From assembly GCA_021774625.1 (NCBI GenBank), contig JAJFIV010000007.1, positions 62,001 to 126,000 of the forward strand: DNA of 64,000 bases, read 5' to 3'. Positions within the stretch are counted from its first letter, which is position 1, and each line of letters starts with the position of its first letter. Positions 1 to 64,000 of the stretch are shown one piece after another. Below the pieces are notes generated by a model. That model was not told the origin of the DNA and did not search any database. It saw only the letters and a program-made list of their open reading frames with translations. The translations under genes and the position numbers were made by a program. Origin of the DNA: Alphaproteobacteria bacterium (GTDB taxonomy: Bacteria; Pseudomonadota; Alphaproteobacteria; Sphingomonadales; JAKSBY01).

Positions 1-61
1 ATTGCACGTCGACAACGGCGCCGATAATCTGGGTGATGCGGCCTTTGTTAGTTTTTGCCAT
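1..61 (-). CDS. atpD: F1 ATP synthase beta subunit, N-terminal 20 residues (cut by window edge)
   Basis: The reverse strand from 61 encodes MAKTNKGRITQIIGAVVDVQ and runs off the left edge. This is the characteristic start of the catalytic beta subunit of F1Fo ATP synthase, where ITQIIGAVVDV is the first strand of the N-terminal beta-barrel. It lies 39 bases after atpG on the same strand, the standard H-A-G-D order of the F1 operon. The start is ATG at 61-59. No catalytic motif falls inside the window, so identity rests on this short match plus gene order. Confidence 0.9.
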   Translation of the reverse strand, partial: MAKTNKGRITQIIGAVVDVQ

Positions 62-100
62 GGCGTCCTAAACTCCTCGTTCCTTGTGAGCCCACTGGCC

Positions 101-994
101 CTATAGCGCTTCCGCGCCCGAAATAATTTCAATCAGTTCCTTGGTGATGGCGGCCTGCCGCGACCGGTTATAGGTCAGGGTCAGCCGATCAATCATATCG
201 CCCGCATTACGGGTTGCATTATCCATCGCCGTCATGCGCGCGCCCTGCTCGCTGGCGGCATTCTCCAGAAGCGCCCGGAAGACCTGCACCGCGATATTGC
301 GCGGCAAAAGCGCTTTCAGAATTTCTTCTTCACCGGGCTCATATTCATAAGCCGCACCCTTGAGATCGGGCCCGGCCTGCTCCACACCGGCATCATCCGT
401 GATGGAAGCCGGGATCAGCTGCTGACCGGTAACGACCTGGGTCAGCGCCGACTGGAAGCGGGCATAAAACAAGGTGCAGACATCAAGCTCGCCATCCTCA
501 AACATCGAGAGAAGCCGCTCGGCGATGGGCGCCACGTCACCAAAGGCAAGCCTTTTGGCATGGCTCATATCGAAGGTATCGAGAATCATGGACCGGTAAT
601 CCCGGCGCAGCAGGGCGAGGCCTTTTTTCCCGATACAGAGAATTTTGACCGTCTTGCCTTCCTTCAGCAACGCCTCAATTCTCACTCTCGCCGCCTTGAC
701 GATAGAGGTATTGAAGCCGCCGCAAAGGCCGCGTTCCGATGTTGCCACCACAATCAGATGCACATCGTCCCTGCCCGTCCCCGCCAACAGCGGTGGCGCC
801 CCGGCATTGACGCCGACATTGGATGCAAGGCCGGAAAGAACCCGTTCCATCCGCTCCGCATAGGGCCGGGCCGCCTCGGCCGCTTCCTGGGCGCGGCGCA
901 GTTTCGACGCCGCGACCATTTTCATGGCCTTGGTGATCTTCTGCGTGGACTTCACGCTGTTGATGCGGATTTTTAGGTCCTTAAGAGACGGCAT
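101..994 (-). CDS. atpG: F1 ATP synthase gamma subunit
   Basis: Central rotor shaft of the F1 ATPase, coupling proton-driven c-ring rotation to catalysis in the alpha3beta3 head on the cytoplasmic side of the inner membrane. The 297-residue product has the family's two conserved termini: [20 protein letters not shown] followed by [14 protein letters not shown] at the N end, and a C-terminal helix around residues 252-297 with [16 protein letters not shown] and [12 protein letters not shown]. These two helices form the coiled-coil shaft. Length is normal for alphaproteobacteria. It is 26 bases downstream of atpA and upstream of atpD in the same operon. Nothing odd is seen. Confidence 0.98.
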
Positions 995-1020
995 GATCTG
1001 ATCCGGTTCTTATCCTGTGT

Positions 1021-3110
<2,090 letters not shown>

Positions 3111-3236
3111 AGTTCAGCGTTCCCTTGGAATTGCTGCGGCCAGGGTTTGCTTTTCAGTGACCTTGGCCAACATTGTTGGCATTAAAACCGTCCGGGAATG
3201 AGCCAAACAGGGCCGCATGGCCCCGAACGCGGGCGT

Positions 3237-3265
3237 TACCTAGCACAGCAAAATTACACATGCAA
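3237..3265 (-). promoter_or_regulatory. Possible promoter of the F1 operon
   Basis: In the 203-base gap between atpH and priA the minus strand has TTGCAT (3265-3260), a 17-base spacer and TAGGTA (3242-3237). This would give a leader of about 120 bases with a small GGGCC/GGCCC hairpin. The -10 box is poor and the assignment is tentative. The gap otherwise holds no gene: the open frame across it lacks coding character. Confidence 0.3.
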
Positions 3266-3313
3266 GTCATGGCAACACGACTTTTTACTTCCTCCGCTTC
3301 CAAATGGTCATTG

Positions 3314-5530
3314 TCACAGAAAACTATAGGGATCAATATCGATTTTAACCCGGACATCCGACGGCAAACTGACCGTTTTCAGCCATTTTCGCACAAGTTT
3401 TTGCGGGCTGAGATTTGCGCCGGTCTTGATCAGAAAGCGCGCACGAAACCGGCCGCGGATTTGTGACAGAGGCGCCGGAGCCGGCCCCAGAATCAAAAGT
3501 CCGTCGGACTGCGGGGCTTTGTGGCCCAACATCCGCCCCGCCTCCTGCAGATTCGGCTGATTCCGGCTGGAAAGAATCAGCGCCACGAGTTTTCCGTAGG
3601 GCGGCAGGCTGGCCGCTTCCCTTGCTTCCGCCTCCGCCTGCATGAAGCGATCCTGATCGCCGGATATCATCGCCGCCATGACGGGGTGATCCGGGAAATA
3701 GGTCTGGATCAGCACCCGGCCCGGATGTTTCGCCCGCCCGGCCCGGCCCGACACCTGAATCAGCTGCTGATAGGTGCGCTCGATCGCCCTGAGATCGCCG
3801 CCCTTCAGACCGAGGTCCGCATCAATAATTCCGACCAGCGTCAGATTGGGAAAATGATAGCCCTTGGTGATGATCTGGGTGCCGATCACAATATCCACCC
3901 GGCCTGATTCGATATCGGCTATGGCCGCAGCAGCCTTGGCGGGCGTGGTCATCTGATCGCTCGCCATTACCCGCAGCCGGGCCGCCGGAAACCGGTTTTT
4001 CACCTCCTCCGCCAGTCTTTCAACCCCCGGCCCGCAGGCGGTCAGGCTGTCTTCGCTTTCGCATTCCGGACAGTGATCGGGTATCCGCATACCATAGCCG
4101 CAATGATGGCACATCAGCCGCCCCTGATAGCGGTGTTCCACCAGCCACGCCGTACAGTTGGGGCATTCCAGCCGTTCGCCGCAGGCCCGGCAGAGCGTCA
4201 GCGGCGCATAGCCCCGGCGATTGAGAAACAGCAGGGTCTGATGTCCGGCTTCCAGCGTTTGCGTGATCGCCCCTGCCAGTTCCGGCGACAGCCAAGACCC
4301 CGCAGGCAGCGGGTCCCGTCTCATATCGACAGCGATGATTTCCGGCAGGCGCGCCCCGCCATAGCGGTCTTTCATCCGGACATGCCGGTAGCGTTCCCGC
4401 TGACAGTTGATCAGCGATTCGAGGGAGGGTGTGGCGCTTGCCAGAATGAGCGGAATGCCGGTTTGCGAGGCACGGACCACCGCCATATCCCGGGCATGAT
4501 AAAGCACGCCTTCCTCCTGTTTGAAAGACACATCATGCTCTTCATCGGCAATGATCAGTTCCAGACCGGGAAACGGCAGAAACAGGGCCGAGCGCGCCCC
4601 GACCACAACCCTTGCCTGTCCATCCAGCGCGGCGCGCCACGCCCGTCTGCGCTCCGACTTCCTAAGCCCCGAGTGCCATTCGACCGGCGGCACACCGAAT
4701 CGCTCTTTAAACCGTTCCAGCCATTGGGTGGTGAGGGCGATTTCCGGCAGCAGAACCAGAACCTGCGCGCCCGGCTTGCGGAGCGCCCGGGCAACGGCCT
4801 CGAAATAAACCTCGGTCTTGCCGGACCCGGTCACGCCTTCCAGCAGGATCGTCTGATAACCCCCCTGATCCACATATTTACAGAGGACTGCCGCCGCCTC
4901 TTTCTGTTCCGCAGTCAAAACCGGGCCTTCGCGGAACGGGTCCGGGGCGGGATAAGCGGCATCCGCCGGCACCTCGAGACCTTCCACGGCGCCTGATTTT
5001 ATAAGTCCCCGGATCACGCTGTCGCTGACCCCGGCGGCTTTTGCGAGACCTTTGATGTGCCATGCCCTGCCATCGGCAAGAACATCCAGAACCCGGGACC
5101 GGGCGGCCGTCATGCGATCCGGCTCAAGCATTCCCTTTTTATATTTGATAGTGACCGGCGGCGGACCAAGCGCTTCCGGTGTGTTTAATATCATGCGAAG
5201 CACCGCCCCCTGCGAAGCCATATTATACCCGGCGACCCAATCAACAAAGCGCCGCAACACCGTGGTAAGCGGCGGCACGTCAATAACGGAATGGATGGGC
5301 TTCAGCTTTTCCAGCGGCAGGATTTTGCCGCGCATCTCCTTCTTTCCGGTTTCCCAGATTACACCGATGCGCTTTCGCCCCGACAAGGGCACCTCGACAA
5401 AGGAACCGGGTTTTGGCGGCGGAAAGGGCGCGAGATAATCGAGCGGTCCGGCGAGCGGCAGGGGCAACAGGACGGAAATCCGCACCTCACCCAACAATCC
5501 CGTCTGTTCCTGCTCAGCCTCGTTGGTCAT
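3314..5530 (-). CDS. priA: Primosomal protein N', replication-restart helicase PriA
   Basis: 3'-to-5' DNA helicase that reloads the replisome at stalled forks. From the ATG at 5530 the product is 738 residues. It has an N-terminal DNA-binding domain, Walker [15 protein letters not shown] near residue 232, the DEEH Walker B box, and a Cys-rich zinc insert around residues 445-500 ([26 protein letters not shown]). Helicase motif VI is seen as QVSGRAGRA. Other in-frame starts exist: a GTG at 5545 follows AAGAGG at better spacing, and the frame stays open to 5566, so the first residues are uncertain. It lies divergent to fsa and upstream of the F1 operon, a neighbourhood common in alphaproteobacteria. 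Confidence 0.96.
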
Positions 5531-5614
5531 AGGCGTGTTGTACACATGCCGCCTCTTGTCATGCAATGGTCACGGTGCTACGCCATGGTCAGCCGTATAA
5601 ATAAGGGAAGCGCC

Positions 5615-6268
5615 ATGAAATTTTTTGTCGATACCGCCGATATCAGCGACATCCGGGAACTGGCCGCAACCGGCCTTTTGGACGGGGTGACCACCAATCC
5701 GTCCCTGATCAAAAAGAGTGGACGGGATTTCATGGAGGTGATTGCGGAAATCTGTGACGTGGTGGATGGCCCGGTCAGCGCGGAAACCGTCGCCACCGAT
5801 CATGCGACCATGCTGAAGGAAGGCCGGAAGCTGGCGAAAATCGCAAAAAATATCGCCGTTAAGGTCCCGTTGACAGTTGATGGGTTAAAAACATGCAAGG
5901 TGCTGACGGAAGCAGGCACGATGGTCAATGTGACCCTGTGTTTTTCTGCAACCCAGGCCCTGCTGGCGGCCAAGGCTGGCGCTACCTTCATCTCGCCGTT
6001 TGTCGGACGGCATGATGATATCAGCCAGGACGGCATGGCCGTGATCGAGGATATCAGACTGATTTACGACAATTATGATTTCGCTACGGAAATCCTGGTC
6101 GCCTCGGTCCGCCACCCCGTTCATGTGCTGGAATCGGCCCGTATTGGGGCCGATGTGGTGACAGTGCCGCCGGAGGTGATTAGAAAATTGTTTAAACACC
6201 CGCTCACGGATCGGGGTTTGGAAGCCTTCTTAAAAGACTGGGACGAGACCGGCCAATCCATTCTCTGA
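5615..6268 (+). CDS. fsa: Transaldolase / fructose-6-phosphate aldolase family protein
   Basis: Class I aldolase-fold enzyme of the small, 217-residue transaldolase subfamily (type 3B/FSA), acting on C6/C7 sugar phosphates in the cytoplasm. It starts [17 protein letters not shown] with AAGGGAAG five bases upstream of the [15 protein letters not shown] and the Schiff-base lysine K83 in NIAVKVPLT are present, as is the C-terminal [15 protein letters not shown]. The loop [10 protein letters not shown] has His where I would expect Leu (GRLDD) in this subfamily; the effect is unknown. Sequence alone does not separate transaldolase from fructose-6-phosphate aldolase activity. Confidence 0.93.
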
Positions 6269-6309
6269 TCGACCCGCGGGTCGAACAAGGGCTCCGAGGA
6301 CAAGAGCCC
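6269..6309 (+). other. Palindrome plus hairpin between fsa and DUF484
   Basis: TCGACCCGCGGGTCGA at 6269-6284 is a perfect 16-bp palindrome directly after the fsa stop. It is followed by GGGCTC (6289-6294) and GAGCCC (6304-6309), a 6-bp stem with a nine-base loop, ending 14 bases before the DUF484 start codon. There is no T-tract, so an intrinsic terminator is unlikely. mRNA processing or translation control of the next gene is possible, but this is inference. Confidence 0.5.
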
Positions 6310-6323
6310 GAGGGGATGAGAAA

Positions 6324-7061
6324 GTGGCCAGGAGCAGCAAAAACGCGCCCAAGCGGGTGAAGGTGACGCGCAAACGCGCAGCATCGGTTTTAACGGATGA
6401 AGCGGTGAAAGCTTATCTGGCGGATCACCCGGATTTTCTGGTAGAAAATGAAGAACTGTTGCAGGTTCTCACACCGCCAACCTATCACTCGGGCCGCCAT
6501 GTGGTCGATTTCCAACGCTACAGCATTGAACGGCTGCGACATTATCTGACGGAGCTGGACGCCTATCAGGGCCGCCTGATTGCCGCCACTCGCAGCAATA
6601 TTTCCAATCAGCAACAAATTCATGATGCCGTATTGGCTGCGATGGATGCCGAATCGCTGCCGGAACTGGTGCATACGGTCACCCAGGACTGGGTCGATAT
6701 GCTGGGTGTGGACGCCATTGTGCTCGCACTGGAAGACAAGGCCTCGCTCAGCTGGGTCTCCAATGTCGGCATTCTGCCGCTGGAAGCCTGCTGGATTGAG
6801 GATATGGTCGGCTTGGAGGGTGCTGTGATTCGCCGCGGTCGCGTGGCCGCGTCGCCGCGGATATTCGGACCCGCGGCGCCGCTGATCCAGGCCGAGGCCA
6901 TGGTGCGGATGGCGCCCGCAAAACCCCTGCCGCAGGGTCTTCTGGCGTTTGGCACCCGTGAATCCGACAGTTTTTATCCCGGTCAGGGCACAGAACTGCT
7001 ACGCTTCCTCGCAAGCGTCGTGCAAAAGTGCCTGAAACCATGGTTCGAAAAAACGGTCTAA
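6324..7061 (+). CDS. DUF484 family protein (GAF-like), upstream partner of xerC
   Basis: A 245-residue cytoplasmic protein of the DUF484 family. The N-terminal part has the signature VKAYLADHPDFLVENEELL at about residues 28-46 and VVDFQRYSIERLR further on. The remainder is a GAF-like domain with no obvious ligand motif. The first 20 residues are Lys/Arg-rich. The start is GTG at 6324 preceded by AGGGGA; the ATG at 6316 is in another frame. It overlaps xerC by 34 bases, a widespread DUF484-xerC pairing in proteobacteria. Its biochemical role is not established. Confidence 0.92.
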   Translation: MARSSKNAPKRVKVTRKRAASVLTDEAVKAYLADHPDFLVENEELLQVLTPPTYHSGRHVVDFQRYSIERLRHYLTELDAYQGRLIAATRSNISNQQQIHDAVLAAMDAESLPELVHTVTQDWVDMLGVDAIVLALEDKASLSWVSNVGILPLEACWIEDMVGLEGAVIRRGRVAASPRIFGPAAPLIQAEAMVRMAPAKPLPQGLLAFGTRESDSFYPGQGTELLRFLASVVQKCLKPWFEKTV

Positions 7062-8008
7062 AGCCGGATATAGCAGATTTAGAGACGGTCCTCGCAGCGT
7101 CGCCCGCTCTCGCGGCGCTGATCCCGCGCTGGCGGCGGCATCTTTCATCGGAACGCCGGGTCTCGTCCCACACCCTTGCCGCCTATAACCGCGATCTCGG
7201 CTTTTTTATCGCCTTTCTCGCCGGTCATCTGGGCCAGCCGCCAACAGCGGGGGATTTACAAGCCCTCAAGCCGGCGGACTTTCGCTCCTACCTCGCCAAA
7301 CGCAAAAACGAAGGCCTCGGCCCCCGCTCCATGGCCCGCACGCTCTCGTCCCTGAAATCCTTCTTTTCCTATCTCGACCGGGTGGAAGGCCTGACCAATT
7401 CCGCCCTCTCCGTTATCCGTTCGGCCAAAATTCCAAAAAGCGTCCCCCATCCGCTGACGGAAAAAGGCGCAAAGCGGATGGTTCAGGATATCGGCACCCT
7501 GCCGACGCAAGACTGGATCGCCGCCCGCGATGTGGCGGTGGTGACCCTGCTCTATGGCGCCGGTCTCAGGATCGGCGAGGCGCTGGCGCTTAACCGGTGG
7601 GATGCGCCGGCGGGCGATGTCATGACCATCATGGGCAAGGGCAGCAAGGAACGCCGCGTTCCTATCCTGCCCGTGGTGCGGGATGCTATCCGCCATTATC
7701 TCACGCTCTGTCCCTATGCACTCGCCCCCGATAGCCCGCTCTTCGTCGGGATGCGCGGCGGCCGCCTCAACCCCCGCGCCATCCAGAAAGCCATGGAAAC
7801 CGTGCGCCGCGCTATTGGTTTGCCGGAAAGCGCCACTCCCCATGCGCTCCGCCACAGTTTTGCCACCCACCTCCTATCGGCAGGCGGCGACCTCCGCACC
7901 ATCCAGGAACTCTTGGGCCACGCCAGCCTTTCAACGACACAGCACTATACGGATGTGGACACGGCCCAGCTGATGGCTGTCTATGACAAGGCGAGGCCAA
8001 GGAAATAG
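7028..8008 (+). CDS. xerC: Tyrosine recombinase XerC
   Basis: Site-specific recombinase that acts with XerD to resolve chromosome dimers at dif. The 326-residue product has the N-terminal SAM-like core-binding domain (about residues 20-125) and the catalytic domain. Visible catalytic residues are R181 in GLRIGEAL, H272 and R275 in HALRHSF, H298 in LGHASLS and the nucleophile Y307 in TQHYTDV. I take the GTG at 7028, but an in-frame ATG at 7040 is an alternative. The overlap with DUF484 and the core neighbourhood argue for a housekeeping XerC rather than a phage or island integrase. Confidence 0.95.
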   Translation: MPETMVRKNGLKPDIADLETVLAASPALAALIPRWRRHLSSERRVSSHTLAAYNRDLGFFIAFLAGHLGQPPTAGDLQALKPADFRSYLAKRKNEGLGPRSMARTLSSLKSFFSYLDRVEGLTNSALSVIRSAKIPKSVPHPLTEKGAKRMVQDIGTLPTQDWIAARDVAVVTLLYGAGLRIGEALALNRWDAPAGDVMTIMGKGSKERRVPILPVVRDAIRHYLTLCPYALAPDSPLFVGMRGGRLNPRAIQKAMETVRRAIGLPESATPHALRHSFATHLLSAGGDLRTIQELLGHASLSTTQHYTDVDTAQLMAVYDKARPRK

Positions 8009-8161
8009 AATAATAATAAATATAGTTATCCAAATAAAATTCATTTAGAAAAAAATATAATATAAGTAATTATTATTTCAAATACATTGTAATTATTTAG
8101 TATAACCACCATATAATAATTAGCGACATATTATTGTCGTTGTAAATGGAAGTTATTTCAT
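8009..8161. other. AT-rich spacer after xerC
   Basis: About 150 bases made largely of A/T runs, in sharp contrast with the GC-rich sequence either side. No gene, T-tract terminator or clear dif-like site was recognised. It separates the conserved xerC unit from a patch of small orphan genes. Its 3' part may hold a promoter for those genes, but no convincing box pair was seen. Confidence 0.7.
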
Positions 8162-8308
8162 ATGTCCTATAAACAATTCTCACAAAAACAAGACAATATG
8201 AGTAAAGACAATCCCGGCGGCAAACCCAAGGATGCGCCGCGGATCGATCAACCCAGCCAGGCGCCCAAAGAGACTCCTGCCGTCGTCGCACCAGCGCCAA
8301 AATCATAA
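8162..8308 (+). CDS. Small Pro/Lys-rich hypothetical protein
   Basis: A 48-codon frame starting MSYKQFSQKQDNMSKDN and ending PAPKS. It is rich in Pro, Lys, Ala and Gln, with no Cys and no membrane segment, and is probably disordered. GGAAG lies nine bases before the ATG at 8162; an internal ATG at 8198 would give a 36-residue form. The GC-rich composition from 8200 onward, against the AT-rich flank, supports coding use. Not recognised as any family, and it could be spurious. Confidence 0.4.
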   Translation: MSYKQFSQKQDNMSKDNPGGKPKDAPRIDQPSQAPKETPAVVAPAPKS

Positions 8309-8315
8309 AATCAAT

Positions 8316-8342
8316 ACGGAGGAGGGCATAGTCTTCCTCCGT
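8316..8342 (+). terminator. Hairpin after the small Pro-rich frame
   Basis: ACGGAGGA (8316-8323) and TCCTCCGT (8335-8342) form a perfect 8-bp stem with an 11-base loop, seven bases after the stop at 8308. There is no T-tract, so it is at best a weak terminator or an mRNA end stabiliser. The left arm also resembles a ribosome-binding site that the right arm would mask, but no start codon follows at useful spacing. Confidence 0.35.
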
Positions 8343-8376
8343 CACAACGGCATGGAGCTAGACCGGGAAATATTCA

Positions 8377-8703
8377 ATGACACCACGTGTCACCAGGAAG
8401 GAAGTGACCTTTAGCAAGCCTTTCACCCTAGGCGGGTTTGATGAGGTTTTGCCCGCGGGCGTCTATTGTGTGGAAACGGAAGAAGAACTTCTGGACAGCA
8501 TCTCCTTTACCGCCTACCGCCGAAAATTGACTCTTATACATCTGCGGCCAAGGCCCGGCCATCCGGGTGTTCACCGGACATTGACCATTGACCCGAAAGA
8601 ATTGGACGCGGCTATCAGGCGCGATCAGGCACTGGACAAGTTTCTGGCCATCCATTCAGACCGTCAAACGGTGGCGCAGCAAGAGGGAAACTTCAATGAA
8701 TAG
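8377..8703 (+). CDS. Conserved-looking hypothetical protein, 108 residues
   Basis: The product begins MTPRVTRKEVTFSKPFTLGG and contains FDEVLPAGVYCVETEEELLD and FTAYRRKLTLIHL. Its last third, DPKELDAAIRRDQALDKFLA, is helical and charged. It is probably a small cytoplasmic protein without signal peptide or membrane segment. I recall similar anonymous proteins in alphaproteobacteria (VLPAG-type motif), but have no function to offer. Its last eight bases overlap the ATG of the following secreted Cys-repeat protein at 8696, so the two are likely translated together. Confidence 0.75.
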   Translation: MTPRVTRKEVTFSKPFTLGGFDEVLPAGVYCVETEEELLDSISFTAYRRKLTLIHLRPRPGHPGVHRTLTIDPKELDAAIRRDQALDKFLAIHSDRQTVAQQEGNFNE

Positions 8704-9280
8704 ACGATTACGCCCCAACACCATCCTAAAATATGTCCCGGTTTTGCTTTTGTTTTTTTTGACGCCTTTCGGCGGAACATACGCCCAGGGCGCACCCACC
8801 GGGACACCTGAGAACGCAAGTGCGAAAAGCTATGGCAGCGGGTGGGCGTGCAATCGTGGTTATCGGGAGGCTGACGGTGTCTGCCAGGCTTTCGAAGTGC
8901 CGTTGAATGCCTATCTGAATTCCTTCGGTGATCGGTGGATCTGTGGCCGGGGTTATCAAGAGAAGGATGATGTCTGTGTTGCGATCAGCGTACCACTGAA
9001 TGCTTACCTGTCTGATACTTCGTACCGGTTGGGCTGGGAATGCAATCATGGATATCGTGCGGCTGACGATGCCTGTGTGCCTGTCAAGGTGCCCCTGAAT
9101 GGGTATTTTGTCGCTTCTTCATACGGATTGGGCTGGAAATGTGAGCGTGGTTACAGGGCCGCTGGCGAGCTTTGTGTAGCCGTCTGGATGCCGGAAAATG
9201 CCCATCTCGATTTTTCCGGAAATGCCTGGGATTGCGACCGGCCCTACCGGAAGCAAGTGGATAAGTGCATTTTGCCCTGA
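8696..9280 (+). CDS. Secreted protein with five Cys-pair repeats
   Basis: A 194-residue product from the ATG at 8696, which follows AGAGGGAAA. The first 32 residues form a signal peptide with the hydrophobic run YVPVLLLFFLTPFGG and a likely cut after TYAQG. The mature part is five tandem units of about 22-33 residues. Each has a GxxWxCxRGY core with the second Cys nine residues after the first, usually followed by VPLNAYL. The second Cys of each pair suggests a disulphide per unit once exported. A frame open upstream to 8588 is not used, because the signal peptide starts at 8696. The repeat family seems to recur in other proteobacteria, but its role is unknown to me. Confidence 0.8.
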   Translation: MNRRLRPNTILKYVPVLLLFFLTPFGGTYAQGAPTGTPENASAKSYGSGWACNRGYREADGVCQAFEVPLNAYLNSFGDRWICGRGYQEKDDVCVAISVPLNAYLSDTSYRLGWECNHGYRAADDACVPVKVPLNGYFVASSYGLGWKCERGYRAAGELCVAVWMPENAHLDFSGNAWDCDRPYRKQVDKCILP

Positions 9281-9437
9281 GCGATGCAGACAGAGGGTCC
9301 CTATTAGATATGTAATCACTATAAATTAGCGAAATGAATGATAAGAATGTCATGGTAAAGGCCTTCCGCCATACAATGATCTTTACAATCCGGTGTTCCC
9401 GCGATGGTCACTGGCGATATTGGCCGGTTCCAAAAAC

Positions 9438-9707
9438 ATGTCACTGAATTTTCCAAATGAAAGCCGCAGTTTTGACGGTATCAGAAACCGCGTCTGTTTC
9501 TGGGGATATGACAGTGTGATCGAGATTTCGTTCTTTGTGGGAACGGATGTTCTGAAAAAAATTAATCCTGAAATTGGCGCGGTGGAGGCGGGATTTCTGA
9601 CAGCATTTGATGCCGCTCGGGAGCGGATTCAGAGTGTTGCAGATAAAGTCTATAGGCGTGATGGAAAAAGATCATATGCCTATACGCTTGCAGCGGAGGA
9701 ATTTTGA
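9438..9707 (+). CDS. DUF1488 family protein
   Basis: An 89-residue product from the ATG at 9438. It carries the DUF1488 pattern: MSLNFPNESRSFD at the start, VCFWGYDSVIEISFFV in the middle, and AFDAARERIQSVADKVYRR near the end, closing with the aromatic/acidic AAEEF. The family is a small cytoplasmic protein group of unknown function, common in alphaproteobacteria. The frame stays open upstream to 9393, but the family start is at MSLNF. Spacing to neighbours (157 and 82 bases) suggests an independent transcript. Confidence 0.8.
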   Translation: MSLNFPNESRSFDGIRNRVCFWGYDSVIEISFFVGTDVLKKINPEIGAVEAGFLTAFDAARERIQSVADKVYRRDGKRSYAYTLAAEEF

Positions 9708-9789
9708 AGGACGCAGGTCGCAACCAGAAGTGATGGATACGAGAAAACCCCGGACTCTGATCACTCATTTACCCTGAAAGAAATACCAA

Positions 9790-10038
9790 ATGTATATATC
9801 GCCACCGATTACTATATTAACTATTTTAGCTGTCGTCCTTGCTGGTACGGTTTGGCTGGCTCCACCGGAACAAGTGGAGACACACGTGAATATAGTTCTC
9901 CCCGCTGCCACCTATCAAAAACTTGTCACATGGGGCAAAGAGCATCCCGGAATAAGTGGAAGACCACAAGCCGTAGCAGATATTATTGAAGGGTTTGCGG
10001 AAAGCGGGGAAATATATATCGAAGACCCTGTAAATTAA
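9790..10038 (+). CDS. Small single-pass membrane or exported hypothetical protein
   Basis: An 82-residue product with an N-terminal hydrophobic segment (PPITILTILAVVLAGTVWLA, residues 5-24) that acts as an anchor or signal. A mature domain follows with VNIVLPAATYQKLVTWGKEH and a C-terminal acidic end. The mature part resembles small ribbon-helix-helix-like stretches (helix-rich, AVADIIEGFAE) but no family is recognised. The upstream purine-rich CTGAAAGAAA is only a weak ribosome-binding site. Likely real, given composition, but unproven. Confidence 0.5.
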   Translation: MYISPPITILTILAVVLAGTVWLAPPEQVETHVNIVLPAATYQKLVTWGKEHPGISGRPQAVADIIEGFAESGEIYIEDPVN

Positions 10039-10126
10039 AAGACTGCTCCAGCTAATTTGGCCTGATTCTCAAGGAGCAATACCAACTGTCCGTTCGGGTG
10101 CCCAAGTTGGATGATTAAAAAACAAA

Positions 10127-10224
10127 GCCGGCCACCCGTGAAAACGGGGATCCATGTTTCAAATACTGTGACGGTTGACGGATCGATTTCGGCTCCAGAG
10201 ATTCATCTCTGGGGCCGGAATGAC
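10127..10224. repeat. Candidate dispersed palindromic intergenic repeat
   Basis: About 100 bases between the plus-strand orphan genes and lpd. One end carries CCCGT-GAAA-ACGGG (10135-10148) next to GGATCCATG. The other end has a 12-bp stem, GGCTCCAGAGAT (10191-10202) against ATCTCTGGGGCC (10205-10216), with one T-G pair, a two-base loop and then GGAATGAC. Read on the minus strand it runs GTCATTCCGGC to CATGGATCCCCG, the familiar layout of proteobacterial dispersed repeats. The larger stem may also act as the 3' end structure of the sucCDAB-lpd transcript. There is no T-tract. No second copy is seen in the window. Confidence 0.5.
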
Positions 10225-10233
10225 GTCGGCGGC

Positions 10234-11643
10234 CTAAATATGAATAGGCCGGCCATGCACCGCTAGGGCGGCTTCCTTCATGGCTTCCGCTTCCGTCGGA
10301 TGGGCGTGACAGGTGAGCGCGATGTCCTCGGCGGTGGCGCCGAATTCCATGCCGAGAGCGGCTTCGGCGATCATGTTGCCGGCGTCCGACCCGATGATGT
10401 GAACGCCGAGCACCCGATCGGTCCTGGCATCGGCGAGGATTTTAACGAAACCTTCGGTATTGCCGTTGGCCTTGGCGCGGGCGTTGGCGGTGAAGGGAAA
10501 TTTTCCGGCCTTGTAGTCCACACCCGCCTCTTTCAGTTCCTCCTCCGTCTTTCCGACTGAAGCCACTTCCGGCATGGTATAGACCACCGCCGGGATTACG
10601 TCATGGTTCACCTGACCCACTTCGCCGGCGATATTTTCGGCACAGGCGACGCCTTCATCTTCCGCCTTGTGGGCCAGCATCGGGCCTTCGATCACATCGC
10701 CGATGGCCCAGATGCCGGGCACACTGGTCTGGAAATTATGATCAACCTTGACCCGGCCGCGCTCATCCAGTTCGACGCCAGCCTTATCAAGGCCGAGCGC
10801 CTCGGTATAGGGGAAGCGGCCGATAGAAAGCAGCACCACATCGCATTTGATTTCTTCCCGATCGCCGCCCTTGGCGGGTTCGACCACGACCGTGACCCCG
10901 GTCTTGGTGGATTTTGCTTCGACAACCTTGGTTGAGGTTTTGATCTCGAACCCCTGTTTTTTAAGGACGCGTGCAAAGTTTTTGCCGACTTCCTGATCAA
11001 GGCCCGGGGTTATGCGGTCGAGAAATTCGACAACGGTCACGTCGGCGCCGAGCCGCCGCCAGACCGAGCCCATTTCAAGGCCGATATAGCCGCCGCCAAT
11101 CACCACCAGATGCTTTGGAACCTTGGCAAGGGCAAGCGCGCCGGTGGAGGATACAATCTTTTTCTCATCCACTTTCACACCGTCAAGCGGCGTCGAATCT
11201 GAACCGGTCGCGATGATAATATTTTTGGCTTTGAGGGTTTTTTTGCCGCCATCATTCAGCGCCACTTCGACCGTATTTTTCGCCGTGATAGTACCGGTAC
11301 CCGCGACATGCTCCACTTTGTTCTTCTTGAATAAAAAGGCGATGCCCTGGGTGAGGCTTGCGACCGTCTCATCCTTCTGCTTCATCATGGCTTTGAGATC
11401 GAGTTTGACATCAGATACTTTCACGCCAAAATTTTCCAGGCCATGTTTGGTATGATCATACAGTTCGGACGCATGAAGGAGCGCTTTCGAAGGGATACAG
11501 CCGATATTGAGGCAGGTGCCGCCCAAGGTTTCGCGCTTCTCGACACAGGCTGTTTTCAGGCCCAGTTGCGCCGCCCGGATGGCCGCCACATACCCGCCGG
11601 GGCCCGCCCCGATCACCACAACATCAAAGCTTTGGTCGCTCAT
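10234..11643 (-). CDS. lpdA: Dihydrolipoyl dehydrogenase (E3)
   Basis: FAD-containing E3 subunit that reoxidises dihydrolipoamide with NAD+, here serving the 2-oxoglutarate dehydrogenase complex. From the ATG at 11643 (GGGAA seven bases upstream) it is 469 residues. FAD Rossmann GAGPGGY is at residues 12-18, the redox pair C44/C49 in GGTCLNIGCIPSK, the NAD-binding GGGYIGLE in mid-protein, and the C-terminal HAHPTEAE with catalytic H448/E453. Two codons further upstream a TTG is open but not needed. Last gene of the mdh-sucCDAB-lpd operon, 49 bases after sucB. Confidence 0.97.
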   Translation of the reverse strand: MSDQSFDVVVIGAGPGGYVAAIRAAQLGLKTACVEKRETLGGTCLNIGCIPSKALLHASELYDHTKHGLENFGVKVSDVKLDLKAMMKQKDETVASLTQGIAFLFKKNKVEHVAGTGTITAKNTVEVALNDGGKKTLKAKNIIIATGSDSTPLDGVKVDEKKIVSSTGALALAKVPKHLVVIGGGYIGLEMGSVWRRLGADVTVVEFLDRITPGLDQEVGKNFARVLKKQGFEIKTSTKVVEAKSTKTGVTVVVEPAKGGDREEIKCDVVLLSIGRFPYTEALGLDKAGVELDERGRVKVDHNFQTSVPGIWAIGDVIEGPMLAHKAEDEGVACAENIAGEVGQVNHDVIPAVVYTMPEVASVGKTEEELKEAGVDYKAGKFPFTANARAKANGNTEGFVKILADARTDRVLGVHIIGSDAGNMIAEAALGMEFGATAEDIALTCHAHPTEAEAMKEAALAVHGRPIHI

Positions 11644-11692
11644 GTTCAATTCCCGTTTTCACTCTGTTTCCGCTTGATAGTCTCTTATCGCC

Positions 11693-12916
11693 CTAAAGGT
11701 CCAGCAAAAGCCGCTCCGGTTCTTCAATACAATCCTTAACCCGCACCAGGAAGGTCACCGCTTCGCGCCCGTCAACGATCCGATGGTCATATGACAGCGC
11801 CAGATACATCATGGGTCTGATTACAATTTCGCCGTTGATCGCCACCGGCCGTTCCTGAATTTTATGCATGCCCAATATGCCCGATTGCGGCGGGTTAAGA
11901 ATGGGGGCGGACATCAGGGAACCGAACACCCCGCCATTGGAAATGGTGAAGGTGCCGCCGGTCATTTCATCGATGGTCAGCTTGCCGTCCCGCGCCTTGA
12001 GGCCCATATTAACAATGGTTTTTTCCAGTTCGGCGAAACTCAGATGATCCGCGTCACGCACGACGGGAACCACAAGGCCGGAAGGGGCGCTGACCGCCAC
12101 GCCGATATCATAATGATTTTTATAAACGATATCGTCCCCGTCAATTTCCGCATTAACCGCCGGAATTTCCTTCAGCGCATGAACGCAGGCCTTGGTGAAG
12201 AAAGACATGAAGCCAAGCTTTACGCCGTGTTTTCTTTCAAACTGCTCCTTAAAGCGGCTGCGGGTCTCCATCACCGCTGTCATGTCCGCTTCATTGAACG
12301 TGGTAAGCAGGGCTGCCGTGTTCTGGGCGTCCTTCAGCCGTTCGGCAATCCGTTTTCTGAGCCGCGACATCGGCACCCGCTCTTCCCGCGGACCGGTATC
12401 GCGCTGGATAGATGCCGGCGGCGCAGCCGATGGGGCGCCGCCTTCCACCACCTTCATCACATCTTCCTTGGTGATGCGCCCATCCTTGCCGGTGCCGGAA
12501 ATATTGGCGGGATCGAGATCGTGCTCGGTAATGAGCTTGCGGACTGCCGGCGACAGGGGTTGATCGGAAGAGGCCGCTTTGGCCGGGGCTTTTTCCTTGG
12601 CCTTCGCAGGCGCCGCTTTTTCGCCCGGTTTTTCTTCCTGTTTTTCTTCCGTCTTGGCGGGTCCCGCTGAAGCCTCGGCAGAGGGGTCAATCCTGGCAAT
12701 CACCGCCCCCACCTCAACCGTATCACCTTCGCCGGCAAGGAGTTCCGTAAGAACCCCGGCGGATGGCGCATTGACCTCCATCGCCACCTTGTCGGTTTCC
12801 AATTCAGCGATGGGCTCATCCTGTTTGACGGCCTCGCCCTTCTGTTTGAACCATCTGCCAATGGTGGCTTCGGTGATGGATTCACCTAATTGCGGAACTT
12901 TGACATCTTCAGCCAT
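11693..12916 (-). CDS. odhB: 2-oxoglutarate dehydrogenase E2, dihydrolipoyl succinyltransferase
   Basis: Core acyltransferase that moves the succinyl group from lipoamide to CoA. The 407-residue protein has one lipoyl domain with lipoyl-lysine K43 in [18 protein letters not shown] long Ala/Lys/Glu/Pro-rich linker covers about residues 80-118. A peripheral-subunit-binding domain follows at about 118-155 ([18 protein letters not shown]). The C-terminal catalytic domain has H378 and D382 in [14 protein letters not shown] single lipoyl domain and the [10 protein letters not shown] form distinguish it from pyruvate dehydrogenase E2. It lies between sucA (23 bases) and lpd. Confidence 0.97.
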
Positions 12917-12939
12917 GAGGGCGGCTCCAAAAATTGGGG

Positions 12940-15852
12940 TTAAAGGGTTAGGGCTTTATCAACCAGTTCAGTCTGTTGCGCGGCATGTCTTGAGGCGAGG
13001 CCCGTCGCGGTGGACGCACTCGAAAGCCGTCCGGCATATTTGGCCCGCTTGGGCTTTAACTCGGTTTTGCGTAAAAGAGATTCGATCCGGTCTTCAATAA
13101 AGCCCCAGGCGCCCATATTGCGTGGCTCTTCCTGACACCAGACAATGGTTTCCAGATTCTTAAACCGGGCCAGTTCCTTGGTCAGCGGCTGTTTGGGGAA
13201 GGGATAAAGCTGTTCGACACGCAGGATTTGCGTATCGGCAAGTTCCCGTTTGTTCCGTTCCTCAAACAGGTCATAATAAACTTTTCCGGTACAGAGAATG
13301 ACGCGGGTGATTTTGTCATCCGTATTCAGTTTGATTGCCGCCTTGGGATCGGTTTGCGCATCGTCCCACAGCACCCGGTGGAATTCGGTCTTGGGACCCA
13401 TTTCGCTGAGCTTGGAGACCGCCAGTTTATGGCGCAGCAGTGATTTCGGCGTCATCAGGATCAGTGGTTTGCGGAAGGTGCGGTGCACCTGACGGCGCAG
13501 AATATGAAAATAGTTGGCCGGTGTCGTACAGTTGGCAACCTGAAAATTATCTTCGGCGCATAATTGCAAAAAACGTTCCAGCCGGGCCGACGAATGTTCC
13601 GGCCCCTGCCCCTCATAACCATGGGGCAGCAACACCACAAGGCCGCTCATGCGCAGCCATTTAGCCTCGCCCGAGGAAATAAACTGATCGAAAATCACCT
13701 GAGCGCCATTGGCGAAGTCGCCAAACTGCGCTTCCCACAGGACCAGTTCATCGGGTTCGGCAAGGCTGTAGCCATATTCGAAACCAAGCACACCTGCTTC
13801 GGACAGGGGGCTGTCGAGAACGTCGAACCGGGCGCTATCGGGCAGGTTATCGAGCGGGACATAACGGTCTTCCGTTTTCTGATCGACAAAAACCGAATGA
13901 CGCTGGCTGAAGGTGCCGCGTCCGGAATCCTGACCGGAGAGCCGCACCCGGTTGCCCTCTGTCAGCAGCGTGCCGAAAGCAAGCGCTTCTGCGGTCGTCC
14001 AGTCAATCCTCTTGCCGCTTTTCAGCGCTTCGGCTTTCTGATCCAGAACCCGGCCTAATGTGCGGTGGATGTTAAAGCCGTCCGGAACGGTCGTCAGAAT
14101 TTTTCCGATATCCCGCAGCTTTTTCAGGGTTGCCCCGGTGCTGGCGCGGCGGATTTCACCCTTTGCTTCGGAAAGCCCCGACCAGCGGCCTTCCAGCCAG
14201 TCCGCCCGGTTGGGTTTATAGGCCTGAGCCGCCTCGAAATCACTGTTTAGAATATCAAGGAAATCCTGCTCCATCTTGGCGAAGCTTTGATCGGTGATCA
14301 GATCTTCCTGTTTCAGTCGGTCGCGATAAATGGCCAGAGCCGTGGGGTGCTCTTTGATCGCTTTATACATCAAAGGCTGGGTAAAGGCCGGCTCATCCGA
14401 TTCGTTATGACCGAAGCGGCGGTAACAGAACATGTCGATCACCACATCCTTCTTAAAAGTCTGACGGAACTCGGTGGCCAGTTTGGTCACAAAAACCACA
14501 GCTTCCGGATCGTCGCCATTGACGTGAAAGATGGGGGCCTGAACAAATTTCGCCATATCGGACGGATAGGGCGAAGACCGCGAATATTGCGGACTGGTCG
14601 TGAAGCCGATCTGGTTATTGACAACGAAATGCATGGTCCCGCCTGTCTGATAGCCTTTCAGACCGGACAGCATGAAACACTCGGCCACCAGGCCCTGACC
14701 GGAAAAGGCCGCATCACCGTGCAGCAAAAGCGGCAGAACCTGGATTCTTTCGGTATCGCCATGAATGGTCTGTTTCGCCCGCACCTTGCCGATCACAACA
14801 GGGTCCACAGCCTCAAGATGCGACGGGTTTGCCGTCAGGGACAAATGCACCCGATTGCCATCAAACTCACGGTCAGACGAGGTTCCCAGATGATATTTCA
14901 CATCGCCGGAGCCGCCGATATCTTCCGGATTGGCAGACCCGCCATGGAATTCATGAAAGATGGCCTGAAAAGGCTTTCGCATGACATTGGCAAGCACGCT
15001 CAGCCGTCCGCGATGCGGCATGCCAATGACGATTTCCTTCAAGCCCATCTGGCCGCCGGTTTTGATGATCGCTTCCAGCGCCGGCACCATGGCCTCCCCG
15101 CCATCAAGGCCGAAGCGTTTGGTTCCGATATATTTTTTCCCAAGGAATTTTTCGAAATGCTCAGCCTCAGTCAGTTTTTGCAGGATGGCGAGCTTGCCTT
15201 CGGGCGTGAACTGGATATCCTTGCCCCTGCCTTCGATGCGGGACTGGATCCAGCCTTTGATATCCGGATCGTTGATATGCATGAATTCAACGCCGACTTT
15301 GCCGCAATAGGTGCTGCGGACAATCTCAAGAATTTCCCGGACGGTGGCAGTCTCCAGCCCCAGCACATTGTCGATATAAACCGGGCGGTCCATATCCTCT
15401 TCTTTGAAACCATAGCTTTCCGGCTCCAGTTCCGGATGCTGCGGGCGCTGCTCTAACCCCAGCGGGTCGAGGTCGGCAATCAGATGCCCCCGCACCCGAT
15501 AGGCGCGGATCATCATCAGAGCCCGAATGGAATCAATGGTTGCCGAGGGCACGGCCCCATCGGATACCGCCGGGGCTTTTTCCGTGACGCTCATCTGGGG
15601 CGCTGGGCTTCCGGCATCAAGCGCCGCCGTCAGTTCATCCACATCGCGCACTGGCCAGTCGGCCCGGCCCCAGGACGGGCCGGCCGCGCCATTGACAATG
15701 GCGCGGCCAACGCCATTTTCCAGCTTTTGGAAATAATCCCGCCAATCCGCTTCAACACTGTCGGGATTGTCCCGAAAGCGCGCATAGAGCGTTTCAATAT
15801 ACCCACTGGAAGAACCTGTGAGAAAAGTCGAGGGGTCGGTCCTTGTCGTCAT
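12940..15852 (-). CDS. sucA: 2-oxoglutarate dehydrogenase E1 component
   Basis: TPP-dependent decarboxylase committing 2-oxoglutarate to succinyl-CoA. From the ATG at 15852 it has 970 residues. The N-terminal E2-docking motif reads [34 protein letters not shown] and the TPP-binding [10 protein letters not shown] are followed by RYHLG-type and [19 protein letters not shown] blocks. The frame remains open to a GTG at 15894 that overlaps the sucD stop (GTGA), and an AGGAGG lies in between but too far from the ATG, so the exact start is not settled. I chose ATG because [13 protein letters not shown] matches the usual N end. Confidence 0.95.
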
Positions 15853-15890
15853 ATCCGGTACGCGGGTCTTGGTCCGCGCCCTCCTGGGGG

Positions 15891-16766
15891 TCACCCTTTG
15901 AGTGTTTCTAACAGTGTCGTGCCAAGAGAAGCCGGTGAATCCGCGACCGCAATCCCGGCGCTTTTCATGGCTTCGATTTTGTCTTCGGCCCCCCCCTTGC
16001 CGCCAGAAACAATAGCACCGGCATGACCCATGGTGCGACCCTTGGGTGCGGTGCGGCCGGCGACAAAACCCACTACCGGTTTTTTCACCAATGAATTTTT
16101 CAGGAAATCCGCCGCATCTTCTTCCGCCGCGCCGCCGATTTCGCCGATCATGACAATGCTTTCCGTCTCATCGTCCGCAAGGAACATATCCAGCACGTCG
16201 ATGAAATTGGTGCCGTTGACCGGATCGCCGCCAATGCCGACACAGGAACTTTGGCCAAGGCCCACCGCCGTTGTCTGGGCGACCGCCTCATAGGTGAGTG
16301 TGCCCGAGCGGGAAACGATCCCCACCGAGCCCTTGCGGTGGATATGGCCGGGCATGATGCCGATCTTGCATTCATCGGGCGTAATCACGCCGGGGCAGTT
16401 GGGACCGACAAGCCGGGTGCCGGATTGGGCCAGCGCCCGTTTGACTTTCACCATGTCAAGCACCGGAATGCCTTCGGTGATGCAAACCACCAGCGGGATT
16501 TCCGCATCAATCGCTTCCAGAATGGCGTCCGCCGCGAATGGCGGCGGCACGTAAATCACGGACGCATCGGCGCCGGTTTTTTCTTTAGCGTCATAGACGG
16601 TGTCGAAGACCGGCAAATCAAGATGGGTTGATCCACCCTTGCCCGGCGTTACACCGCCTACCATTTTGGTGCCGTAAGCAATCGCCTGTTCCGAATGAAA
16701 CGTGCCCTGCGATCCGGTAAAACCCTGGCAGATAACCTTGGTATTTTTATTAACAAGAATGGACAT
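15891..16766 (-). CDS. sucD: Succinyl-CoA synthetase alpha subunit
   Basis: Subunit carrying the phosphohistidine in the substrate-level phosphorylation step of the TCA cycle. The 291-residue protein begins [21 protein letters not shown] (CoA-binding Rossmann domain). [10 protein letters not shown] is in mid-protein and the phosphorylated H248 lies in [14 protein letters not shown]. Length and order are normal. It begins on the base directly after the sucC stop with no gap, so the two subunits are coupled. Confidence 0.98.
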
Positions 16767-17936
16767 TTACCGGGCCTCCTTCACGGCTTTCACGACCTTT
16801 TCCGCCGCATCATTGAGATCATCGGCGGAAATGATCGGCAGGCCGCTTTCGGCGAGGATCGTTTTGCCCTTTTCCACATTGGTGCCTTCGAGCCGCACCA
16901 CCAGGGGCACGGAAAGCTGCACTTCGCGGGCCGCTGTGACAATGCCCTCGGCAATCACGTCGCAGCGCATGATGCCGCCGAAAATATTCACCAGAATGCC
17001 GTCCACATTGTCATCCGAGAGGATAATCTTGAAGGCTTCCGTTACTTTTTCCGTAGTCGCGCCGCCGCCGACATCCAGGAAGTTGGCGGGTGCAGCGCCT
17101 TTCAACTTGATGATATCCATGGTCGCCATGGCGAGCCCGGCGCCATTGACCATGCAGCCGATATTGCCGTCGAGCTTGACATAATTCAGATCATATTTGC
17201 CCGCCCGGACTTCCATCGGGTCCTCTTCCGTTTCGTCCCGGAGTTCGGCCACATCCGGATGGCGGAACAGGGCGTTATTATCGAAAGACATTTTGGCATC
17301 CAGCAGGACAACATCGCCGGCCTTGGTGACCACCAGCGGATTGATTTCAATCAGACTGGCGTCAAGACCGACAAAGGCGTCATAAAGTGATTTCAGCACT
17401 TTCATGCCCGCTTTTGCTGTGGCACCCTCAAGACCGAGGCCAAAAGCCAGCCGCCGCATGTGAAAGGGCATCAGACCGGTCGCGGGATCCACGGTGATGG
17501 TGACGATCTTGTCCGGCGTTTTTTCGGCGACTTCCTCAATATCCATGCCACCTTCGGTCGACGCCATAATGGCGATACGGCTTGATTCCCGGTCCAGCAG
17601 AAAGCTGAGATAAAGTTCGCGGTCAATGGCGCAGCCATCTTCTATATAGACGCGGCCGACTTTTTTACCGCCAGGTCCGGTCTGCGGGGTCACCAGATCC
17701 ATGCCGATGATCCGGGACGCGGTTTCGCGGAGTTCATCGATGGATTTCACCACCTTGACACCGCCGCCCTTGCCACGGCCGCCCGCATGGATTTGCGCTT
17801 TCACGACCCAGACCGGGCCGCCCAGTGCCTCACCTTGTTTGACCGCTTCGTCCGCGGTGTAGGCCACACCGCCCTTGAGAACCGGCGCGCCATATTTGGC
17901 AAGCAGCCCCTTTGCCTGATATTCATGTATATTCAT
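16767..17936 (-). CDS. sucC: Succinyl-CoA synthetase beta subunit
   Basis: ATP-grasp subunit that binds nucleotide and, with SucD, converts succinyl-CoA to succinate. The 389-residue protein begins [19 protein letters not shown], with [14 protein letters not shown] in the ATP-grasp domain and the C-terminal CoA-ligase domain [17 protein letters not shown]. Standard length. It is 67 bases downstream of mdh in the same operon; that spacer has no strong terminator. Confidence 0.98.
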
Positions 17937-18003
17937 AAAACTGGGTCTTTCCTATTCCCCCGGTTTGTTGAACGGCACCGAATGGTTAATAAAATTGTTA
18001 AGA

Positions 18004-18969
<966 letters not shown>

Positions 18970-19102
18970 TCAACTCCAATGAGAAAAATGGATGCGTAAT
19001 ACGACTTAAAGGATTAGATCTGATATTTACCCCGGTTAGGTTAATAAGGCATTTAGCGCGGAATAGCCCATTTCGCAACTGATTCCAGCATTTCCCTTAT
19101 GA

Positions 19103-19126
19103 AAAATAGACAGGATTGTCTATTTT
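19103..19126 (-). terminator. Intrinsic terminator after zapE
   Basis: AAAATAGACA (19103-19112), loop GGAT, TGTCTATTTT (19117-19126) is a perfect 10-bp stem. On the minus strand the right-hand arm is followed by another T, giving TATTTTTC. It overlaps the zapE stop codon (19127-19125) and sits upstream of mdh, so it would end the gluQRS-to-zapE transcript and keep it from reading into the TCA operon. The stem is AU-rich and only moderately stable. Confidence 0.65.
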
Positions 19127-20336
19127 ATGCCTCAAGCCTGCCATGTCCGCGCTTGAGATAGTCTTCGGATTGCATTTCGATCAGCCGGGACGCGGTGCGG
19201 GCAAATTCGAAGGAGCCGTCGCCGGCAGGGTAAAGTTCTCCCGGCGGCGCCTCCGCCGAACAGATCAGTTTTACGCCATTTTCATAGAGGGCATCGATCA
19301 GGATGACGAACCGCTTGGCTTCATTGCGCATTTCCCGGGTCATTTTGGGGATGGCGACGATAAACACGGTGTGATAGCCCCGCGCGATGGCGAGATAGTC
19401 GGCGGCGCCCAGCGGATTGGCGCACAGCCGCTTGAAGGAAAAAACCGCAGCGCCCTTGGAGGCTTTGGGCACAAACAGCTTGCGGCCCTGCACCAGAATT
19501 TCCTCCGACGGCACGGTTTTGGGATCGCCCACATCCCGGTCGGTCAGCCGCCAGAAAGCTTCCCGCAATTGGTCCGTCGTTTCCCCATTTACCGGCACAT
19601 AATAGACCGGCAGACCCTTAAGGCGCTGCAACCGGTAATCCGTCGGCCCATTGAGCTCCACCACATCCATCTCATCCCGGATCAGACCGATAAAAGGCAA
19701 GAACAGCTCCCGGTTCAGCCCCCCCCGATAAAGGTCCTCCGGCAACCGGTTGGAGGTGCAGACGATCACTACCCCCCGGGCGAACAGTTCCCGGTAAAGC
19801 CTGCCCAGAATCATGGCATCGGCCACGTCCGAGACCTGAAATTCGTCAAAGCAGAGGAGCGTCGCCTCCTGCGCAATTTTGCGGGCCAGCGGCGGGATCG
19901 GGTCGTCCTCGCCCGCATGGCCGCCCCAATCGAGCCGCGCCTGCCCGTCCATTTTGCGCCAGGCGTGAATGCGGGCATGGCATTCCAGCATAAATTCATG
20001 AAAATGCACCCGGCGCTTGGCGCTGACCGGGGCTGACCGGAAAAACAAATCCATCAGCATGGATTTCCCGCGCCCGACATCGCCGTAAAGATAAAGTCCC
20101 CGCGGCGGTTTTTTTTGATCATTCCAGCTGAAAAGATTGGAAAGCCGCCAGGCGCGGATCGATGTCGAGGAAGAGCGAACCGACGGGTAGGAGCTCAAAG
20201 CCTCATGCAGCGCCTGTAATTTTTCAACCGCCGCTTCCTGAAACGGATCAGGCTTTAATTCCCTGGCGTTAATAAGCCGGGTATAAGCCTTTGCCGGGCT
20301 TTCGGGCGTTGATTGATCCTGGCCCTTAGTCGCCAT
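19125..20336 (-). CDS. zapE: AFG1-like ATPase / cell division protein ZapE
   Basis: P-loop ATPase of the AFG1/ZapE family, linked in E. coli to FtsZ-ring constriction and in mitochondria to respiratory-complex quality control. The 403-residue protein has Walker A in YGDVGRGKSMLMDLFF near residue 85, then HFHEFMLECHARIHAWR, and Walker B in LLCFDEFQVSDVADA. KRFVILIDALYENGVKL is near the C end. It lies 11 bases after the hydroxyacyl-CoA dehydrogenase gene. Placement beside mdh is common in alphaproteobacteria. Confidence 0.95.
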   Translation of the reverse strand: MATKGQDQSTPESPAKAYTRLINARELKPDPFQEAAVEKLQALHEALSSYPSVRSSSTSIRAWRLSNLFSWNDQKKPPRGLYLYGDVGRGKSMLMDLFFRSAPVSAKRRVHFHEFMLECHARIHAWRKMDGQARLDWGGHAGEDDPIPPLARKIAQEATLLCFDEFQVSDVADAMILGRLYRELFARGVVIVCTSNRLPEDLYRGGLNRELFLPFIGLIRDEMDVVELNGPTDYRLQRLKGLPVYYVPVNGETTDQLREAFWRLTDRDVGDPKTVPSEEILVQGRKLFVPKASKGAAVFSFKRLCANPLGAADYLAIARGYHTVFIVAIPKMTREMRNEAKRFVILIDALYENGVKLICSAEAPPGELYPAGDGSFEFARTASRLIEMQSEDYLKRGHGRLEA

Positions 20337-20347
20337 ATATGCCTCAA

Positions 20348-21220
20348 TTACCGTGTCGGCACTGGCTCATCGCCGGAATAATCGTAAAATCCGCGGCCGG
20401 CTTTGCGGCCAAGCCAGCCGGCTTCGACATATTTAACCAGCAGCGGACACGGCCGGTATTTGGAATCCGCAAGTCCGTCATGAAGCACCTGCATGATCGC
20501 GAGACAGGTGTCGAGGCCGATAAAATCCGCCAGCGTCAGCGGCCCCATGGGGTGGTTGGCGCCGAGCCGCATGGTGGTATCGATATCCTTGACCGTCCCC
20601 ACCCCTTCATAAAGCGTGTAAACAGCCTCATTGATCATGGGCATCAGGATGCGGTTGGCGATGAAACCGGGAAAATCTTCCGCCTGAACCGGGATTTTGC
20701 CGATTTTTTCGGTCAGCCCATAAATTGTCTCGAATGTATCATCATCGGTGGCGATGCCGCGGATCAGTTCCACCAGCGCCATGACAGGTACCGGATTCAT
20801 GAAATGCATGCCCATGAATTTTTCCGGCCGGTCGGTTTTGGACGCAAGCCGGGTGATGGAAATGGAGGACGTGTTGGAAGCGACCAAAGCGCTGCCCTTC
20901 AAGACCCTGCAAAGATTTTGCAGAATTTCGATTTTAACGGCTTCCTTTTCCGTCGCTGCTTCAATCACTAAATCCACATTCGACAGGCCGTCCATACCGC
21001 CCACCGGTGTGATCCGGGCCAATGCCGCATTTTTATCATCGGCGGACAGTTTTCCCTTATCCACCTGACGGCTCATGTTTTTATCGATGGCTTTCAGCCC
21101 GGCTTCGGCCCGCGCCAGCTCCACATCCATCAACACTACGTCATAGCCGTTTTGCACAAAAACATGGGCGATGCCGCTTCCCATCTGTCCGGCGCCTATA
21201 ACGCCTATCGTCTTGATCAT
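20348..21220 (-). CDS. hbd: 3-hydroxybutyryl-CoA dehydrogenase
   Basis: NAD(P)-dependent dehydrogenase interconverting 3-hydroxyacyl-CoA and 3-oxoacyl-CoA. The 290-residue single-function protein begins MIKTIGVIGAGQMGSGIAHV (Rossmann GxGxxG). The family block ASNTSSISITRLA and the catalytic His in MGMHFMNPVPVMALVE follow. The C-terminal helical dimer domain has GANHPMGPLTLADFIGLDTC. It sits 16 bases after etfA, which fits transfer of electrons from beta-oxidation. Preferred chain length cannot be read from the sequence. Confidence 0.95.
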   Translation of the reverse strand: MIKTIGVIGAGQMGSGIAHVFVQNGYDVVLMDVELARAEAGLKAIDKNMSRQVDKGKLSADDKNAALARITPVGGMDGLSNVDLVIEAATEKEAVKIEILQNLCRVLKGSALVASNTSSISITRLASKTDRPEKFMGMHFMNPVPVMALVELIRGIATDDDTFETIYGLTEKIGKIPVQAEDFPGFIANRILMPMINEAVYTLYEGVGTVKDIDTTMRLGANHPMGPLTLADFIGLDTCLAIMQVLHDGLADSKYRPCPLLVKYVEAGWLGRKAGRGFYDYSGDEPVPTR

Positions 21221-21236
21221 CTTTTACACTCTTTGC

Positions 21237-22166
21237 TTAAAACGCCTGTTCCAGTTTGGGCAGCGCATCAAACAGATCCGCCACCAGGCCATAATCGGCG
21301 ACCTGAAAGATCGGGGCTTCCTCATCCTTGTTGATGGCAACGATGATTTTGGAATCCTTCATGCCCGCCAGATGCTGAATGGCGCCGGAAATACCGACCG
21401 CAATATAAAGCTCTGGCGCCACGATCTTGCCGGTCTGACCGACCTGATAATCATTGGGCACGAAGCCGGCATCGACCGCCGCCCGGCTGGCGCCAATGGC
21501 CGCCCCGATTTTATCGGCGACCTTTTCGATGAGTGCGAAATTCTCGCCCGACCCCATACCGCGGCCACCGGAAATAATGATTTTCGCCGAGGTCAGTTCC
21601 GGCCGTTCCGATTCGGAAAGCTCCGCCCCGACAAATTCGGAATTGCCGGGATTTTCGGCGGCGGCAATGCTTTCAACATTCGCCGAACCGCCCTCGGACG
21701 CCGCAGCGGCGAAGGCTGTTGTCCGCACCGTGATAATTTTTTTGGCGTCCGACGACTGCACGGTCGCAATGGCGTTTCCGGCATAGATGGGCCGCTTGAA
21801 GGTGTCCGCATTTTCCACCGAAACAATGTCGGAAATCTGCGCCACATCCAAAAGGGCGGCAAGGCGGGGCATGATATTCTTGCCGGTCGTGGTTGCGGCG
21901 GCAAGAATGGCATCATAATCACCGGCGAGACCGGCCAGTAACGGTGCGATATTTTCCGCCAGCGCATGGGAATAGGCGGCATCCTCCGCGTGCAGCACTT
22001 TGGCCACACCGGCAACCTTCGCCGCCTGCTCGGCAACGGCGCCGGACCCCGAACCGGCGACCAGAAGATGGACATCGCCGCCCAAAGCGGCGGCTGCGGT
22101 GACCGCGTGAAGCGTTGCTTCTTTCAGACTTTCATTATCATGATCTGCAAGAACTAGGCTGGTCAT
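21237..22166 (-). CDS. etfA: Electron transfer flavoprotein alpha subunit
   Basis: FAD-binding subunit of ETF, which carries electrons from acyl-CoA dehydrogenases to the ETF:quinone oxidoreductase. The 309-residue protein has the N-terminal ETF domain and the C-terminal FAD domain. That domain shows SGGRGMGSGENFALIE, GASRAAVDAGFVPNDYQVGQTG and ELYIAVGISGAIQHLAGMKD, the family's signature stretches. The etfB stop and the etfA start share one base (TGATG), so they are made at equal levels. Confidence 0.98.
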   Translation of the reverse strand: MTSLVLADHDNESLKEATLHAVTAAAALGGDVHLLVAGSGSGAVAEQAAKVAGVAKVLHAEDAAYSHALAENIAPLLAGLAGDYDAILAAATTTGKNIMPRLAALLDVAQISDIVSVENADTFKRPIYAGNAIATVQSSDAKKIITVRTTAFAAAASEGGSANVESIAAAENPGNSEFVGAELSESERPELTSAKIIISGGRGMGSGENFALIEKVADKIGAAIGASRAAVDAGFVPNDYQVGQTGKIVAPELYIAVGISGAIQHLAGMKDSKIIVAINKDEEAPIFQVADYGLVADLFDALPKLEQAF

Positions 22167-22912
22167 CAGATCACTCCTTCTTCTTTCAGTTTCGAGACAA
22201 GTTCCCCGACATTTTCAACTTTCACACCGGCGACCCGCTTGGCCGGCTCCTCCACTTTCAGGGTGGCGAGCCGGGGGGTCATATCAACGCCATAGTCACT
22301 GGGCGTTTTCATATCTATGGGCTTCTGTTTCGCGCGCATGATATTGGGCAGCGAGGCATAACGGGGCTCATTCAGCCTGAGATCAGTGGTCACAATCGCC
22401 GGAAGACTGAGTTTGACCGTTTCCAGCCCGCCATCAATTTCCCGTGTGACCGCCACGCTGCCGTCCGCCATTTCGACCTTGGAGGCAAATGTGCCCTGCG
22501 GCCAGCCCATCAGGGCCGCCAGCATCTGGCCAGTCTGATTGCAGTCATCATCAATAGCCTGTTTGCCCAGAATGACCAGGCCGGGTTCTTCCGCCGCGAT
22601 AATCTCCTTGAGAATTTTTGCCACCGCCAGCGGTTCGGTTTCCCCGTCATGGGTCACCAGAATCCCGCGGTCTCCCCCCATGGCGAGCGCCGTCCGGATG
22701 GTTTCCTGCGCCTGAACCGGGCCGATGGAAACAATGACAATTTCCGATGCCAGGCCCGCTTCCTTCAACCGGATGGCTTCCTCCACCGCAATCTCATCGA
22801 ACGGGTTCATGGACATTTTGACATTTTGCAGTTCTACGCCGGTCTGGTCAGCTTTGACCCGGACTTTGACGTTAAAATCAATGACCCGCTTGACGGGGAC
22901 AAGAACCTTCAT
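22166..22912 (-). CDS. etfB: Electron transfer flavoprotein beta subunit
   Basis: AMP-binding partner of EtfA. The product is 248 residues from the ATG at 22912, which has AGAGGAGAAC just upstream; the frame opens earlier but [19 protein letters not shown] is the family start. [21 protein letters not shown] near residue 40 and the closing region with [15 protein letters not shown] are characteristic. Coupled to etfA. The 62-base gap from the adenosyltransferase gene allows a common transcript. Confidence 0.98.
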
Positions 22913-22974
22913 CGAGGGGTTCTCCTCTGGTTGAAATGGACGTGTTGGAGCGATAGCGAATGGCGGATGTGAAG

Positions 22975-23541
22975 TCAACGGTTGTCACCGGGCACCCACA
23001 GCACATCATCCCTGCCGCGATTATTATGATAGCGCCCCATCACGAACAGATGGTCCGATAACCTGTTGGCATATCTGATGGCGGCGGGATTGATCGCCTC
23101 TGTGCGCGCCGCTTCGACGATCAGCCGTTCCGCCCGGCGGCAAATCGTGCGGGCCAGATGCAGAGAGGCGGCCAGCGGACTGCCGCCGGGCAGGATAAAG
23201 CTGGTGAGCGGGCTCAGTTCCGCATTCATGGCATCGATTTCCTGCTCCAGCCGGTCCACCTGGGCATCAATAATGCGGAGCGATTGCGAGGAAGCAGCAA
23301 AGTCACCGCCCGGTGTCGCAAGATCGGCCCCGAGATCAAAAAGATCATTCTGGATGCGGGCGAGCATCCGGTCCGCCTCACCCTCCGCATGCAGCCGCGC
23401 AAGACCGATGGCCGCATTGGTTTCATCGACCGTGCCATAAGCGGCAATCCGCACTGCATCCTTCGCCAGCCGCGCACCATCGGCCAGGGACGTTTGTCCC
23501 TGGTCCCCGCCGCGGGTATAGATTTTCGTCAGTTTGACCAT
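22975..23541 (-). CDS. Cob(I)alamin adenosyltransferase, PduO type
   Basis: Makes adenosylcobalamin from cob(I)alamin and ATP, the cofactor used for example by methylmalonyl-CoA mutase. The 188-residue product begins [19 protein letters not shown], where the TRxGDxGxT motif binds ATP. It contains [16 protein letters not shown] and the C-terminal [16 protein letters not shown] and [16 protein letters not shown] blocks that define the MMAB/PduO fold. It lies between a HIG1-like gene and etfB, a neighbourhood linked to propionate and odd-chain fatty-acid use; that link is inference. Confidence 0.95.
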
Positions 23542-23579
23542 GATCTATTCCTTCATCCGGACTTCGACAAGCCCGGCCC

Positions 23580-23777
23580 TCATTGCCGGCTGGCCACAAA
23601 AACAAAAAGCAGGATCAGGGCAATGGCGGTAAATTGCGCCGCCACCCGCATCTGCATCAGCTTGTTGCCGTATTTTTTATTGAAATCGCCGCCCCTGGCC
23701 ATACCGATCACGCCGGTCATCAGAATGCCGAGTGTCGCAATGAGCGCAATCCCAATCAGGACAAGAAGAATGGTCAT
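23580..23777 (-). CDS. HIG1-domain twin-transmembrane protein
   Basis: A 65-residue inner-membrane protein with two hydrophobic helices (about residues 2-25 and 43-62) joined by a short polar loop containing GGDFNKKYGNKLMQMR. This layout and the loop (GxxxxKxxNKLMxxRV) match the bacterial HIG1/twin-TM family, whose mitochondrial relatives assemble or stabilise cytochrome oxidase supercomplexes. A respiratory role here is by analogy only. It is in line with gluQRS upstream (21 bases) and the adenosyltransferase downstream. Confidence 0.85.
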   Translation of the reverse strand: MTILLVLIGIALIATLGILMTGVIGMARGGDFNKKYGNKLMQMRVAAQFTAIALILLFVFVASRQ

Positions 23778-23798
23778 ATCCTTCTTGTATAGGGGGAA

Positions 23799-24668
23799 TC
23801 AGGCGGGATCAAGCCCGGTCATGCGGATGACTTCGGCGGGTGACAGCCCCCGTTCCCGCAGCGACCGGATGGTTGCGGACTGATCGCGTTTGGCGAAACG
23901 TTTGCCATCCGGCCCCGCCAGCAGATCATGATGAGAATAGTGCGGCACATGATAGTCCAGCAAAGCCTGCATAAGCCGGTGAATATGGGTGGTGTGGCGC
24001 AAATCTTCGCCCCGGATGATATGGGTGACCCCCTGCAGGTGATCGTCAAGCGTCACCGCCAGATGATAGCTGCCGGGCGTTTCCTTGCGCGCCAGCACAA
24101 CATCGCCCAATGCGGCCGGATCAGCCGTTACGAAACCGAAACGATCTTCCTGCCAGGTTAAAGGCCATTTATTTTCTGCCCTTAAATAATCGATGCACTT
24201 TTGCAGGTTAAGCCGGACGGCAAAGGGCGCATCCTCCGCCTTTTTGGCCAATCGTTCCGCAACCGAAATATTCCGGCAGATCCCGGGGTAAAGCGGCCCT
24301 TCCGGTCCGTGGGGCGCAAACCCGCTGCGCCTGATTTCCGCCCGGATATCCCGTCTGGAACAAAAGCAGGGATAAAGCAGCCCCATCGCCTCCAGTTTAT
24401 CCAGCGCTGCCTGATAGACCGGAAAATGCTCCGACTGCCTCCGCACCGGCTGTTCCCATTCAAGGCCGAGCCAGGCAAGATCCGCATAAATCCCCTCAAC
24501 ATATTCCGGCCGGCTGCGCGCTGTGTCGATATCTTCGATACGCAGCAAAAAATGCCCGCCGCGCACCTTCGCAAAACGATAGTTCAACAGCGCCGAATAG
24601 ACATGGCCAAGATGCAGATATCCCGTCGGGCTGGGCGCAAAGCGGACTGTGATATTTTTTTCTGACAT
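23799..24668 (-). CDS. gluQRS: Glutamyl-Q tRNA(Asp) synthetase
   Basis: A class I synthetase fragment that attaches glutamate to queuosine at position 34 of tRNA-Asp, not to tRNA-Glu. It is 289 residues, much shorter than GluRS, because the anticodon-binding domain is absent. The HIGH-type motif is RFAPSPTGYLHLGHVYSALL near residue 9, and Cys/His positions for zinc occur in PCFCSRRDIR. The KMSKS equivalent is GPDGKRFAKRDQSATIR near residue 245. The gene is first in a minus-strand string and divergent from the esterase gene. Confidence 0.94.
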   Translation of the reverse strand: MSEKNITVRFAPSPTGYLHLGHVYSALLNYRFAKVRGGHFLLRIEDIDTARSRPEYVEGIYADLAWLGLEWEQPVRRQSEHFPVYQAALDKLEAMGLLYPCFCSRRDIRAEIRRSGFAPHGPEGPLYPGICRNISVAERLAKKAEDAPFAVRLNLQKCIDYLRAENKWPLTWQEDRFGFVTADPAALGDVVLARKETPGSYHLAVTLDDHLQGVTHIIRGEDLRHTTHIHRLMQALLDYHVPHYSHHDLLAGPDGKRFAKRDQSATIRSLRERGLSPAEVIRMTGLDPA

Positions 24669-24730
24669 CTTGGCCTTTCCAGGCTAATGGGCTACAAGCT
24701 CCCGGTTCATTCTGCAATCGGGAAACGCGT

Positions 24731-25381
24731 ATGTCTGACCTCACTGGCCCTAAAATTGAACCAAAAGAAGGGGTAAAACCCGACAGTCTGGTTATTTTCT
24801 GCCATGGTTTCGGCGCCAACGGACAGGATCTGATCGGTCTTGCCGACAATTGGCGGGCCATGTTTCCGGCTACGGTTTTCCTCGCCCCTAATGCGCCGGA
24901 ACCATGCGCCGGCGCGCCTGGCGGCTATCAATGGTTTCCGATCAGCAGTTTCGACCGGGAAGAACGGGCCACGGGGACCAAAAGGGCCGCCCCCATCCTT
25001 GATCGCTATATCGATGAGACACTCGAAGCATATGGTCTGGATGAAAGCCGTCTTGTGCTGGTGGGCTTCAGTCAGGGCACCATGATGGCGCTGCATGCGG
25101 GGCTTCGGCGCAAAAAGCAGATTGCCGGGATTCTCGGCTATTCCGGCGCGCTGATCATGCCGGAAAGGCTGGTTGCCGAAATCCGGTCCAGGCCGCCGAT
25201 TTTGCTCATTCACGGCGATCAGGATAATGTGGTGCCGGCCTATATGATGTTCGAATCCGTCGGCGCGCTGGAAGCCGCCGGCCTGACGGTCGAAAAACAT
25301 CTCAGCCAGGGCGTCGCCCATGGCATCGCCCCCGACGGGCTGCAAAAAGGCGGCATCTTCATCGCCAGAGTATTGGGTTAG
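24731..25381 (+). CDS. Alpha/beta hydrolase, phospholipase/carboxylesterase family
   Basis: A 216-residue cytoplasmic hydrolase with the fold and order of the YpfH/APT1-type carboxylesterases. The oxyanion region is LVIFCHGFGANGQDLIGL. The nucleophile elbow GFSQGTMMAL puts Ser at about residue 120. The Asp lies in LLIHGDQDNVVPAYM and the His in SQGVAHGIAPDG. There is no signal peptide. The ATG at 24731 lies 62 bases from the divergent gluQRS start. The natural ester is unknown. Confidence 0.9.
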   Translation: MSDLTGPKIEPKEGVKPDSLVIFCHGFGANGQDLIGLADNWRAMFPATVFLAPNAPEPCAGAPGGYQWFPISSFDREERATGTKRAAPILDRYIDETLEAYGLDESRLVLVGFSQGTMMALHAGLRRKKQIAGILGYSGALIMPERLVAEIRSRPPILLIHGDQDNVVPAYMMFESVGALEAAGLTVEKHLSQGVAHGIAPDGLQKGGIFIARVLG

Positions 25382-25390
25382 TTGCATTCT

Positions 25391-25428
25391 TGCGTTGAGG
25401 CGCGCCTGGCCAGGCGCGCCTCAACGCA
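25391..25428. repeat. Perfect 38-bp palindrome
   Basis: TGCGTTGAGGCGCGCCTGG (25391-25409) is followed at once by its exact reverse complement (25410-25428), with no spacer. It starts nine bases after the esterase stop and ends 90 bases before the HNH gene. As RNA it would fold into an unusually stable GC-rich stem. No T-tract follows on either strand, so it is not a standard intrinsic terminator, though it could block 3' exonucleases. Confidence 0.85.
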
Positions 25429-25518
25429 TAATCCCTATATCAGCTATTGTCATAATCCGGAAACACCGTATCTTGTACAAGCCGATTCGAGACGGCGCTC
25501 TTTAACGCGGGAAAGGGG

Positions 25519-26085
25519 ATGTTGCACACACCAGCACAGGTTTCGCCGGAAAACTGCCCGGCCCTTGTTCTGAACGCCGATTACCGGCCGCTCAGCTATT
25601 ATCCCCTGTCGCTCTGGTCCTGGCAGACCGCCGTGAAAGCCGTCTTTCTCGACCGGGTGAATATCGTCTCCAAATATGACCGGGTAATCCATTCGCCGAG
25701 TCACGAATTCCGTTTGCCCAGCGTGATTTCCCTTAAAAAATATATCCGGCCGGCGCGCTACCCGGCCTTTACCCGGTTTAATCTGTTCCTGCGGGACAGT
25801 TTTCAGTGCCAATACTGCACCTCGCCGGACGATCTGACCTTCGATCACGTCACCCCCCGGGCCTATGGCGGCAGAACCACCTGGGAAAATGTGACGACCG
25901 CCTGCGCGCCCTGTAACTTACGGAAAGGCGGCCGCACTCCTTCAGAAGCGCACATGAATCCGCAAATCCGCCCCTACCGGCCAAGCAATTTCCAGTTGTT
26001 GGACAATGGCCGCGCCTTCCCGCCCAACTATCTGCATGAAAGCTGGCGCGACTATCTCTATTGGGACAGCGAGCTGGAGCCCTAA
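25519..26085 (+). CDS. HNH endonuclease family protein
   Basis: A 188-residue protein of the group with an N-terminal domain (LVLNADYRPLSYYPLSLWSW) and a central HNH nuclease. The nuclease has FQCQYC near residue 98, LTFDHVTPRAYGG carrying the catalytic Asp-His, the Asn in TWENVTTACAPCN, and the second zinc Cys pair. The C-terminal NYLHESWRDYLYW is also conserved in this chromosomal family, common in alphaproteobacteria and with no known physiological role. It ends with a 4-base convergent overlap with coq7. There is no neighbouring toxin or restriction partner. Confidence 0.88.
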   Translation: MLHTPAQVSPENCPALVLNADYRPLSYYPLSLWSWQTAVKAVFLDRVNIVSKYDRVIHSPSHEFRLPSVISLKKYIRPARYPAFTRFNLFLRDSFQCQYCTSPDDLTFDHVTPRAYGGRTTWENVTTACAPCNLRKGGRTPSEAHMNPQIRPYRPSNFQLLDNGRAFPPNYLHESWRDYLYWDSELEP

Positions 26086-26654
26086 AGTCTTTTGGAAAGC
26101 CAGATGGCGGTGCGGCTGCCGGTTTTGATGAAAGCGGAAAGCAGGGAATAGCCGGGCGTTTCCCTGGCGCCATGCTTGATGGCAGTATCGCGGTGTTCAG
26201 CTTCATCGGCACGGAATTGCTCAACGGTTTCCATCAATTCTTCATCCTGTTCATCCATGGCGGTTAACTGGTCGAGTTGTCCGCCATAATGCTCATCGAT
26301 CACTTCCTCCACCGCCGCCGTGCAGGCCATGGCGGCCTTTTCACCCATCAGCGCAGTAGCGGCACCGAGAGCAAATCCAGCCACATGCCAGACCGGGCCA
26401 AGCAGGGTTGGCCGGACTTTGCGCTCATTCACCAGTTGGTCAAAAGCGGCAAGATGCTTACGCTCCTGCTCCGCCATATGCCGGATAGCCGGACTGAAAC
26501 GGTGACGATGACCCAGAATGGCAAGCTGACCGTCATAGATGCGCGCCGCGCCATATTCACCGGCATGATCAACCCTGATCATCCGCTCAATCCTCTCCTG
26601 ATGAGGCATATCGCCAGGCAGGGGCCGGGGCGGCGGAGTGTCTTTCTTTGTCAT
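26082..26654 (-). CDS. coq7: Demethoxyubiquinone hydroxylase Coq7
   Basis: Di-iron monooxygenase of ubiquinone synthesis, adding the C6 hydroxyl. The 190-residue protein has the ferritin-like ligand set: RVDHAGEYGAARIYDGQL, EQERKHLAAFDQLV with an ExxH, AVEEVIDEHYGGQLD, and DEAEHRDTAI with a second ExxH. It overlaps dsbB by four bases (26651-26654, ATGA), so the two are translationally coupled. Its presence shows that the host makes ubiquinone aerobically. Confidence 0.96.
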   Translation of the reverse strand: MTKKDTPPPRPLPGDMPHQERIERMIRVDHAGEYGAARIYDGQLAILGHRHRFSPAIRHMAEQERKHLAAFDQLVNERKVRPTLLGPVWHVAGFALGAATALMGEKAAMACTAAVEEVIDEHYGGQLDQLTAMDEQDEELMETVEQFRADEAEHRDTAIKHGARETPGYSLLSAFIKTGSRTAIWLSKRL

Positions 26655-27151
26655 CCGGTTATCCGTTTTTTAAGCGCCAGACCTGTGAAAATACTCATTC
26701 CTAGCGCGATCAGAAAATTATAGCCTGCCATGGAAATACCGAACAGGGACCAGGCCACTTCGTCGCAACGCACCACCGGTGTTTCCATAAGCTGCTTCAG
26801 CTGATCTTCAATACTACCGGAAAAATCGGCGGAGGAACAGGTGGCCGGCCCTGCCCACCATTTTTGCTCCACTCCCACGTGAAAACCGGCTGTTCCCGCA
26901 TCAATCAGAAAAAGCAGCAGAAAAACACCGAGCAGGCCCGGGATGAGGCCCTTGATATTCTTTACTCCGGCCGCCAGCAAACCTGCGATGCCAATGCCGA
27001 CAATCGCAAAATAAGGATAGCGCTGATAATAACAGAGCCCGCACGGCGCATAGCCGAAGCCATATTGAAAAATATGAACGGCTATCAGCGTCAGCGCGCT
27101 GACGGCGATACCGGTCTCGACCGGTCTTTCTGTCAGCAATTTCAAAAGCAT
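26651..27151 (-). CDS. dsbB: Disulphide bond formation protein DsbB-like
   Basis: Inner-membrane oxidase that reoxidises a periplasmic DsbA and passes electrons to ubiquinone. It is 166 residues with four hydrophobic helices. The first periplasmic Cys pair is C37/C40 in APCGLCYYQRYPYF, and the second is C105/C129 in the loop TCSSADF to VVRCDEVAW. Both pairs are present, so the redox relay appears intact. It is coupled to coq7 downstream and nine bases after the yqaA-like gene. Confidence 0.93.
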   Translation of the reverse strand: MLLKLLTERPVETGIAVSALTLIAVHIFQYGFGYAPCGLCYYQRYPYFAIVGIGIAGLLAAGVKNIKGLIPGLLGVFLLLFLIDAGTAGFHVGVEQKWWAGPATCSSADFSGSIEDQLKQLMETPVVRCDEVAWSLFGISMAGYNFLIALGMSIFTGLALKKRITG

Positions 27152-27159
27152 GATCCCCC

Positions 27160-27738
27160 CTAAATATATTTGATCAGCACAAATCCGGATATGCCGAGAA
27201 TAACAACCATTGTGGTTATCAGGGTCAAGCGCTTTTCGATGAAAGACTGAATCTGGGCGCCGAATTTCCAGAGAAGCGCCGCTTCTATGAAAAAACGCGG
27301 GGTGCGGGCGGCAACCCCGGCAAACAGAAAGGTCGTAAAATCAAGGCCGGTAACGCCGCTGGCGATGGTAATGACCTTGAAGGGGAAAAAGGTAATGCCG
27401 AAAACAAAGACGAGCCACCCTCCCCACTCGTTAAAGCCTTCCTGAAATTTCTGAAATTCGTCCATATAGCCATAAAATTCGAATATGGGCTGGCCGATCG
27501 TCTCCCACAGAAAATAACCGATGGCATAACCAAGCACTGCGCCGAGGATGGAGAAGACGGTGCAGATGCCGGCAAAATAAAACGCCTTCTCCCGCCTCGC
27601 CACCGCCATCGGCACCAGTATGACATCCGGCGGAATGGGAAAGACGGAACTTTCAATAAAAGAGATAAAAGCCAGCCAGTACGCCGCATAGGGGTGATGG
27701 GCGAGCCCCATGGTCCAGTCATAGAGCCGTCTGATCAT
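27160..27738 (-). CDS. YqaA/DedA-superfamily membrane protein
   Basis: A VTT (SNARE-associated) domain membrane protein of the YqaA group, 192 residues from the ATG at 27738. AGGGG lies eight bases upstream of this ATG; alternatives at 27744 and a TTG at 27765 are in frame. It contains FISFIESSVFPIPPDVILVP, the re-entrant-loop motif, and GITFFPFKVITIASGV, followed by a C-terminal membrane helix. DedA-type proteins help lipid carrier recycling and proton-motive-force maintenance; the YqaA branch has no assigned substrate. It heads a short dsbB-coq7 string. Confidence 0.9.
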   Translation of the reverse strand: MIRRLYDWTMGLAHHPYAAYWLAFISFIESSVFPIPPDVILVPMAVARREKAFYFAGICTVFSILGAVLGYAIGYFLWETIGQPIFEFYGYMDEFQKFQEGFNEWGGWLVFVFGITFFPFKVITIASGVTGLDFTTFLFAGVAARTPRFFIEAALLWKFGAQIQSFIEKRLTLITTMVVILGISGFVLIKYI

Positions 27739-27811
27739 ACGCATTACCCCTGGCTGTTGAGACAACCGCTATAGCAGCGGCGCCAATTGCATGCAATGAC
27801 CAGAAGGCATA

Positions 27812-27839
27812 TTGACGGAACCGATCAGGCCACTATGAT
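27812..27839 (+). promoter_or_regulatory. Promoter of the tRNA-Leu gene
   Basis: TTGACG (27812-27817), 16-base spacer, TATGAT (27834-27839). Transcription would start near 27846, about ten bases before the mature tRNA 5' end. The boxes are close to the vegetative sigma consensus, as expected for a stable RNA. Confidence 0.7.
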
Positions 27840-27856
27840 GCGCATGTTTTTCAAAG

Positions 27857-27943
27857 GCCCCTGTGGCGGAACTGGTAGACGCGCCAGACTCAAAATCTGG
27901 TTCTCGCAAGGGAGTGTCCGTTCGAGTCGGACCGGGGGCACCA
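27857..27943 (+). tRNA. tRNA-Leu, anticodon CAA, CCA encoded
   Basis: An 87-base cloverleaf. Acceptor GCCCCTG pairs with CGGGGGC (one T-G). The D arm GGCGG/ACGC region, anticodon stem CCAGA/TCTGG with loop CTCAAAA (anticodon CAA at 27891-27893), a long class II variable arm, and the T arm with GTTCGAGTC are all present. A discriminator A and genomic CCA (27941-27943) close the molecule. It decodes UUG. It is a single gene between the divergent yqaA string and the M1 peptidase terminator. Confidence 0.98.
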
Positions 27944-27967
27944 TTGCTATGATCGCGACAAAAGAAA

Positions 27968-27993
27968 CGGCCCCCGATCCGTATCAGGGGCCG
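27968..27993 (-). terminator. Intrinsic terminator after the M1 peptidase gene
   Basis: CGGCCCC (27968-27974) pairs with GGGGCCG (27987-27993), extended by GAT/ATC inside the loop. On the minus strand the stem is followed by TTTCTTTTG, so it fits the 3' end of the M1 peptidase transcript, 24 bases past its stop. It could also limit read-through of the tRNA transcript from the other side. Confidence 0.65.
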
Positions 27994-28017
27994 CAAATAT
28001 GATGCATATTATTCCCG

Positions 28018-30495
28018 CTAATTCTTTTCTTCGTCTTTTTTCTCATCCGGGTCTTTCCGTTCCGTCTTGATATCCTGCATGATATCGCGGCTTGCGGGCG
28101 ATGTGTTGCCTTTGGCCTTGAAAGCTTCAATGCGCGAGGGAATGATGCGCCGCGGGTAATAATTATTTTCGATATCAGCATCCGCAGTTTCCCAGTCGGG
28201 ATCAACAATGATCTGGGCAAGCTCGGTGCCTTTGTCAAAAATAAGGAGCTTGCGGACCGTCTTCGCATCCCGCCGCCAGATTTCAGCCGGGATCGTCAGC
28301 CGTTCCTTGGTGCCATCGGTAAATTCCAGGCCGAGAATAATCGGCATCACAAGCCCGCCGGCATTAGAAAATTCGAGGACATAATAGCTTTTGTCTTCGC
28401 TGACAGCGCGCTCAAATGCCTTCCGCTCCCAATCTTCAAGCCCCTTCAGGAACGCGTCATAGGCGTTCCGTTCCTTGTTGGTGACGGTGTAGACATCATT
28501 TTCGTCATAAAAATCACGCACATCCGGGTGCTTTTCGACCCAGACATCCAGGCCCTGCTCCTGATTGAGCCGTACGCCGACCTTGCCCGGTTTATCGGCA
28601 TTCTCCTGACGGTCGCGGTTAAAATCGATATCGGGGTCCTTGGTGTCAAGCCGCAGACGGAAGACACGGTCCAGTGAAATATCCACATGATCGGTGGTAT
28701 AAAACCAGCCGCGCCAGAACCAGTCGAGATCGACGCCGGAGGCCTCTTCCATGGTGCGGAAAAAGTCCGCCGGGGTCGGGCGTTTAAACTGCCACCTCTG
28801 GGCATATTCCTTGAAAGCGAAATCGAAAAGTTCGCGGCCAAGAATGGTATCGCGCAGCATGTGAAAGGCTGCGGACGGCTTGCCATAGGCATTGGGGCCC
28901 AGCCTCAGAACCGAATCCGACTGCGTCATGATCGGCGACTGATTTTCGGAGCGCATATAGCCGGTCAGGTCCCGCGCAATTCCGCCCCAGGGGATGTCGG
29001 GATCCCATTCATAGCCGGCAACAGAATCGAGAAAGCTGTTAAAACCTTCATCCATCCAGGTCCATTGCCGTTCATCGGAATTGACGGTCATCGGAAAGTA
29101 ATTGTGACCGACCTCATGAATGACCACGCCAAGGAGAAACATCTTCTCCCCCATGGTATAGGTCCGGGTGCCGTCATCCTGCAAATCGGTGCGTGGGCCG
29201 TTAAAGGTGATCATCGGATATTCCATACCGCCGACCGGGCCGTTGACGGATTGCGACGTCGGGTAAGGGTAATCGAAGGTAAAGCGCGAATAGACCTTCA
29301 TGGTGTGAACAACGGCGGCGGTCGAATATTTGCGCCACAAATCGCCGCCCTCCTTGGGCCAGAAGGACATGGCCATGACGGTCTCATGCTTGGCACCGGG
29401 CTGATGGTGACCCTGTGCGTCCCAGATGAATTTACGCGAGGACGCCCAGGAAAAATCACGGACATTCTCCGCCTCGAAGCGCCAGGTTTTGACGCCGGAC
29501 GGATTGGAGCTTTCATTGGCCAGCGCTTCTTCGGGCGTGACAATCATCACCGGCGCGGCGGCATTGCGGGCATCGTTCAGACGTTGTCTCTGAGTACCGG
29601 TTAAAATATTCGCGGCATTTTTCAGAACCCCCGTTGCCGCGACAATATGATCGTCGGGAACGGTGATTTCGACAGCGTAATCACCGAATTCAAGGGTAAA
29701 TTCCCCGCTTCCCATAAATTCCTTATTATGCCAGCCTTCATAGTCGGAATAGGCAACCATGCGCGGGAACCACTGGGCTATGACAAAAATATCATTGCCG
29801 CCTTCCCGTTCATCATCGGGAAAATGTTCATAGCCGCTGCGGGCGTTGACAGCATCCTCCTCGACAATCCTGTAGGTCCAGTCGATCGAAAATCCGACGC
29901 TGTCACCGGAACGCAGGGGCCGGGGCAAATCAATCCTCATCAATGTGCCGACGATGGTGTGCGGAAGCGGTTTGCCATCGGAAGAGACGACGCGCGTAAT
30001 ATTGTGACCATAGTCATTATCCGTCATGGATTGCTGGCGGCGCAGTTGGTTGAGGCTGAGTTTTGGGCTGACGTCGGCACCGCTGCCCGGATTGAGGCCG
30101 CCAAATGTACGGGACATTTCCGATCTGGAATCGCGGCGGAAAATATTCTGATCAAGCTGCAGCCAGAGAAATTTTAGCGGGTCCGGCGCATTGTTTTTAT
30201 AGGTAATGGTTTCCGACCCGCTGAGGGAACGGTTTCCTTCGTCCAGACTGACCTTGATGCTGTAATCTGCTTCCTGCTGCCAATATTCATGGCCCGGCTG
30301 ACCGGCCGCGTTGCGCTGATCATTCGGCGTCGGCAGCATTTCATCTATCTGGCGGAATTTATCTTCAAAATCGCCCTTGGTCTGTCGGACGGTCTGCGCC
30401 GACGTGGTCACAGAAAAAAGCAATGTGGCCAGCAGGATAAAAAACGAAAAGCCCGTGCGGAAAACAAATCCGGCATATATTTTTGTTGGCATCAT
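28018..30495 (-). CDS. Secreted M1 family zinc aminopeptidase-like protein
   Basis: From the ATG at 30495 (GAGGGG eight bases upstream) the product is 825 residues. It has a signal peptide (FRTGFSFFILLATLLFSV then TTSAQT), an N-terminal beta-saddle domain, the zinc site H460-E461-V-G-H464 with E483 in WMDEGFNSF, and the exopeptidase-type VGGMEYPMI just upstream. The tail is Lys/Glu-rich and probably disordered. The family releases N-terminal residues from peptides; export suggests use of external or periplasmic peptides. The frame opens earlier at a GTG. It is separate from the M28 peptidase gene but points the same way. Confidence 0.92.
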   Translation of the reverse strand: MMPTKIYAGFVFRTGFSFFILLATLLFSVTTSAQTVRQTKGDFEDKFRQIDEMLPTPNDQRNAAGQPGHEYWQQEADYSIKVSLDEGNRSLSGSETITYKNNAPDPLKFLWLQLDQNIFRRDSRSEMSRTFGGLNPGSGADVSPKLSLNQLRRQQSMTDNDYGHNITRVVSSDGKPLPHTIVGTLMRIDLPRPLRSGDSVGFSIDWTYRIVEEDAVNARSGYEHFPDDEREGGNDIFVIAQWFPRMVAYSDYEGWHNKEFMGSGEFTLEFGDYAVEITVPDDHIVAATGVLKNAANILTGTQRQRLNDARNAAAPVMIVTPEEALANESSNPSGVKTWRFEAENVRDFSWASSRKFIWDAQGHHQPGAKHETVMAMSFWPKEGGDLWRKYSTAAVVHTMKVYSRFTFDYPYPTSQSVNGPVGGMEYPMITFNGPRTDLQDDGTRTYTMGEKMFLLGVVIHEVGHNYFPMTVNSDERQWTWMDEGFNSFLDSVAGYEWDPDIPWGGIARDLTGYMRSENQSPIMTQSDSVLRLGPNAYGKPSAAFHMLRDTILGRELFDFAFKEYAQRWQFKRPTPADFFRTMEEASGVDLDWFWRGWFYTTDHVDISLDRVFRLRLDTKDPDIDFNRDRQENADKPGKVGVRLNQEQGLDVWVEKHPDVRDFYDENDVYTVTNKERNAYDAFLKGLEDWERKAFERAVSEDKSYYVLEFSNAGGLVMPIILGLEFTDGTKERLTIPAEIWRRDAKTVRKLLIFDKGTELAQIIVDPDWETADADIENNYYPRRIIPSRIEAFKAKGNTSPASRDIMQDIKTERKDPDEKKDEEKN

Positions 30496-30623
30496 AGGAA
30501 ACACCCCTCACTCATTTATAAATTTGCGCGCATACGCTACACAGGTCGAGTGCCAGACGGAAGAAAAAAAATAAGACCATGCGGATCGCCGCCGGACTAA
30601 TACGGGCTTGCAACTGCGCAGGG

Positions 30624-32501
30624 TCAGGATCTGTGAAAGGCGCCGCGCAGCAGATAGCGATAAACAAGATCTCTGATATTGTCCGGCGCCACCAATTGCA
30701 TGCGTTCCAGCGCCCGGCTTTCCCGCTTGCCCGGTACACCTTTGAGCCATCCGGCCAGGGCAAGACGCATCAGCGCCGGCTTGGAGTGCGCGGCCGCCTT
30801 CAGTTTTTCAAGGGCGGGCAGCAAATCCCGCTCGCTTTCGGTAAAATCCGTCCCAAAGGGAAATTCCGGCAACAGCCCGGCATCCCGGGCCGCACACAGA
30901 ATGGATTGTATTTTTTGCGGGAGATTGTTTTTCCACCGCTGTGGTGGCCGGAAATCCCCGGGCAGTTTGCCCGCCTCTTTTGCATCGGCGATTAATTTCT
31001 CCTGAAACCGCGCATCGGCAACGGACAGCATTTCAGTGATCACGGCAGCGTCGCTTTTGCCGCGCAGGTCGGCCACGCCATATTCGGTGATGATGATATC
31101 GCGCAGATGGCGTGGGATCGTCTGATGGGCATACTTCCAGACAATATTGCTTGCCAGCCGCTTACCATGACCGCGCACGGCGTTCAGCATGATGACCGAA
31201 CGGGCATCCTTCAGCGCAAAGGACTGGCGTACAAAATCAAACTGGCCACCAACCCCGCTCACCACCTGCCCTGATTCGAGGCCGTCGGAAATAACCGCAC
31301 CCAGCAGGGTGGCTTTCATGGCGTTATTGATAAAGCGCGCATCCTTGCGGTCCCGCCGTTTCTTTTCAAACGCCTCGTGGGCGTCGTTCACAAAACTGAC
31401 GCTGGACATGCCAATTCTGTCACGCGCGGATTGCGGCATGTCCCGAAGTCTTTGATAAAAGGATCGGGGACCGAGAAAAAAAGCGGCATGCACGAGACAG
31501 CCGTCGACCTGACGCCTGACTACGCCCGCGTCAATCAGGTCCAGAAAGGTGTCAACCAGCATTTCGCTGGCGCCGTAAAGGCCTTTAGAAAACGGACGGT
31601 CGTCACAGGCTTTGGGTGGCGGAGCATCAGGCGCCAACTGCTTCATAATGGCGCGATATGCGGCGTTGTTCCTGTGGCGCATAATAAGCGCATGCGCGAT
31701 GGCGTCACCCACCGAGCCGATACCGATCTGCAGGGTGCCGCCATCCGGTATCAGGCGCGCCGCATGGAAGCCGGCTGCGTAATCGGCAAGGCTGACCGGA
31801 CGTTTCGGCGTGTTATACAAGGGAGCCGCCGCGCACTCGCCCTCCAGAATATGGTCGAATTCCTGCGCGGCGATTTCGGCATCATGCCCCATAAAAGGCA
31901 GGTCATTATTAATCTGGCCAATGAACTGAAAATCGGCTTCACCCTCCCGGCGCGCCTTGAGAAGGTCAATCGTGATGTCGGGATTACAACTCAGACTGTA
32001 CGTCCTGCCAGCGGGCTGTGTCCCATCGCCGCCGTCACACGCGACCATCTGCGCGACAACATTGATCCCCGCATCCAGAATATAACCGGCGGCATCGGTA
32101 TAATTGGCGCTGACATAATTTTGCTGGACCGGGTCCACGCCAAGCCACTGACCGGCGGTCAGAAAAAACTCGACAATCTCGATATTTCCCGGAAGATCGC
32201 CCCGCCGCAGGGCCTTGGCATAATCCAGACCGGCATAGCCCTTGAACAGCCGGTCCGTCAGCGGCGCTATGAAACGGCGTTCCAGTTCGCTGTTGGCAGC
32301 GGGTTTTTCCAGCGTCAGCGCCGTATAAATTTTTAATGAGATTCCGGGATCCGCGCAGGCTCGCTGATAGAGGATATTAACCAGATGGACAGGTTTTCCA
32401 AGGCCAAGCGGAATGGCGAGAACGACGCGCCCCGAGGTCTTTTTGAGAATGGAGTCAGCAAGCGCGCCGGCGTCTTCCCATATTTTTGGCCTGCCACCCA
32501 T
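30624..32501 (-). CDS. Acetyl-CoA hydrolase/transferase family protein
   Basis: A 625-residue cytoplasmic protein of the class I CoA-transferase fold. The N-terminal half carries LAIPLGLGKPVHLVNILYQR. The C-terminal acetyl-CoA hydrolase domain carries GTLQIGIGSVGDAIAHALIM, GLYGASEMLVDTFLDLIDAG with the likely catalytic Glu, SGVGGQFDFVRQSFA, and TEYGVADLRGKSD. This longer form (over 600 residues) differs from the 500-residue succinyl-CoA:acetate transferases. Whether it hydrolyses acyl-CoA or swaps CoA to another acid is not decided by sequence. The frame starts at 32501; a good ribosome-binding site is not obvious. Confidence 0.88.
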   Translation of the reverse strand: MGGRPKIWEDAGALADSILKKTSGRVVLAIPLGLGKPVHLVNILYQRACADPGISLKIYTALTLEKPAANSELERRFIAPLTDRLFKGYAGLDYAKALRRGDLPGNIEIVEFFLTAGQWLGVDPVQQNYVSANYTDAAGYILDAGINVVAQMVACDGGDGTQPAGRTYSLSCNPDITIDLLKARREGEADFQFIGQINNDLPFMGHDAEIAAQEFDHILEGECAAAPLYNTPKRPVSLADYAAGFHAARLIPDGGTLQIGIGSVGDAIAHALIMRHRNNAAYRAIMKQLAPDAPPPKACDDRPFSKGLYGASEMLVDTFLDLIDAGVVRRQVDGCLVHAAFFLGPRSFYQRLRDMPQSARDRIGMSSVSFVNDAHEAFEKKRRDRKDARFINNAMKATLLGAVISDGLESGQVVSGVGGQFDFVRQSFALKDARSVIMLNAVRGHGKRLASNIVWKYAHQTIPRHLRDIIITEYGVADLRGKSDAAVITEMLSVADARFQEKLIADAKEAGKLPGDFRPPQRWKNNLPQKIQSILCAARDAGLLPEFPFGTDFTESERDLLPALEKLKAAAHSKPALMRLALAGWLKGVPGKRESRALERMQLVAPDNIRDLVYRYLLRGAFHRS

Positions 32502-32587
32502 CCGTCTCGAAACTGCTCCCTAAAGAAAATCGCTAAAAGCGGATTCCCGGACAGAACTCTGGGGCATTTAAAGGGGATCCGCAAATA

Positions 32588-32616
32588 AAAACAGCGCCCG
32601 TTACAAGCGCCGTTTT
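32588..32616 (-). terminator. Intrinsic terminator after the M28 peptidase gene
   Basis: AAAACAGCGC (32588-32597) against GCGCCGTTTT (32607-32616), with one mismatch and a nine-base loop. On the minus strand it ends in TGTTTTTATTTG. It lies 25 bases past the M28 peptidase stop and upstream of the acetyl-CoA hydrolase gene, so the two are separate transcripts. Confidence 0.75.
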
Positions 32617-32640
32617 AATATCGTACGGATGCCTTTCGGC

Positions 32641-34248
32641 CTATTCATCGTCCCCGTTATCGGGATCGAGATCGGTGGGCAAGGGCATGCGCGGCATCCG
32701 TTCGTCCCTCATCGCCGCATGATACAGGAAGGAGGCCATGATGATCGCTGCCTGCTGCAGGTCCTTCTCATAGACATGAGACAATGTATCAATCTGGCTG
32801 TGATGCAGACGGCTGCCGTAATCGAGCGGGTCCTGAATGAACTGAAAGCCGGGCAGACCGATCCACTGGAACGGCTGATGATCGGTACCCCCGGTATTGC
32901 CGAGCACGACGGTTTCGGCGCCGAGATCATGGAACGGTTTCAACCAGGATTTAAAAATGGGCTGCAGCGCCGGATTGCCTTCACCATAAATGCCGCGGAT
33001 TTTGCCTGACCCATTATCAAGGTTGAAATAGACCGAGAGCTTCTCATGCGCCGGTTTGGGCTGGATCGGCCACTGGCTGGTAAAGCTGAAAAAGCGCGGC
33101 AGTCCCTGATCCTCTTCCTTTTCCGACAACGGACGCTCGGCAAAATGCCGGGTGACATAATCGAGCGAACCGTAAAAACCCTGCTCTTCACCACTCCAAA
33201 GGCCAAAACGAATGGTGCGTTTCGGCTTGATGCCAATAGCGGAAAGAATGCGCGCGGCTTCCATCACAACGGCCGACCCTGCCCCGTTATCGACAGCTCC
33301 GTCACCGACAAACCAGGAATCGAGATGGGCGCCCGCCATGACAATTTCCGGATTGCGGCCCTGGCCGGGAATTTCGGCGATGGTGTTATATCCTTTGGTG
33401 TCGTCATCGTAATATTGGGCTTCGACTTCCAGTTCCAATGTAACGGTATTGTCAAGATCCAACAGCCGCATGGTCCGGTCATAATCTTCACTGGTCATGG
33501 AAAGGACAGGAATTTCGACGGTTTTGCCGACTTCATAAATATAGAAGGAAGCCTCAATCAGCGCCGCCTCGCGGGGGCTGATCTTGATGGCCGCAACCGC
33601 CCCCTCTTCTTTCAGGAATTTATACAGGTCCTGCGTGAAGGCGAATAATTTCTTGAAGTTGCCAAAGCCGCCGGAACCTCGCGCATTGGGAATATCATAT
33701 TCCTTCGTATTGGCCAGGCTCTTCTCGTCACGGCGGGTAAAAATATTGTTGGAAGGCTCGCGCCGTTCACGGGCTTTATCCAGCAGAACAATCTTGCCCG
33801 AGAGTTTGCCGCGATAGTCTTCAAAATCTTCCTCGTCATCAATTGTCACATGGATGACTTCCCCGCTGACGACACCGTCTGTGCCGGGCGTCCAGCCCAT
33901 GGGCAGCGCATAAAGCTGGGCAACGCGGGGGCTTGTCATCCGAACGACAGATTTTGAAAAGGTCCAGCCGCGGCCAAACTCGAAATCTTCAAGATGAGCA
34001 TTTTCGAGGCCCCATTCAGCGAATTTGTCGCGGGTCCAGTCATTGGACTGTTTCATTTGCGGCGAGCCGGTGAGGCGCGGACCGATGACATCCGTCAGAT
34101 GCTGCAGAGTATCCATCACTTCCGAATGGTTGATGCCCTGATCAAAAATGCGGTTGACGATCTCAAGATCGACCTCTTCTTCGGCAAAAGCCGTGAAAGG
34201 CGTGAAACAGAATATGGAAACCGCAATAATGCGGGTAATTGCGCGCAT
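32641..34248 (-). CDS. Secreted M28 family metallopeptidase with PA domain
   Basis: A 535-residue product from the ATG at 34248, with a strong AGGAGGG upstream; the frame opens slightly earlier. The signal peptide is ITRIIAVSIFCFTPFTAFA. A protease-associated insert lies at about residues 115-250. The zinc-binding M28 core is AHLDSWFVGDGAVDNGAGSA, LWSGEEQGFYGS (catalytic Glu pair), and a late His in GGTDHQPFQW or SRLHHSQIDTLSH. It is likely an exported carboxypeptidase or aminopeptidase acting on short peptides, a companion to the M1 enzyme nearby. The exact specificity is not readable. Confidence 0.9.
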   Translation of the reverse strand: MRAITRIIAVSIFCFTPFTAFAEEEVDLEIVNRIFDQGINHSEVMDTLQHLTDVIGPRLTGSPQMKQSNDWTRDKFAEWGLENAHLEDFEFGRGWTFSKSVVRMTSPRVAQLYALPMGWTPGTDGVVSGEVIHVTIDDEEDFEDYRGKLSGKIVLLDKARERREPSNNIFTRRDEKSLANTKEYDIPNARGSGGFGNFKKLFAFTQDLYKFLKEEGAVAAIKISPREAALIEASFYIYEVGKTVEIPVLSMTSEDYDRTMRLLDLDNTVTLELEVEAQYYDDDTKGYNTIAEIPGQGRNPEIVMAGAHLDSWFVGDGAVDNGAGSAVVMEAARILSAIGIKPKRTIRFGLWSGEEQGFYGSLDYVTRHFAERPLSEKEEDQGLPRFFSFTSQWPIQPKPAHEKLSVYFNLDNGSGKIRGIYGEGNPALQPIFKSWLKPFHDLGAETVVLGNTGGTDHQPFQWIGLPGFQFIQDPLDYGSRLHHSQIDTLSHVYEKDLQQAAIIMASFLYHAAMRDERMPRMPLPTDLDPDNGDDE

Positions 34249-34362
34249 GGGGACCCTCCTCAGTGTCAAATCGCTGTTCTTTTAACCGACCGAACCGTAG
34301 GAGCGGCCCCTCATCCGCGTCAAGCATAAGTTTTGCAAATAATCTTTTTTCCGGCTAGCAGA

Positions 34363-35508
34363 ATGGGCATGACAAAAAACTACGATATCATAGTTTGCGG
34401 TCTGGGTATCATGGGGCGGGCAGCGGTTGCAGTGCTGGCGGACCGGGGCTTTAAAGTCCTCGGGCTGGACAGATTCGGCCCGGTTCACGATCTGGGGTCC
34501 AGTCATGGCCGGACCCGGATGATTCGCCATACTTATTTTGAAGGGGATTTCTATATCCCCCTGCTGACCCGCGCCTATGAAGCCTGGCGGGAATGGGAAA
34601 ATACATCCGGTGACGTTCTGCTGGACATCACGGGCGGGCTGTTTATCGGCCCGCAATCCGGAACGGTTGCCGGAAACAGCCTGATGGCGGCGCGGGCGCA
34701 AAATCTGGACCACCATTATCTGGATGCCCGGCAAATGGCGGAACGTTTTCCGGCTTTGACAATTCCGGAAGCGCATGCGGGCGTGCTCGAGCCAGGGGCG
34801 GGTCAGATACGGGCCGGGGCTGCCATAAATGTTTCGCTGAATGCCGCCAAAGAACGGGGGGCGACTCTGAATTTCAATGAATCGGTCTGCTCCGTAACGG
34901 AGAATCCGGACCGGAGCCTGTCCCTGCACACGGAAAAATCAACCTATTCAACGAAGCGTCTTGTTTTAACGGCAGGTCCCTGGTCCGGGCCTTTGCTGGA
35001 ATCACTTGGATTTCGCCCGCCCCTAAGAGCCGAACGGCGGGCCCTTCACTGGTTTTCAAGCCCGGTCGGGCCGCCGCAATTTCTACCCGCCGTTATTGAA
35101 CTGGATAACGGCGATATATTCTATTGCTTTCCGGAATATGAAAATGGCTGGCAGATAAAATGCGCTTACCACTGGCGTGGCGATACCGGGCGCCATGATG
35201 ATCCGGATAGCATGGAGCGCACCATCAGGGACCACGAAATAGAAGGCGTCCGTTCTCTGTTGGCCCATTATGCGCCAAGCCTCAAAGACCGGTATTCCCA
35301 TTCAAAAACCTGTGTTTACACAGTGACGCCCGATGGACATTTTATCATCGGCGCCGTTCCGGGCCGATCCAATATTTTCCTGGCCGGCGGTTTTTCCGGT
35401 CACGGTTTTAAATTTGCCCCTGTCATCGGGGAAATTCTGGCGGATTTTGTGGCGGGAAAGGCACCCCATTTTGATCTAACGCCTTTTTTGCCGGACCGTT
35501 TTCTTTAA
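34363..35508 (+). CDS. Monomeric sarcosine / N-methyl-tryptophan oxidase family flavoprotein
   Basis: An FAD-dependent amine oxidase of the MSOX/SolA family, 381 residues from the ATG at 34363 (a second ATG lies two codons on). The Rossmann motif is YDIIVCGLGIMGRAAVAVLA, followed by the family's SSHGRTRMIRHTYFE. C317 in SKTCVYTVTPDGHFIIG matches the cysteine that holds FAD covalently in MSOX. Near the C end is FLAGGFSGHGFKFAP. It oxidises a secondary N-methyl amino acid, producing hydrogen peroxide; the exact substrate is open. It ends three bases from the convergent cupin gene. Confidence 0.9.
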   Translation: MGMTKNYDIIVCGLGIMGRAAVAVLADRGFKVLGLDRFGPVHDLGSSHGRTRMIRHTYFEGDFYIPLLTRAYEAWREWENTSGDVLLDITGGLFIGPQSGTVAGNSLMAARAQNLDHHYLDARQMAERFPALTIPEAHAGVLEPGAGQIRAGAAINVSLNAAKERGATLNFNESVCSVTENPDRSLSLHTEKSTYSTKRLVLTAGPWSGPLLESLGFRPPLRAERRALHWFSSPVGPPQFLPAVIELDNGDIFYCFPEYENGWQIKCAYHWRGDTGRHDDPDSMERTIRDHEIEGVRSLLAHYAPSLKDRYSHSKTCVYTVTPDGHFIIGAVPGRSNIFLAGGFSGHGFKFAPVIGEILADFVAGKAPHFDLTPFLPDRFL

Positions 35509-35511
35509 AAT

Positions 35512-35973
35512 CTATTCGATCAGCGTGGTTTTCACGGGTCCGAAGCCGCGGATTTCGACAATCACTTCTTCCTCCTTCGCACCGTCAAAATGGGCTTTGC
35601 CGGCGGGATGCAGCATAAAGCCGCCCGCCTTAACGGGCTGTGTGGCATCTACATCGAACTTCTCCCCGATCCCCGCATACCAGGTGCCGGAAATCACTGT
35701 GGCCAGCCGGTCCGTACTGTGGAAATGGGGCCGGCTCATAACTCCGGGTGAAAATTTGGCGCGAATGATATAAAGCCCTTCCCACCGGGGATCGCCATAG
35801 ACAGTCGCGACAAACAGACCTTCAAATCCTGCATAAGGCTGCCAGACCAGTTCATCGGGCTGGATGATTACAAACCCGTCATTTTCATCCTTTTCTGCAG
35901 CAACGGCGCCGGTGAGAAACGAAAAAGCAATACAGAGTGTGGCAAAAAAAGCAGAAATGTGTTCTGGAAGCAT
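35512..35973 (-). CDS. Exported cupin-domain protein
   Basis: A 153-residue product from the ATG at 35973 (AAAGG upstream), with signal peptide HISAFFATLCIAFSFLTGAV then AAEKDEN. A cupin barrel follows with VMSRPHFHSTDRLATVISGTWY, where the HxH and later Asp/His positions could bind a metal, and the second strand set at GGFMLHPAGKAHFDGAKEE. The frame opens 13 codons earlier without need. Periplasmic cupins of this type have no settled function. It is convergent with the flavoprotein gene and divergent from galE. Confidence 0.85.
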   Translation of the reverse strand: MLPEHISAFFATLCIAFSFLTGAVAAEKDENDGFVIIQPDELVWQPYAGFEGLFVATVYGDPRWEGLYIIRAKFSPGVMSRPHFHSTDRLATVISGTWYAGIGEKFDVDATQPVKAGGFMLHPAGKAHFDGAKEEEVIVEIRGFGPVKTTLIE

Positions 35974-36056
35974 AAATTGCCTTTCATCTTGTCTTTTGTC
36001 TGCAGCCGCCATGTGATAGCACGGCGGCTGAGGCGAAAAAAGGGAGCAAATTTACG

Positions 36057-37070
36057 ATGGCCATATTGCTGACCGGCGGGGCCGGATATATCGGATCACA
36101 CAGCGCCATCGAATTTTTGAGCGCGGGTCATGACGTGATTGTTGTGGACAATCTTTCCAACAGCTCGCGCATTGCCCTGGAGCGCGTCGAGCAAATTACC
36201 GGCAAATCCGTTGCATTTTATGAAACCGACATCCGGGACCGGGACGCCCTGAGGGCGATCTTTTCAGATAATGCAATTGAGGCTGTTGTTCATTTTGCCG
36301 GCCTCAAGGCGGTCGGTGAATCGGTCGCCAGGCCGCTCTTTTATTATGACAACAATGTCGGCGGCAGCAATATTCTCTGCGAAGTCATGGCCGAGTTCGG
36401 TGTGAAAAGCATAGTGTTTTCCTCCTCCGCCACTGTTTACGGCGCACCGGACACGGTTCCGATACCGGAAACGGCGGCGCTCAGGCCAACCAACCCTTAT
36501 GGCTGGTCGAAATTCATGATCGAGCAGATTTTACGGGACCTTCACCTTTCCGATCAGGAATGGCGTGTCGCCATCCTGCGTTATTTCAATCCCGCGGGCG
36601 CCCATGAAAGCGGCCTGATCGGCGAAGACCCCAACGACATTCCCAACAATCTGATGCCCTATATTTCTCAGGTCGCCATAGGCAAACTTGAAATGCTTTC
36701 AGTCTTTGGCGGTGACTACGAAACCCGGGACGGCACCGGAGTGAGGGATTATCTCCATGTCGTGGATCTCGCGCGCGGCCATGTGGATGCCCTGAAAGCG
36801 CTGGATCACCGGCCGGGCATCCTCACCGTCAATCTCGGGACCGGTCAGGGTTATTCTGTTCTCGAGGTTGCAAACGCCTTCAAACAGGCGTCCGGCAAAC
36901 CCATCCCCTATAAAATAACCGGACGCAGAGCCGGTGATATTGCCGAATGTTATGCGGATGCGGGCGAAGCGGAACGGATGATGGGCTGGAAAGCCCAATT
37001 CGGTCTGGATCGCATGTGCGCCGATTCCTGGCGCTGGCAGACCAAAAACCCCAATGGATATAGGGCTTAG
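36057..37070 (+). CDS. galE: UDP-glucose 4-epimerase
   Basis: NAD-dependent short-chain dehydrogenase-type enzyme exchanging UDP-glucose and UDP-galactose for surface polysaccharide or LPS. The 337-residue product has GGAGYIGSHSAIEFL at the start. FSSSATVYGAP supplies the active-site Ser, and the catalytic pair is Y148/K152 in NPYGWSKFM. LRYFNPAGAHESGLIGEDP and GTGVRDYLHVVDLA are the substrate-side signatures. Standard length. It lies 83 bases from the divergent cupin gene and 117 bases before the adhesin gene. No glycosyltransferases adjoin it. Confidence 0.97.
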   Translation: MAILLTGGAGYIGSHSAIEFLSAGHDVIVVDNLSNSSRIALERVEQITGKSVAFYETDIRDRDALRAIFSDNAIEAVVHFAGLKAVGESVARPLFYYDNNVGGSNILCEVMAEFGVKSIVFSSSATVYGAPDTVPIPETAALRPTNPYGWSKFMIEQILRDLHLSDQEWRVAILRYFNPAGAHESGLIGEDPNDIPNNLMPYISQVAIGKLEMLSVFGGDYETRDGTGVRDYLHVVDLARGHVDALKALDHRPGILTVNLGTGQGYSVLEVANAFKQASGKPIPYKITGRRAGDIAECYADAGEAERMMGWKAQFGLDRMCADSWRWQTKNPNGYRA

Positions 37071-37187
37071 GGACTGCTACAAGCGGAATAAGAAAGGCTT
37101 AAACTTTATCCTTCCTTAACCATGTCCGGTTGATACTGCTGCCCTTGAAGGGGCGGGCGCAAAAGGCTCGCCTGTTCCCTATTTGCG

Positions 37188-40100
37188 GTGCAGAATTTGA
37201 CGGCCAAATCCTTATCCATCTTTGCTGTTCTTGCCAGCTCACTTCTGATCCTGTCCTGTCAAAGTCCGGATCTGCAGCAATATGCATCGGCGGATAAAAT
37301 CCGGGAATATGCCCGGCAGGTCGCGTCGCAAAGCGATGCGACCGGTCAGGCCGCAAAAGCGGCAAGCGATCTTGCGTTCAATACGGCCCTTACCGCCGCC
37401 GTCAATGAACCGCTGGAAAACCGCAAGGATTTTCTGGGTCATCCCGTCGATATCGATTCCACCTTACGGCTTTCCGACGGAGCAAAACTGTCTGGCGATC
37501 TGGATGCCATAATTCCGCTTGGCGTTTCGGGTGCGGATAATGTTTTGAGCGATCAGGAAAATCGTCAATGGGCGGTGTTTCTTCAGCCGGGGCTTTCGAT
37601 CTGGCGCAGTTCGTTCGAACAGACGCGTTACGATTTCAATATCGGGCTTGTCAGCCGTTTTCGGATCAGGGAACTGGAGAATTCCCTTATTGGCGTGGGC
37701 GGTTTTTTCGATATCAATGCCAATAATGGGACCAACCGCTTCGGCCTCGGCGCCGACTGGCAATATCTGGGCTGGTATTCCTCGCTCAATTATTACAAAC
37801 GGCTGTCGGGCTGGAAACGGTCCTCACAGGGGTTTGATGAGCGGGCATTGAACGGCCTTTCGGCCCGGTTCGAACTTCCCGTTCTTGAGCAGGTAAAACT
37901 TGGCTTTGACGCCAACCGCTGGTGGGGGGGCGAGTTTTCCGACGCCGTGCGTGAACAGCTCGGCGCCTCGGTCATATATGACATCACGGACTGGCTGCGG
38001 TTTGAAGTAGGAACCCAGCGCGAAACCGGCGGCAAGCAGCGATTTTCCGCTGAATTCAATGTGAGGCCTTTTGGTGAAAATTTTCTCGGCGATAAATCCG
38101 GCGGTGATTTTTACCGCCGTTTCGACCGGGAAAAACGCATTTTTGTCGAACGGCGCCAGAATGCCCGCGTCCGACTCTCCCTTGCTCAGACCGCTGCGGT
38201 GGAAGGGGCGGCGCCAACGCTTTTCATAACTCTGGAAGAACCAGCCGGTTATCCTGTCAGTGCGACACTGGTTTTCACCGGCTCAGCCAATGCCGACGAT
38301 TTTCAGTTGGATGAGGGGATAACCATTCGGGCAGGCAGCAGCTCCGTCAGCATACCCGTCACCCTGACCGATGACGACCTTTTCGAGGGGGATGAGACGC
38401 TCATCATCGCGATCGCAACCGTTGCGGGAGGGATTGACGTCAGTACGCCTCAAACCCTAACCATCCAGGATAATGAGAGCCCGCCGACGCCTGCTTTTGC
38501 CACGCTCGCATCCCCTAACGTCACGGAAGCGCAAGGCAGCGTTTCCATCACCGCCAATCTGAACGGACCTGCCGCAGATGACAGGGTCATTGATCTGGCG
38601 TTTGACGGGACGGCAACAAGGGAAGAAGACTATTCTGTCGCTAGCGCATCCATCATGATACCTGCTGGTGAGATCAGCGGCAGCCTGCTGATCACGCTGA
38701 TTGAAGACAATGTCTTTGAAGGCGATGAGACCATTATTATCTCATTCGGTAATAACCTCACCGCCCAGAAATCGGTGGCCGGTTTGAAGAAAGCAAGCGC
38801 GGCCGGCAATGACAGCATCACTATCACCATCGAGGAAAACGGCAGCCCGCCAGTTCTGACCCTGGCGCTTGATGCCGACAGTATTCCGGAAATGGACGGT
38901 GTTGCCACCCTCTCTGCCAGCCTCAGCCACCCCACGGTTCTGCCGGTCAGTGTGGTCCTTGCTATCGGCGGAACGGCAACGGGCAACGGGACTGACTATA
39001 GCCTGCCGGAAAATACCATCAGCATTCTGCCCGAGGCGCTGGCCGGCTCCCTCGTCCTGACCACCAATGACGATGAGATTTTTGAAGGGGATGAGACGCT
39101 CCACATCTCCGCCGCCAGTGTCAATAATGCGACCGATGCCTCGACGCTGCAAACCCTTACCATCACCGATGATGAAACCGCACCAGCCGCCAATCCCGTA
39201 CTGAGCCTGACTGTTGATGCCGCCATAATTTCGGAAACAGGCGGTATCGCCACAATCACGGCGAGCCTTGACGTCCCTGCATCCGAAGATGTGACCGTCG
39301 CATTCGGGCTTGCCGGAACGGCAACAGGGGGGGCGGATTATACAGCATCGGCAACAAACATCACTATTCCGGCCGGGGGAATAACCGGAACCCTCACTCT
39401 CTCATCGCAGGATGACACTATTTTCGAGGGGGATGAGACGGTGAGTGTGTCCATAGCATCCCTTACGGCTGCCACCGATGTCTCCACGCCGCAGACAATC
39501 ACTATTGCCGATGACGAAACCCAGCCGAACCTCACCCTTGCCGTCGATCAGAATGTAATCGCTGAAAATGGCGGTGTGGCTGTTGTCACGGCAAGCCTGT
39601 CCGGTCCGGCCGGGACTGATATAATCGTTACCTTCGGTCTTGCCGGCAGCGCAGCGGAGGGACCGGATTACTCCCTGACACCGTCGCCGCTGACCATTCC
39701 GGCAGGAAGCATAACGGCACAGGCAACCCTGTCGGCGACAGATGATCCGGCCTTTGAAGGCGATGAGACCGTCAACCTGTCGGTTGCCGCAGCGCCCGGC
39801 GCCACCGATGTCTCCACGCCGCAGACAATCACTATTGCCGATGACGAAACCCAGCCGAACCTCACTTTGTCCGTCGATCAGAATGTAATCGCTGAAAATG
39901 GCGGTGTGGCCATTCTGACTGCCAACCTTTCCGGCCCGTCCGCCACCGATGTGACCGTCAATCTGGCCTTTGGCGGGACCGCCATCGGCAGCGGTACGGA
40001 TTACTCAACTTCCGCCACTACCGTGACTATTCCGGCGGGGCAAACAAATGGCGCTGTCACGGTCAATGCGATCGATGATGGTATTTTTGAAAATGCCGAA

Positions 40101-41312
40101 ACGGTCATTGCATCTGTTCTTAACGTGGCCGGCGCCACCGATGTCTCCACGCCGCAGACAATCACTATTGCCGATGACGAAACCCAGCCGAACCTCACCC
40201 TTGCCGTCGATCAGAATGTAATCGCTGAAAATGGCGGTGTGGCTGTTGTCACGGCAAGCCTTGACCTGATATTTTCCAGCAATGTAACGGCAACCCTGAA
40301 CCTAACGGGAACGGCCACAGGGGGCGGCACCGATTACACCCTTTCAACGGTCAACATCCTGATCCCGGCGGGTTCAACCAGTGATACGGTCACCATCACG
40401 GCCCAGGATGACACTATTTTCGAGGGCGATGAGACCGTGATTGTCACTGCAACTGCTGTCACCGGCGCCACCGATGCATCCTCACCGCAGACGATAACCA
40501 TTTTGGAGAACGATCCTTTACCCAGCGCCAGTTTCACGGTAAGCGCAGGCTCCTTTTCCGAGGAAGGGGGGGCGGTGCAATTCAACGTCACTCTTTCCCA
40601 TCCGTCGACCCAAACCGTCACAGTCCCCATCGCTATCGGTCATTCTAATGGCGCCGCGCCCGGTGACTACTCCTTGTCCGCTTCATCGGTTATTTTGTCG
40701 CCGGGCCAGACGGCGGGTGCGCTGACTATTACCGGGATCAGCGATACAAATTATGAAAATTTGAATGAAACGCTCACGCTCTCCATCGGGGCGGGCATTG
40801 TTAATGCAATCGATGCCGGAACGCCGGCCAATGTGGATATCATCGATAACGATCTTGACCCCGGCGTGACATGCGCCAACGGCGGCACGCCCTTCCGCGA
40901 TACGACGCAGCAGCTCAGCACCAAATGCAACTGCCCGGCCAATTTCCGTGGTGATTTCTGCGAGATACCGAGCTTCAACTCGCCGGCCCTCTCCAGTCTC
41001 GTGCTGTCATCCGGCAGCATGAGTGAAAATGGCGGCATGGTGACCCTCACCGCCAATCTGAACAAGATTACCACGGGTTCGGTTACCGCAACCTTCGGCT
41101 TTACCGGCACGGCCATCAAGGATACAGATTATGTGGCCTCCTCAATCAGTATCACGATCCCCAACGGCAGTTCTTCGGGAACCCTCACCATCACAGGGCT
41201 TGACGATATGCTCACCGAGGGCAGCGAGACCGCCACTTTCACAGTGAGCGCCTATAATGGCGGGACCAATAACAGCAATCCGGAAACCCTGACCATTACC
41301 GATGACGACTAG
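37188..41312 (+). CDS. Inverse-autotransporter adhesin with Calx-beta repeats and an EGF-like module
   Basis: A 1374-residue surface protein starting at GTG 37188; no ATG is available in frame. The signal peptide SLSIFAVLASSLLILSC has a lipobox-like end (ILS-Cys24). An intimin/invasin-type barrel covers about residues 65-310, with NIGLVSRFRIRELENSLIG, VGGFFDINANNGTNRFGLG and YKRLSGWKRSS as family marks. From about residue 325 there are nine Calx-beta-like units with the EGDET and ITIADDET patterns. Between units eight and nine, residues about 1227-1262, is an EGF-like module (CANGG, then CNCPANFRGDFC). It probably exports its C-terminal repeats across the outer membrane for attachment. The stop lies four bases from the convergent gapR stop. 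Confidence 0.88.
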   Translation: MQNLTAKSLSIFAVLASSLLILSCQSPDLQQYASADKIREYARQVASQSDATGQAAKAASDLAFNTALTAAVNEPLENRKDFLGHPVDIDSTLRLSDGAKLSGDLDAIIPLGVSGADNVLSDQENRQWAVFLQPGLSIWRSSFEQTRYDFNIGLVSRFRIRELENSLIGVGGFFDINANNGTNRFGLGADWQYLGWYSSLNYYKRLSGWKRSSQGFDERALNGLSARFELPVLEQVKLGFDANRWWGGEFSDAVREQLGASVIYDITDWLRFEVGTQRETGGKQRFSAEFNVRPFGENFLGDKSGGDFYRRFDREKRIFVERRQNARVRLSLAQTAAVEGAAPTLFITLEEPAGYPVSATLVFTGSANADDFQLDEGITIRAGSSSVSIPVTLTDDDLFEGDETLIIAIATVAGGIDVSTPQTLTIQDNESPPTPAFATLASPNVTEAQGSVSITANLNGPAADDRVIDLAFDGTATREEDYSVASASIMIPAGEISGSLLITLIEDNVFEGDETIIISFGNNLTAQKSVAGLKKASAAGNDSITITIEENGSPPVLTLALDADSIPEMDGVATLSASLSHPTVLPVSVVLAIGGTATGNGTDYSLPENTISILPEALAGSLVLTTNDDEIFEGDETLHISAASVNNATDASTLQTLTITDDETAPAANPVLSLTVDAAIISETGGIATITASLDVPASEDVTVAFGLAGTATGGADYTASATNITIPAGGITGTLTLSSQDDTIFEGDETVSVSIASLTAATDVSTPQTITIADDETQPNLTLAVDQNVIAENGGVAVVTASLSGPAGTDIIVTFGLAGSAAEGPDYSLTPSPLTIPAGSITAQATLSATDDPAFEGDETVNLSVAAAPGATDVSTPQTITIADDETQPNLTLSVDQNVIAENGGVAILTANLSGPSATDVTVNLAFGGTAIGSGTDYSTSATTVTIPAGQTNGAVTVNAIDDGIFENAETVIASVLNVAGATDVSTPQTITIADDETQPNLTLAVDQNVIAENGGVAVVTASLDLIFSSNVTATLNLTGTATGGGTDYTLSTVNILIPAGSTSDTVTITAQDDTIFEGDETVIVTATAVTGATDASSPQTITILENDPLPSASFTVSAGSFSEEGGAVQFNVTLSHPSTQTVTVPIAIGHSNGAAPGDYSLSASSVILSPGQTAGALTITGISDTNYENLNETLTLSIGAGIVNAIDAGTPANVDIIDNDLDPGVTCANGGTPFRDTTQQLSTKCNCPANFRGDFCEIPSFNSPALSSLVLSSGSMSENGGMVTLTANLNKITTGSVTATFGFTGTAIKDTDYVASSISITIPNGSSSGTLTITGLDDMLTEGSETATFTVSAYNGGTNNSNPETLTITDDD
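39471..40261 (+). repeat. Near-identical DNA repeats inside the adhesin gene
   Basis: A segment of about 128 bases beginning GCCACCGATGTCTCCACGCC occurs at 39471-39598 and, with no differences seen, at 40134-40261. A third copy begins at 39801 with a few changes (for example CTTTGTCC for CCCTTGCC). Spacing is 330 and 333 bases, one Calx-beta unit each. It encodes the junction ATDVSTPQTITIADDETQPN plus the next unit's start. The rest of these units has drifted, so the identical parts point to recent duplication or gene conversion. Confidence 0.92.
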
Positions 41313-41316
41313 ACAC

Positions 41317-41580
41317 CTAGGATTCTTCTCTTTGGCCGGCTGTTTCAATGGCATGCAAATAGGTGTCGACCAGCATTTCCAGCTCGCGCCGGGCGTTGCC
41401 ATCCATTTTGCGGAGCCGGACCACCTGACGCATGACTTTGGGATCGAAGCCCATGGCCTTGGCTTCGGAATAGACTTCCTTGATATCATCGGCAATGCCG
41501 CGTTTTTCCTCTTCGAGCCGTTCCACCCGCTCGATAAATTTACGCAACTGATCACCCGCAATGCCGCCAGAACTGGCCAT
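41317..41580 (-). CDS. gapR: Nucleoid-associated protein GapR (DUF2312)
   Basis: An 87-residue DNA-binding protein that, in Caulobacter, binds overtwisted DNA ahead of forks and RNA polymerase and stimulates gyrase. [20 protein letters not shown], then [20 protein letters not shown] and [17 protein letters not shown], gives the family's long coiled-coil helix and basic clamp. Length is typical. A longer antisense-compatible frame here is a shadow. It is convergent with the adhesin gene, 172 bases from the next gene; that gap shows nothing clear beyond AT-rich stretches. Confidence 0.95.
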
Positions 41581-41752
41581 AAGAAAGTCTCCAAAAATTT
41601 GATCCGGTCAAGAGCGGCGCACTCTAATGGAGATCGCTGCAAGAACACAATAGGACCCGTAAAATATTTTTACACCGCATCTTATTGCAGCCATAAATCC
41701 CCGCCGAATTTATCTCGCTGGTCAGTCTGGCAAAGGAATTACAGCACTTGAA

Positions 41753-42226
41753 CTAAAGCCAGCGGCGAACCTTGGCCTGATACTGCCGGTACGTGTCGCC
41801 GAATTTGTCCGTGAGGTATATTTCCTCGCGGGCAATGACGCCGTGGCGCAGCAGCAGATACAATACCGGCAGCAGGATGAAATTCCAGCCATTGCCGGAT
41901 GCAATGCCAAGGCCGGTGAAGAAAATCAGAAAGGCGGAATAAATAGGGTTGCGGGAATAGGCGTAAAGGCCAGTGGTGACCAAGGTTTCGGTCGGTTTCC
42001 AGGTTTCCACATTGGTCCCTTTTTTATGGAAATATCCCGCAGAACCGATGATGACGGCCCCCGCAATTCCCATCATCCCCATCCCTGCCCAGTAAAGTAA
42101 AACCGGGCGGACAAAGGAAACGGGCCAGAAATATTCCGCCGCCAGCGCCGCAAGAAACAGCCCTAGCATAATCAATGGCGGGCTGGCGATGACCCTGGCA
42201 TGGTCCGGCGGGTTTGTTTGCGGCAT
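41753..42226 (-). CDS. Isoprenylcysteine/phospholipid methyltransferase-family membrane protein
   Basis: A 157-residue product from the ATG at 42226 (GGGGAAGAG upstream) with four hydrophobic helices. The C-terminal half carries the ICMT/PEMT-fold marks GLYAYSRNPIYSAFLIFFTG, a Glu pair in VIAREEIYLTDKFGDTY, and a terminal RRWL. It is predicted to methylate a membrane lipid or small molecule using SAM; the substrate is unknown. The start codon lies 72 bases from the inverted-repeat element. Confidence 0.85.
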   Translation of the reverse strand: MPQTNPPDHARVIASPPLIMLGLFLAALAAEYFWPVSFVRPVLLYWAGMGMMGIAGAVIIGSAGYFHKKGTNVETWKPTETLVTTGLYAYSRNPIYSAFLIFFTGLGIASGNGWNFILLPVLYLLLRHGVIAREEIYLTDKFGDTYRQYQAKVRRWL

Positions 42227-42298
42227 ACTCTTCCCCTTTCCCCGTATATTTTTTGGCGGCGGCGGCATGATGTTCAAGGGTTATAGCAAAATGGGCGC

Positions 42299-42566
42299 CT
42301 AGAGTCTTTTCGGAATAGATTGACGCAATTTGATGGCCGGAGAGGGCTGTTCGGTCAGGCGCGGCCTGCCGCACGTTGCGGCGCATGGGGCAATGGCCGC
42401 AACGCAGCCGGGCAGCCCTCTCCGGTCACCCGGGGCCGGGATGCTTTTGGACTGTGGCTGCGTTGCCTTCCCTCGCCGATGCGCCGCATCGGTCTCGGAA
42501 AGACGCCTTGCCACAGTCCAAAATCATCCCGGTCAAATGGGTCAATCTATTCCGAAAAGACTCTAG
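42299..42566. mobile_element. 268-bp MITE-like element with nested inverted repeats
   Basis: Perfect 25-bp terminal inverted repeats begin CTAGAGTCTTTTCGGAATAG (42299-42323 and 42542-42566) and continue imperfectly inward to about 37 bases. Inside are two large stems: CCGGAGAGGGCTG (42337-42349) with CAGCCCTCTCCGG (42413-42425), and a 23-bp stem 42436-42458 with 42510-42532 containing one mismatch. Smaller hairpins CGTTGCGGC and CGATGCGCCGCATCG lie within them. No transposase is encoded; the open frames here are products of the repeats. The 494-base gap 42227-42720 holds this element and the promoter of the next gene. Confidence 0.8.
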
Positions 42567-42666
42567 AAAACGACACACCTGAATTCTTTGCCTGTGCTTT
42601 TGAATCCGGCTGGGCGATAGCGGCAAAGGCCACCCATCGGCAAAAGCGCCAGGGGATATTTGGCAC

Positions 42667-42694
42667 TTGCATCCTTGGTGTAAGTTTTTATGAT
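42667..42694 (+). promoter_or_regulatory. Promoter candidate for the YjdF-like gene
   Basis: TTGCAT (42667-42672), 16-base spacer, TATGAT (42689-42694), 26 bases before the start codon and before the ribosome-binding site GGGGAGG. Boxes are close to consensus. Confidence 0.5.
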
Positions 42695-42720
42695 CAAAGA
42701 AGTTTTTCGGGGAGGCAAAC

Positions 42721-43440
42721 ATGGCTATATCACGGAATAAATTCCTTTTTATCCTGACAGGTCTGTTTGCCGTCGAATGGGCTCTCCTGGCAATTTCTCC
42801 CCATGACCGGGCGGACTGGGCGCTGGAAAATATTCTGGTGTTTGTGACGGTTGCCGTGCTGGCGCTCAGTTACCGGACGTTCCCGCTTTCCCGCATCTCA
42901 TACGGCCTGATTTTTATCTTTTTGTGCCTGCACGAGGTTGGCGCCCATTATACCTATGCCGAAGTCCCGTATAATGACTGGACCCGTTCGCTGTTCGGGA
43001 CATCACTGAACGATATGCTGGGGCTGGAACGCAATCATTTCGACCGGGTGATCCATTTTTTCTATGGCCTATTGCTGTTTTATCCGGTGCGGGAGCTTTT
43101 TGTGCGGATTGCCGATGCCAAAGGGTTCTGGGCCTATACGCTGCCGGTGCATATTGTCATGTCGACCTCGATGATTTTCGAGTTGTTTGAATGGGTAGTC
43201 GCGGAAATTTTCGGCGGCGACCTCGGCATGGCCTATCTCGGTACACAGGGGGATGTCTGGGATGCCCATAAGGATATGGTGCTGGCGAGCTTTGGAGCTA
43301 TCATCGCCATGGTGATTGTGGTTTTAATCAATCTCGGCCTGAAACGGGATGTGGCCCGCGAATGGTGGGAAAGCCTGAGCGTGAAACACCCGGAACCGCT
43401 CGGCGAAGAAGCCATCAACAAGCCCCTGCCAAATGTTTAG
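42721..43440 (+). CDS. DUF2238 / YjdF-family inner-membrane protein
   Basis: A 239-residue membrane protein with six hydrophobic segments. The family pattern is clear in IFIFLCLHEVGAHYTYAEVP, NHFDRVIHFFYGLLLFYPVR, STSMIFELFEWVVAEIFGG and GTQGDVWDAHKDMVLASFGA. Conserved His, Glu and Asp in these membrane segments suggest metal or proton binding, but no activity is known. The start is ATG at 42721 with GGGGAGG six bases upstream. It is 15 bases before the MscS gene, so the two probably share a transcript. Confidence 0.93.
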   Translation: MAISRNKFLFILTGLFAVEWALLAISPHDRADWALENILVFVTVAVLALSYRTFPLSRISYGLIFIFLCLHEVGAHYTYAEVPYNDWTRSLFGTSLNDMLGLERNHFDRVIHFFYGLLLFYPVRELFVRIADAKGFWAYTLPVHIVMSTSMIFELFEWVVAEIFGGDLGMAYLGTQGDVWDAHKDMVLASFGAIIAMVIVVLINLGLKRDVAREWWESLSVKHPEPLGEEAINKPLPNV

Positions 43441-43455
43441 GCCGTAGACTGATCA

Positions 43456-44844
43456 ATGGAGAGACGTGTGTTGGCGAAAAAATGGATCGCTCTGCTGGCC
43501 CTTTTGATGGTTTCCATAACGATGTGGCAGATGGGCTCCGCCTCTTCCGCTCTGGCGCAGGCTGCATTGCCAAACCTGCAGGAAGCGGACAATAAACAAG
43601 AAAATTCGGGAAAAGAGGCGGGTCAGGCCGCGCTGGAGCGCATTCGCGCCGGCATCGATCAGATCGCCGATACGATCACCAACCAGCCAAAGGAAGTGCT
43701 GATCCGAAAGGGGGCCTATTCCGCCGGTGTTCTTCTGTTGATCTTCTTCCTGCGCTGGCTCGCCGGCTATCTGACGGACCGCATTGTCGGGCAACTGCAA
43801 AAGCATTCCAGTTGGGAAAAGGGCAAGAGACGGCTGATCAAAACCGAATCAATCCTGCGAAAAAGCGCCAGCAGTATTCTTGTTATTATCGGATTTGCCG
43901 CGATAGCCCAAATTTGGGGCATGGATATAATTGCGCTGATTGTGGACGATGTCCGGATCGCAGGCAATCTGATCACCATTATATTAATTTTGAGCTTGGG
44001 CTTTTTAGCTTGGTTCGCTCTCAATAAAAGCATTGAATTTTTCTTTTTACCCCGGGTGCATTCGCAGGAACTCTCAGGCAATTCGGCCCGCACCCAGACA
44101 CTCATTCCCCTGATGCAGGGCGTTACCCGTATCACCGTTTTTACCTTTACCATGCTTTTGCTGCTGTCGGAACTCGGATTGAATATCACCCCTCTGCTGG
44201 CCGGCGCCGGGATTATCGGTCTGGCCATTGGTTTCGGGTCGCAGACGCTGGTGAAGGATTTTCTGACCGGCGCCATGATCCTGATCGAAGATGCCATGAC
44301 CATCGGCGATTTTGTCCAGATCGCCGGCCATGAGGGGCGGATCGAGCAGATGCGCATGCGCACCGCCTGGCTGCGCGATCTCGAAGGCGTTGTCCATGTG
44401 GTGCCATACAGCGAAATCAAAACCATCAAAAATTATGCCAAGGAGCATGCCTTCGCCGTGATGGATATTGGGGTCGCATACCGGGAAGATGTGGACAATG
44501 TGATGAAGGTCATTACCGAGGTCGGCGCAGCATTGCGGGAACAGTCAGATTTTAAAAACAGGATTGTCGAAGAACTCCAGATTATGGGCCTCGACCGGTT
44601 CGAGGACAGCGCGGTTATTATCCGCGCCCGGATCAAGACCAAACCGCTGGAACAATGGAATGTCCGCCGCGCCTTTAATAAATTGCTGAAAAAACGATTC
44701 GATGAGGAAGGTATTGAAATACCCTTTCCGCACCGGACCCTTTATCTCGGCCACAGGGAAAACCAGGGCAGCGCCGCACTGGAAATCCGCCAGGGTGAAA
44801 AGAAGGAACCCGAGGGTGGCAAGCCTGAAAAGAAAAAAGAATAA
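43456..44844 (+). CDS. MscS-family mechanosensitive channel
   Basis: A 462-residue inner-membrane protein with signal-like N-terminus (LALLMVSITMWQ then ALAQA) and a periplasmic domain to about residue 80. Membrane helices follow, then the pore-lining segment ITPLLAGAGIIGLAIGFGSQ, followed by TLVKDFLTGAMILIEDAMTI and the cytoplasmic beta domain. The tail is Lys/Glu-rich. Such channels vent solutes on osmotic downshock; the extended N-terminal portion places it among mid-sized MscS paralogues rather than MscS itself. The RBS is GGAGAG before ATG. Confidence 0.93.
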   Translation: MERRVLAKKWIALLALLMVSITMWQMGSASSALAQAALPNLQEADNKQENSGKEAGQAALERIRAGIDQIADTITNQPKEVLIRKGAYSAGVLLLIFFLRWLAGYLTDRIVGQLQKHSSWEKGKRRLIKTESILRKSASSILVIIGFAAIAQIWGMDIIALIVDDVRIAGNLITIILILSLGFLAWFALNKSIEFFFLPRVHSQELSGNSARTQTLIPLMQGVTRITVFTFTMLLLLSELGLNITPLLAGAGIIGLAIGFGSQTLVKDFLTGAMILIEDAMTIGDFVQIAGHEGRIEQMRMRTAWLRDLEGVVHVVPYSEIKTIKNYAKEHAFAVMDIGVAYREDVDNVMKVITEVGAALREQSDFKNRIVEELQIMGLDRFEDSAVIIRARIKTKPLEQWNVRRAFNKLLKKRFDEEGIEIPFPHRTLYLGHRENQGSAALEIRQGEKKEPEGGKPEKKKE

Positions 44845-44906
44845 ACCTGCCGCGCCTCCCCAAACGCCGCCTGTTAAGAACCCGTTAAGAAAGGTGAGGG
44901 TATATT

Positions 44907-45012
44907 GTCCGTGATGGGATCTTGAGCAGACTTACTGACTTCGCTCGATCCTACTCACTCTGTATGACGCCTCCCTGTTGGACTGAGCCGTGCTTGTCAC
45001 GGCTCATTTTTT
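44907..45012 (+). ncRNA. Possible small RNA between mscS and hsp20
   Basis: The 140 bases after the mscS gene carry a TATATT box at 44901-44906, an imperfect stem (GGATC..TTGAGC with GCTC.GATCC, about 44917-44952), a single-stranded C-rich CGCCTCCCTG stretch, and a textbook terminator. This layout resembles a trans-acting small RNA whose CCTCCC could pair with ribosome-binding sites. The -35 is poor, so the region might be only an mscS 3' leader. Low certainty. Confidence 0.35.
44984..45012 (+). terminator. Strong intrinsic terminator
   Basis: TGAGCCGTG (44984-44992), loop CTTGT, CACGGCTCA (44998-45006), then six T residues. It is a perfect 9-bp stem on the plus strand, 140 bases past the mscS stop. 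The distance from the stop is long for a simple mscS terminator. Confidence 0.92.
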
Positions 45013-45033
45013 GAGTATGAACCCAAATGGAAA

Positions 45034-45058
45034 GGGCCCGCCCAATATGGGCAGGCCC
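45034..45058 (-). terminator. Terminator candidate for hsp20
   Basis: GGGCCCGCCCA and TGGGCAGGCCC pair over ten of eleven positions around an ATA loop. On the minus strand it is followed by TTTCC, 22 bases past the hsp20 stop. The stem is GC-rich with a short T-tract. Confidence 0.65.
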
Positions 45059-45079
45059 GGTTTCGTTAAGATAAGGCCG

Positions 45080-45538
45080 TTAAGCCGCTTTCTTTCCGAT
45101 GCTTTTCAGTTTGCTTTTCGCACCGATAGTGATCTTGCGGGGGCGCTTATGCTCGGGAATTTCCCGGACAAGATCAATATTCAGCAGGCCGTTCTCAAAG
45201 GTCGCATCAAGAACCTTGATGTTTTCCGCCAGTTCAAACTGGCGTTCAAAGGCCCGCTTGGCGATGCCCCGGTGCAGGAATTCACGCTCCTGATCACCGT
45301 CAGACGCTTTCGCCGTCACGATCAGGCTGTTTTCCTGAACGGTGATATCGAGATCAGCGGGATCAAATCCAGCCACCGCCATGGTGATCCGGTATTCGTC
45401 TTCAGCCGTTTTTTCGATGTTATAGGGCGGATAAGCCACTTCACTTGCATCAAGTTGGCTCAGCGACTCGGTCAGGCGCCGAAGATTTTCAAAACCAATA
45501 GAAGACCGTAACAGGGGAGTAAAATCGAATGTACGCAT
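45080..45538 (-). CDS. Hsp20 / IbpA-like small heat-shock protein
   Basis: ATP-independent holdase that keeps unfolding proteins soluble. The 152-residue product starts MRTFDFTPLLRSSIGFENL, like alphaproteobacterial IbpA. The alpha-crystallin domain is about residues 35-130 (YRITMAVAGFDPADLDI, FENGLLNIDLVREIP), with an IGAKSKLKS tail. A GTG codon directly before the ATG is also in frame; AGGAGG lies nine bases from the ATG. It has a heat-shock-type promoter and a 100-base leader. Confidence 0.95.
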   Translation of the reverse strand: MRTFDFTPLLRSSIGFENLRRLTESLSQLDASEVAYPPYNIEKTAEDEYRITMAVAGFDPADLDITVQENSLIVTAKASDGDQEREFLHRGIAKRAFERQFELAENIKVLDATFENGLLNIDLVREIPEHKRPRKITIGAKSKLKSIGKKAA

Positions 45539-45640
45539 CACGTATATCCTCCTTTGAGCGATAGTGATTTCAAATGACCCGCATCAAGCCGGGCCGGTTC
45601 AACCATCCGGACCCATCATTGGCGACCGGACGCAGAATAA

Positions 45641-45668
45641 ATGTAGGAAGAATTTTTTTTGCGTCAAG
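45641..45668 (-). promoter_or_regulatory. Heat-shock (sigma-32-type) promoter of hsp20
   Basis: Minus-strand CTTGAC (45668-45663), 15-base spacer, CCTACAT (45647-45641), matching the RpoH pattern CTTGAA-N13-17-CCTATAT. Transcription from here would give a leader of about 95 bases. Such leaders in alphaproteobacterial small heat-shock genes often fold as ROSE thermosensors, but I found no clear anti-ribosome-binding-site pairing here. Confidence 0.65.
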
Positions 45669-45750
45669 GGGTGGCCTTAACCTCCCATATACGGCTATGA
45701 AGTATTATAAGTGCAACGCGACGCCGTTAAATTGCAGGTAGGCCGGTATA

Positions 45751-46230
45751 TTGAGCCGCAAAAAAGACAATCAGCCCGCGATCAAGCCAGCCGTGGTGGA
45801 CAAAACATACCGCGAAGCCGTCGCCCTTGCCGAAGAAGCCTCCATCTATTTCCGTGATCAGGGACTGAAAGACAAAACAGATCTGGAAACCGTTGACCGG
45901 TCGATTTATGTGGCGGAAAGCCTCAGGGTCTCCACCCGGCTGATGCATGCCATTTCCTGGCTGATGACGCAAATGGCGGTGGAAGCCGGTGAAATCACCA
46001 GGGAGGATGCCGCCAAATCAACCAATATGTTAGGCGGCAAGGATATCTGCTTGGGCGAACCCGACCATTCCACTGAAAATATGCCGGATGCGATGCTGGC
46101 TATGATGGCAAAAAGCGCCAATATCTATGAACGCGCCATGCATCTGGAAACGCTGCTGACCGGCAAAGCGAAAAATGGCGGCAAGAATCCTGTTGCCCGC
46201 ATGATCTTGAAGCTGGAATCCGAATATTAG
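45751..46230 (+). CDS. rcdA: RcdA/DUF1465 family protein
   Basis: A 159-residue helical protein of the DUF1465 family, to which Caulobacter RcdA, a protease adaptor for ClpXP, belongs. Conserved sequence includes EAVALAEEASIYFRDQG, ISWLMTQMAVEAGEITREDA and ERAMHLETLLTGKA. The start is TTG at 45751: a stop lies 12 bases upstream and the next Met is deep in the protein. AGGTAGG is upstream. RcdA in Caulobacter helps deliver CtrA to degradation; whether this protein does so depends on CpdR/PopA partners not seen here. Confidence 0.8.
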   Translation: MSRKKDNQPAIKPAVVDKTYREAVALAEEASIYFRDQGLKDKTDLETVDRSIYVAESLRVSTRLMHAISWLMTQMAVEAGEITREDAAKSTNMLGGKDICLGEPDHSTENMPDAMLAMMAKSANIYERAMHLETLLTGKAKNGGKNPVARMILKLESEY

Positions 46231-46248
46231 AACCGGATATGCTCCAGG

Positions 46249-46476
46249 CTATTTTTTCAGCTTGAAATTACCGAAACGCTTGTTGAAGCGGGCCACCTGC
46301 CCGCCGGCATCCACAAGTTTCTGACTGCCGCCGGTCCAGGCCGGATGCGAGGACGGATCAATATCCAGCGTCAGCGTGTCGCCTTCCGATCCCCATGTGG
46401 AACGGGTTTCATACGTCGTGCCATTGGTCATGGCGACTTTAATCATATGATAATCAGGATGGATATCTTTTTTCAT
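46249..46476 (-). CDS. rpmE: 50S ribosomal protein L31
   Basis: A 75-residue ribosomal protein beginning [20 protein letters not shown], with ATG at 46476 and GGAGAG upstream. It is the zinc-free form: the CxxC pair of the other L31 class is absent, and the C end reads [17 protein letters not shown]. The frame is open to 46554, but the family start is clear. Convergent with rcdA (18 bases between stops) and divergent from the ABC exporter. Confidence 0.96.
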
Positions 46477-46588
46477 CTGGGCTCTCCGGAACTGCGAGGC
46501 GACTGTATAGCCATGGCAACCGGGGAAGGCAAGATTCTTTTTGTCTCTTTCCATTGCCGGGGGCGGCGGGGCTTGTTATAGCCGGTCG

Positions 46589-48394
46589 ATGAATGATAAA
46601 ATCCCCCAAAGCGCCGCTTCCGGCGATCCCGCCAAGGCGCCGGTAAAGAGATTGCGCCATTTGCGGCTGATCGCCTCCTATGTCAGGCCCTACAAGGGTC
46701 TGGTTTCGGTGGCGGTTATTGCGCTGATTATTGCGGCGGGCGCGACATTGGCAATTTTCAAGTCGCTGGAACTGATCGTCGATCAGGGATTTGCCGCAGA
46801 TGACGCCGCGACCATAGACCGCTATTTCCTCGGCCTGCTCGTTGTCGTCGTCATTCTGGCAATCGCAACTTTTTTCCGCTTCTATAGCGTGACCATATTG
46901 GGTGAGAGGGTTGTCGCCGATATCCGCGCCGCCGTCCACAGCCGGGTGATTGATCTCAGCCTCGCCTTTTTCGAGGTAAACCGGCCTGGCGAGATTGCAT
47001 CGCGGCTGACGGCGGATACCACACTGATTCAAACGGTTGTCGGTTCTTCCGCTTCCGTGGCCTTAAGAAATTTTCTGATGCTGGTTGGCGGCATTGTGAT
47101 GCTGTTGCTGATCAGTCCCAAACTTTTAGGGCTGATTGCGCTCGTCATCCCGTTGATCATTGTTCCCATCGTTTTTATCGGCGGCAAAGTCCGCGCCTAT
47201 GCCCGGTCCAGTCAGGACCGGATCGCCGCCATCGGCGTTCAGGCCGACGAGGCTTTCGGCGCCATTCAGATCGTTCAGGCTTTTACCCATGAGGACATGG
47301 AACGGCGGCGATTCCGCACAACGGTGGAGGAGGCATTTGAGGAGGCAAAAAAGAGAATCCATGCCCGGTCATGGATGACGGCGCTGGTGATCGTTCTGGT
47401 GTTTGGCGCCATCGACCTTGTTTTATGGCGGGGCGCAAAGGATGTGATTATCGGCACCATGACAGGCGGCGAACTGGCCTCTTTTGTCGGCCTTTCCATT
47501 CTCGTCGCCGGCGCCGTCGGGGCTTTGGTTGAGGTTTATGGCGATTTACAGCGGGCCGCAGGGGCTGCCGGGCGCCTTGCCGAGCTTCTTGCGGAAGAAC
47601 CGGATATCAAGGCGCCGGAAAACCCCGTTGCCCTGCCCGCGCACTCCACCGGAAGCGTTGCCTTCGATAATGTGACTTTCCGCTATCCGTCAAAGCCTGA
47701 TATTGCCGCCCTGGAAAATTTCACGCTAAAGGTCGAACCTGGAAAAACCGTCGCACTGGTCGGGCCTTCCGGCGCCGGCAAGACAACGGTTTTGAAAATG
47801 CTGCTGAGATTTTTCGACCCGCAGTCAGGACATGTCCTGATCGACGGCGTCAACGTCAAAGCCGCAGATCCCCGGCATGTCCGTTCCCGTATCTCCCTGG
47901 TGCCCCAGGAAACCGTAATTTTTGCCGATACCGTGCTCGAAAATATCCGCTACGGACGGCCCGACGCCAGTGATGAAGATGTGGCGGCCGCCGCCGAGGC
48001 TGCGGCTGCGATGGAATTTATTGGGGGACTTGCTGACGGCATGCACACGTATCTTGGCGAACAGGGTGTGCGGCTTTCCGGCGGCCAGCGTCAGCGCATC
48101 GCCATCGCCCGCGCCATTTTGCGGGATGCCCCCATACTCCTTCTCGATGAGGCGACAAGCGCGCTGGATGCGGCCTCGGAACGGCTGGTCCAGTCGGCGC
48201 TGGAAAGACTGATGGAACATCGCACCACCATTGTTATAGCGCACCGGCTGGCGACAGTCCTGCGGGCGGACCAGATCGTGGTGATGGAAGACGGCGGGAT
48301 CGTTGCTTCCGGCACCCATGCCGATCTGATGGCGCGCGGCGGGCTTTATGCGGAACTGGCGAACCTGCAGTTTCAGTCTGAAGCGGCCCAGTAA
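46589..48394 (+). CDS. ABC exporter, fused permease-ATPase half-transporter
   Basis: A 601-residue half-transporter from the ATG at 46589. Six membrane helices span about residues 30-315, then an ATPase domain: Walker A VALVGPSGAGKTTVLKML, Q-loop in VPQETVIFADTVLENIRYG, signature RLSGGQRQRIAIARAI, Walker B ILLLDEATSALDAASE and the H-loop IVIAHRLAT. The permease class is MsbA/multidrug-like, and it should work as a homodimer. Substrate is not readable; lipid or drug export is most likely. A longer frame to 46541 has no support. Confidence 0.93.
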   Translation: MNDKIPQSAASGDPAKAPVKRLRHLRLIASYVRPYKGLVSVAVIALIIAAGATLAIFKSLELIVDQGFAADDAATIDRYFLGLLVVVVILAIATFFRFYSVTILGERVVADIRAAVHSRVIDLSLAFFEVNRPGEIASRLTADTTLIQTVVGSSASVALRNFLMLVGGIVMLLLISPKLLGLIALVIPLIIVPIVFIGGKVRAYARSSQDRIAAIGVQADEAFGAIQIVQAFTHEDMERRRFRTTVEEAFEEAKKRIHARSWMTALVIVLVFGAIDLVLWRGAKDVIIGTMTGGELASFVGLSILVAGAVGALVEVYGDLQRAAGAAGRLAELLAEEPDIKAPENPVALPAHSTGSVAFDNVTFRYPSKPDIAALENFTLKVEPGKTVALVGPSGAGKTTVLKMLLRFFDPQSGHVLIDGVNVKAADPRHVRSRISLVPQETVIFADTVLENIRYGRPDASDEDVAAAAEAAAAMEFIGGLADGMHTYLGEQGVRLSGGQRQRIAIARAILRDAPILLLDEATSALDAASERLVQSALERLMEHRTTIVIAHRLATVLRADQIVVMEDGGIVASGTHADLMARGGLYAELANLQFQSEAAQ

Positions 48395-48438
48395 ATTCTT
48401 CTCTACCAAAAAATTGCGTAAATGTTAACTTTTAGCTG

Positions 48439-48468
48439 TTGTTTTTTACAACCTGCTGTGGATATTAT
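48439..48468 (+). promoter_or_regulatory. Promoter candidate before the 62-residue frame
   Basis: TTGTTT (48439-48444), 18-base spacer, TATTAT (48463-48468). A start of transcription near 48475 would precede the ATG at 48498 by about 23 bases. This supports the small frame as a gene. Confidence 0.45.
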
Positions 48469-48497
48469 GGGACGAAGTAAACGCTCGGGAAAATGTT

Positions 48498-48686
48498 ATG
48501 CGTACGCTTGGTGTTCTTTGGGCCGCTATGATTCTGTCTGCATTGCCGGTTACTGTCAATCCGCATGATACGGCCGGCAGGGAACGGGGTCAGGCGCAGA
48601 ATCATCTGGAAGCGAAGGCTGTGCTGTCTATCGTTTTGCAGGTATCACCGGATACGCAAAAAACAACCTATTCTGCCGCCCCTTAG
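48498..48686 (+). CDS. Small exported hypothetical protein
   Basis: A 62-residue product, starting MRTLGVLWAAMILSALPVTV, an evident signal peptide or N-terminal anchor. A 40-residue polar part follows with EAKAVLSIVLQVSP and no Cys. The ribosome-binding site (GGGAAAA) is weak, but a plausible promoter precedes it. No family is recognised. It is convergent with the MotB-like gene, 29 bases apart. Confidence 0.5.
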   Translation: MRTLGVLWAAMILSALPVTVNPHDTAGRERGQAQNHLEAKAVLSIVLQVSPDTQKTTYSAAP

Positions 48687-48715
48687 AACCTTGCCGGATT
48701 AAATTCCGATACCAA

Positions 48716-49789
48716 TCAGCGCTCGGTCAGCCGCATTTCGATGCGGCGGTTGCGGATGTTGGCCTCGGGCCCGCTGCCGGGATCGATGGGATGAAATTCG
48801 CCGAACCCGGTTGCCGCCAGTTTTTCCGGCGGCAATCCTTCCGCCACCAAAAACCGCACCACGGAAATTGCCCGCGCCGTCGACAATTCCCAGTTTGAGG
48901 GGAATCTTTCCGTGGCTATCGGCAGCGCATCCGTATGGCCGTCAACGCGCAGAATCCAGCTGAGGTCGTCGGGGATATTGGCGGAAATTTCGAGCAGCGT
49001 GGCGGTAAATTTACGCAACTGTTCCCGCCCTTCAGCGCCCAGATCCGCACTGCCGGAGGCGAAGAAAAGTTCTGACTGAAAGACAAAGCGGTCGCCTTCT
49101 ATGCGGATGTCCGGGCGGTTGCCAAGCACCTGACGCAGCCTGCCGTAAAATTCGGAACGGAATCCGGCAAGTTCTTCCACCTTGGCTGCCAGCGCTACAT
49201 TCAGCCGTTTGCCGAGATCGGCAATGATGGTCTGCTGCTCCTCGTCCTTGGCTTCGGAGGCTTCCAGCGCCGCTTCCAGCCGGGCCAGTTGCTGACGCAG
49301 CGCATTAATCCCCGCATTCAGGCGGTCGATTTCCGCCTGCGCCGCCCGGGTCAGCTCTTTTTCCCTGGCAAGGTCGGTATCGTAACGCTGCTGCAGCTGG
49401 GCAAGGGCACTTCCGGTTTCGCGGGCCTGGTCCAGCCGGATTCCGGCATTGTCCAGGGCGGTCTGCATCTCGGCCATGCGGGCCGACATTTCTTCCCGGT
49501 CGAGATTGGATGACTGAAGGCTGGTCGACAACTGACCGATATTCAGCCGCAAATCCGCATTGGCCTGTTGCTCAAGCCGCAGCAGATTGCCGAGTTCCGC
49601 CACCTGATCCCTGAGCCGGTCCAGCGCCTCATCACGGCCCGACAGGGCCTGTCCGAGAAAAAACTGGGCCAGAACAAAGACCGACAGTAGAAAAATAATC
49701 ACCAGCAAAAGGGTCGAGAGCGCGTCGACAAACCCCGGCCAGGTATTTTCCTGTCCGCCGCCACGGCGTCTCATGCCCCGGCTGATCAT
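48716..49789 (-). CDS. MotB/OmpA-like peptidoglycan-binding protein
   Basis: A 357-residue inner-membrane protein with a single N-terminal helix (residues 20-44) that begins PGFVDALSTLLLVIIFLL. D22 sits where MotB has its proton-carrying Asp. A long coiled coil follows (about residues 50-200, rich in Leu/Gln/Glu heptads), and a C-terminal OmpA domain with VDGHTDALPI, NWELSTARAISVVRFL and NIRNRRIEMRL. It overlaps the MotA-like gene by four bases, so both probably form one ion-driven stator. This is a chromosomal class in alphaproteobacteria, separate from flagella. No flagellar genes are nearby. Confidence 0.88.
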   Translation of the reverse strand: MISRGMRRRGGGQENTWPGFVDALSTLLLVIIFLLSVFVLAQFFLGQALSGRDEALDRLRDQVAELGNLLRLEQQANADLRLNIGQLSTSLQSSNLDREEMSARMAEMQTALDNAGIRLDQARETGSALAQLQQRYDTDLAREKELTRAAQAEIDRLNAGINALRQQLARLEAALEASEAKDEEQQTIIADLGKRLNVALAAKVEELAGFRSEFYGRLRQVLGNRPDIRIEGDRFVFQSELFFASGSADLGAEGREQLRKFTATLLEISANIPDDLSWILRVDGHTDALPIATERFPSNWELSTARAISVVRFLVAEGLPPEKLAATGFGEFHPIDPGSGPEANIRNRRIEMRLTER

Positions 49790-50892
49790 GGCCGGCCTTC
49801 TCCGCCTGGGCCCCGGTCTTTGTGTGACATTTTCAGATCCATTGCCGTGCCGATGGTGCGGGCCAGCAGTTTGATTTCCGAACGCAATTCACCGATCAGT
49901 TGTTCGCGTCCCTTGGTCTGTTCCTCCAGCACGCGCTTCAGATGCACATCCAGATTGCGCAGATGGCCGCGCGATGCGTCATCCAGCACGGGTTCATTCC
50001 GCCGTCTCCCCATCTGGTCGGCAAACTCTGCAAGCCGTTCGGAAAGGCCCAAAAGCGCGCCGTTGATATCGCCGCGTTCCTCCTCGGATCGGGCAAACAG
50101 CCGTTGCAGATTATCCAGGCTGTCTGCCGACTGTTCCAACAGGGCGCTGACGTAAGCGGGCACGGACGCATCATCGCCTTCCTCCAAAGCCGGCCCGCCG
50201 CGGCCCAGCTGAGTGACACTGGAAAGCCACTCCTCCAGATCGTTATAAAACCGGTTCTGGGCCTGACCCGCCTGCAGATCGAGAAATCCCAGCACCACCG
50301 ATCCGGCAAGCCCGAAAAGCGAGGAGGAAAAAGCCGTTGCCATGCCGGACAAGGGCGTTTCCAGCCCGCGCTTCAGGTCGTCAAACATGATGGTGAGGTC
50401 ACTGGCGCCGACAGACAGGGAACGGATGGTCTCGCCAATGGAACTGATGGTCCCCAACAGTCCCCAGAAAGTCCCCAAAAGGCCAAGGAAAATCAGCAGC
50501 CCGATCAGGTAACGGGAAATTTCCCGCCCCTCGTCCAGCCGCGACGCAATGCCATCCAGCAGTGATCGCATGGAGAGTGTGGAAAGCCTCATGCGGCCCT
50601 GTTTTTCCCCCAGCAGTGACGCCATGGGCGCAAGCAGTCTGGGTGGTGCCGATATAGAGGTGACGGATTCTTCCCGGCGGTAGCTTTCAATCCATTCGAG
50701 TTCCGGCTTCAGCATCAGCACCTGGCGAAAGACAAAAATGATCCCCACAACCAATGTTGCAAGAATGACCCCGTTCAGGCCTGCATTCGCCATAAACGCG
50801 TCCCGCAAAGGGAGGATCAGCGCAATGGCCAGCGCCACCACGACGGCGACAAAAAGACCCATATTCCTGAGATATCGATTCGGTTTGGTCAT
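49786..50892 (-). CDS. MotA/ExbB-like proton-channel protein
   Basis: A 368-residue inner-membrane protein with hydrophobic segments near residues 10-30, 38-56, 128-150 and 190-210. The MotA/TolQ/ExbB pore pattern is GLLIFLGLLGTFWGLLGTIS and GLETPLSGMATAFSSSLFGL, the latter with the pore-lining Thr/Ser. The C-terminal part is long and helical, with charged coiled-coil stretches and the tail KMSHKDRGPGGEGRP. It pairs with the MotB-like gene through an ATGA overlap. What its ion flow drives is unknown. Confidence 0.88.
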   Translation of the reverse strand: MTKPNRYLRNMGLFVAVVVALAIALILPLRDAFMANAGLNGVILATLVVGIIFVFRQVLMLKPELEWIESYRREESVTSISAPPRLLAPMASLLGEKQGRMRLSTLSMRSLLDGIASRLDEGREISRYLIGLLIFLGLLGTFWGLLGTISSIGETIRSLSVGASDLTIMFDDLKRGLETPLSGMATAFSSSLFGLAGSVVLGFLDLQAGQAQNRFYNDLEEWLSSVTQLGRGGPALEEGDDASVPAYVSALLEQSADSLDNLQRLFARSEEERGDINGALLGLSERLAEFADQMGRRRNEPVLDDASRGHLRNLDVHLKRVLEEQTKGREQLIGELRSEIKLLARTIGTAMDLKMSHKDRGPGGEGRP

Positions 50893-50961
50893 AACGGTCC
50901 TCTGGCTTGCGGATTTGCGGACGATGGTGATTTTACGGTCTTTTCGGCGATTGGCAACTGG

Positions 50962-51525
50962 TCAAGGTGAAATGGGCCTGATGTCAACACGTTCCTCAGG
51001 TCCGCCGTCCCCGGCCACCCCCAGCGCCTTAAGATCAATCTGTTCCGGCAAAACGCCTTCTTCAATCAGAAAACCGCGGACAATCAACGCCCTTCTAAAA
51101 GATAATTTTACCGCGTCGTTGTTGGAACTGGCAGCATTATCGCCGCCCGCATAGGCAGTGATCAGGATACGGTCTTCCGTACCGATCAATCGCAGCGCCA
51201 ATTTGCTGAGCGCTTCGCCTTCCTGAACTGTAAAAGCGATATAATTCTGCGGATAGACAAACCGCAAGGGGGAAATGGGCGGGCGAATAATCTCCAAAGG
51301 CGCCACTTCGAATGGCCGGGCCGGGGGCGAGTTTTGTTTTTCCGGACCTTCATCTGTTCCGGACGGGACGAGAGGCGGTATTTTTTCAGGAAGTGGCGCG
51401 TCTTTAGCCTTCGCCTTTTTCAAGGGCCAGCCAACCGGTTCGTCCTGCTGCGCAGCGGGTGTCTGACCGCCTGCGGCGGCCGGAAAGCCCAATAAAATTG
51501 CGGCGGTGATAAAAATTCTTACCAC
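50962..51525 (-). CDS. Exported OmpA-like C-terminal domain protein
   Basis: A 187-residue product with signal peptide IFITAAILLGFPAAAGGQ, a Pro/Lys-rich linker to about residue 80, and a C-terminal domain of OmpA-like build (IAFTVQEGEALSKLALRL, ILITAYAGGDNAASSNNDAV, SFRRALIVRGFLIEEGV). The start is GTG at 51525, the base immediately after the Lrp-type stop, so it is read with that gene. The peptidoglycan-contact residues are diverged. It probably belongs with the MotA/MotB-like pair downstream (69-base gap). Confidence 0.78.
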   Translation of the reverse strand: MVRIFITAAILLGFPAAAGGQTPAAQQDEPVGWPLKKAKAKDAPLPEKIPPLVPSGTDEGPEKQNSPPARPFEVAPLEIIRPPISPLRFVYPQNYIAFTVQEGEALSKLALRLIGTEDRILITAYAGGDNAASSNNDAVKLSFRRALIVRGFLIEEGVLPEQIDLKALGVAGDGGPEERVDIRPISP

Positions 51526-51951
51526 TTAACGCTCGAACTTGGTCGATAAGACAATGGAAGAGGTGGTCTTTTCAATCCCGCCGATACGGCCGATTTCATC
51601 CAGAGTCTGGTCAATTTCCTCCGTGGTTTCCGCAGCCAGTACCGCAATCAGGTCATATTCGCCGCTGATGGCGTAAAGTGACCGCACATTTAGACTGTTT
51701 TTCAGGGCTGAAACCACTTTATCCGATTGTTTGGGCTCTACACTGACCATCACATGGGCGGATATTTTACGGCGTGCGAAGTCCTTGTTAAGCCGGATGG
51801 TATAGCCCGCAATGATCTTTCGGCGTTCCAGTTTTTCAAGCCGGCTCTGAACGGTGGAGCGGGAAAGCTGGAGATTGCGCGCCAGTGAAGATGTCGGCAT
51901 GCGGGCATTGTTTTCCAGAAGGGTAATAAGCTTATGGTCGATTTCATCCAT
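51526..51951 (-). CDS. Lrp/AsnC family transcriptional regulator
   Basis: A 141-residue regulator with N-terminal winged helix (MDEIDHKLITLLENNARMPT, SSLARNLQLSRSTVQSRLEK) and C-terminal RAM ligand domain (YAISGEYDLIAVLAAETTEE). Amino-acid-binding Lrp proteins usually regulate neighbours. The gene is divergent from the lysine-degradation-type cluster and shares its intergenic region, so that cluster is the first candidate target. AAGG precedes the ATG. Its stop abuts the OmpA-like gene. Confidence 0.93.
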   Translation of the reverse strand: MDEIDHKLITLLENNARMPTSSLARNLQLSRSTVQSRLEKLERRKIIAGYTIRLNKDFARRKISAHVMVSVEPKQSDKVVSALKNSLNVRSLYAISGEYDLIAVLAAETTEEIDQTLDEIGRIGGIEKTTSSIVLSTKFER

Positions 51952-51966
51952 GAGGCACCTTGGAGA

Positions 51967-52052
51967 ATTTCGTCAAATTTACACATTAAGCATCAAAATA
52001 TCTGAATAATATCACAAAATCGACGAAATGAGCGCTTCTTTTTGACGTCAAA
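51967..52052. promoter_or_regulatory. Candidate Lrp operators between lrp and the lysine cluster
   Basis: ATTTCGTC (51967-51974) and GACGAAAT (52022-52029) are an inverted pair 47 bases apart. TTTGACGTCAAA (52041-52052) is a perfect 12-bp palindrome, and CGTCAAAT occurs at 51971-51978. The repeated CGTCAA half-site on an AT-rich stretch of the divergent promoter region is what a multi-dimer Lrp-type regulator would bind. No boxes were assigned. Confidence 0.5.
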
Positions 52053-52110
52053 TAACCATATTTTTAATGAAAATAGTGAAGATGCGGAAAATATAAAAGG
52101 AACGAGGGTT

Positions 52111-53250
52111 ATGGCAAAAAAAATCGTGCTGTTCGGTGCCGGAAAAATTGGTGAAATGATCGCCACCCTGCTGTCAGGTTCAGGCGATTATGAAATAACC
52201 GCCGTTGACCGGGACGCCGATAACCTTGACCGCCTGCAACGCATTCCTCATGTCAAAACGAAAATTGTCGATATCACGGATCACGGACAGCTGACAGGCA
52301 TCCTGAAAGGGAAATTCGCCGCTCTCAGCGCCAGTCCATACCAGTTGACCCCGGTGATTGCCCGCGCGGCCAAAGAAGCCGGGACGCATTATTTTGATCT
52401 GACGGAAGATGTGGAAAGCACCCGTATTGTAAAACAGCTGGCTGAAGGCGCGGCAACCGCCTTTCTGCCGCAATGCGGTCTTGCGCCGGGGTTTATTTCC
52501 ATCGTCGCCCACGACATCGCCAAAAAATTCGACAGATTGCATGAAGTCAGGATGCGGGTCGGCGCCCTGCCAAAATACCCGACCAACGCGCTGAAATATA
52601 ATCTGACCTGGTCGACGGACGGACTGATCAACGAATACTGCAATTCGTGCGAGGCAATTGTGGATGGCGAGATGCGGGAGGTTCCGGCGCTGGAGGAAAT
52701 CGAAGCCTTCTCGCTGGACGGCATTGCTTACGAGGCGTTCAATACCTCGGGGGGACTGGGCACATTGTGGGAAACCTTATCGGGCAAGGTCAACAACCTT
52801 AATTACCGTACCGTTCGTTATCCCGGCCACCGGGATATCGTCAAAATGCTGATCCATGACCTCAGACTTGGCGAACGGCGGGAACTGCTTAAAAATATCT
52901 TTGAACATGCGCTGCCCATGACCCTGCAGGACGTGGTGCTGATTTTCGTCACCGCGAGCGGCTATCAGCAGGGCCGTTTCATGCAGGAAAGTTATGCGCA
53001 AAAAGTCTATAGCCGGGAAATCGGCGGCAAGGTCTGGAGCGCCATTCAGATCACGACGGCGTCAGGCATTTGCGCCATGCTGGACCTGCTGGCTGAAGAC
53101 AAGCTTCCGCAAAAGGGGTTTGTGCGTCAGGAACAGGCTGATCTCGGCGCATTTATTTCCAATCGCTTTGGAAAGAATTATGTGTTTGACGGGGACAGCG
53201 GTTCAATCTTATCAACCTTGGGCAAAGAACAAGAACCACAATTGGTGTAA
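52111..53250 (+). CDS. Saccharopine dehydrogenase / L-lysine 6-dehydrogenase family protein
   Basis: A 379-residue NAD(P)-dependent enzyme from the ATG at 52111 (GAGG upstream; the frame opens earlier). Rossmann KIVLFGAGKIGEMIATLLSG, then the substrate-side blocks QCGLAPGFISIVAHDIA, YNLTWSTDGLINEYCNSCEA, NTSGGLGTLWETL and NYRTVRYPGHRDIVKM. Length and these blocks look more like lysine 6-dehydrogenase, which makes aminoadipate semialdehyde directly, than the 450-residue saccharopine reductase; I cannot exclude the latter. It is first in a three-gene string ending with the semialdehyde dehydrogenase, facing lrp. Confidence 0.85.
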   Translation: MAKKIVLFGAGKIGEMIATLLSGSGDYEITAVDRDADNLDRLQRIPHVKTKIVDITDHGQLTGILKGKFAALSASPYQLTPVIARAAKEAGTHYFDLTEDVESTRIVKQLAEGAATAFLPQCGLAPGFISIVAHDIAKKFDRLHEVRMRVGALPKYPTNALKYNLTWSTDGLINEYCNSCEAIVDGEMREVPALEEIEAFSLDGIAYEAFNTSGGLGTLWETLSGKVNNLNYRTVRYPGHRDIVKMLIHDLRLGERRELLKNIFEHALPMTLQDVVLIFVTASGYQQGRFMQESYAQKVYSREIGGKVWSAIQITTASGICAMLDLLAEDKLPQKGFVRQEQADLGAFISNRFGKNYVFDGDSGSILSTLGKEQEPQLV

Positions 53251-53252
53251 TC

Positions 53253-54917
53253 TTGAACGCAAGGACACAATCAGGCGGTCAGGCATTGGTTTCGGCGCTT
53301 CTGGCCCATGGAACCGATATGGCCTTTTGTGTCCCCGGCGAAAGCTATCTGGCGGCGCTTGACGCCCTGTATGATGTTCAGGATCATATCAGGCTGGTCA
53401 GCTGCCGCCACGAGGGCGGCGCCGCCAATATGGCGGAAGCCTATGGCAAACTGACCGGCAGGCCGGGCATCTGTTTCGTCACCCGCGGTCCCGGTGCGGC
53501 CAATGCCAGTATCGGCGTCCATACCGCCTTTCAGGATTCGACGCCGATGATCCTGTTTGTCGGGCAGGTCGCATCCGATCAGCGCGACCGGGAAGCCTTT
53601 CAGGAAGTTAATTTCGAAGCATTTTTCGGCCCCCTCGCCAAATGGGCGGCGGAAATCCAAAGCGCGGACCGGATCGCGGAATATGTTGGCCGGGCTTTCC
53701 AGACGGCTGTCAGCGGCAGGCCGGGTCCTGTGGTTCTTGCCCTGCCGGAAGATATGCTGTCCGGCCCGGCACCGGTACAGAAGTCCCGGCATCATCCGCC
53801 AGTCAAAGCCCATCCCGGCGCGGATGATCTGGCAAGAATCAAGAAAGCGCTGGAAACCGCGACCCGGCCACTTGTTATTCTTGGCGGATCGGGCTGGAAT
53901 AAGGAAGCGATTGCCGATATCCGGCACTTTCTGGAAGCCAATCATCTGCCCGCGGGCGCCGCTTTCCGCTGCCAGGATCTTATAGACAACCGGCATGCCA
54001 ATTATGCGGGCGATATCGGCATCGGCATCAATCCGAAACTGGCGGAGCGTGTGAAGAAGGCCGATCTGATCCTCGCCATCGGCCCGCGGCTTGGCGAGAT
54101 GACGACGGGCGGCTACACGCTTATCCAATCACCTGTGCCGCCGCAAAAGCTTGTTCATATTCATGCCGGTGCGGATGAATTGGGCCGGGTTTTTCAGGGC
54201 AATATCCTGGTCAATGCCGGGCCCGCTGAATTCGCTGCGGCCGTCCGCGACATGCAAATCGCCGGGGCTGAAAAATGGCGGAGCCGGACCCGGCAGGCCC
54301 GCGCCGAATATGAAGACTGGATCACGCCAAGGCCTCATCCCGGCCCGGTGCAGCTGCCGGAAATTTACGCCTATATGCGGGAACACCTGCCGGAGGACAG
54401 TATTTTCACCAATGGCGCAGGGAATTACACCGCCTGGCTGCACCGCTATTATCAGTATCGCAGCTTTAAAACCCAGCTTGCCCCGACATCGGGCGCCATG
54501 GGCTATGGCGTTCCGGCCGCCATTGCGGCAAAAATCACCCATCCTGATCGCACCGTGATCTGCGCAGCGGGCGACGGCTGTTTTATGATGACGGCTCAGG
54601 AACTGGCAACGGCTGTCCAGTATCAGGCCAATGTCATATTCCTGGTTTTTAACAACAGCATGTACGGCACCATCCGCATGCATCAGGAAAAGCACTATCC
54701 GGGCCGGGTGGTGGGCACCGATCTGGTCAATCCGGACTTTGTTGCCTATGCCGTGGCCTTTGGCGCTTACGGTGAAAAAATTGCATCGACCGATGACTTT
54801 CCCGGTGCCCTGCGGCGCGCCATGGAAGCCGGCAAACCGGCGCTGATTGAAATTCCGGTTCTGCCGGATGCCATCAGCACCCAGACAACCCTCAGCGATT
54901 TGAAACCCAGAAAATAA
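53253..54917 (+). CDS. TPP-dependent enzyme, acetolactate-synthase-like, in the lysine cluster
   Basis: A 554-residue thiamine-diphosphate enzyme in the decarboxylase/synthase superfamily. The catalytic Glu is E54 in CRHEGGAANMAEAYGKLTG. GPGAANASIGVHTAFQDSTP lies in the PYR domain. The Mg/TPP motif is AAGDGCFMMTAQELATA through VFNNSMYGTIRMHQEKH, near residue 440. The start is TTG at 53253, two bases past the previous stop, with no strong ribosome-binding site, so translation is likely coupled. The neighbours degrade lysine, and a 2-keto acid decarboxylation step (for example of 2-oxoadipate) is a guess. Confidence 0.9.
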   Translation: MNARTQSGGQALVSALLAHGTDMAFCVPGESYLAALDALYDVQDHIRLVSCRHEGGAANMAEAYGKLTGRPGICFVTRGPGAANASIGVHTAFQDSTPMILFVGQVASDQRDREAFQEVNFEAFFGPLAKWAAEIQSADRIAEYVGRAFQTAVSGRPGPVVLALPEDMLSGPAPVQKSRHHPPVKAHPGADDLARIKKALETATRPLVILGGSGWNKEAIADIRHFLEANHLPAGAAFRCQDLIDNRHANYAGDIGIGINPKLAERVKKADLILAIGPRLGEMTTGGYTLIQSPVPPQKLVHIHAGADELGRVFQGNILVNAGPAEFAAAVRDMQIAGAEKWRSRTRQARAEYEDWITPRPHPGPVQLPEIYAYMREHLPEDSIFTNGAGNYTAWLHRYYQYRSFKTQLAPTSGAMGYGVPAAIAAKITHPDRTVICAAGDGCFMMTAQELATAVQYQANVIFLVFNNSMYGTIRMHQEKHYPGRVVGTDLVNPDFVAYAVAFGAYGEKIASTDDFPGALRRAMEAGKPALIEIPVLPDAISTQTTLSDLKPRK

Positions 54918-54930
54918 TTGAAAGCGAAAC

Positions 54931-56430
54931 ATGACCATCCAAACACTCTTTCAGGAAATGCAGCTGGATATGGCCCTGATTTCGGGCGGTGATCTGGCTG
55001 TCCGCTCACCCATTGACGGGGTGGAAATCGGTCAGGTCAGACAGGATAAAGCGGGCGATATCAACACAAAAATTGCCACAGCCGTCAGCGCCTTTGCCGC
55101 ATGGCGCGATGTACCGGCCCCGCAGCGCGGCGAACTGATCCGCCGCTATGGCGAAGAACTGAGAAAATACAAGGACGCGCTGGGCCGTCTGGTCACGCTC
55201 GAATGCGGCAAAATCTATCAGGAGGGCCTGGGCGAGGTTCAGGAAATGATTGATATCTGCGACTTTGCCGTTGGTCTTTCGCGCCAGCTTTATGGCCTGA
55301 CCATTGCGTCGGAAAGACCGGGTCACAAAATGCGTGAAAACTGGCACCCGTTGGGTCCGGCCGGCGTGATCTCCGCTTTTAATTTTCCGGTTGCGGTCTG
55401 GTCTTGGAATACGGCTCTGGCCATTGTGTGCGGCGATCCGGTTCTGTGGAAACCGTCGGAAAAAACACCCATTACCGCCATTGCCTGTTCGGCCCTGTTC
55501 GACCGGGTCGCCGGGAATTTTGCTGATGCGCCGGCCGGCCTGAACCAGCTTTTGATCGGCGGGCGCGATGTCGGCGAAGCGCTGGTGGCTGACCCCAGGG
55601 TTCCTCTGATCAGCGCCACCGGTTCCACCGCCATGGGCCGGATGGTCGGCCCCAGGGTCGCGAGCCGGTTTGGCCGTTCAATCCTGGAGCTAGGCGGCAA
55701 CAATGCCATTATTGTCACCCCGACGGCGGATCTGGATCTGGCGCTTCAGGGCATTGTGTTCGGCGCCGTCGGCACCTGTGGCCAGCGCTGCACATCAACC
55801 CGCCGTCTGTTTCTGCATGACAGCATTTATGATGCCTTTCTGCCCCGCCTGAAGACCGCTTATGACAGCGTTTCCATCGGCGATCCTCTGGATAGCAAAA
55901 CCCTGGTGGGACCCCTGATCGACCGGGCGGCCTATGAAGGGATGGAACGGGCGCTGGAACTGGCCAGAGGCGATGTTGGCGCCGTTCACGGCGGGGGGCG
56001 GGTGCTCGAAAACAAATATCCCGATGCGTATTATGTCCGCCCAGCACTTGTGGAAATGCCGGACCAGACCCAGACAGTCTGTGAAGAAACCTTCGCCCCC
56101 ATTCTTTATGTCATGAAATATAAGGACATAAACGGCGCCATCGCAAAACAGAATGCGGTGCCGCAGGGTCTGTCATCCGCTATTTTCACCAACGATGTCC
56201 GGGAAGCTGAACAATTCACCTCAGCCGCGGGCAGTGATTGCGGCATTGCCAATGTCAATATCGGGACATCGGGCGCTGAAATCGGCGGCGCGTTTGGCGG
56301 TGAAAAGGAAACCGGCGGCGGCCGGGAATCCGGTTCTGATTCCTGGAAGGCCTATATGCGGCGTTCCACTTCCACAGTGAATTATTCCAAAGACTTGCCG
56401 CTGGCCCAGGGAATAACCTTCGAACTCTGA
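54931..56430 (+). CDS. amaB: L-aminoadipate-semialdehyde dehydrogenase, ALDH7 family
   Basis: A 499-residue NAD-dependent aldehyde dehydrogenase of the ALDH7 (antiquitin) branch, oxidising 2-aminoadipate semialdehyde to 2-aminoadipate. Visible: ISAFNFPVAVWSWN, the general-base Glu in SILELGGNNAIIV, nucleophile C287 in GTCGQRCTSTRRLF, and the ALDH7 C-terminal run FGGEKETGGGRESGSD plus KAYMRRSTSTVNYSKDLPLA. The family assignment is firm; the substrate is supported by the lysine-dehydrogenase-like gene two genes upstream. It lies 13 bases after the TPP-enzyme gene. Confidence 0.93.
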   Translation: MTIQTLFQEMQLDMALISGGDLAVRSPIDGVEIGQVRQDKAGDINTKIATAVSAFAAWRDVPAPQRGELIRRYGEELRKYKDALGRLVTLECGKIYQEGLGEVQEMIDICDFAVGLSRQLYGLTIASERPGHKMRENWHPLGPAGVISAFNFPVAVWSWNTALAIVCGDPVLWKPSEKTPITAIACSALFDRVAGNFADAPAGLNQLLIGGRDVGEALVADPRVPLISATGSTAMGRMVGPRVASRFGRSILELGGNNAIIVTPTADLDLALQGIVFGAVGTCGQRCTSTRRLFLHDSIYDAFLPRLKTAYDSVSIGDPLDSKTLVGPLIDRAAYEGMERALELARGDVGAVHGGGRVLENKYPDAYYVRPALVEMPDQTQTVCEETFAPILYVMKYKDINGAIAKQNAVPQGLSSAIFTNDVREAEQFTSAAGSDCGIANVNIGTSGAEIGGAFGGEKETGGGRESGSDSWKAYMRRSTSTVNYSKDLPLAQGITFEL

Positions 56431-56455
56431 TTTAACTCCGTTCATCGCAACATCC

Positions 56456-56486
56456 TTGACCCTAGGTCAAATTTTCACTTTAGTAT
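56456..56486 (+). promoter_or_regulatory. Operator-promoter candidate for the RND cluster
   Basis: TTGACC-CTA-GGTCAA (56456-56470) is a perfect inverted repeat whose left half is a good -35 box. TAGTAT (56481-56486) follows after a long, 19-base spacer. Long spacers with a dyad near the -35 are typical of promoters worked by MerR-family activators, but the dyad here is off-centre, so a TetR-type operator is equally possible. No regulator gene adjoins. Confidence 0.5.
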
Positions 56487-56552
56487 CAAGCGAGTTTGGG
56501 AAAATGAGCGGCGCCCTGCGCCTGAATACTCACCAAACCAGCAAGGACAATC

Positions 56553-59500
56553 ATGAAATGGACCGAGCAAAGCCTGAAAAATCCGGCGGCGGTCGCGGTG
56601 ATAGCCGTGATCATTATTTTGCTGGGCGCGGTAACGGTTTTTCGCCTGCCGGTCCAGTTATTTCCCGATATTGACCGGCCGCAGATCAGCGTCAACACAG
56701 GCTGGCGTGCGGCTTCCCCGCAGGAAGTTGAATCGGAAATCACCGAACCGGTGGAAGAGGTCCTTCAGGGCATCCCCGGTCTCGAAGAGCTTGTCAGCAA
56801 CTCCAATGCCGGCGGCAGCAATATCAATCTGACTTTCGCCCTTGGCAGCGACATGAATAAAACACTGCTGGAAGTGATCAGCCGTTTGAACCGGCTGCGT
56901 CCGCTGCCCGCCGATTCTGATCCGCCAACGGTGCAACTGGGCGGATTCCGGGGCGATGCGGAATCCCTGATCTGGTATTTTGTCCAGACCGTGCCGGGAA
57001 ATCCGCACCCCATGTCCGATTATAGCCGCTTTATTGAAGACGTGGTCGTGCCCCGCATCGAATCGATACCCGGTGTGTCCGGCGCCAACTTTCTGCCCTC
57101 CGACGGACAGGAAGAATTACAGGTCATCTTTGACCCTTATCGGGCGGCGGAACTCGGGATTGATCTGACGGCGATCCCGGCTCTGATCGGCAACACAAAT
57201 GATGTTTCCGGCGGGTTTACCAATGTCGGACGCAGACAATACACCATCCGTTTTGAAGGCCGCTATGATCCCATCCAGCTGGGAGGTCTGATTTTGGACT
57301 GGCGGGACGGCACCCCCATCCTGCTGGGCGATATCGCCGAGATCCGGGTCGGACCCGGCAGACGCCGTGGCGTGACCTACCAGAACGGCAATCCGGCCTC
57401 CGCTATTCAGATGTTGAAGGATAATTCGACCAATGTGCTGGCGACCCTGAAACAGGTCAAGGCGGTGGCGGATGAATTGAATGAGACCGTTCTGAAGGAA
57501 CAGGGCCTCAGGATGGAGAAATCGTTCGATCCATCTGTTTTTATTATGCGGGCGATTAATCTTCTGACCAATAATCTGATCATTGGCGTACTGCTGGCTG
57601 TGGGAATCCTGTGGTGGTTTCTGCGCCATGGCCGGGCGACACTTTTGATTGCCCTGGCGATCCCGATATCCATCTTCGCCACCTTTATTTTTTTGGGACT
57701 GGCCGGACGTTCGCTGAACGCCATCTCGCTTGCGGGACTGGCATTCGCCACCGGCATGGTGCTGGACGCCGCCATTGTGGTGCTGGAAAATGTCGTCAGG
57801 CTGCGGGAAAAAGGTCTGAAGGCGGATGACGCCAGCAATCAGGGGGCATCCCAGGTCTGGGGGGCCTTGATTGCCTCGACGGCAACCACAGTTGCGATCT
57901 TTCTGCCGGTGCTGTTTTTAAAGGATGTGGAAGGCCAGCTGTTTGCCGACCTGGCGCTGACCATTGCCATTGGGGTCACTATTTCCCTTGTGGTGGCCGC
58001 CACCATCCTGCCAACCGCGGCGAAAGTCTGGCTGAAAAAAATGCCGCCCAAAGACGTGAATGCCGCCCGCTGGGACCGCATATCCGGGCGCATTATGCGC
58101 GTGACCGACACAAATGCAAAACGCGTGTTCTGGATTGCCGGGCTGATTACAATACCGCTGATCGCCACCTGGCTGCTGTTGCCGCCGCTCAACTATCTGC
58201 CGCCGGTCAAGCGGGATGCGGTCGACACCAATATGCTGCTGCCGGCGGGAGTGACACTGGATTTTATCGACCGGGAATATGCCCAGGTGGTGAATGAGCG
58301 GCTGCTTCCCTATCTCGAAGGCGAGAAGGAGCCAAAACTTCTCAATTTTTATTTTGTGACCTTTGGCGCAAACTTTGGCCAGTTCGCCGCGCGCGCCGAA
58401 GACCAGGACGACGTTGAAGAACTGATGCAGGTTGTCCGCGAGGAAATTGCTGTGGGCCTGCCCGACCTTATCACATTTACCAGTCAGAGTGATCTTTTCG
58501 GCGGATTCGGCTCACAGGGCAATATCGCCCTTCATATCCAGTCGTCCGACCCGCAGGCCTTGCGGGCGGCAACACAGGTCGGGCTCGACCAGATACGGGA
58601 AAAGTTCGACAACGCCAATGTCAACCCGCAGCCCGACCCCAACGCGGTTGCTCCGGAAATCCGTATGATCCCCAATGACAACCGGATCAGGGAGGCCGGC
58701 TGGAACCGCCAGCGTGTGGCTAGCATCGTGCGGGCGCTCGGGGACGGCCTGTGGCTTGGTGAATATTTCGACGGGGAAAAAAGGCTGGATGTTATTCTGA
58801 AGGCCGAAGGGTTCAACAATCCGGAAGAATTACAGGGCGTGCCTTTGGCAACACCTGCCGGCGGCATTCTCCCGCTCGGTGAGGTGGTCGATGTCACCCG
58901 CGCCACGGGGCCGGTCGGCATCCGGCGGTTTAATGGCCGCCGGACCATCACCCTGCAGTTCAGCCCGCCGCCCGGTATTGCCCTTGAAGACGCCCTCGCC
59001 ATCCTGAGGAATGACGTGGAACCTCTGATACGAGCCGCACTGCCGGCGGACGGCAATATTCTCTACGGCGGCAGCGCCGACAGTATGAACCGGGCTATCG
59101 GCACCCTTGGCGGCAACTTTCTGCTGGCGCTGGGGCTTTTGTTCCTGATAATGGCGGCGCTGTTCAAATCGGTGAAGGATTCACTGCTGGTGGTCATTTC
59201 CATCCCGCTGGCCACCGTGGGTGGGGTAGCGGCGCTGCGCATCCTCAATCTCTTCACCTTTCAGCCGATGGATTTATTGACCATGATCGGCTTTATTATC
59301 CTGCTGGGACTTGTGGTGAATAACGCCATCCTGCTGGTGGTCCGCACCCGCCAATCGGAGGAGGAAGGCCTCAACCGCCGCGATGCGGTGGCGGAAGCGC
59401 TCCGGCTCCGGTTACGCCCCATTTTCATGTCAACCTTGACCAGCATCTTCGGTATGCTGCCGCTGGTATTGTTTCCGGGCATCGGCAGCGCCATTTACCG

Positions 59501-59648
59501 CGGCATGGCCGCCGCCATCGCCGGCGGCATGAGCATCAGCATGGTCTTTACCCTGATCCTGTTGCCAAGCCTGCTGCAACTGACTGGCAAATCCCAATCC
59601 AGGGAAGCAGATACTCGGCCCTTGCCCCTCCGCCGGGCAGCCGAATAA
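56553..59648 (+). CDS. RND efflux permease, first of three
   Basis: A 1031-residue inner-membrane transporter of the RND superfamily, with AAGGA before the ATG. It has two halves each of one plus five helices and large periplasmic loops. The start MKWTEQSLKNPAAVAVIAVI and LPVQLFPDIDRPQISV are family-like. TM4 reads FATGMVLDAAIVVLENVVRL, where the AcrB DD pair is D405 then Ala, the single-Asp arrangement seen in CusA-type permeases. TM10 and TM11 regions (GFIILLGLVVNNAILLV) are intact. No membrane-fusion protein or outer-membrane gene is in view on either side. Confidence 0.93.
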   Translation: MKWTEQSLKNPAAVAVIAVIIILLGAVTVFRLPVQLFPDIDRPQISVNTGWRAASPQEVESEITEPVEEVLQGIPGLEELVSNSNAGGSNINLTFALGSDMNKTLLEVISRLNRLRPLPADSDPPTVQLGGFRGDAESLIWYFVQTVPGNPHPMSDYSRFIEDVVVPRIESIPGVSGANFLPSDGQEELQVIFDPYRAAELGIDLTAIPALIGNTNDVSGGFTNVGRRQYTIRFEGRYDPIQLGGLILDWRDGTPILLGDIAEIRVGPGRRRGVTYQNGNPASAIQMLKDNSTNVLATLKQVKAVADELNETVLKEQGLRMEKSFDPSVFIMRAINLLTNNLIIGVLLAVGILWWFLRHGRATLLIALAIPISIFATFIFLGLAGRSLNAISLAGLAFATGMVLDAAIVVLENVVRLREKGLKADDASNQGASQVWGALIASTATTVAIFLPVLFLKDVEGQLFADLALTIAIGVTISLVVAATILPTAAKVWLKKMPPKDVNAARWDRISGRIMRVTDTNAKRVFWIAGLITIPLIATWLLLPPLNYLPPVKRDAVDTNMLLPAGVTLDFIDREYAQVVNERLLPYLEGEKEPKLLNFYFVTFGANFGQFAARAEDQDDVEELMQVVREEIAVGLPDLITFTSQSDLFGGFGSQGNIALHIQSSDPQALRAATQVGLDQIREKFDNANVNPQPDPNAVAPEIRMIPNDNRIREAGWNRQRVASIVRALGDGLWLGEYFDGEKRLDVILKAEGFNNPEELQGVPLATPAGGILPLGEVVDVTRATGPVGIRRFNGRRTITLQFSPPPGIALEDALAILRNDVEPLIRAALPADGNILYGGSADSMNRAIGTLGGNFLLALGLLFLIMAALFKSVKDSLLVVISIPLATVGGVAALRILNLFTFQPMDLLTMIGFIILLGLVVNNAILLVVRTRQSEEEGLNRRDAVAEALRLRLRPIFMSTLTSIFGMLPLVLFPGIGSAIYRGMAAAIAGGMSISMVFTLILLPSLLQLTGKSQSREADTRPLPLRRAAE

Positions 59649-59769
59649 AACACAATTCCGCTGCTTGCCTCAGAATTCCGGCATTTGGCCGCATAACGCT
59701 GTTTTCTCATATTCCCTGTGTCTATGTGATGTTGTCGGAAGACGGCCTGGCCAATTTTAGGATGATTTC

Positions 59770-62700
59770 ATGCGCTGGACGGATCGCAGTCTCAAAAACC
59801 CTGCCGCGGTGATCGTTGTTGTAACAATTATGCTGCTATTGGGCGTGGTCACCATCTTTCGCCTCCCGGTGCAGCTTCTCCCCAATATCGAACGGCCGGT
59901 GATGCTGGTTTCGACCGTCTGGCCGGGCGCTTCGCCGCGGGAAATTGAATCTGAAATCGGCGCCCCGCTGGAGGAGGTTCTGCGCGGGATGCCGGGTCTT
60001 GAGAAAATACAGGCATGGGCGCCGCCTAATAGCAGCTTTATCAATCTGACCTTCGGACTTGCCACCGATATGGATCAGGCGATGCTGGAAGTGATCAGCC
60101 GTCTGAACCGTCTGCCGGCTTTGCCCGCCGATGCCGATCCGCCAACCCTGACCCTTGGCGGCTGGAACAATACCAGCGATGCGCTGATCGATTATTTCAT
60201 TCAGTTGGCTCCAGGCGCCGAAGGTGCCATGGCGGATCATGAAAATTTCGTCGAAGATATTATCCTGCCCCGGCTCGAATCCCAGTATGGCGTTGCCAGC
60301 GTTGATTTGTGGCTGAATTCCGGGACCGGGGATCAGCTGGATATTGCCTTCGATCCTATCAAGGCGGCGCAGACGGGTATTGATCTTTCCGCCGTGTCGG
60401 CCCAGATCGGCCGGTCAAACGATGTATCCGGCGGCTTTGTCGATGTCGGCAGACGGCAATATACCCTGCGCTTCGAAGGCCGGTATTCCCCGGAACAAAT
60501 GGCTGATCTGATCCTGGAATGGCGGGACGGCAGCCCTATCCGCCTCGGCGAAATTGCGACAATTTTCGTCAGTAAGGGCCGCCGTGACGGCTTTATCTTC
60601 CAAAATGGCCGGCCCGCCGTGCGTCTCGGCGTGAAGAAGGAATCCGGGGCCAATGTGCTGCGGTCCCTGGGCGGCGTGAAGGCCGTTGTCGATGAACTGA
60701 ATGCAGGTCTGCTGAAAGACCGCGGCCTTTACATGCAGAATTCCTATGACCCCTCGGTCTTTATCCAGAGAGCCATCCGGCTGCTGTCGAGCAACCTGGT
60801 TTTGGGTATGTTTTTTGCCGTTGGCATATTGTGGTGGTTTCTTCGTCAGGCGCGCGCAACAATTTTGATTGCCATCACCATTCCGATATCGCTGCTGACC
60901 ACCTTCATTGTGCTTGGTCTTGCGGGCCGGACGCTGAATGTCATTTCTCTTGCGGGTCTGGCATTCGCCACCGGGATGGTGCTGGATGCCGCCATTGTGG
61001 TATTGGAAAATATTGTGCGGCTCAAGGAAAAGGGGCTTGGCAGTTCCGAGGCTGCAAGCAAAGGCTCGGCCCAGGTCTGGGGTGCGCTTTTTGCCTCCAC
61101 CGCGACCACTGTGGCGATTTTCATTCCCATTATGTTTTTGAAGGATGTCGAAGGTCAGATGTTTGCCGATCTGGCGCTGACCATTGCCATCGGCGTATCC
61201 GTTTCGCTTGTGGTTGCGGTGACCGTCCTGCCAACAGCCGCGATGCTGTGGCTGAAAAAACTGCCCGCACCCAAGGCGCAGAAAAACCGCCTGGAAGGAA
61301 TGGCCGGCTTCATCATGGGGCTGACCAATAATAATTTCAAACGGGCCGGGTGGATTAGCGGATTGATCGGGCTTTCGCTGACAGCGTCTCTGCTGCTTAT
61401 CCCGAGCATGAATTATCTGCCCCCGGTCAAACGGGACGCGCTGACGGCCTGGGTATTCTTCCCGCCCGGCTCTAATGTGGAATTTGCCGAAACCGAGCTG
61501 GCAGACGTAATGATGGCCCGCCTTGATCCCTATCTGAAAGGCGAAAAACAGCCGCAAATTCTGGACTATAACCTTTTTTCCTGGCCGGCGATGATTGGCT
61601 CCAGCGTCAGTGTGCGGGCGACAGACCCGGCCGACCTGCCGGAACTTCAGCGTATTCTGTATGAGGAAGTCCTGACCGGCCTGCCCGACGTTTCCGCCTT
61701 TGTTATCCAGCAAAGCCTGTTTGGCGGTTTCAACAGCAGCGACAGTGTGGAGTTCAATATCCATTCGGCTGATCTGAGTGAACTGAAAACCGTCGCCATT
61801 GAGGCAATGGATTTGATCGCTGCCGCCATTCCCGGCGCGCCCATTAACCCAAGCCCCGACCCCAATATTGCCTCGCCGGAGCTGGAATTCATTCCCAACG
61901 ACCGGCGCCTGCTGGAAGTGGGATGGCGGCGCACGGATCTTGCCAATGTAGTGCGCACGCTTGGCACCGGAGTCTGGCTCGGCGAATATTTTAACGGCGA
62001 AAAAAGACTGGATGTTTTCTTTAAGACGGATGCCGAACAGAATCCGGAGACCATGATCAATATGCCCGTTGCCACACCCTTGGGCGGGATCGTGCCGTTG
62101 GGTGAACTGGTGGAGATGCGCGAAAATCTGGGCCCCGGCGCGATTATCCGCTACGATGGCCGCCGCACCATGTCGATGGATGTCAATCCACCGCCGGGCA
62201 TGACCCTGGAGGAGCTGATTACAATCATCAAGGCCGAGGTCGAGCCGCAAATCCTCGCCATGCTGCCGCCGGACGGCGCCGTAACTTATGGCGGCAGCGC
62301 CGGTGATCTCGCCCGGGCCGTGGAAACACTCACCGCCAATTTCCTGATCGCGCTGGCTCTTTTATTCCTGATCATGGCGGCGCTGTTCCGTTCGCCGAAG
62401 GATGCGCTGCTGGTGTTGATCTCGATACCATTAGCGACGGTCGGCGGGCTGGCGCTTTTACAGATACTGGACCTGCCGCTGGATTTGCTGACCATGATCG
62501 GCTTTATTATCCTGCTGGGTCTGGTGGTGAATAACGCCATTCTGCTGGTGGTGCAGACCCGCAGTTCGGAGAAGAGCGGCCTGAGCAGAGAAGAAGCGGT
62601 CAAGGCGGCGCTCCGGCTGCGTCTGCGCCCGATCTTTATGTCAACCTTCACATCGCTGGCGGGCATGCTGCCATTGCTGATCCTGCCCGGCGCGGGCAGT

Positions 62701-62865
62701 GATATCTATCGCGGCATGGCGGCGGCCATTGTGGGTGGAATGAGCGTCAGCATGGTCTTTACGCTGGTTCTCCTGCCGAGCCTCATTCAGATCGAATGGA
62801 AGACGGTTACCTCCTTTTCCAATAACAATACTTCCCGGCGGCGCGTGCAGGCTCCGGCTGAGTAA
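59770..62865 (+). CDS. RND efflux permease, second of three
   Basis: A 1031-residue permease of the same length and layout as its upstream neighbour. It begins MRWTDRSLKNPAAVIVVVTI and has LPNIERPVMLVSTVWPGASP. TM4 FATGMVLDAAIVVLENIVRL contains D406 followed by Ala, as in the first copy. Periplasmic-loop sequence is clearly diverged from the first copy (for instance AWAPPNSSFINL), so the copies are paralogues rather than a recent duplication. A 121-base gap precedes it. The ribosome-binding site AGGATG is close to the ATG. Confidence 0.93.
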   Translation: MRWTDRSLKNPAAVIVVVTIMLLLGVVTIFRLPVQLLPNIERPVMLVSTVWPGASPREIESEIGAPLEEVLRGMPGLEKIQAWAPPNSSFINLTFGLATDMDQAMLEVISRLNRLPALPADADPPTLTLGGWNNTSDALIDYFIQLAPGAEGAMADHENFVEDIILPRLESQYGVASVDLWLNSGTGDQLDIAFDPIKAAQTGIDLSAVSAQIGRSNDVSGGFVDVGRRQYTLRFEGRYSPEQMADLILEWRDGSPIRLGEIATIFVSKGRRDGFIFQNGRPAVRLGVKKESGANVLRSLGGVKAVVDELNAGLLKDRGLYMQNSYDPSVFIQRAIRLLSSNLVLGMFFAVGILWWFLRQARATILIAITIPISLLTTFIVLGLAGRTLNVISLAGLAFATGMVLDAAIVVLENIVRLKEKGLGSSEAASKGSAQVWGALFASTATTVAIFIPIMFLKDVEGQMFADLALTIAIGVSVSLVVAVTVLPTAAMLWLKKLPAPKAQKNRLEGMAGFIMGLTNNNFKRAGWISGLIGLSLTASLLLIPSMNYLPPVKRDALTAWVFFPPGSNVEFAETELADVMMARLDPYLKGEKQPQILDYNLFSWPAMIGSSVSVRATDPADLPELQRILYEEVLTGLPDVSAFVIQQSLFGGFNSSDSVEFNIHSADLSELKTVAIEAMDLIAAAIPGAPINPSPDPNIASPELEFIPNDRRLLEVGWRRTDLANVVRTLGTGVWLGEYFNGEKRLDVFFKTDAEQNPETMINMPVATPLGGIVPLGELVEMRENLGPGAIIRYDGRRTMSMDVNPPPGMTLEELITIIKAEVEPQILAMLPPDGAVTYGGSAGDLARAVETLTANFLIALALLFLIMAALFRSPKDALLVLISIPLATVGGLALLQILDLPLDLLTMIGFIILLGLVVNNAILLVVQTRSSEKSGLSREEAVKAALRLRLRPIFMSTFTSLAGMLPLLILPGAGSDIYRGMAAAIVGGMSVSMVFTLVLLPSLIQIEWKTVTSFSNNNTSRRRVQAPAE

Positions 62866-62993
62866 TCCCACGAAAAATCGCAGTCCTGCGCTATTTGTCG
62901 CATAGCATGAACGCCCCGACGCATTTCGATTTCCCTTGGAAACACAATGCGTAAGGTGCATCCGGGGGCGGCGATAGGAAGCAGGAGCCGTCA

Positions 62994-64000
62994 ATGACGT
63001 GGACGAAAAAAAGCTTGCAGAACCCGGCCGCCGTGGCCGTTGTCGTGGCCATCGTTCTTTTACTGGGTATCGTTACTATCCTCCGGCTGCCAGTGCAGCT
63101 GTTTCCCGATATTGAACGCCCGCAACTGAATGTTTTTACAAGCTGGCGCGCGGCTTCTCCGCAGGAAGTGGAATCGGAACTGATCGAGCCCATCGAGGAT
63201 GTGCTTCAAGGCACGCCCGGTCTTGAGGTGATGCAAGCATGGGCCAACCCCGGCAGCGCCTGGTTCAATCTGCAGTTCGGTCTTTCGGCGGACATGGAGG
63301 CGACGCTGCTGGATGTGATCAGCCGCATGAACCGTATTCCACCGCTGCCCGCCGATGCCGATCCCCCGGTCATTAATTTTGGCGGCTCGTCCAACGACAC
63401 GCTGATTTATTATTTTGTTCAGGTGTTGCCCGGTAACGACCGGCCGGTCACCGATTATAGCACCTTTCTTCAGGATACCATTATCCCGAGAATTGAGGCC
63501 GTTCCGGGTGTTGCTAATGTGGATGTCAATGGCGGCAGCGATTTTACCGAAGAATTACAGGTGGTGTTCGATCCCTACCGCGCCGCGGAGCTCGGCATCG
63601 ATATCACTAATATTGCCGGTTCGGTCGGCCTGGCCAATGATGTTTCCGGCGGCTTTGTCGATGTCGGGCGGCGGCAGTTTACCCTGCGCTTCCGGGGCCG
63701 CTACTCGCCGGATCAGCTGTCAGGCATGATTCTCGACTGGCGGGACGGCAGCCCGGTGACCCTGGGCGACGTGGCGGAAATCACCGTGGCGCCGGGACGC
63801 AGAAACAGTTTTGCCTATCAGAACGGCAACCCCGCCGTGGGCATGTGGGTTCAGCGGGAATCCGGCGCCAATGTGCTGGCGACCCTGAATGCGGTTGAGG
63901 AAGTGGTTGAGGAACTGAAGGCCGGCCCCTTGCGGGAACAGGGCATTACCATGGAAAAATCCTTTAACCCCGCCGTCTTTATCAAACGCGCCATCAATCT
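62994..64000 (+). CDS. RND efflux permease, third of three (cut by window edge)
   Basis: The frame starts at ATG 62994 after AGGAG, begins MTWTKKSLQNPAAVAVVVAI and is open to the end of the window (335 codons). LPVQLFPDIERPQLNVFTSW and ANDVSGGFVDVGRRQFTLRF match the first two copies, with AWANPGSAWFNLQF specific to it. Only the first helix and first periplasmic part are present, so TM4 residues cannot be checked. The rest, and perhaps an adaptor gene, lies to the right. Confidence 0.92.
   Translation, partial: MTWTKKSLQNPAAVAVVVAIVLLLGIVTILRLPVQLFPDIERPQLNVFTSWRAASPQEVESELIEPIEDVLQGTPGLEVMQAWANPGSAWFNLQFGLSADMEATLLDVISRMNRIPPLPADADPPVINFGGSSNDTLIYYFVQVLPGNDRPVTDYSTFLQDTIIPRIEAVPGVANVDVNGGSDFTEELQVVFDPYRAAELGIDITNIAGSVGLANDVSGGFVDVGRRQFTLRFRGRYSPDQLSGMILDWRDGSPVTLGDVAEITVAPGRRNSFAYQNGNPAVGMWVQRESGANVLATLNAVEEVVEELKAGPLREQGITMEKSFNPAVFIKRAIN

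Follow-up and report, generated by a model that had tools for sequence, protein, structure and literature searches.

A thiamine pyrophosphate (TPP)-dependent enzyme encoded in a lysine-type operon is probably a stand-alone, non-oxidative 2-oxoadipate decarboxylase, as suggested by gene neighbourhoods in many bacteria. Its gene (53253..54917, + strand; TTG start, 554 amino acids) is a real and intact open reading frame in the window, that is, the whole 64,000-nucleotide stretch of alphaproteobacterial DNA that was analysed. In the proposed route, L-lysine would be converted to piperideine-6-carboxylate by a lysine 6-dehydrogenase (LysDH), and then to 2-aminoadipate by an L-piperideine-6-carboxylate dehydrogenase (P6CDH). 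An aminotransferase encoded elsewhere in the genome would yield 2-oxoadipate, which the TPP enzyme would split into glutarate semialdehyde and CO2. Either P6CDH itself, an ALDH7 enzyme, or some general semialdehyde dehydrogenase would oxidize the semialdehyde to glutarate, a succinate-glutarate CoA-transferase-like protein would activate this to glutaryl-CoA, and the glutaryl-CoA dehydrogenase GcdH would produce crotonyl-CoA. The substrate, product and direction of the TPP enzyme, as well as the aldehyde dehydrogenase acting on the semialdehyde, are what we infer from genomic sequences.

The decarboxylase reading is favoured because the gene is linked to genes acting just before the step (lysine dehydrogenase, P6CDH and, in Variovorax, an aminotransferase) and just after it (a CoA-transferase-like gene and GcdH). 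It is further favoured because some genomes with no TPP gene at these lysine genes have HglS next to them instead, because the window's genome encodes GcdH and a CoA-transferase-like protein but not HglS, and because the genes for the former two are commoner in TPP-positive genomes. A preliminary description of this DNA had guessed at decarboxylation of 2-oxoadipate to a semialdehyde; the linkage on both sides of the step and the exchange with HglS lend this guess genomic support.

The TPP gene is preceded by a LysDH-like gene (52111..53250, +; 379 amino acids) and followed by an ALDH7-type L-piperideine-6-carboxylate/aminoadipate-semialdehyde dehydrogenase gene, P6CDH (54931..56430, +). The former belongs to the saccharopine-dehydrogenase superfamily (Sacchrp_dh_NADP and Sacchrp_dh_C domains), with PH1688 as its closest full-length solved structure (79 bits). 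The latter scores 813 bits against NF050084 (L-piperidine-6-carboxylate dehydrogenase; cut-off 730) and matches ALDH7/antiquitin structures. Thus, the lysine-type neighbours named in the preliminary description are borne out, as are the distances of two and 13 bases given there: the LysDH stop codon TAA (53248-53250) is followed by 2 nucleotides and then the TTG, and the P6CDH ATG at 54931 lies 13 nucleotides past the TPP-gene stop. Because the TTG has no obvious ribosome-binding site, translation of the TPP gene is likely coupled to that of LysDH upstream. The operon has no aminotransferase gene. LysDH-like genes adjoin P6CDH in several genomes; in Ruegeria pomeroyi, LysDH (SPO0234) and AASADH (SPO0235), both reannotated from experimental data, have consecutive locus tags (PMC4334477).

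An Lrp/AsnC-family gene (51526..51951, − strand; Pfam AsnC_trans_reg and an HTH_AsnC-type domain) is transcribed divergently and is the probable regulator of the operon; its closest NCBIfam model is LysM, at 97 bits and below the LysM cut-off. The AT-rich region between the divergent genes (51952..52110) is, from its position, the likely promoter/operator of both operon and regulator. Adjoining the Lrp gene, positions 48716-51525 (−) encode an OmpA/MotB-like peptidoglycan-binding protein (PRK09039), a MotA/ZorA-like membrane protein and an OmpA-domain protein. Downstream of P6CDH and on the same strand are two tandem RND-type permease genes (56553-59648 and 59770-62865, +), and an RND gene likewise follows the TPP and P6CDH genes at locus L137.

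The preliminary description had called the enzyme acetolactate-synthase-like, which holds for its fold and fails for orthology with a characterised acetolactate synthase. The protein carries TPP_enzyme_N, M and C domains and no PF07063 domain, and the family overlooked earlier is PRK08199/NF006052, matched over residues 3-552, the full length, at 873 bits (cut-off 539). This NCBIfam subfamily is named merely "thiamine pyrophosphate protein" and carries no function; it is present in 123/289 sampled alphaproteobacterial genomes and also in Betaproteobacteria. The score against the biosynthetic acetolactate synthase model TIGR00118 is 320 bits, under the cut-off of 538, and among the best 25 of 56 NCBIfam matches the protein is below the cut-off of every acetolactate synthase model. 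The same 25 matches do not include the oxalyl-CoA decarboxylase model, and solved oxalyl-CoA-decarboxylase-like chains reach at most 160 bits. Identity to E. coli IlvI is 28%, and the score against NF005712 (AruI-type 5-guanidino-2-oxopentanoate decarboxylase) is 249 bits, under the cut-off of 500.

Fourteen residues are invariant in 173 aligned homologues: E30, S31, E54, D95, R113, F116, Q117, E118, K130, N391, M416, H477, Q478 and R485. Among them, E54 is the counterpart of the cofactor-activating Glu (173/173). Presumably, the PGES motif (E30) stands where pyruvate decarboxylase has its acidic PGD motif, and we take T473/H477 to stand where benzoylformate decarboxylase has A460/F464. The AlphaFold model has a pLDDT of 91.9, with low confidence in loop 476-478 within the invariant MHQE motif. 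A structure search with this model returned acetolactate-synthase-type folds, and the fold does not tell substrates apart.

The preliminary description had reckoned with a characterised acetolactate synthase that has a conserved small subunit. What was found is the sub-threshold TIGR00118 score and no small-subunit gene beside the TPP gene, whose neighbours are LysDH and P6CDH; ilvH had no match within the window. These observations also argue against the very unlikely possibility that the enzyme, being among the closest relatives of acetolactate synthase (AHAS) in the window's genome, stands in for it there. This substitution would agree with the finding that the genome, rated 100% complete, lacks a standard AHAS large subunit: it has no TIGR00118 match over the cut-off, whereas 11/11 other tested genomes do. 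However, genomes G116 and G535 share the same operon and yet have their own AHAS. In addition, a search of 1.26 Mb, or 42%, of this genome with E. coli queries detected none of leuABCD, ilvC, ilvD, ilvE and ilvH, although an alphaproteobacterial ilvC could diverge too far for an E. coli query. The organism is therefore probably a branched-chain amino acid auxotroph, which is suggestive only but likelier than replacement of acetolactate synthase by the TPP enzyme.

Returning to the decarboxylase reading, we examined the DNA around 80 homologues from alphaproteobacteria, 80 named relatives, 7 annotated plasmid loci and 6 further linked loci. Genes were called with a composition-scored caller, as longest-ORF calling lost about one third of 80 TPP genes to antisense ORFs in GC-rich loci. 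The trio of LysDH, TPP and P6CDH genes, whose co-occurrence across genomes the preliminary description had proposed to check, recurs in this order in L058, L139 and L225, each with the Lrp gene in the same divergent position. This recurrence, Lrp and LysDH included, indicates that the arrangement in the window is not due to chance. The TPP gene followed by P6CDH is found in L137, L059 and L178/L226. L058, L139, L225, L137 and the window form one clade (5 rows, support 100).

Other arrangements bring in further genes of the route. The Variovorax type (L199 and relatives, and L228) has the order IclR regulator, P6CDH, ABC binding protein, aminotransferase and TPP gene; since relatives of this aminotransferase turned up in all tested genomes, its presence elsewhere is uninformative. 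In the glutarate type, a LysR gene lies divergent from the TPP gene, which GcdH follows, as in Bordetella and Achromobacter; the TPP gene followed by GcdH is also found in other Burkholderiaceae MAGs and in Zwartia, giving 11 loci of this type. The dehydrogenase in these loci was identified as GcdH by its 737 bits against solved structures of glutaryl-CoA dehydrogenases. In Pseudomonas putida, gcdH-gcoT is adjoined by the LysR-type gene gcdR (PMC6667623). The most complete arrangement is that of L224 (genome G585), in which P6CDH, GcdH, CoA-transferase and TPP genes form a single run, the last two ORFs overlapping by 8 bp. Besides transamination and aldehyde oxidation, the sole step between P6CDH and the CoA-transferase that the other genes of this run leave uncovered is the one proposed for the TPP enzyme. 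L093 has GcdH, CoA-transferase and TPP genes in this order, and in L060 and L229 the CoA-transferase gene precedes the TPP gene with P6CDH nearby.

The CoA-transferases of L093 and L060 score 523 and 578 bits, respectively, against the succinate-glutarate model, both under its strict cut-off of 750. Oxalate degradation, with the CaiB-type protein acting as a formyl-CoA transferase, was considered for these neighbours and judged less likely, since the CoA:oxalate model gives only 293 and 270 bits. L094, where the oxalate model scores higher, was excluded from the linked count. As for the window's own genome, its GcdH (C23) shares 74% identity with that of Bordetella and, like the CoA-transferase-like gene (C27), lies away from the operon, and PF07063, the HglS domain, was found nowhere in it.

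The linkage exceeds random expectation. In the first sample, P6CDH is present in 32/80 TPP-positive genomes and is no more than about 5 kb away from the TPP gene in 4 of them, the window included; in the second sample, this proximity is seen in 6/37 genomes with P6CDH. Pooling both samples and excluding the window's genome leaves 9/68 linked, against 0.18 expected under random placement. The corresponding Poisson P of about 4e-13 is indicative, as the nine genomes, drawn from about six families, do not count as fully independent. At least nine changes (seven for P6CDH alone) are needed to explain the linked state on a FastTree tree, and gene orders differ between clades. Among alphaproteobacterial genomes, GcdH is present in 114/123 TPP-positive vs 49/166 TPP-negative ones, and the CoA-transferase-like gene in 67/123 vs 17/166; these counts are uncorrected for phylogeny and genome size, and small genomes tend to have neither gene. 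GcdH is present in 75/80 of the second sample.

Such recurrence, far above chance, weighs against the highly improbable reading that the adjacency is incidental or regulatory, with the 2-oxoglutarate dehydrogenase complex making glutaryl-CoA from 2-oxoadipate and the TPP enzyme unrelated to the route. Two points speak for it: 2-oxoacid dehydrogenase complexes are known to convert 2-oxoadipate to glutaryl-CoA, and most family members are unlinked, with lysine or glutarate genes adjoining the TPP gene in 36/173 rows. However, such a dehydrogenase route would not pass through free glutarate, so that the CoA-transferase-like gene of L224, L093 and L060 would have no lysine role.

The proposed substrate is also that of HglS, which converts 2-oxoadipate to D-2-hydroxyglutarate (PMC7286885). 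HglS (PF07063) is present in merely 10/289 genomes. In L233 and L234, HglS lies divergent from a LysR gene and is followed by a FAD-linked oxidase, P6CDH and an aminotransferase sharing 64-66% identity with its counterpart in the TPP operon of Variovorax; in L232, the Lrp gene separates LysDH and P6CDH from a short HglS gene and a FAD-linked oxidase gene. Since the same lysine genes are accompanied by either HglS (L232-L234) or the TPP enzyme, the two appear to be alternative exits from 2-oxoadipate. The case for strict mutual exclusion is weakened by some of these HglS genomes, which carry a PRK08199 gene at another site. The exchange with HglS bears as well on the possibility that the TPP enzyme decarboxylates 2-oxo-6-aminocaproate, formed by lysine alpha-oxidation or transamination, to 5-aminopentanal, which would lead to glutarate through 5-aminovalerate. 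This pathway likewise ends at glutarate and so fits the GcdH and CoA-transferase neighbours. We assign it a very low probability, as the commonest neighbours, LysDH and P6CDH, are part of the aminoadipate branch and would be superfluous, and as the HglS found next to these genes elsewhere has 2-oxoadipate as its substrate (PMC7286885).

It is important to note that the family is broader than its lysine-linked members. Plasmid-borne members in Paracoccus, Comamonas and Klebsiella (L220, L222, L223) lie in other catabolic contexts, with tricarboxylate transporter, 5-dehydro-4-deoxyglucarate dehydratase, ALDH and RraA genes; different members may therefore differ in activity or substrate despite sharing the same pocket-type residues. 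The enzyme might accordingly decarboxylate or carboligate another 2-oxo acid, for example 2-oxoglutarate or 2-oxo diacids more generally, its place in the lysine operon reflecting a general role. This reading is compatible with the members that lie in unrelated operons, in part together with ALDH genes, with pocket-type residues invariant family-wide and with a fold nearest generic acetolactate synthases, but we regard it as unlikely. Separate clades, with differing gene orders, repeatedly show the TPP gene linked to P6CDH, GcdH and the CoA-transferase-like gene, and what these neighbours have in common is 2-oxoadipate and glutarate, not 2-oxoglutarate.

Two further contexts were observed. In one clade (L086, L109 and L112), the TPP gene is close to a BioY biotin-transporter gene, confirmed in L086, and L109 and L112 also have carboxylase/acyl-CoA dehydrogenase genes beside it; a connection with biotin or with the breakdown of leucine is possible. 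Seven alphaproteobacterial loci (L075, L078, L079, L069, L090, L101 and L087) have a short NIPSNAP-like ORF only a few genes away from the TPP gene.

If the 2-oxoadipate decarboxylase reading is true, a TPP family fills the step from 2-oxoadipate to glutarate in bacteria with no HglS, and free glutarate is explained as a lysine intermediate. Lysine breakdown would also be connected to the glutaryl-CoA that alphaproteobacteria use for biotin (PMC7645780). In the part of that paper considered here, lysine, 2-oxoadipate and glutarate all feed glutaryl-CoA/biotin synthesis in Agrobacterium, and its CaiB activates free glutarate to glutaryl-CoA; a 2-oxoadipate-to-glutarate step would therefore be needed in at least one alphaproteobacterium. 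That part of the source names no enzyme for the step. More tentatively, and with rather less confidence than we place in the window's enzyme, PRK08199 might consist mainly of 2-oxoadipate decarboxylases, forming an O2-independent bacterial exit in addition to HglS and the dehydrogenase complex. ALDH7 would then oxidize both aminoadipate and glutarate semialdehydes, and in alphaproteobacteria glutarate would be supplied for the glutaryl-CoA of BioZ biotin synthesis. In the open-access literature, beyond which, in most subscription journals, prior work may exist, our searches turned up neither a report of a bacterial 2-oxoadipate decarboxylase nor a description of a lysine-to-glutarate route by a TPP decarboxylase.

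Compared with known systems, the window protein is a full-length member of PRK08199/NF006052, a family carrying no function, for whose lysine- or glutarate-linked members one is now proposed. It has the same fold as the acetolactate synthases (AlsS, IlvB/IlvI) but no small subunit and a different context. In AruI-type pathways (PRK07524/NF005712), an amino acid is converted to a 2-oxo acid, which a TPP decarboxylase turns into an aldehyde for oxidation by an ALDH; the overall logic is that of the proposed route, although the window's TPP enzyme is not a member of this type and would act on a different substrate. The 2-oxoadipate/2-oxoglutarate dehydrogenase complex likewise removes C1 from 2-oxoadipate with TPP and ends at glutaryl-CoA, but it is a multi-enzyme, lipoyl- and CoA-dependent, oxidative system, whereas the window protein is stand-alone and would be followed by an ALDH and a CoA-transferase. 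Finally, HglS (DUF1338/PF07063), the 2-oxoadipate dioxygenase/decarboxylase of the Pseudomonas putida D-lysine route, acts on the substrate proposed here for the TPP enzyme and has a corresponding place beside P6CDH or LysDH in other genomes. It is unrelated to the TPP enzyme as a protein and is Fe(II)- and O2-dependent, making D-2-hydroxyglutarate (PMC7286885), whereas the TPP enzyme would yield glutarate semialdehyde without O2.
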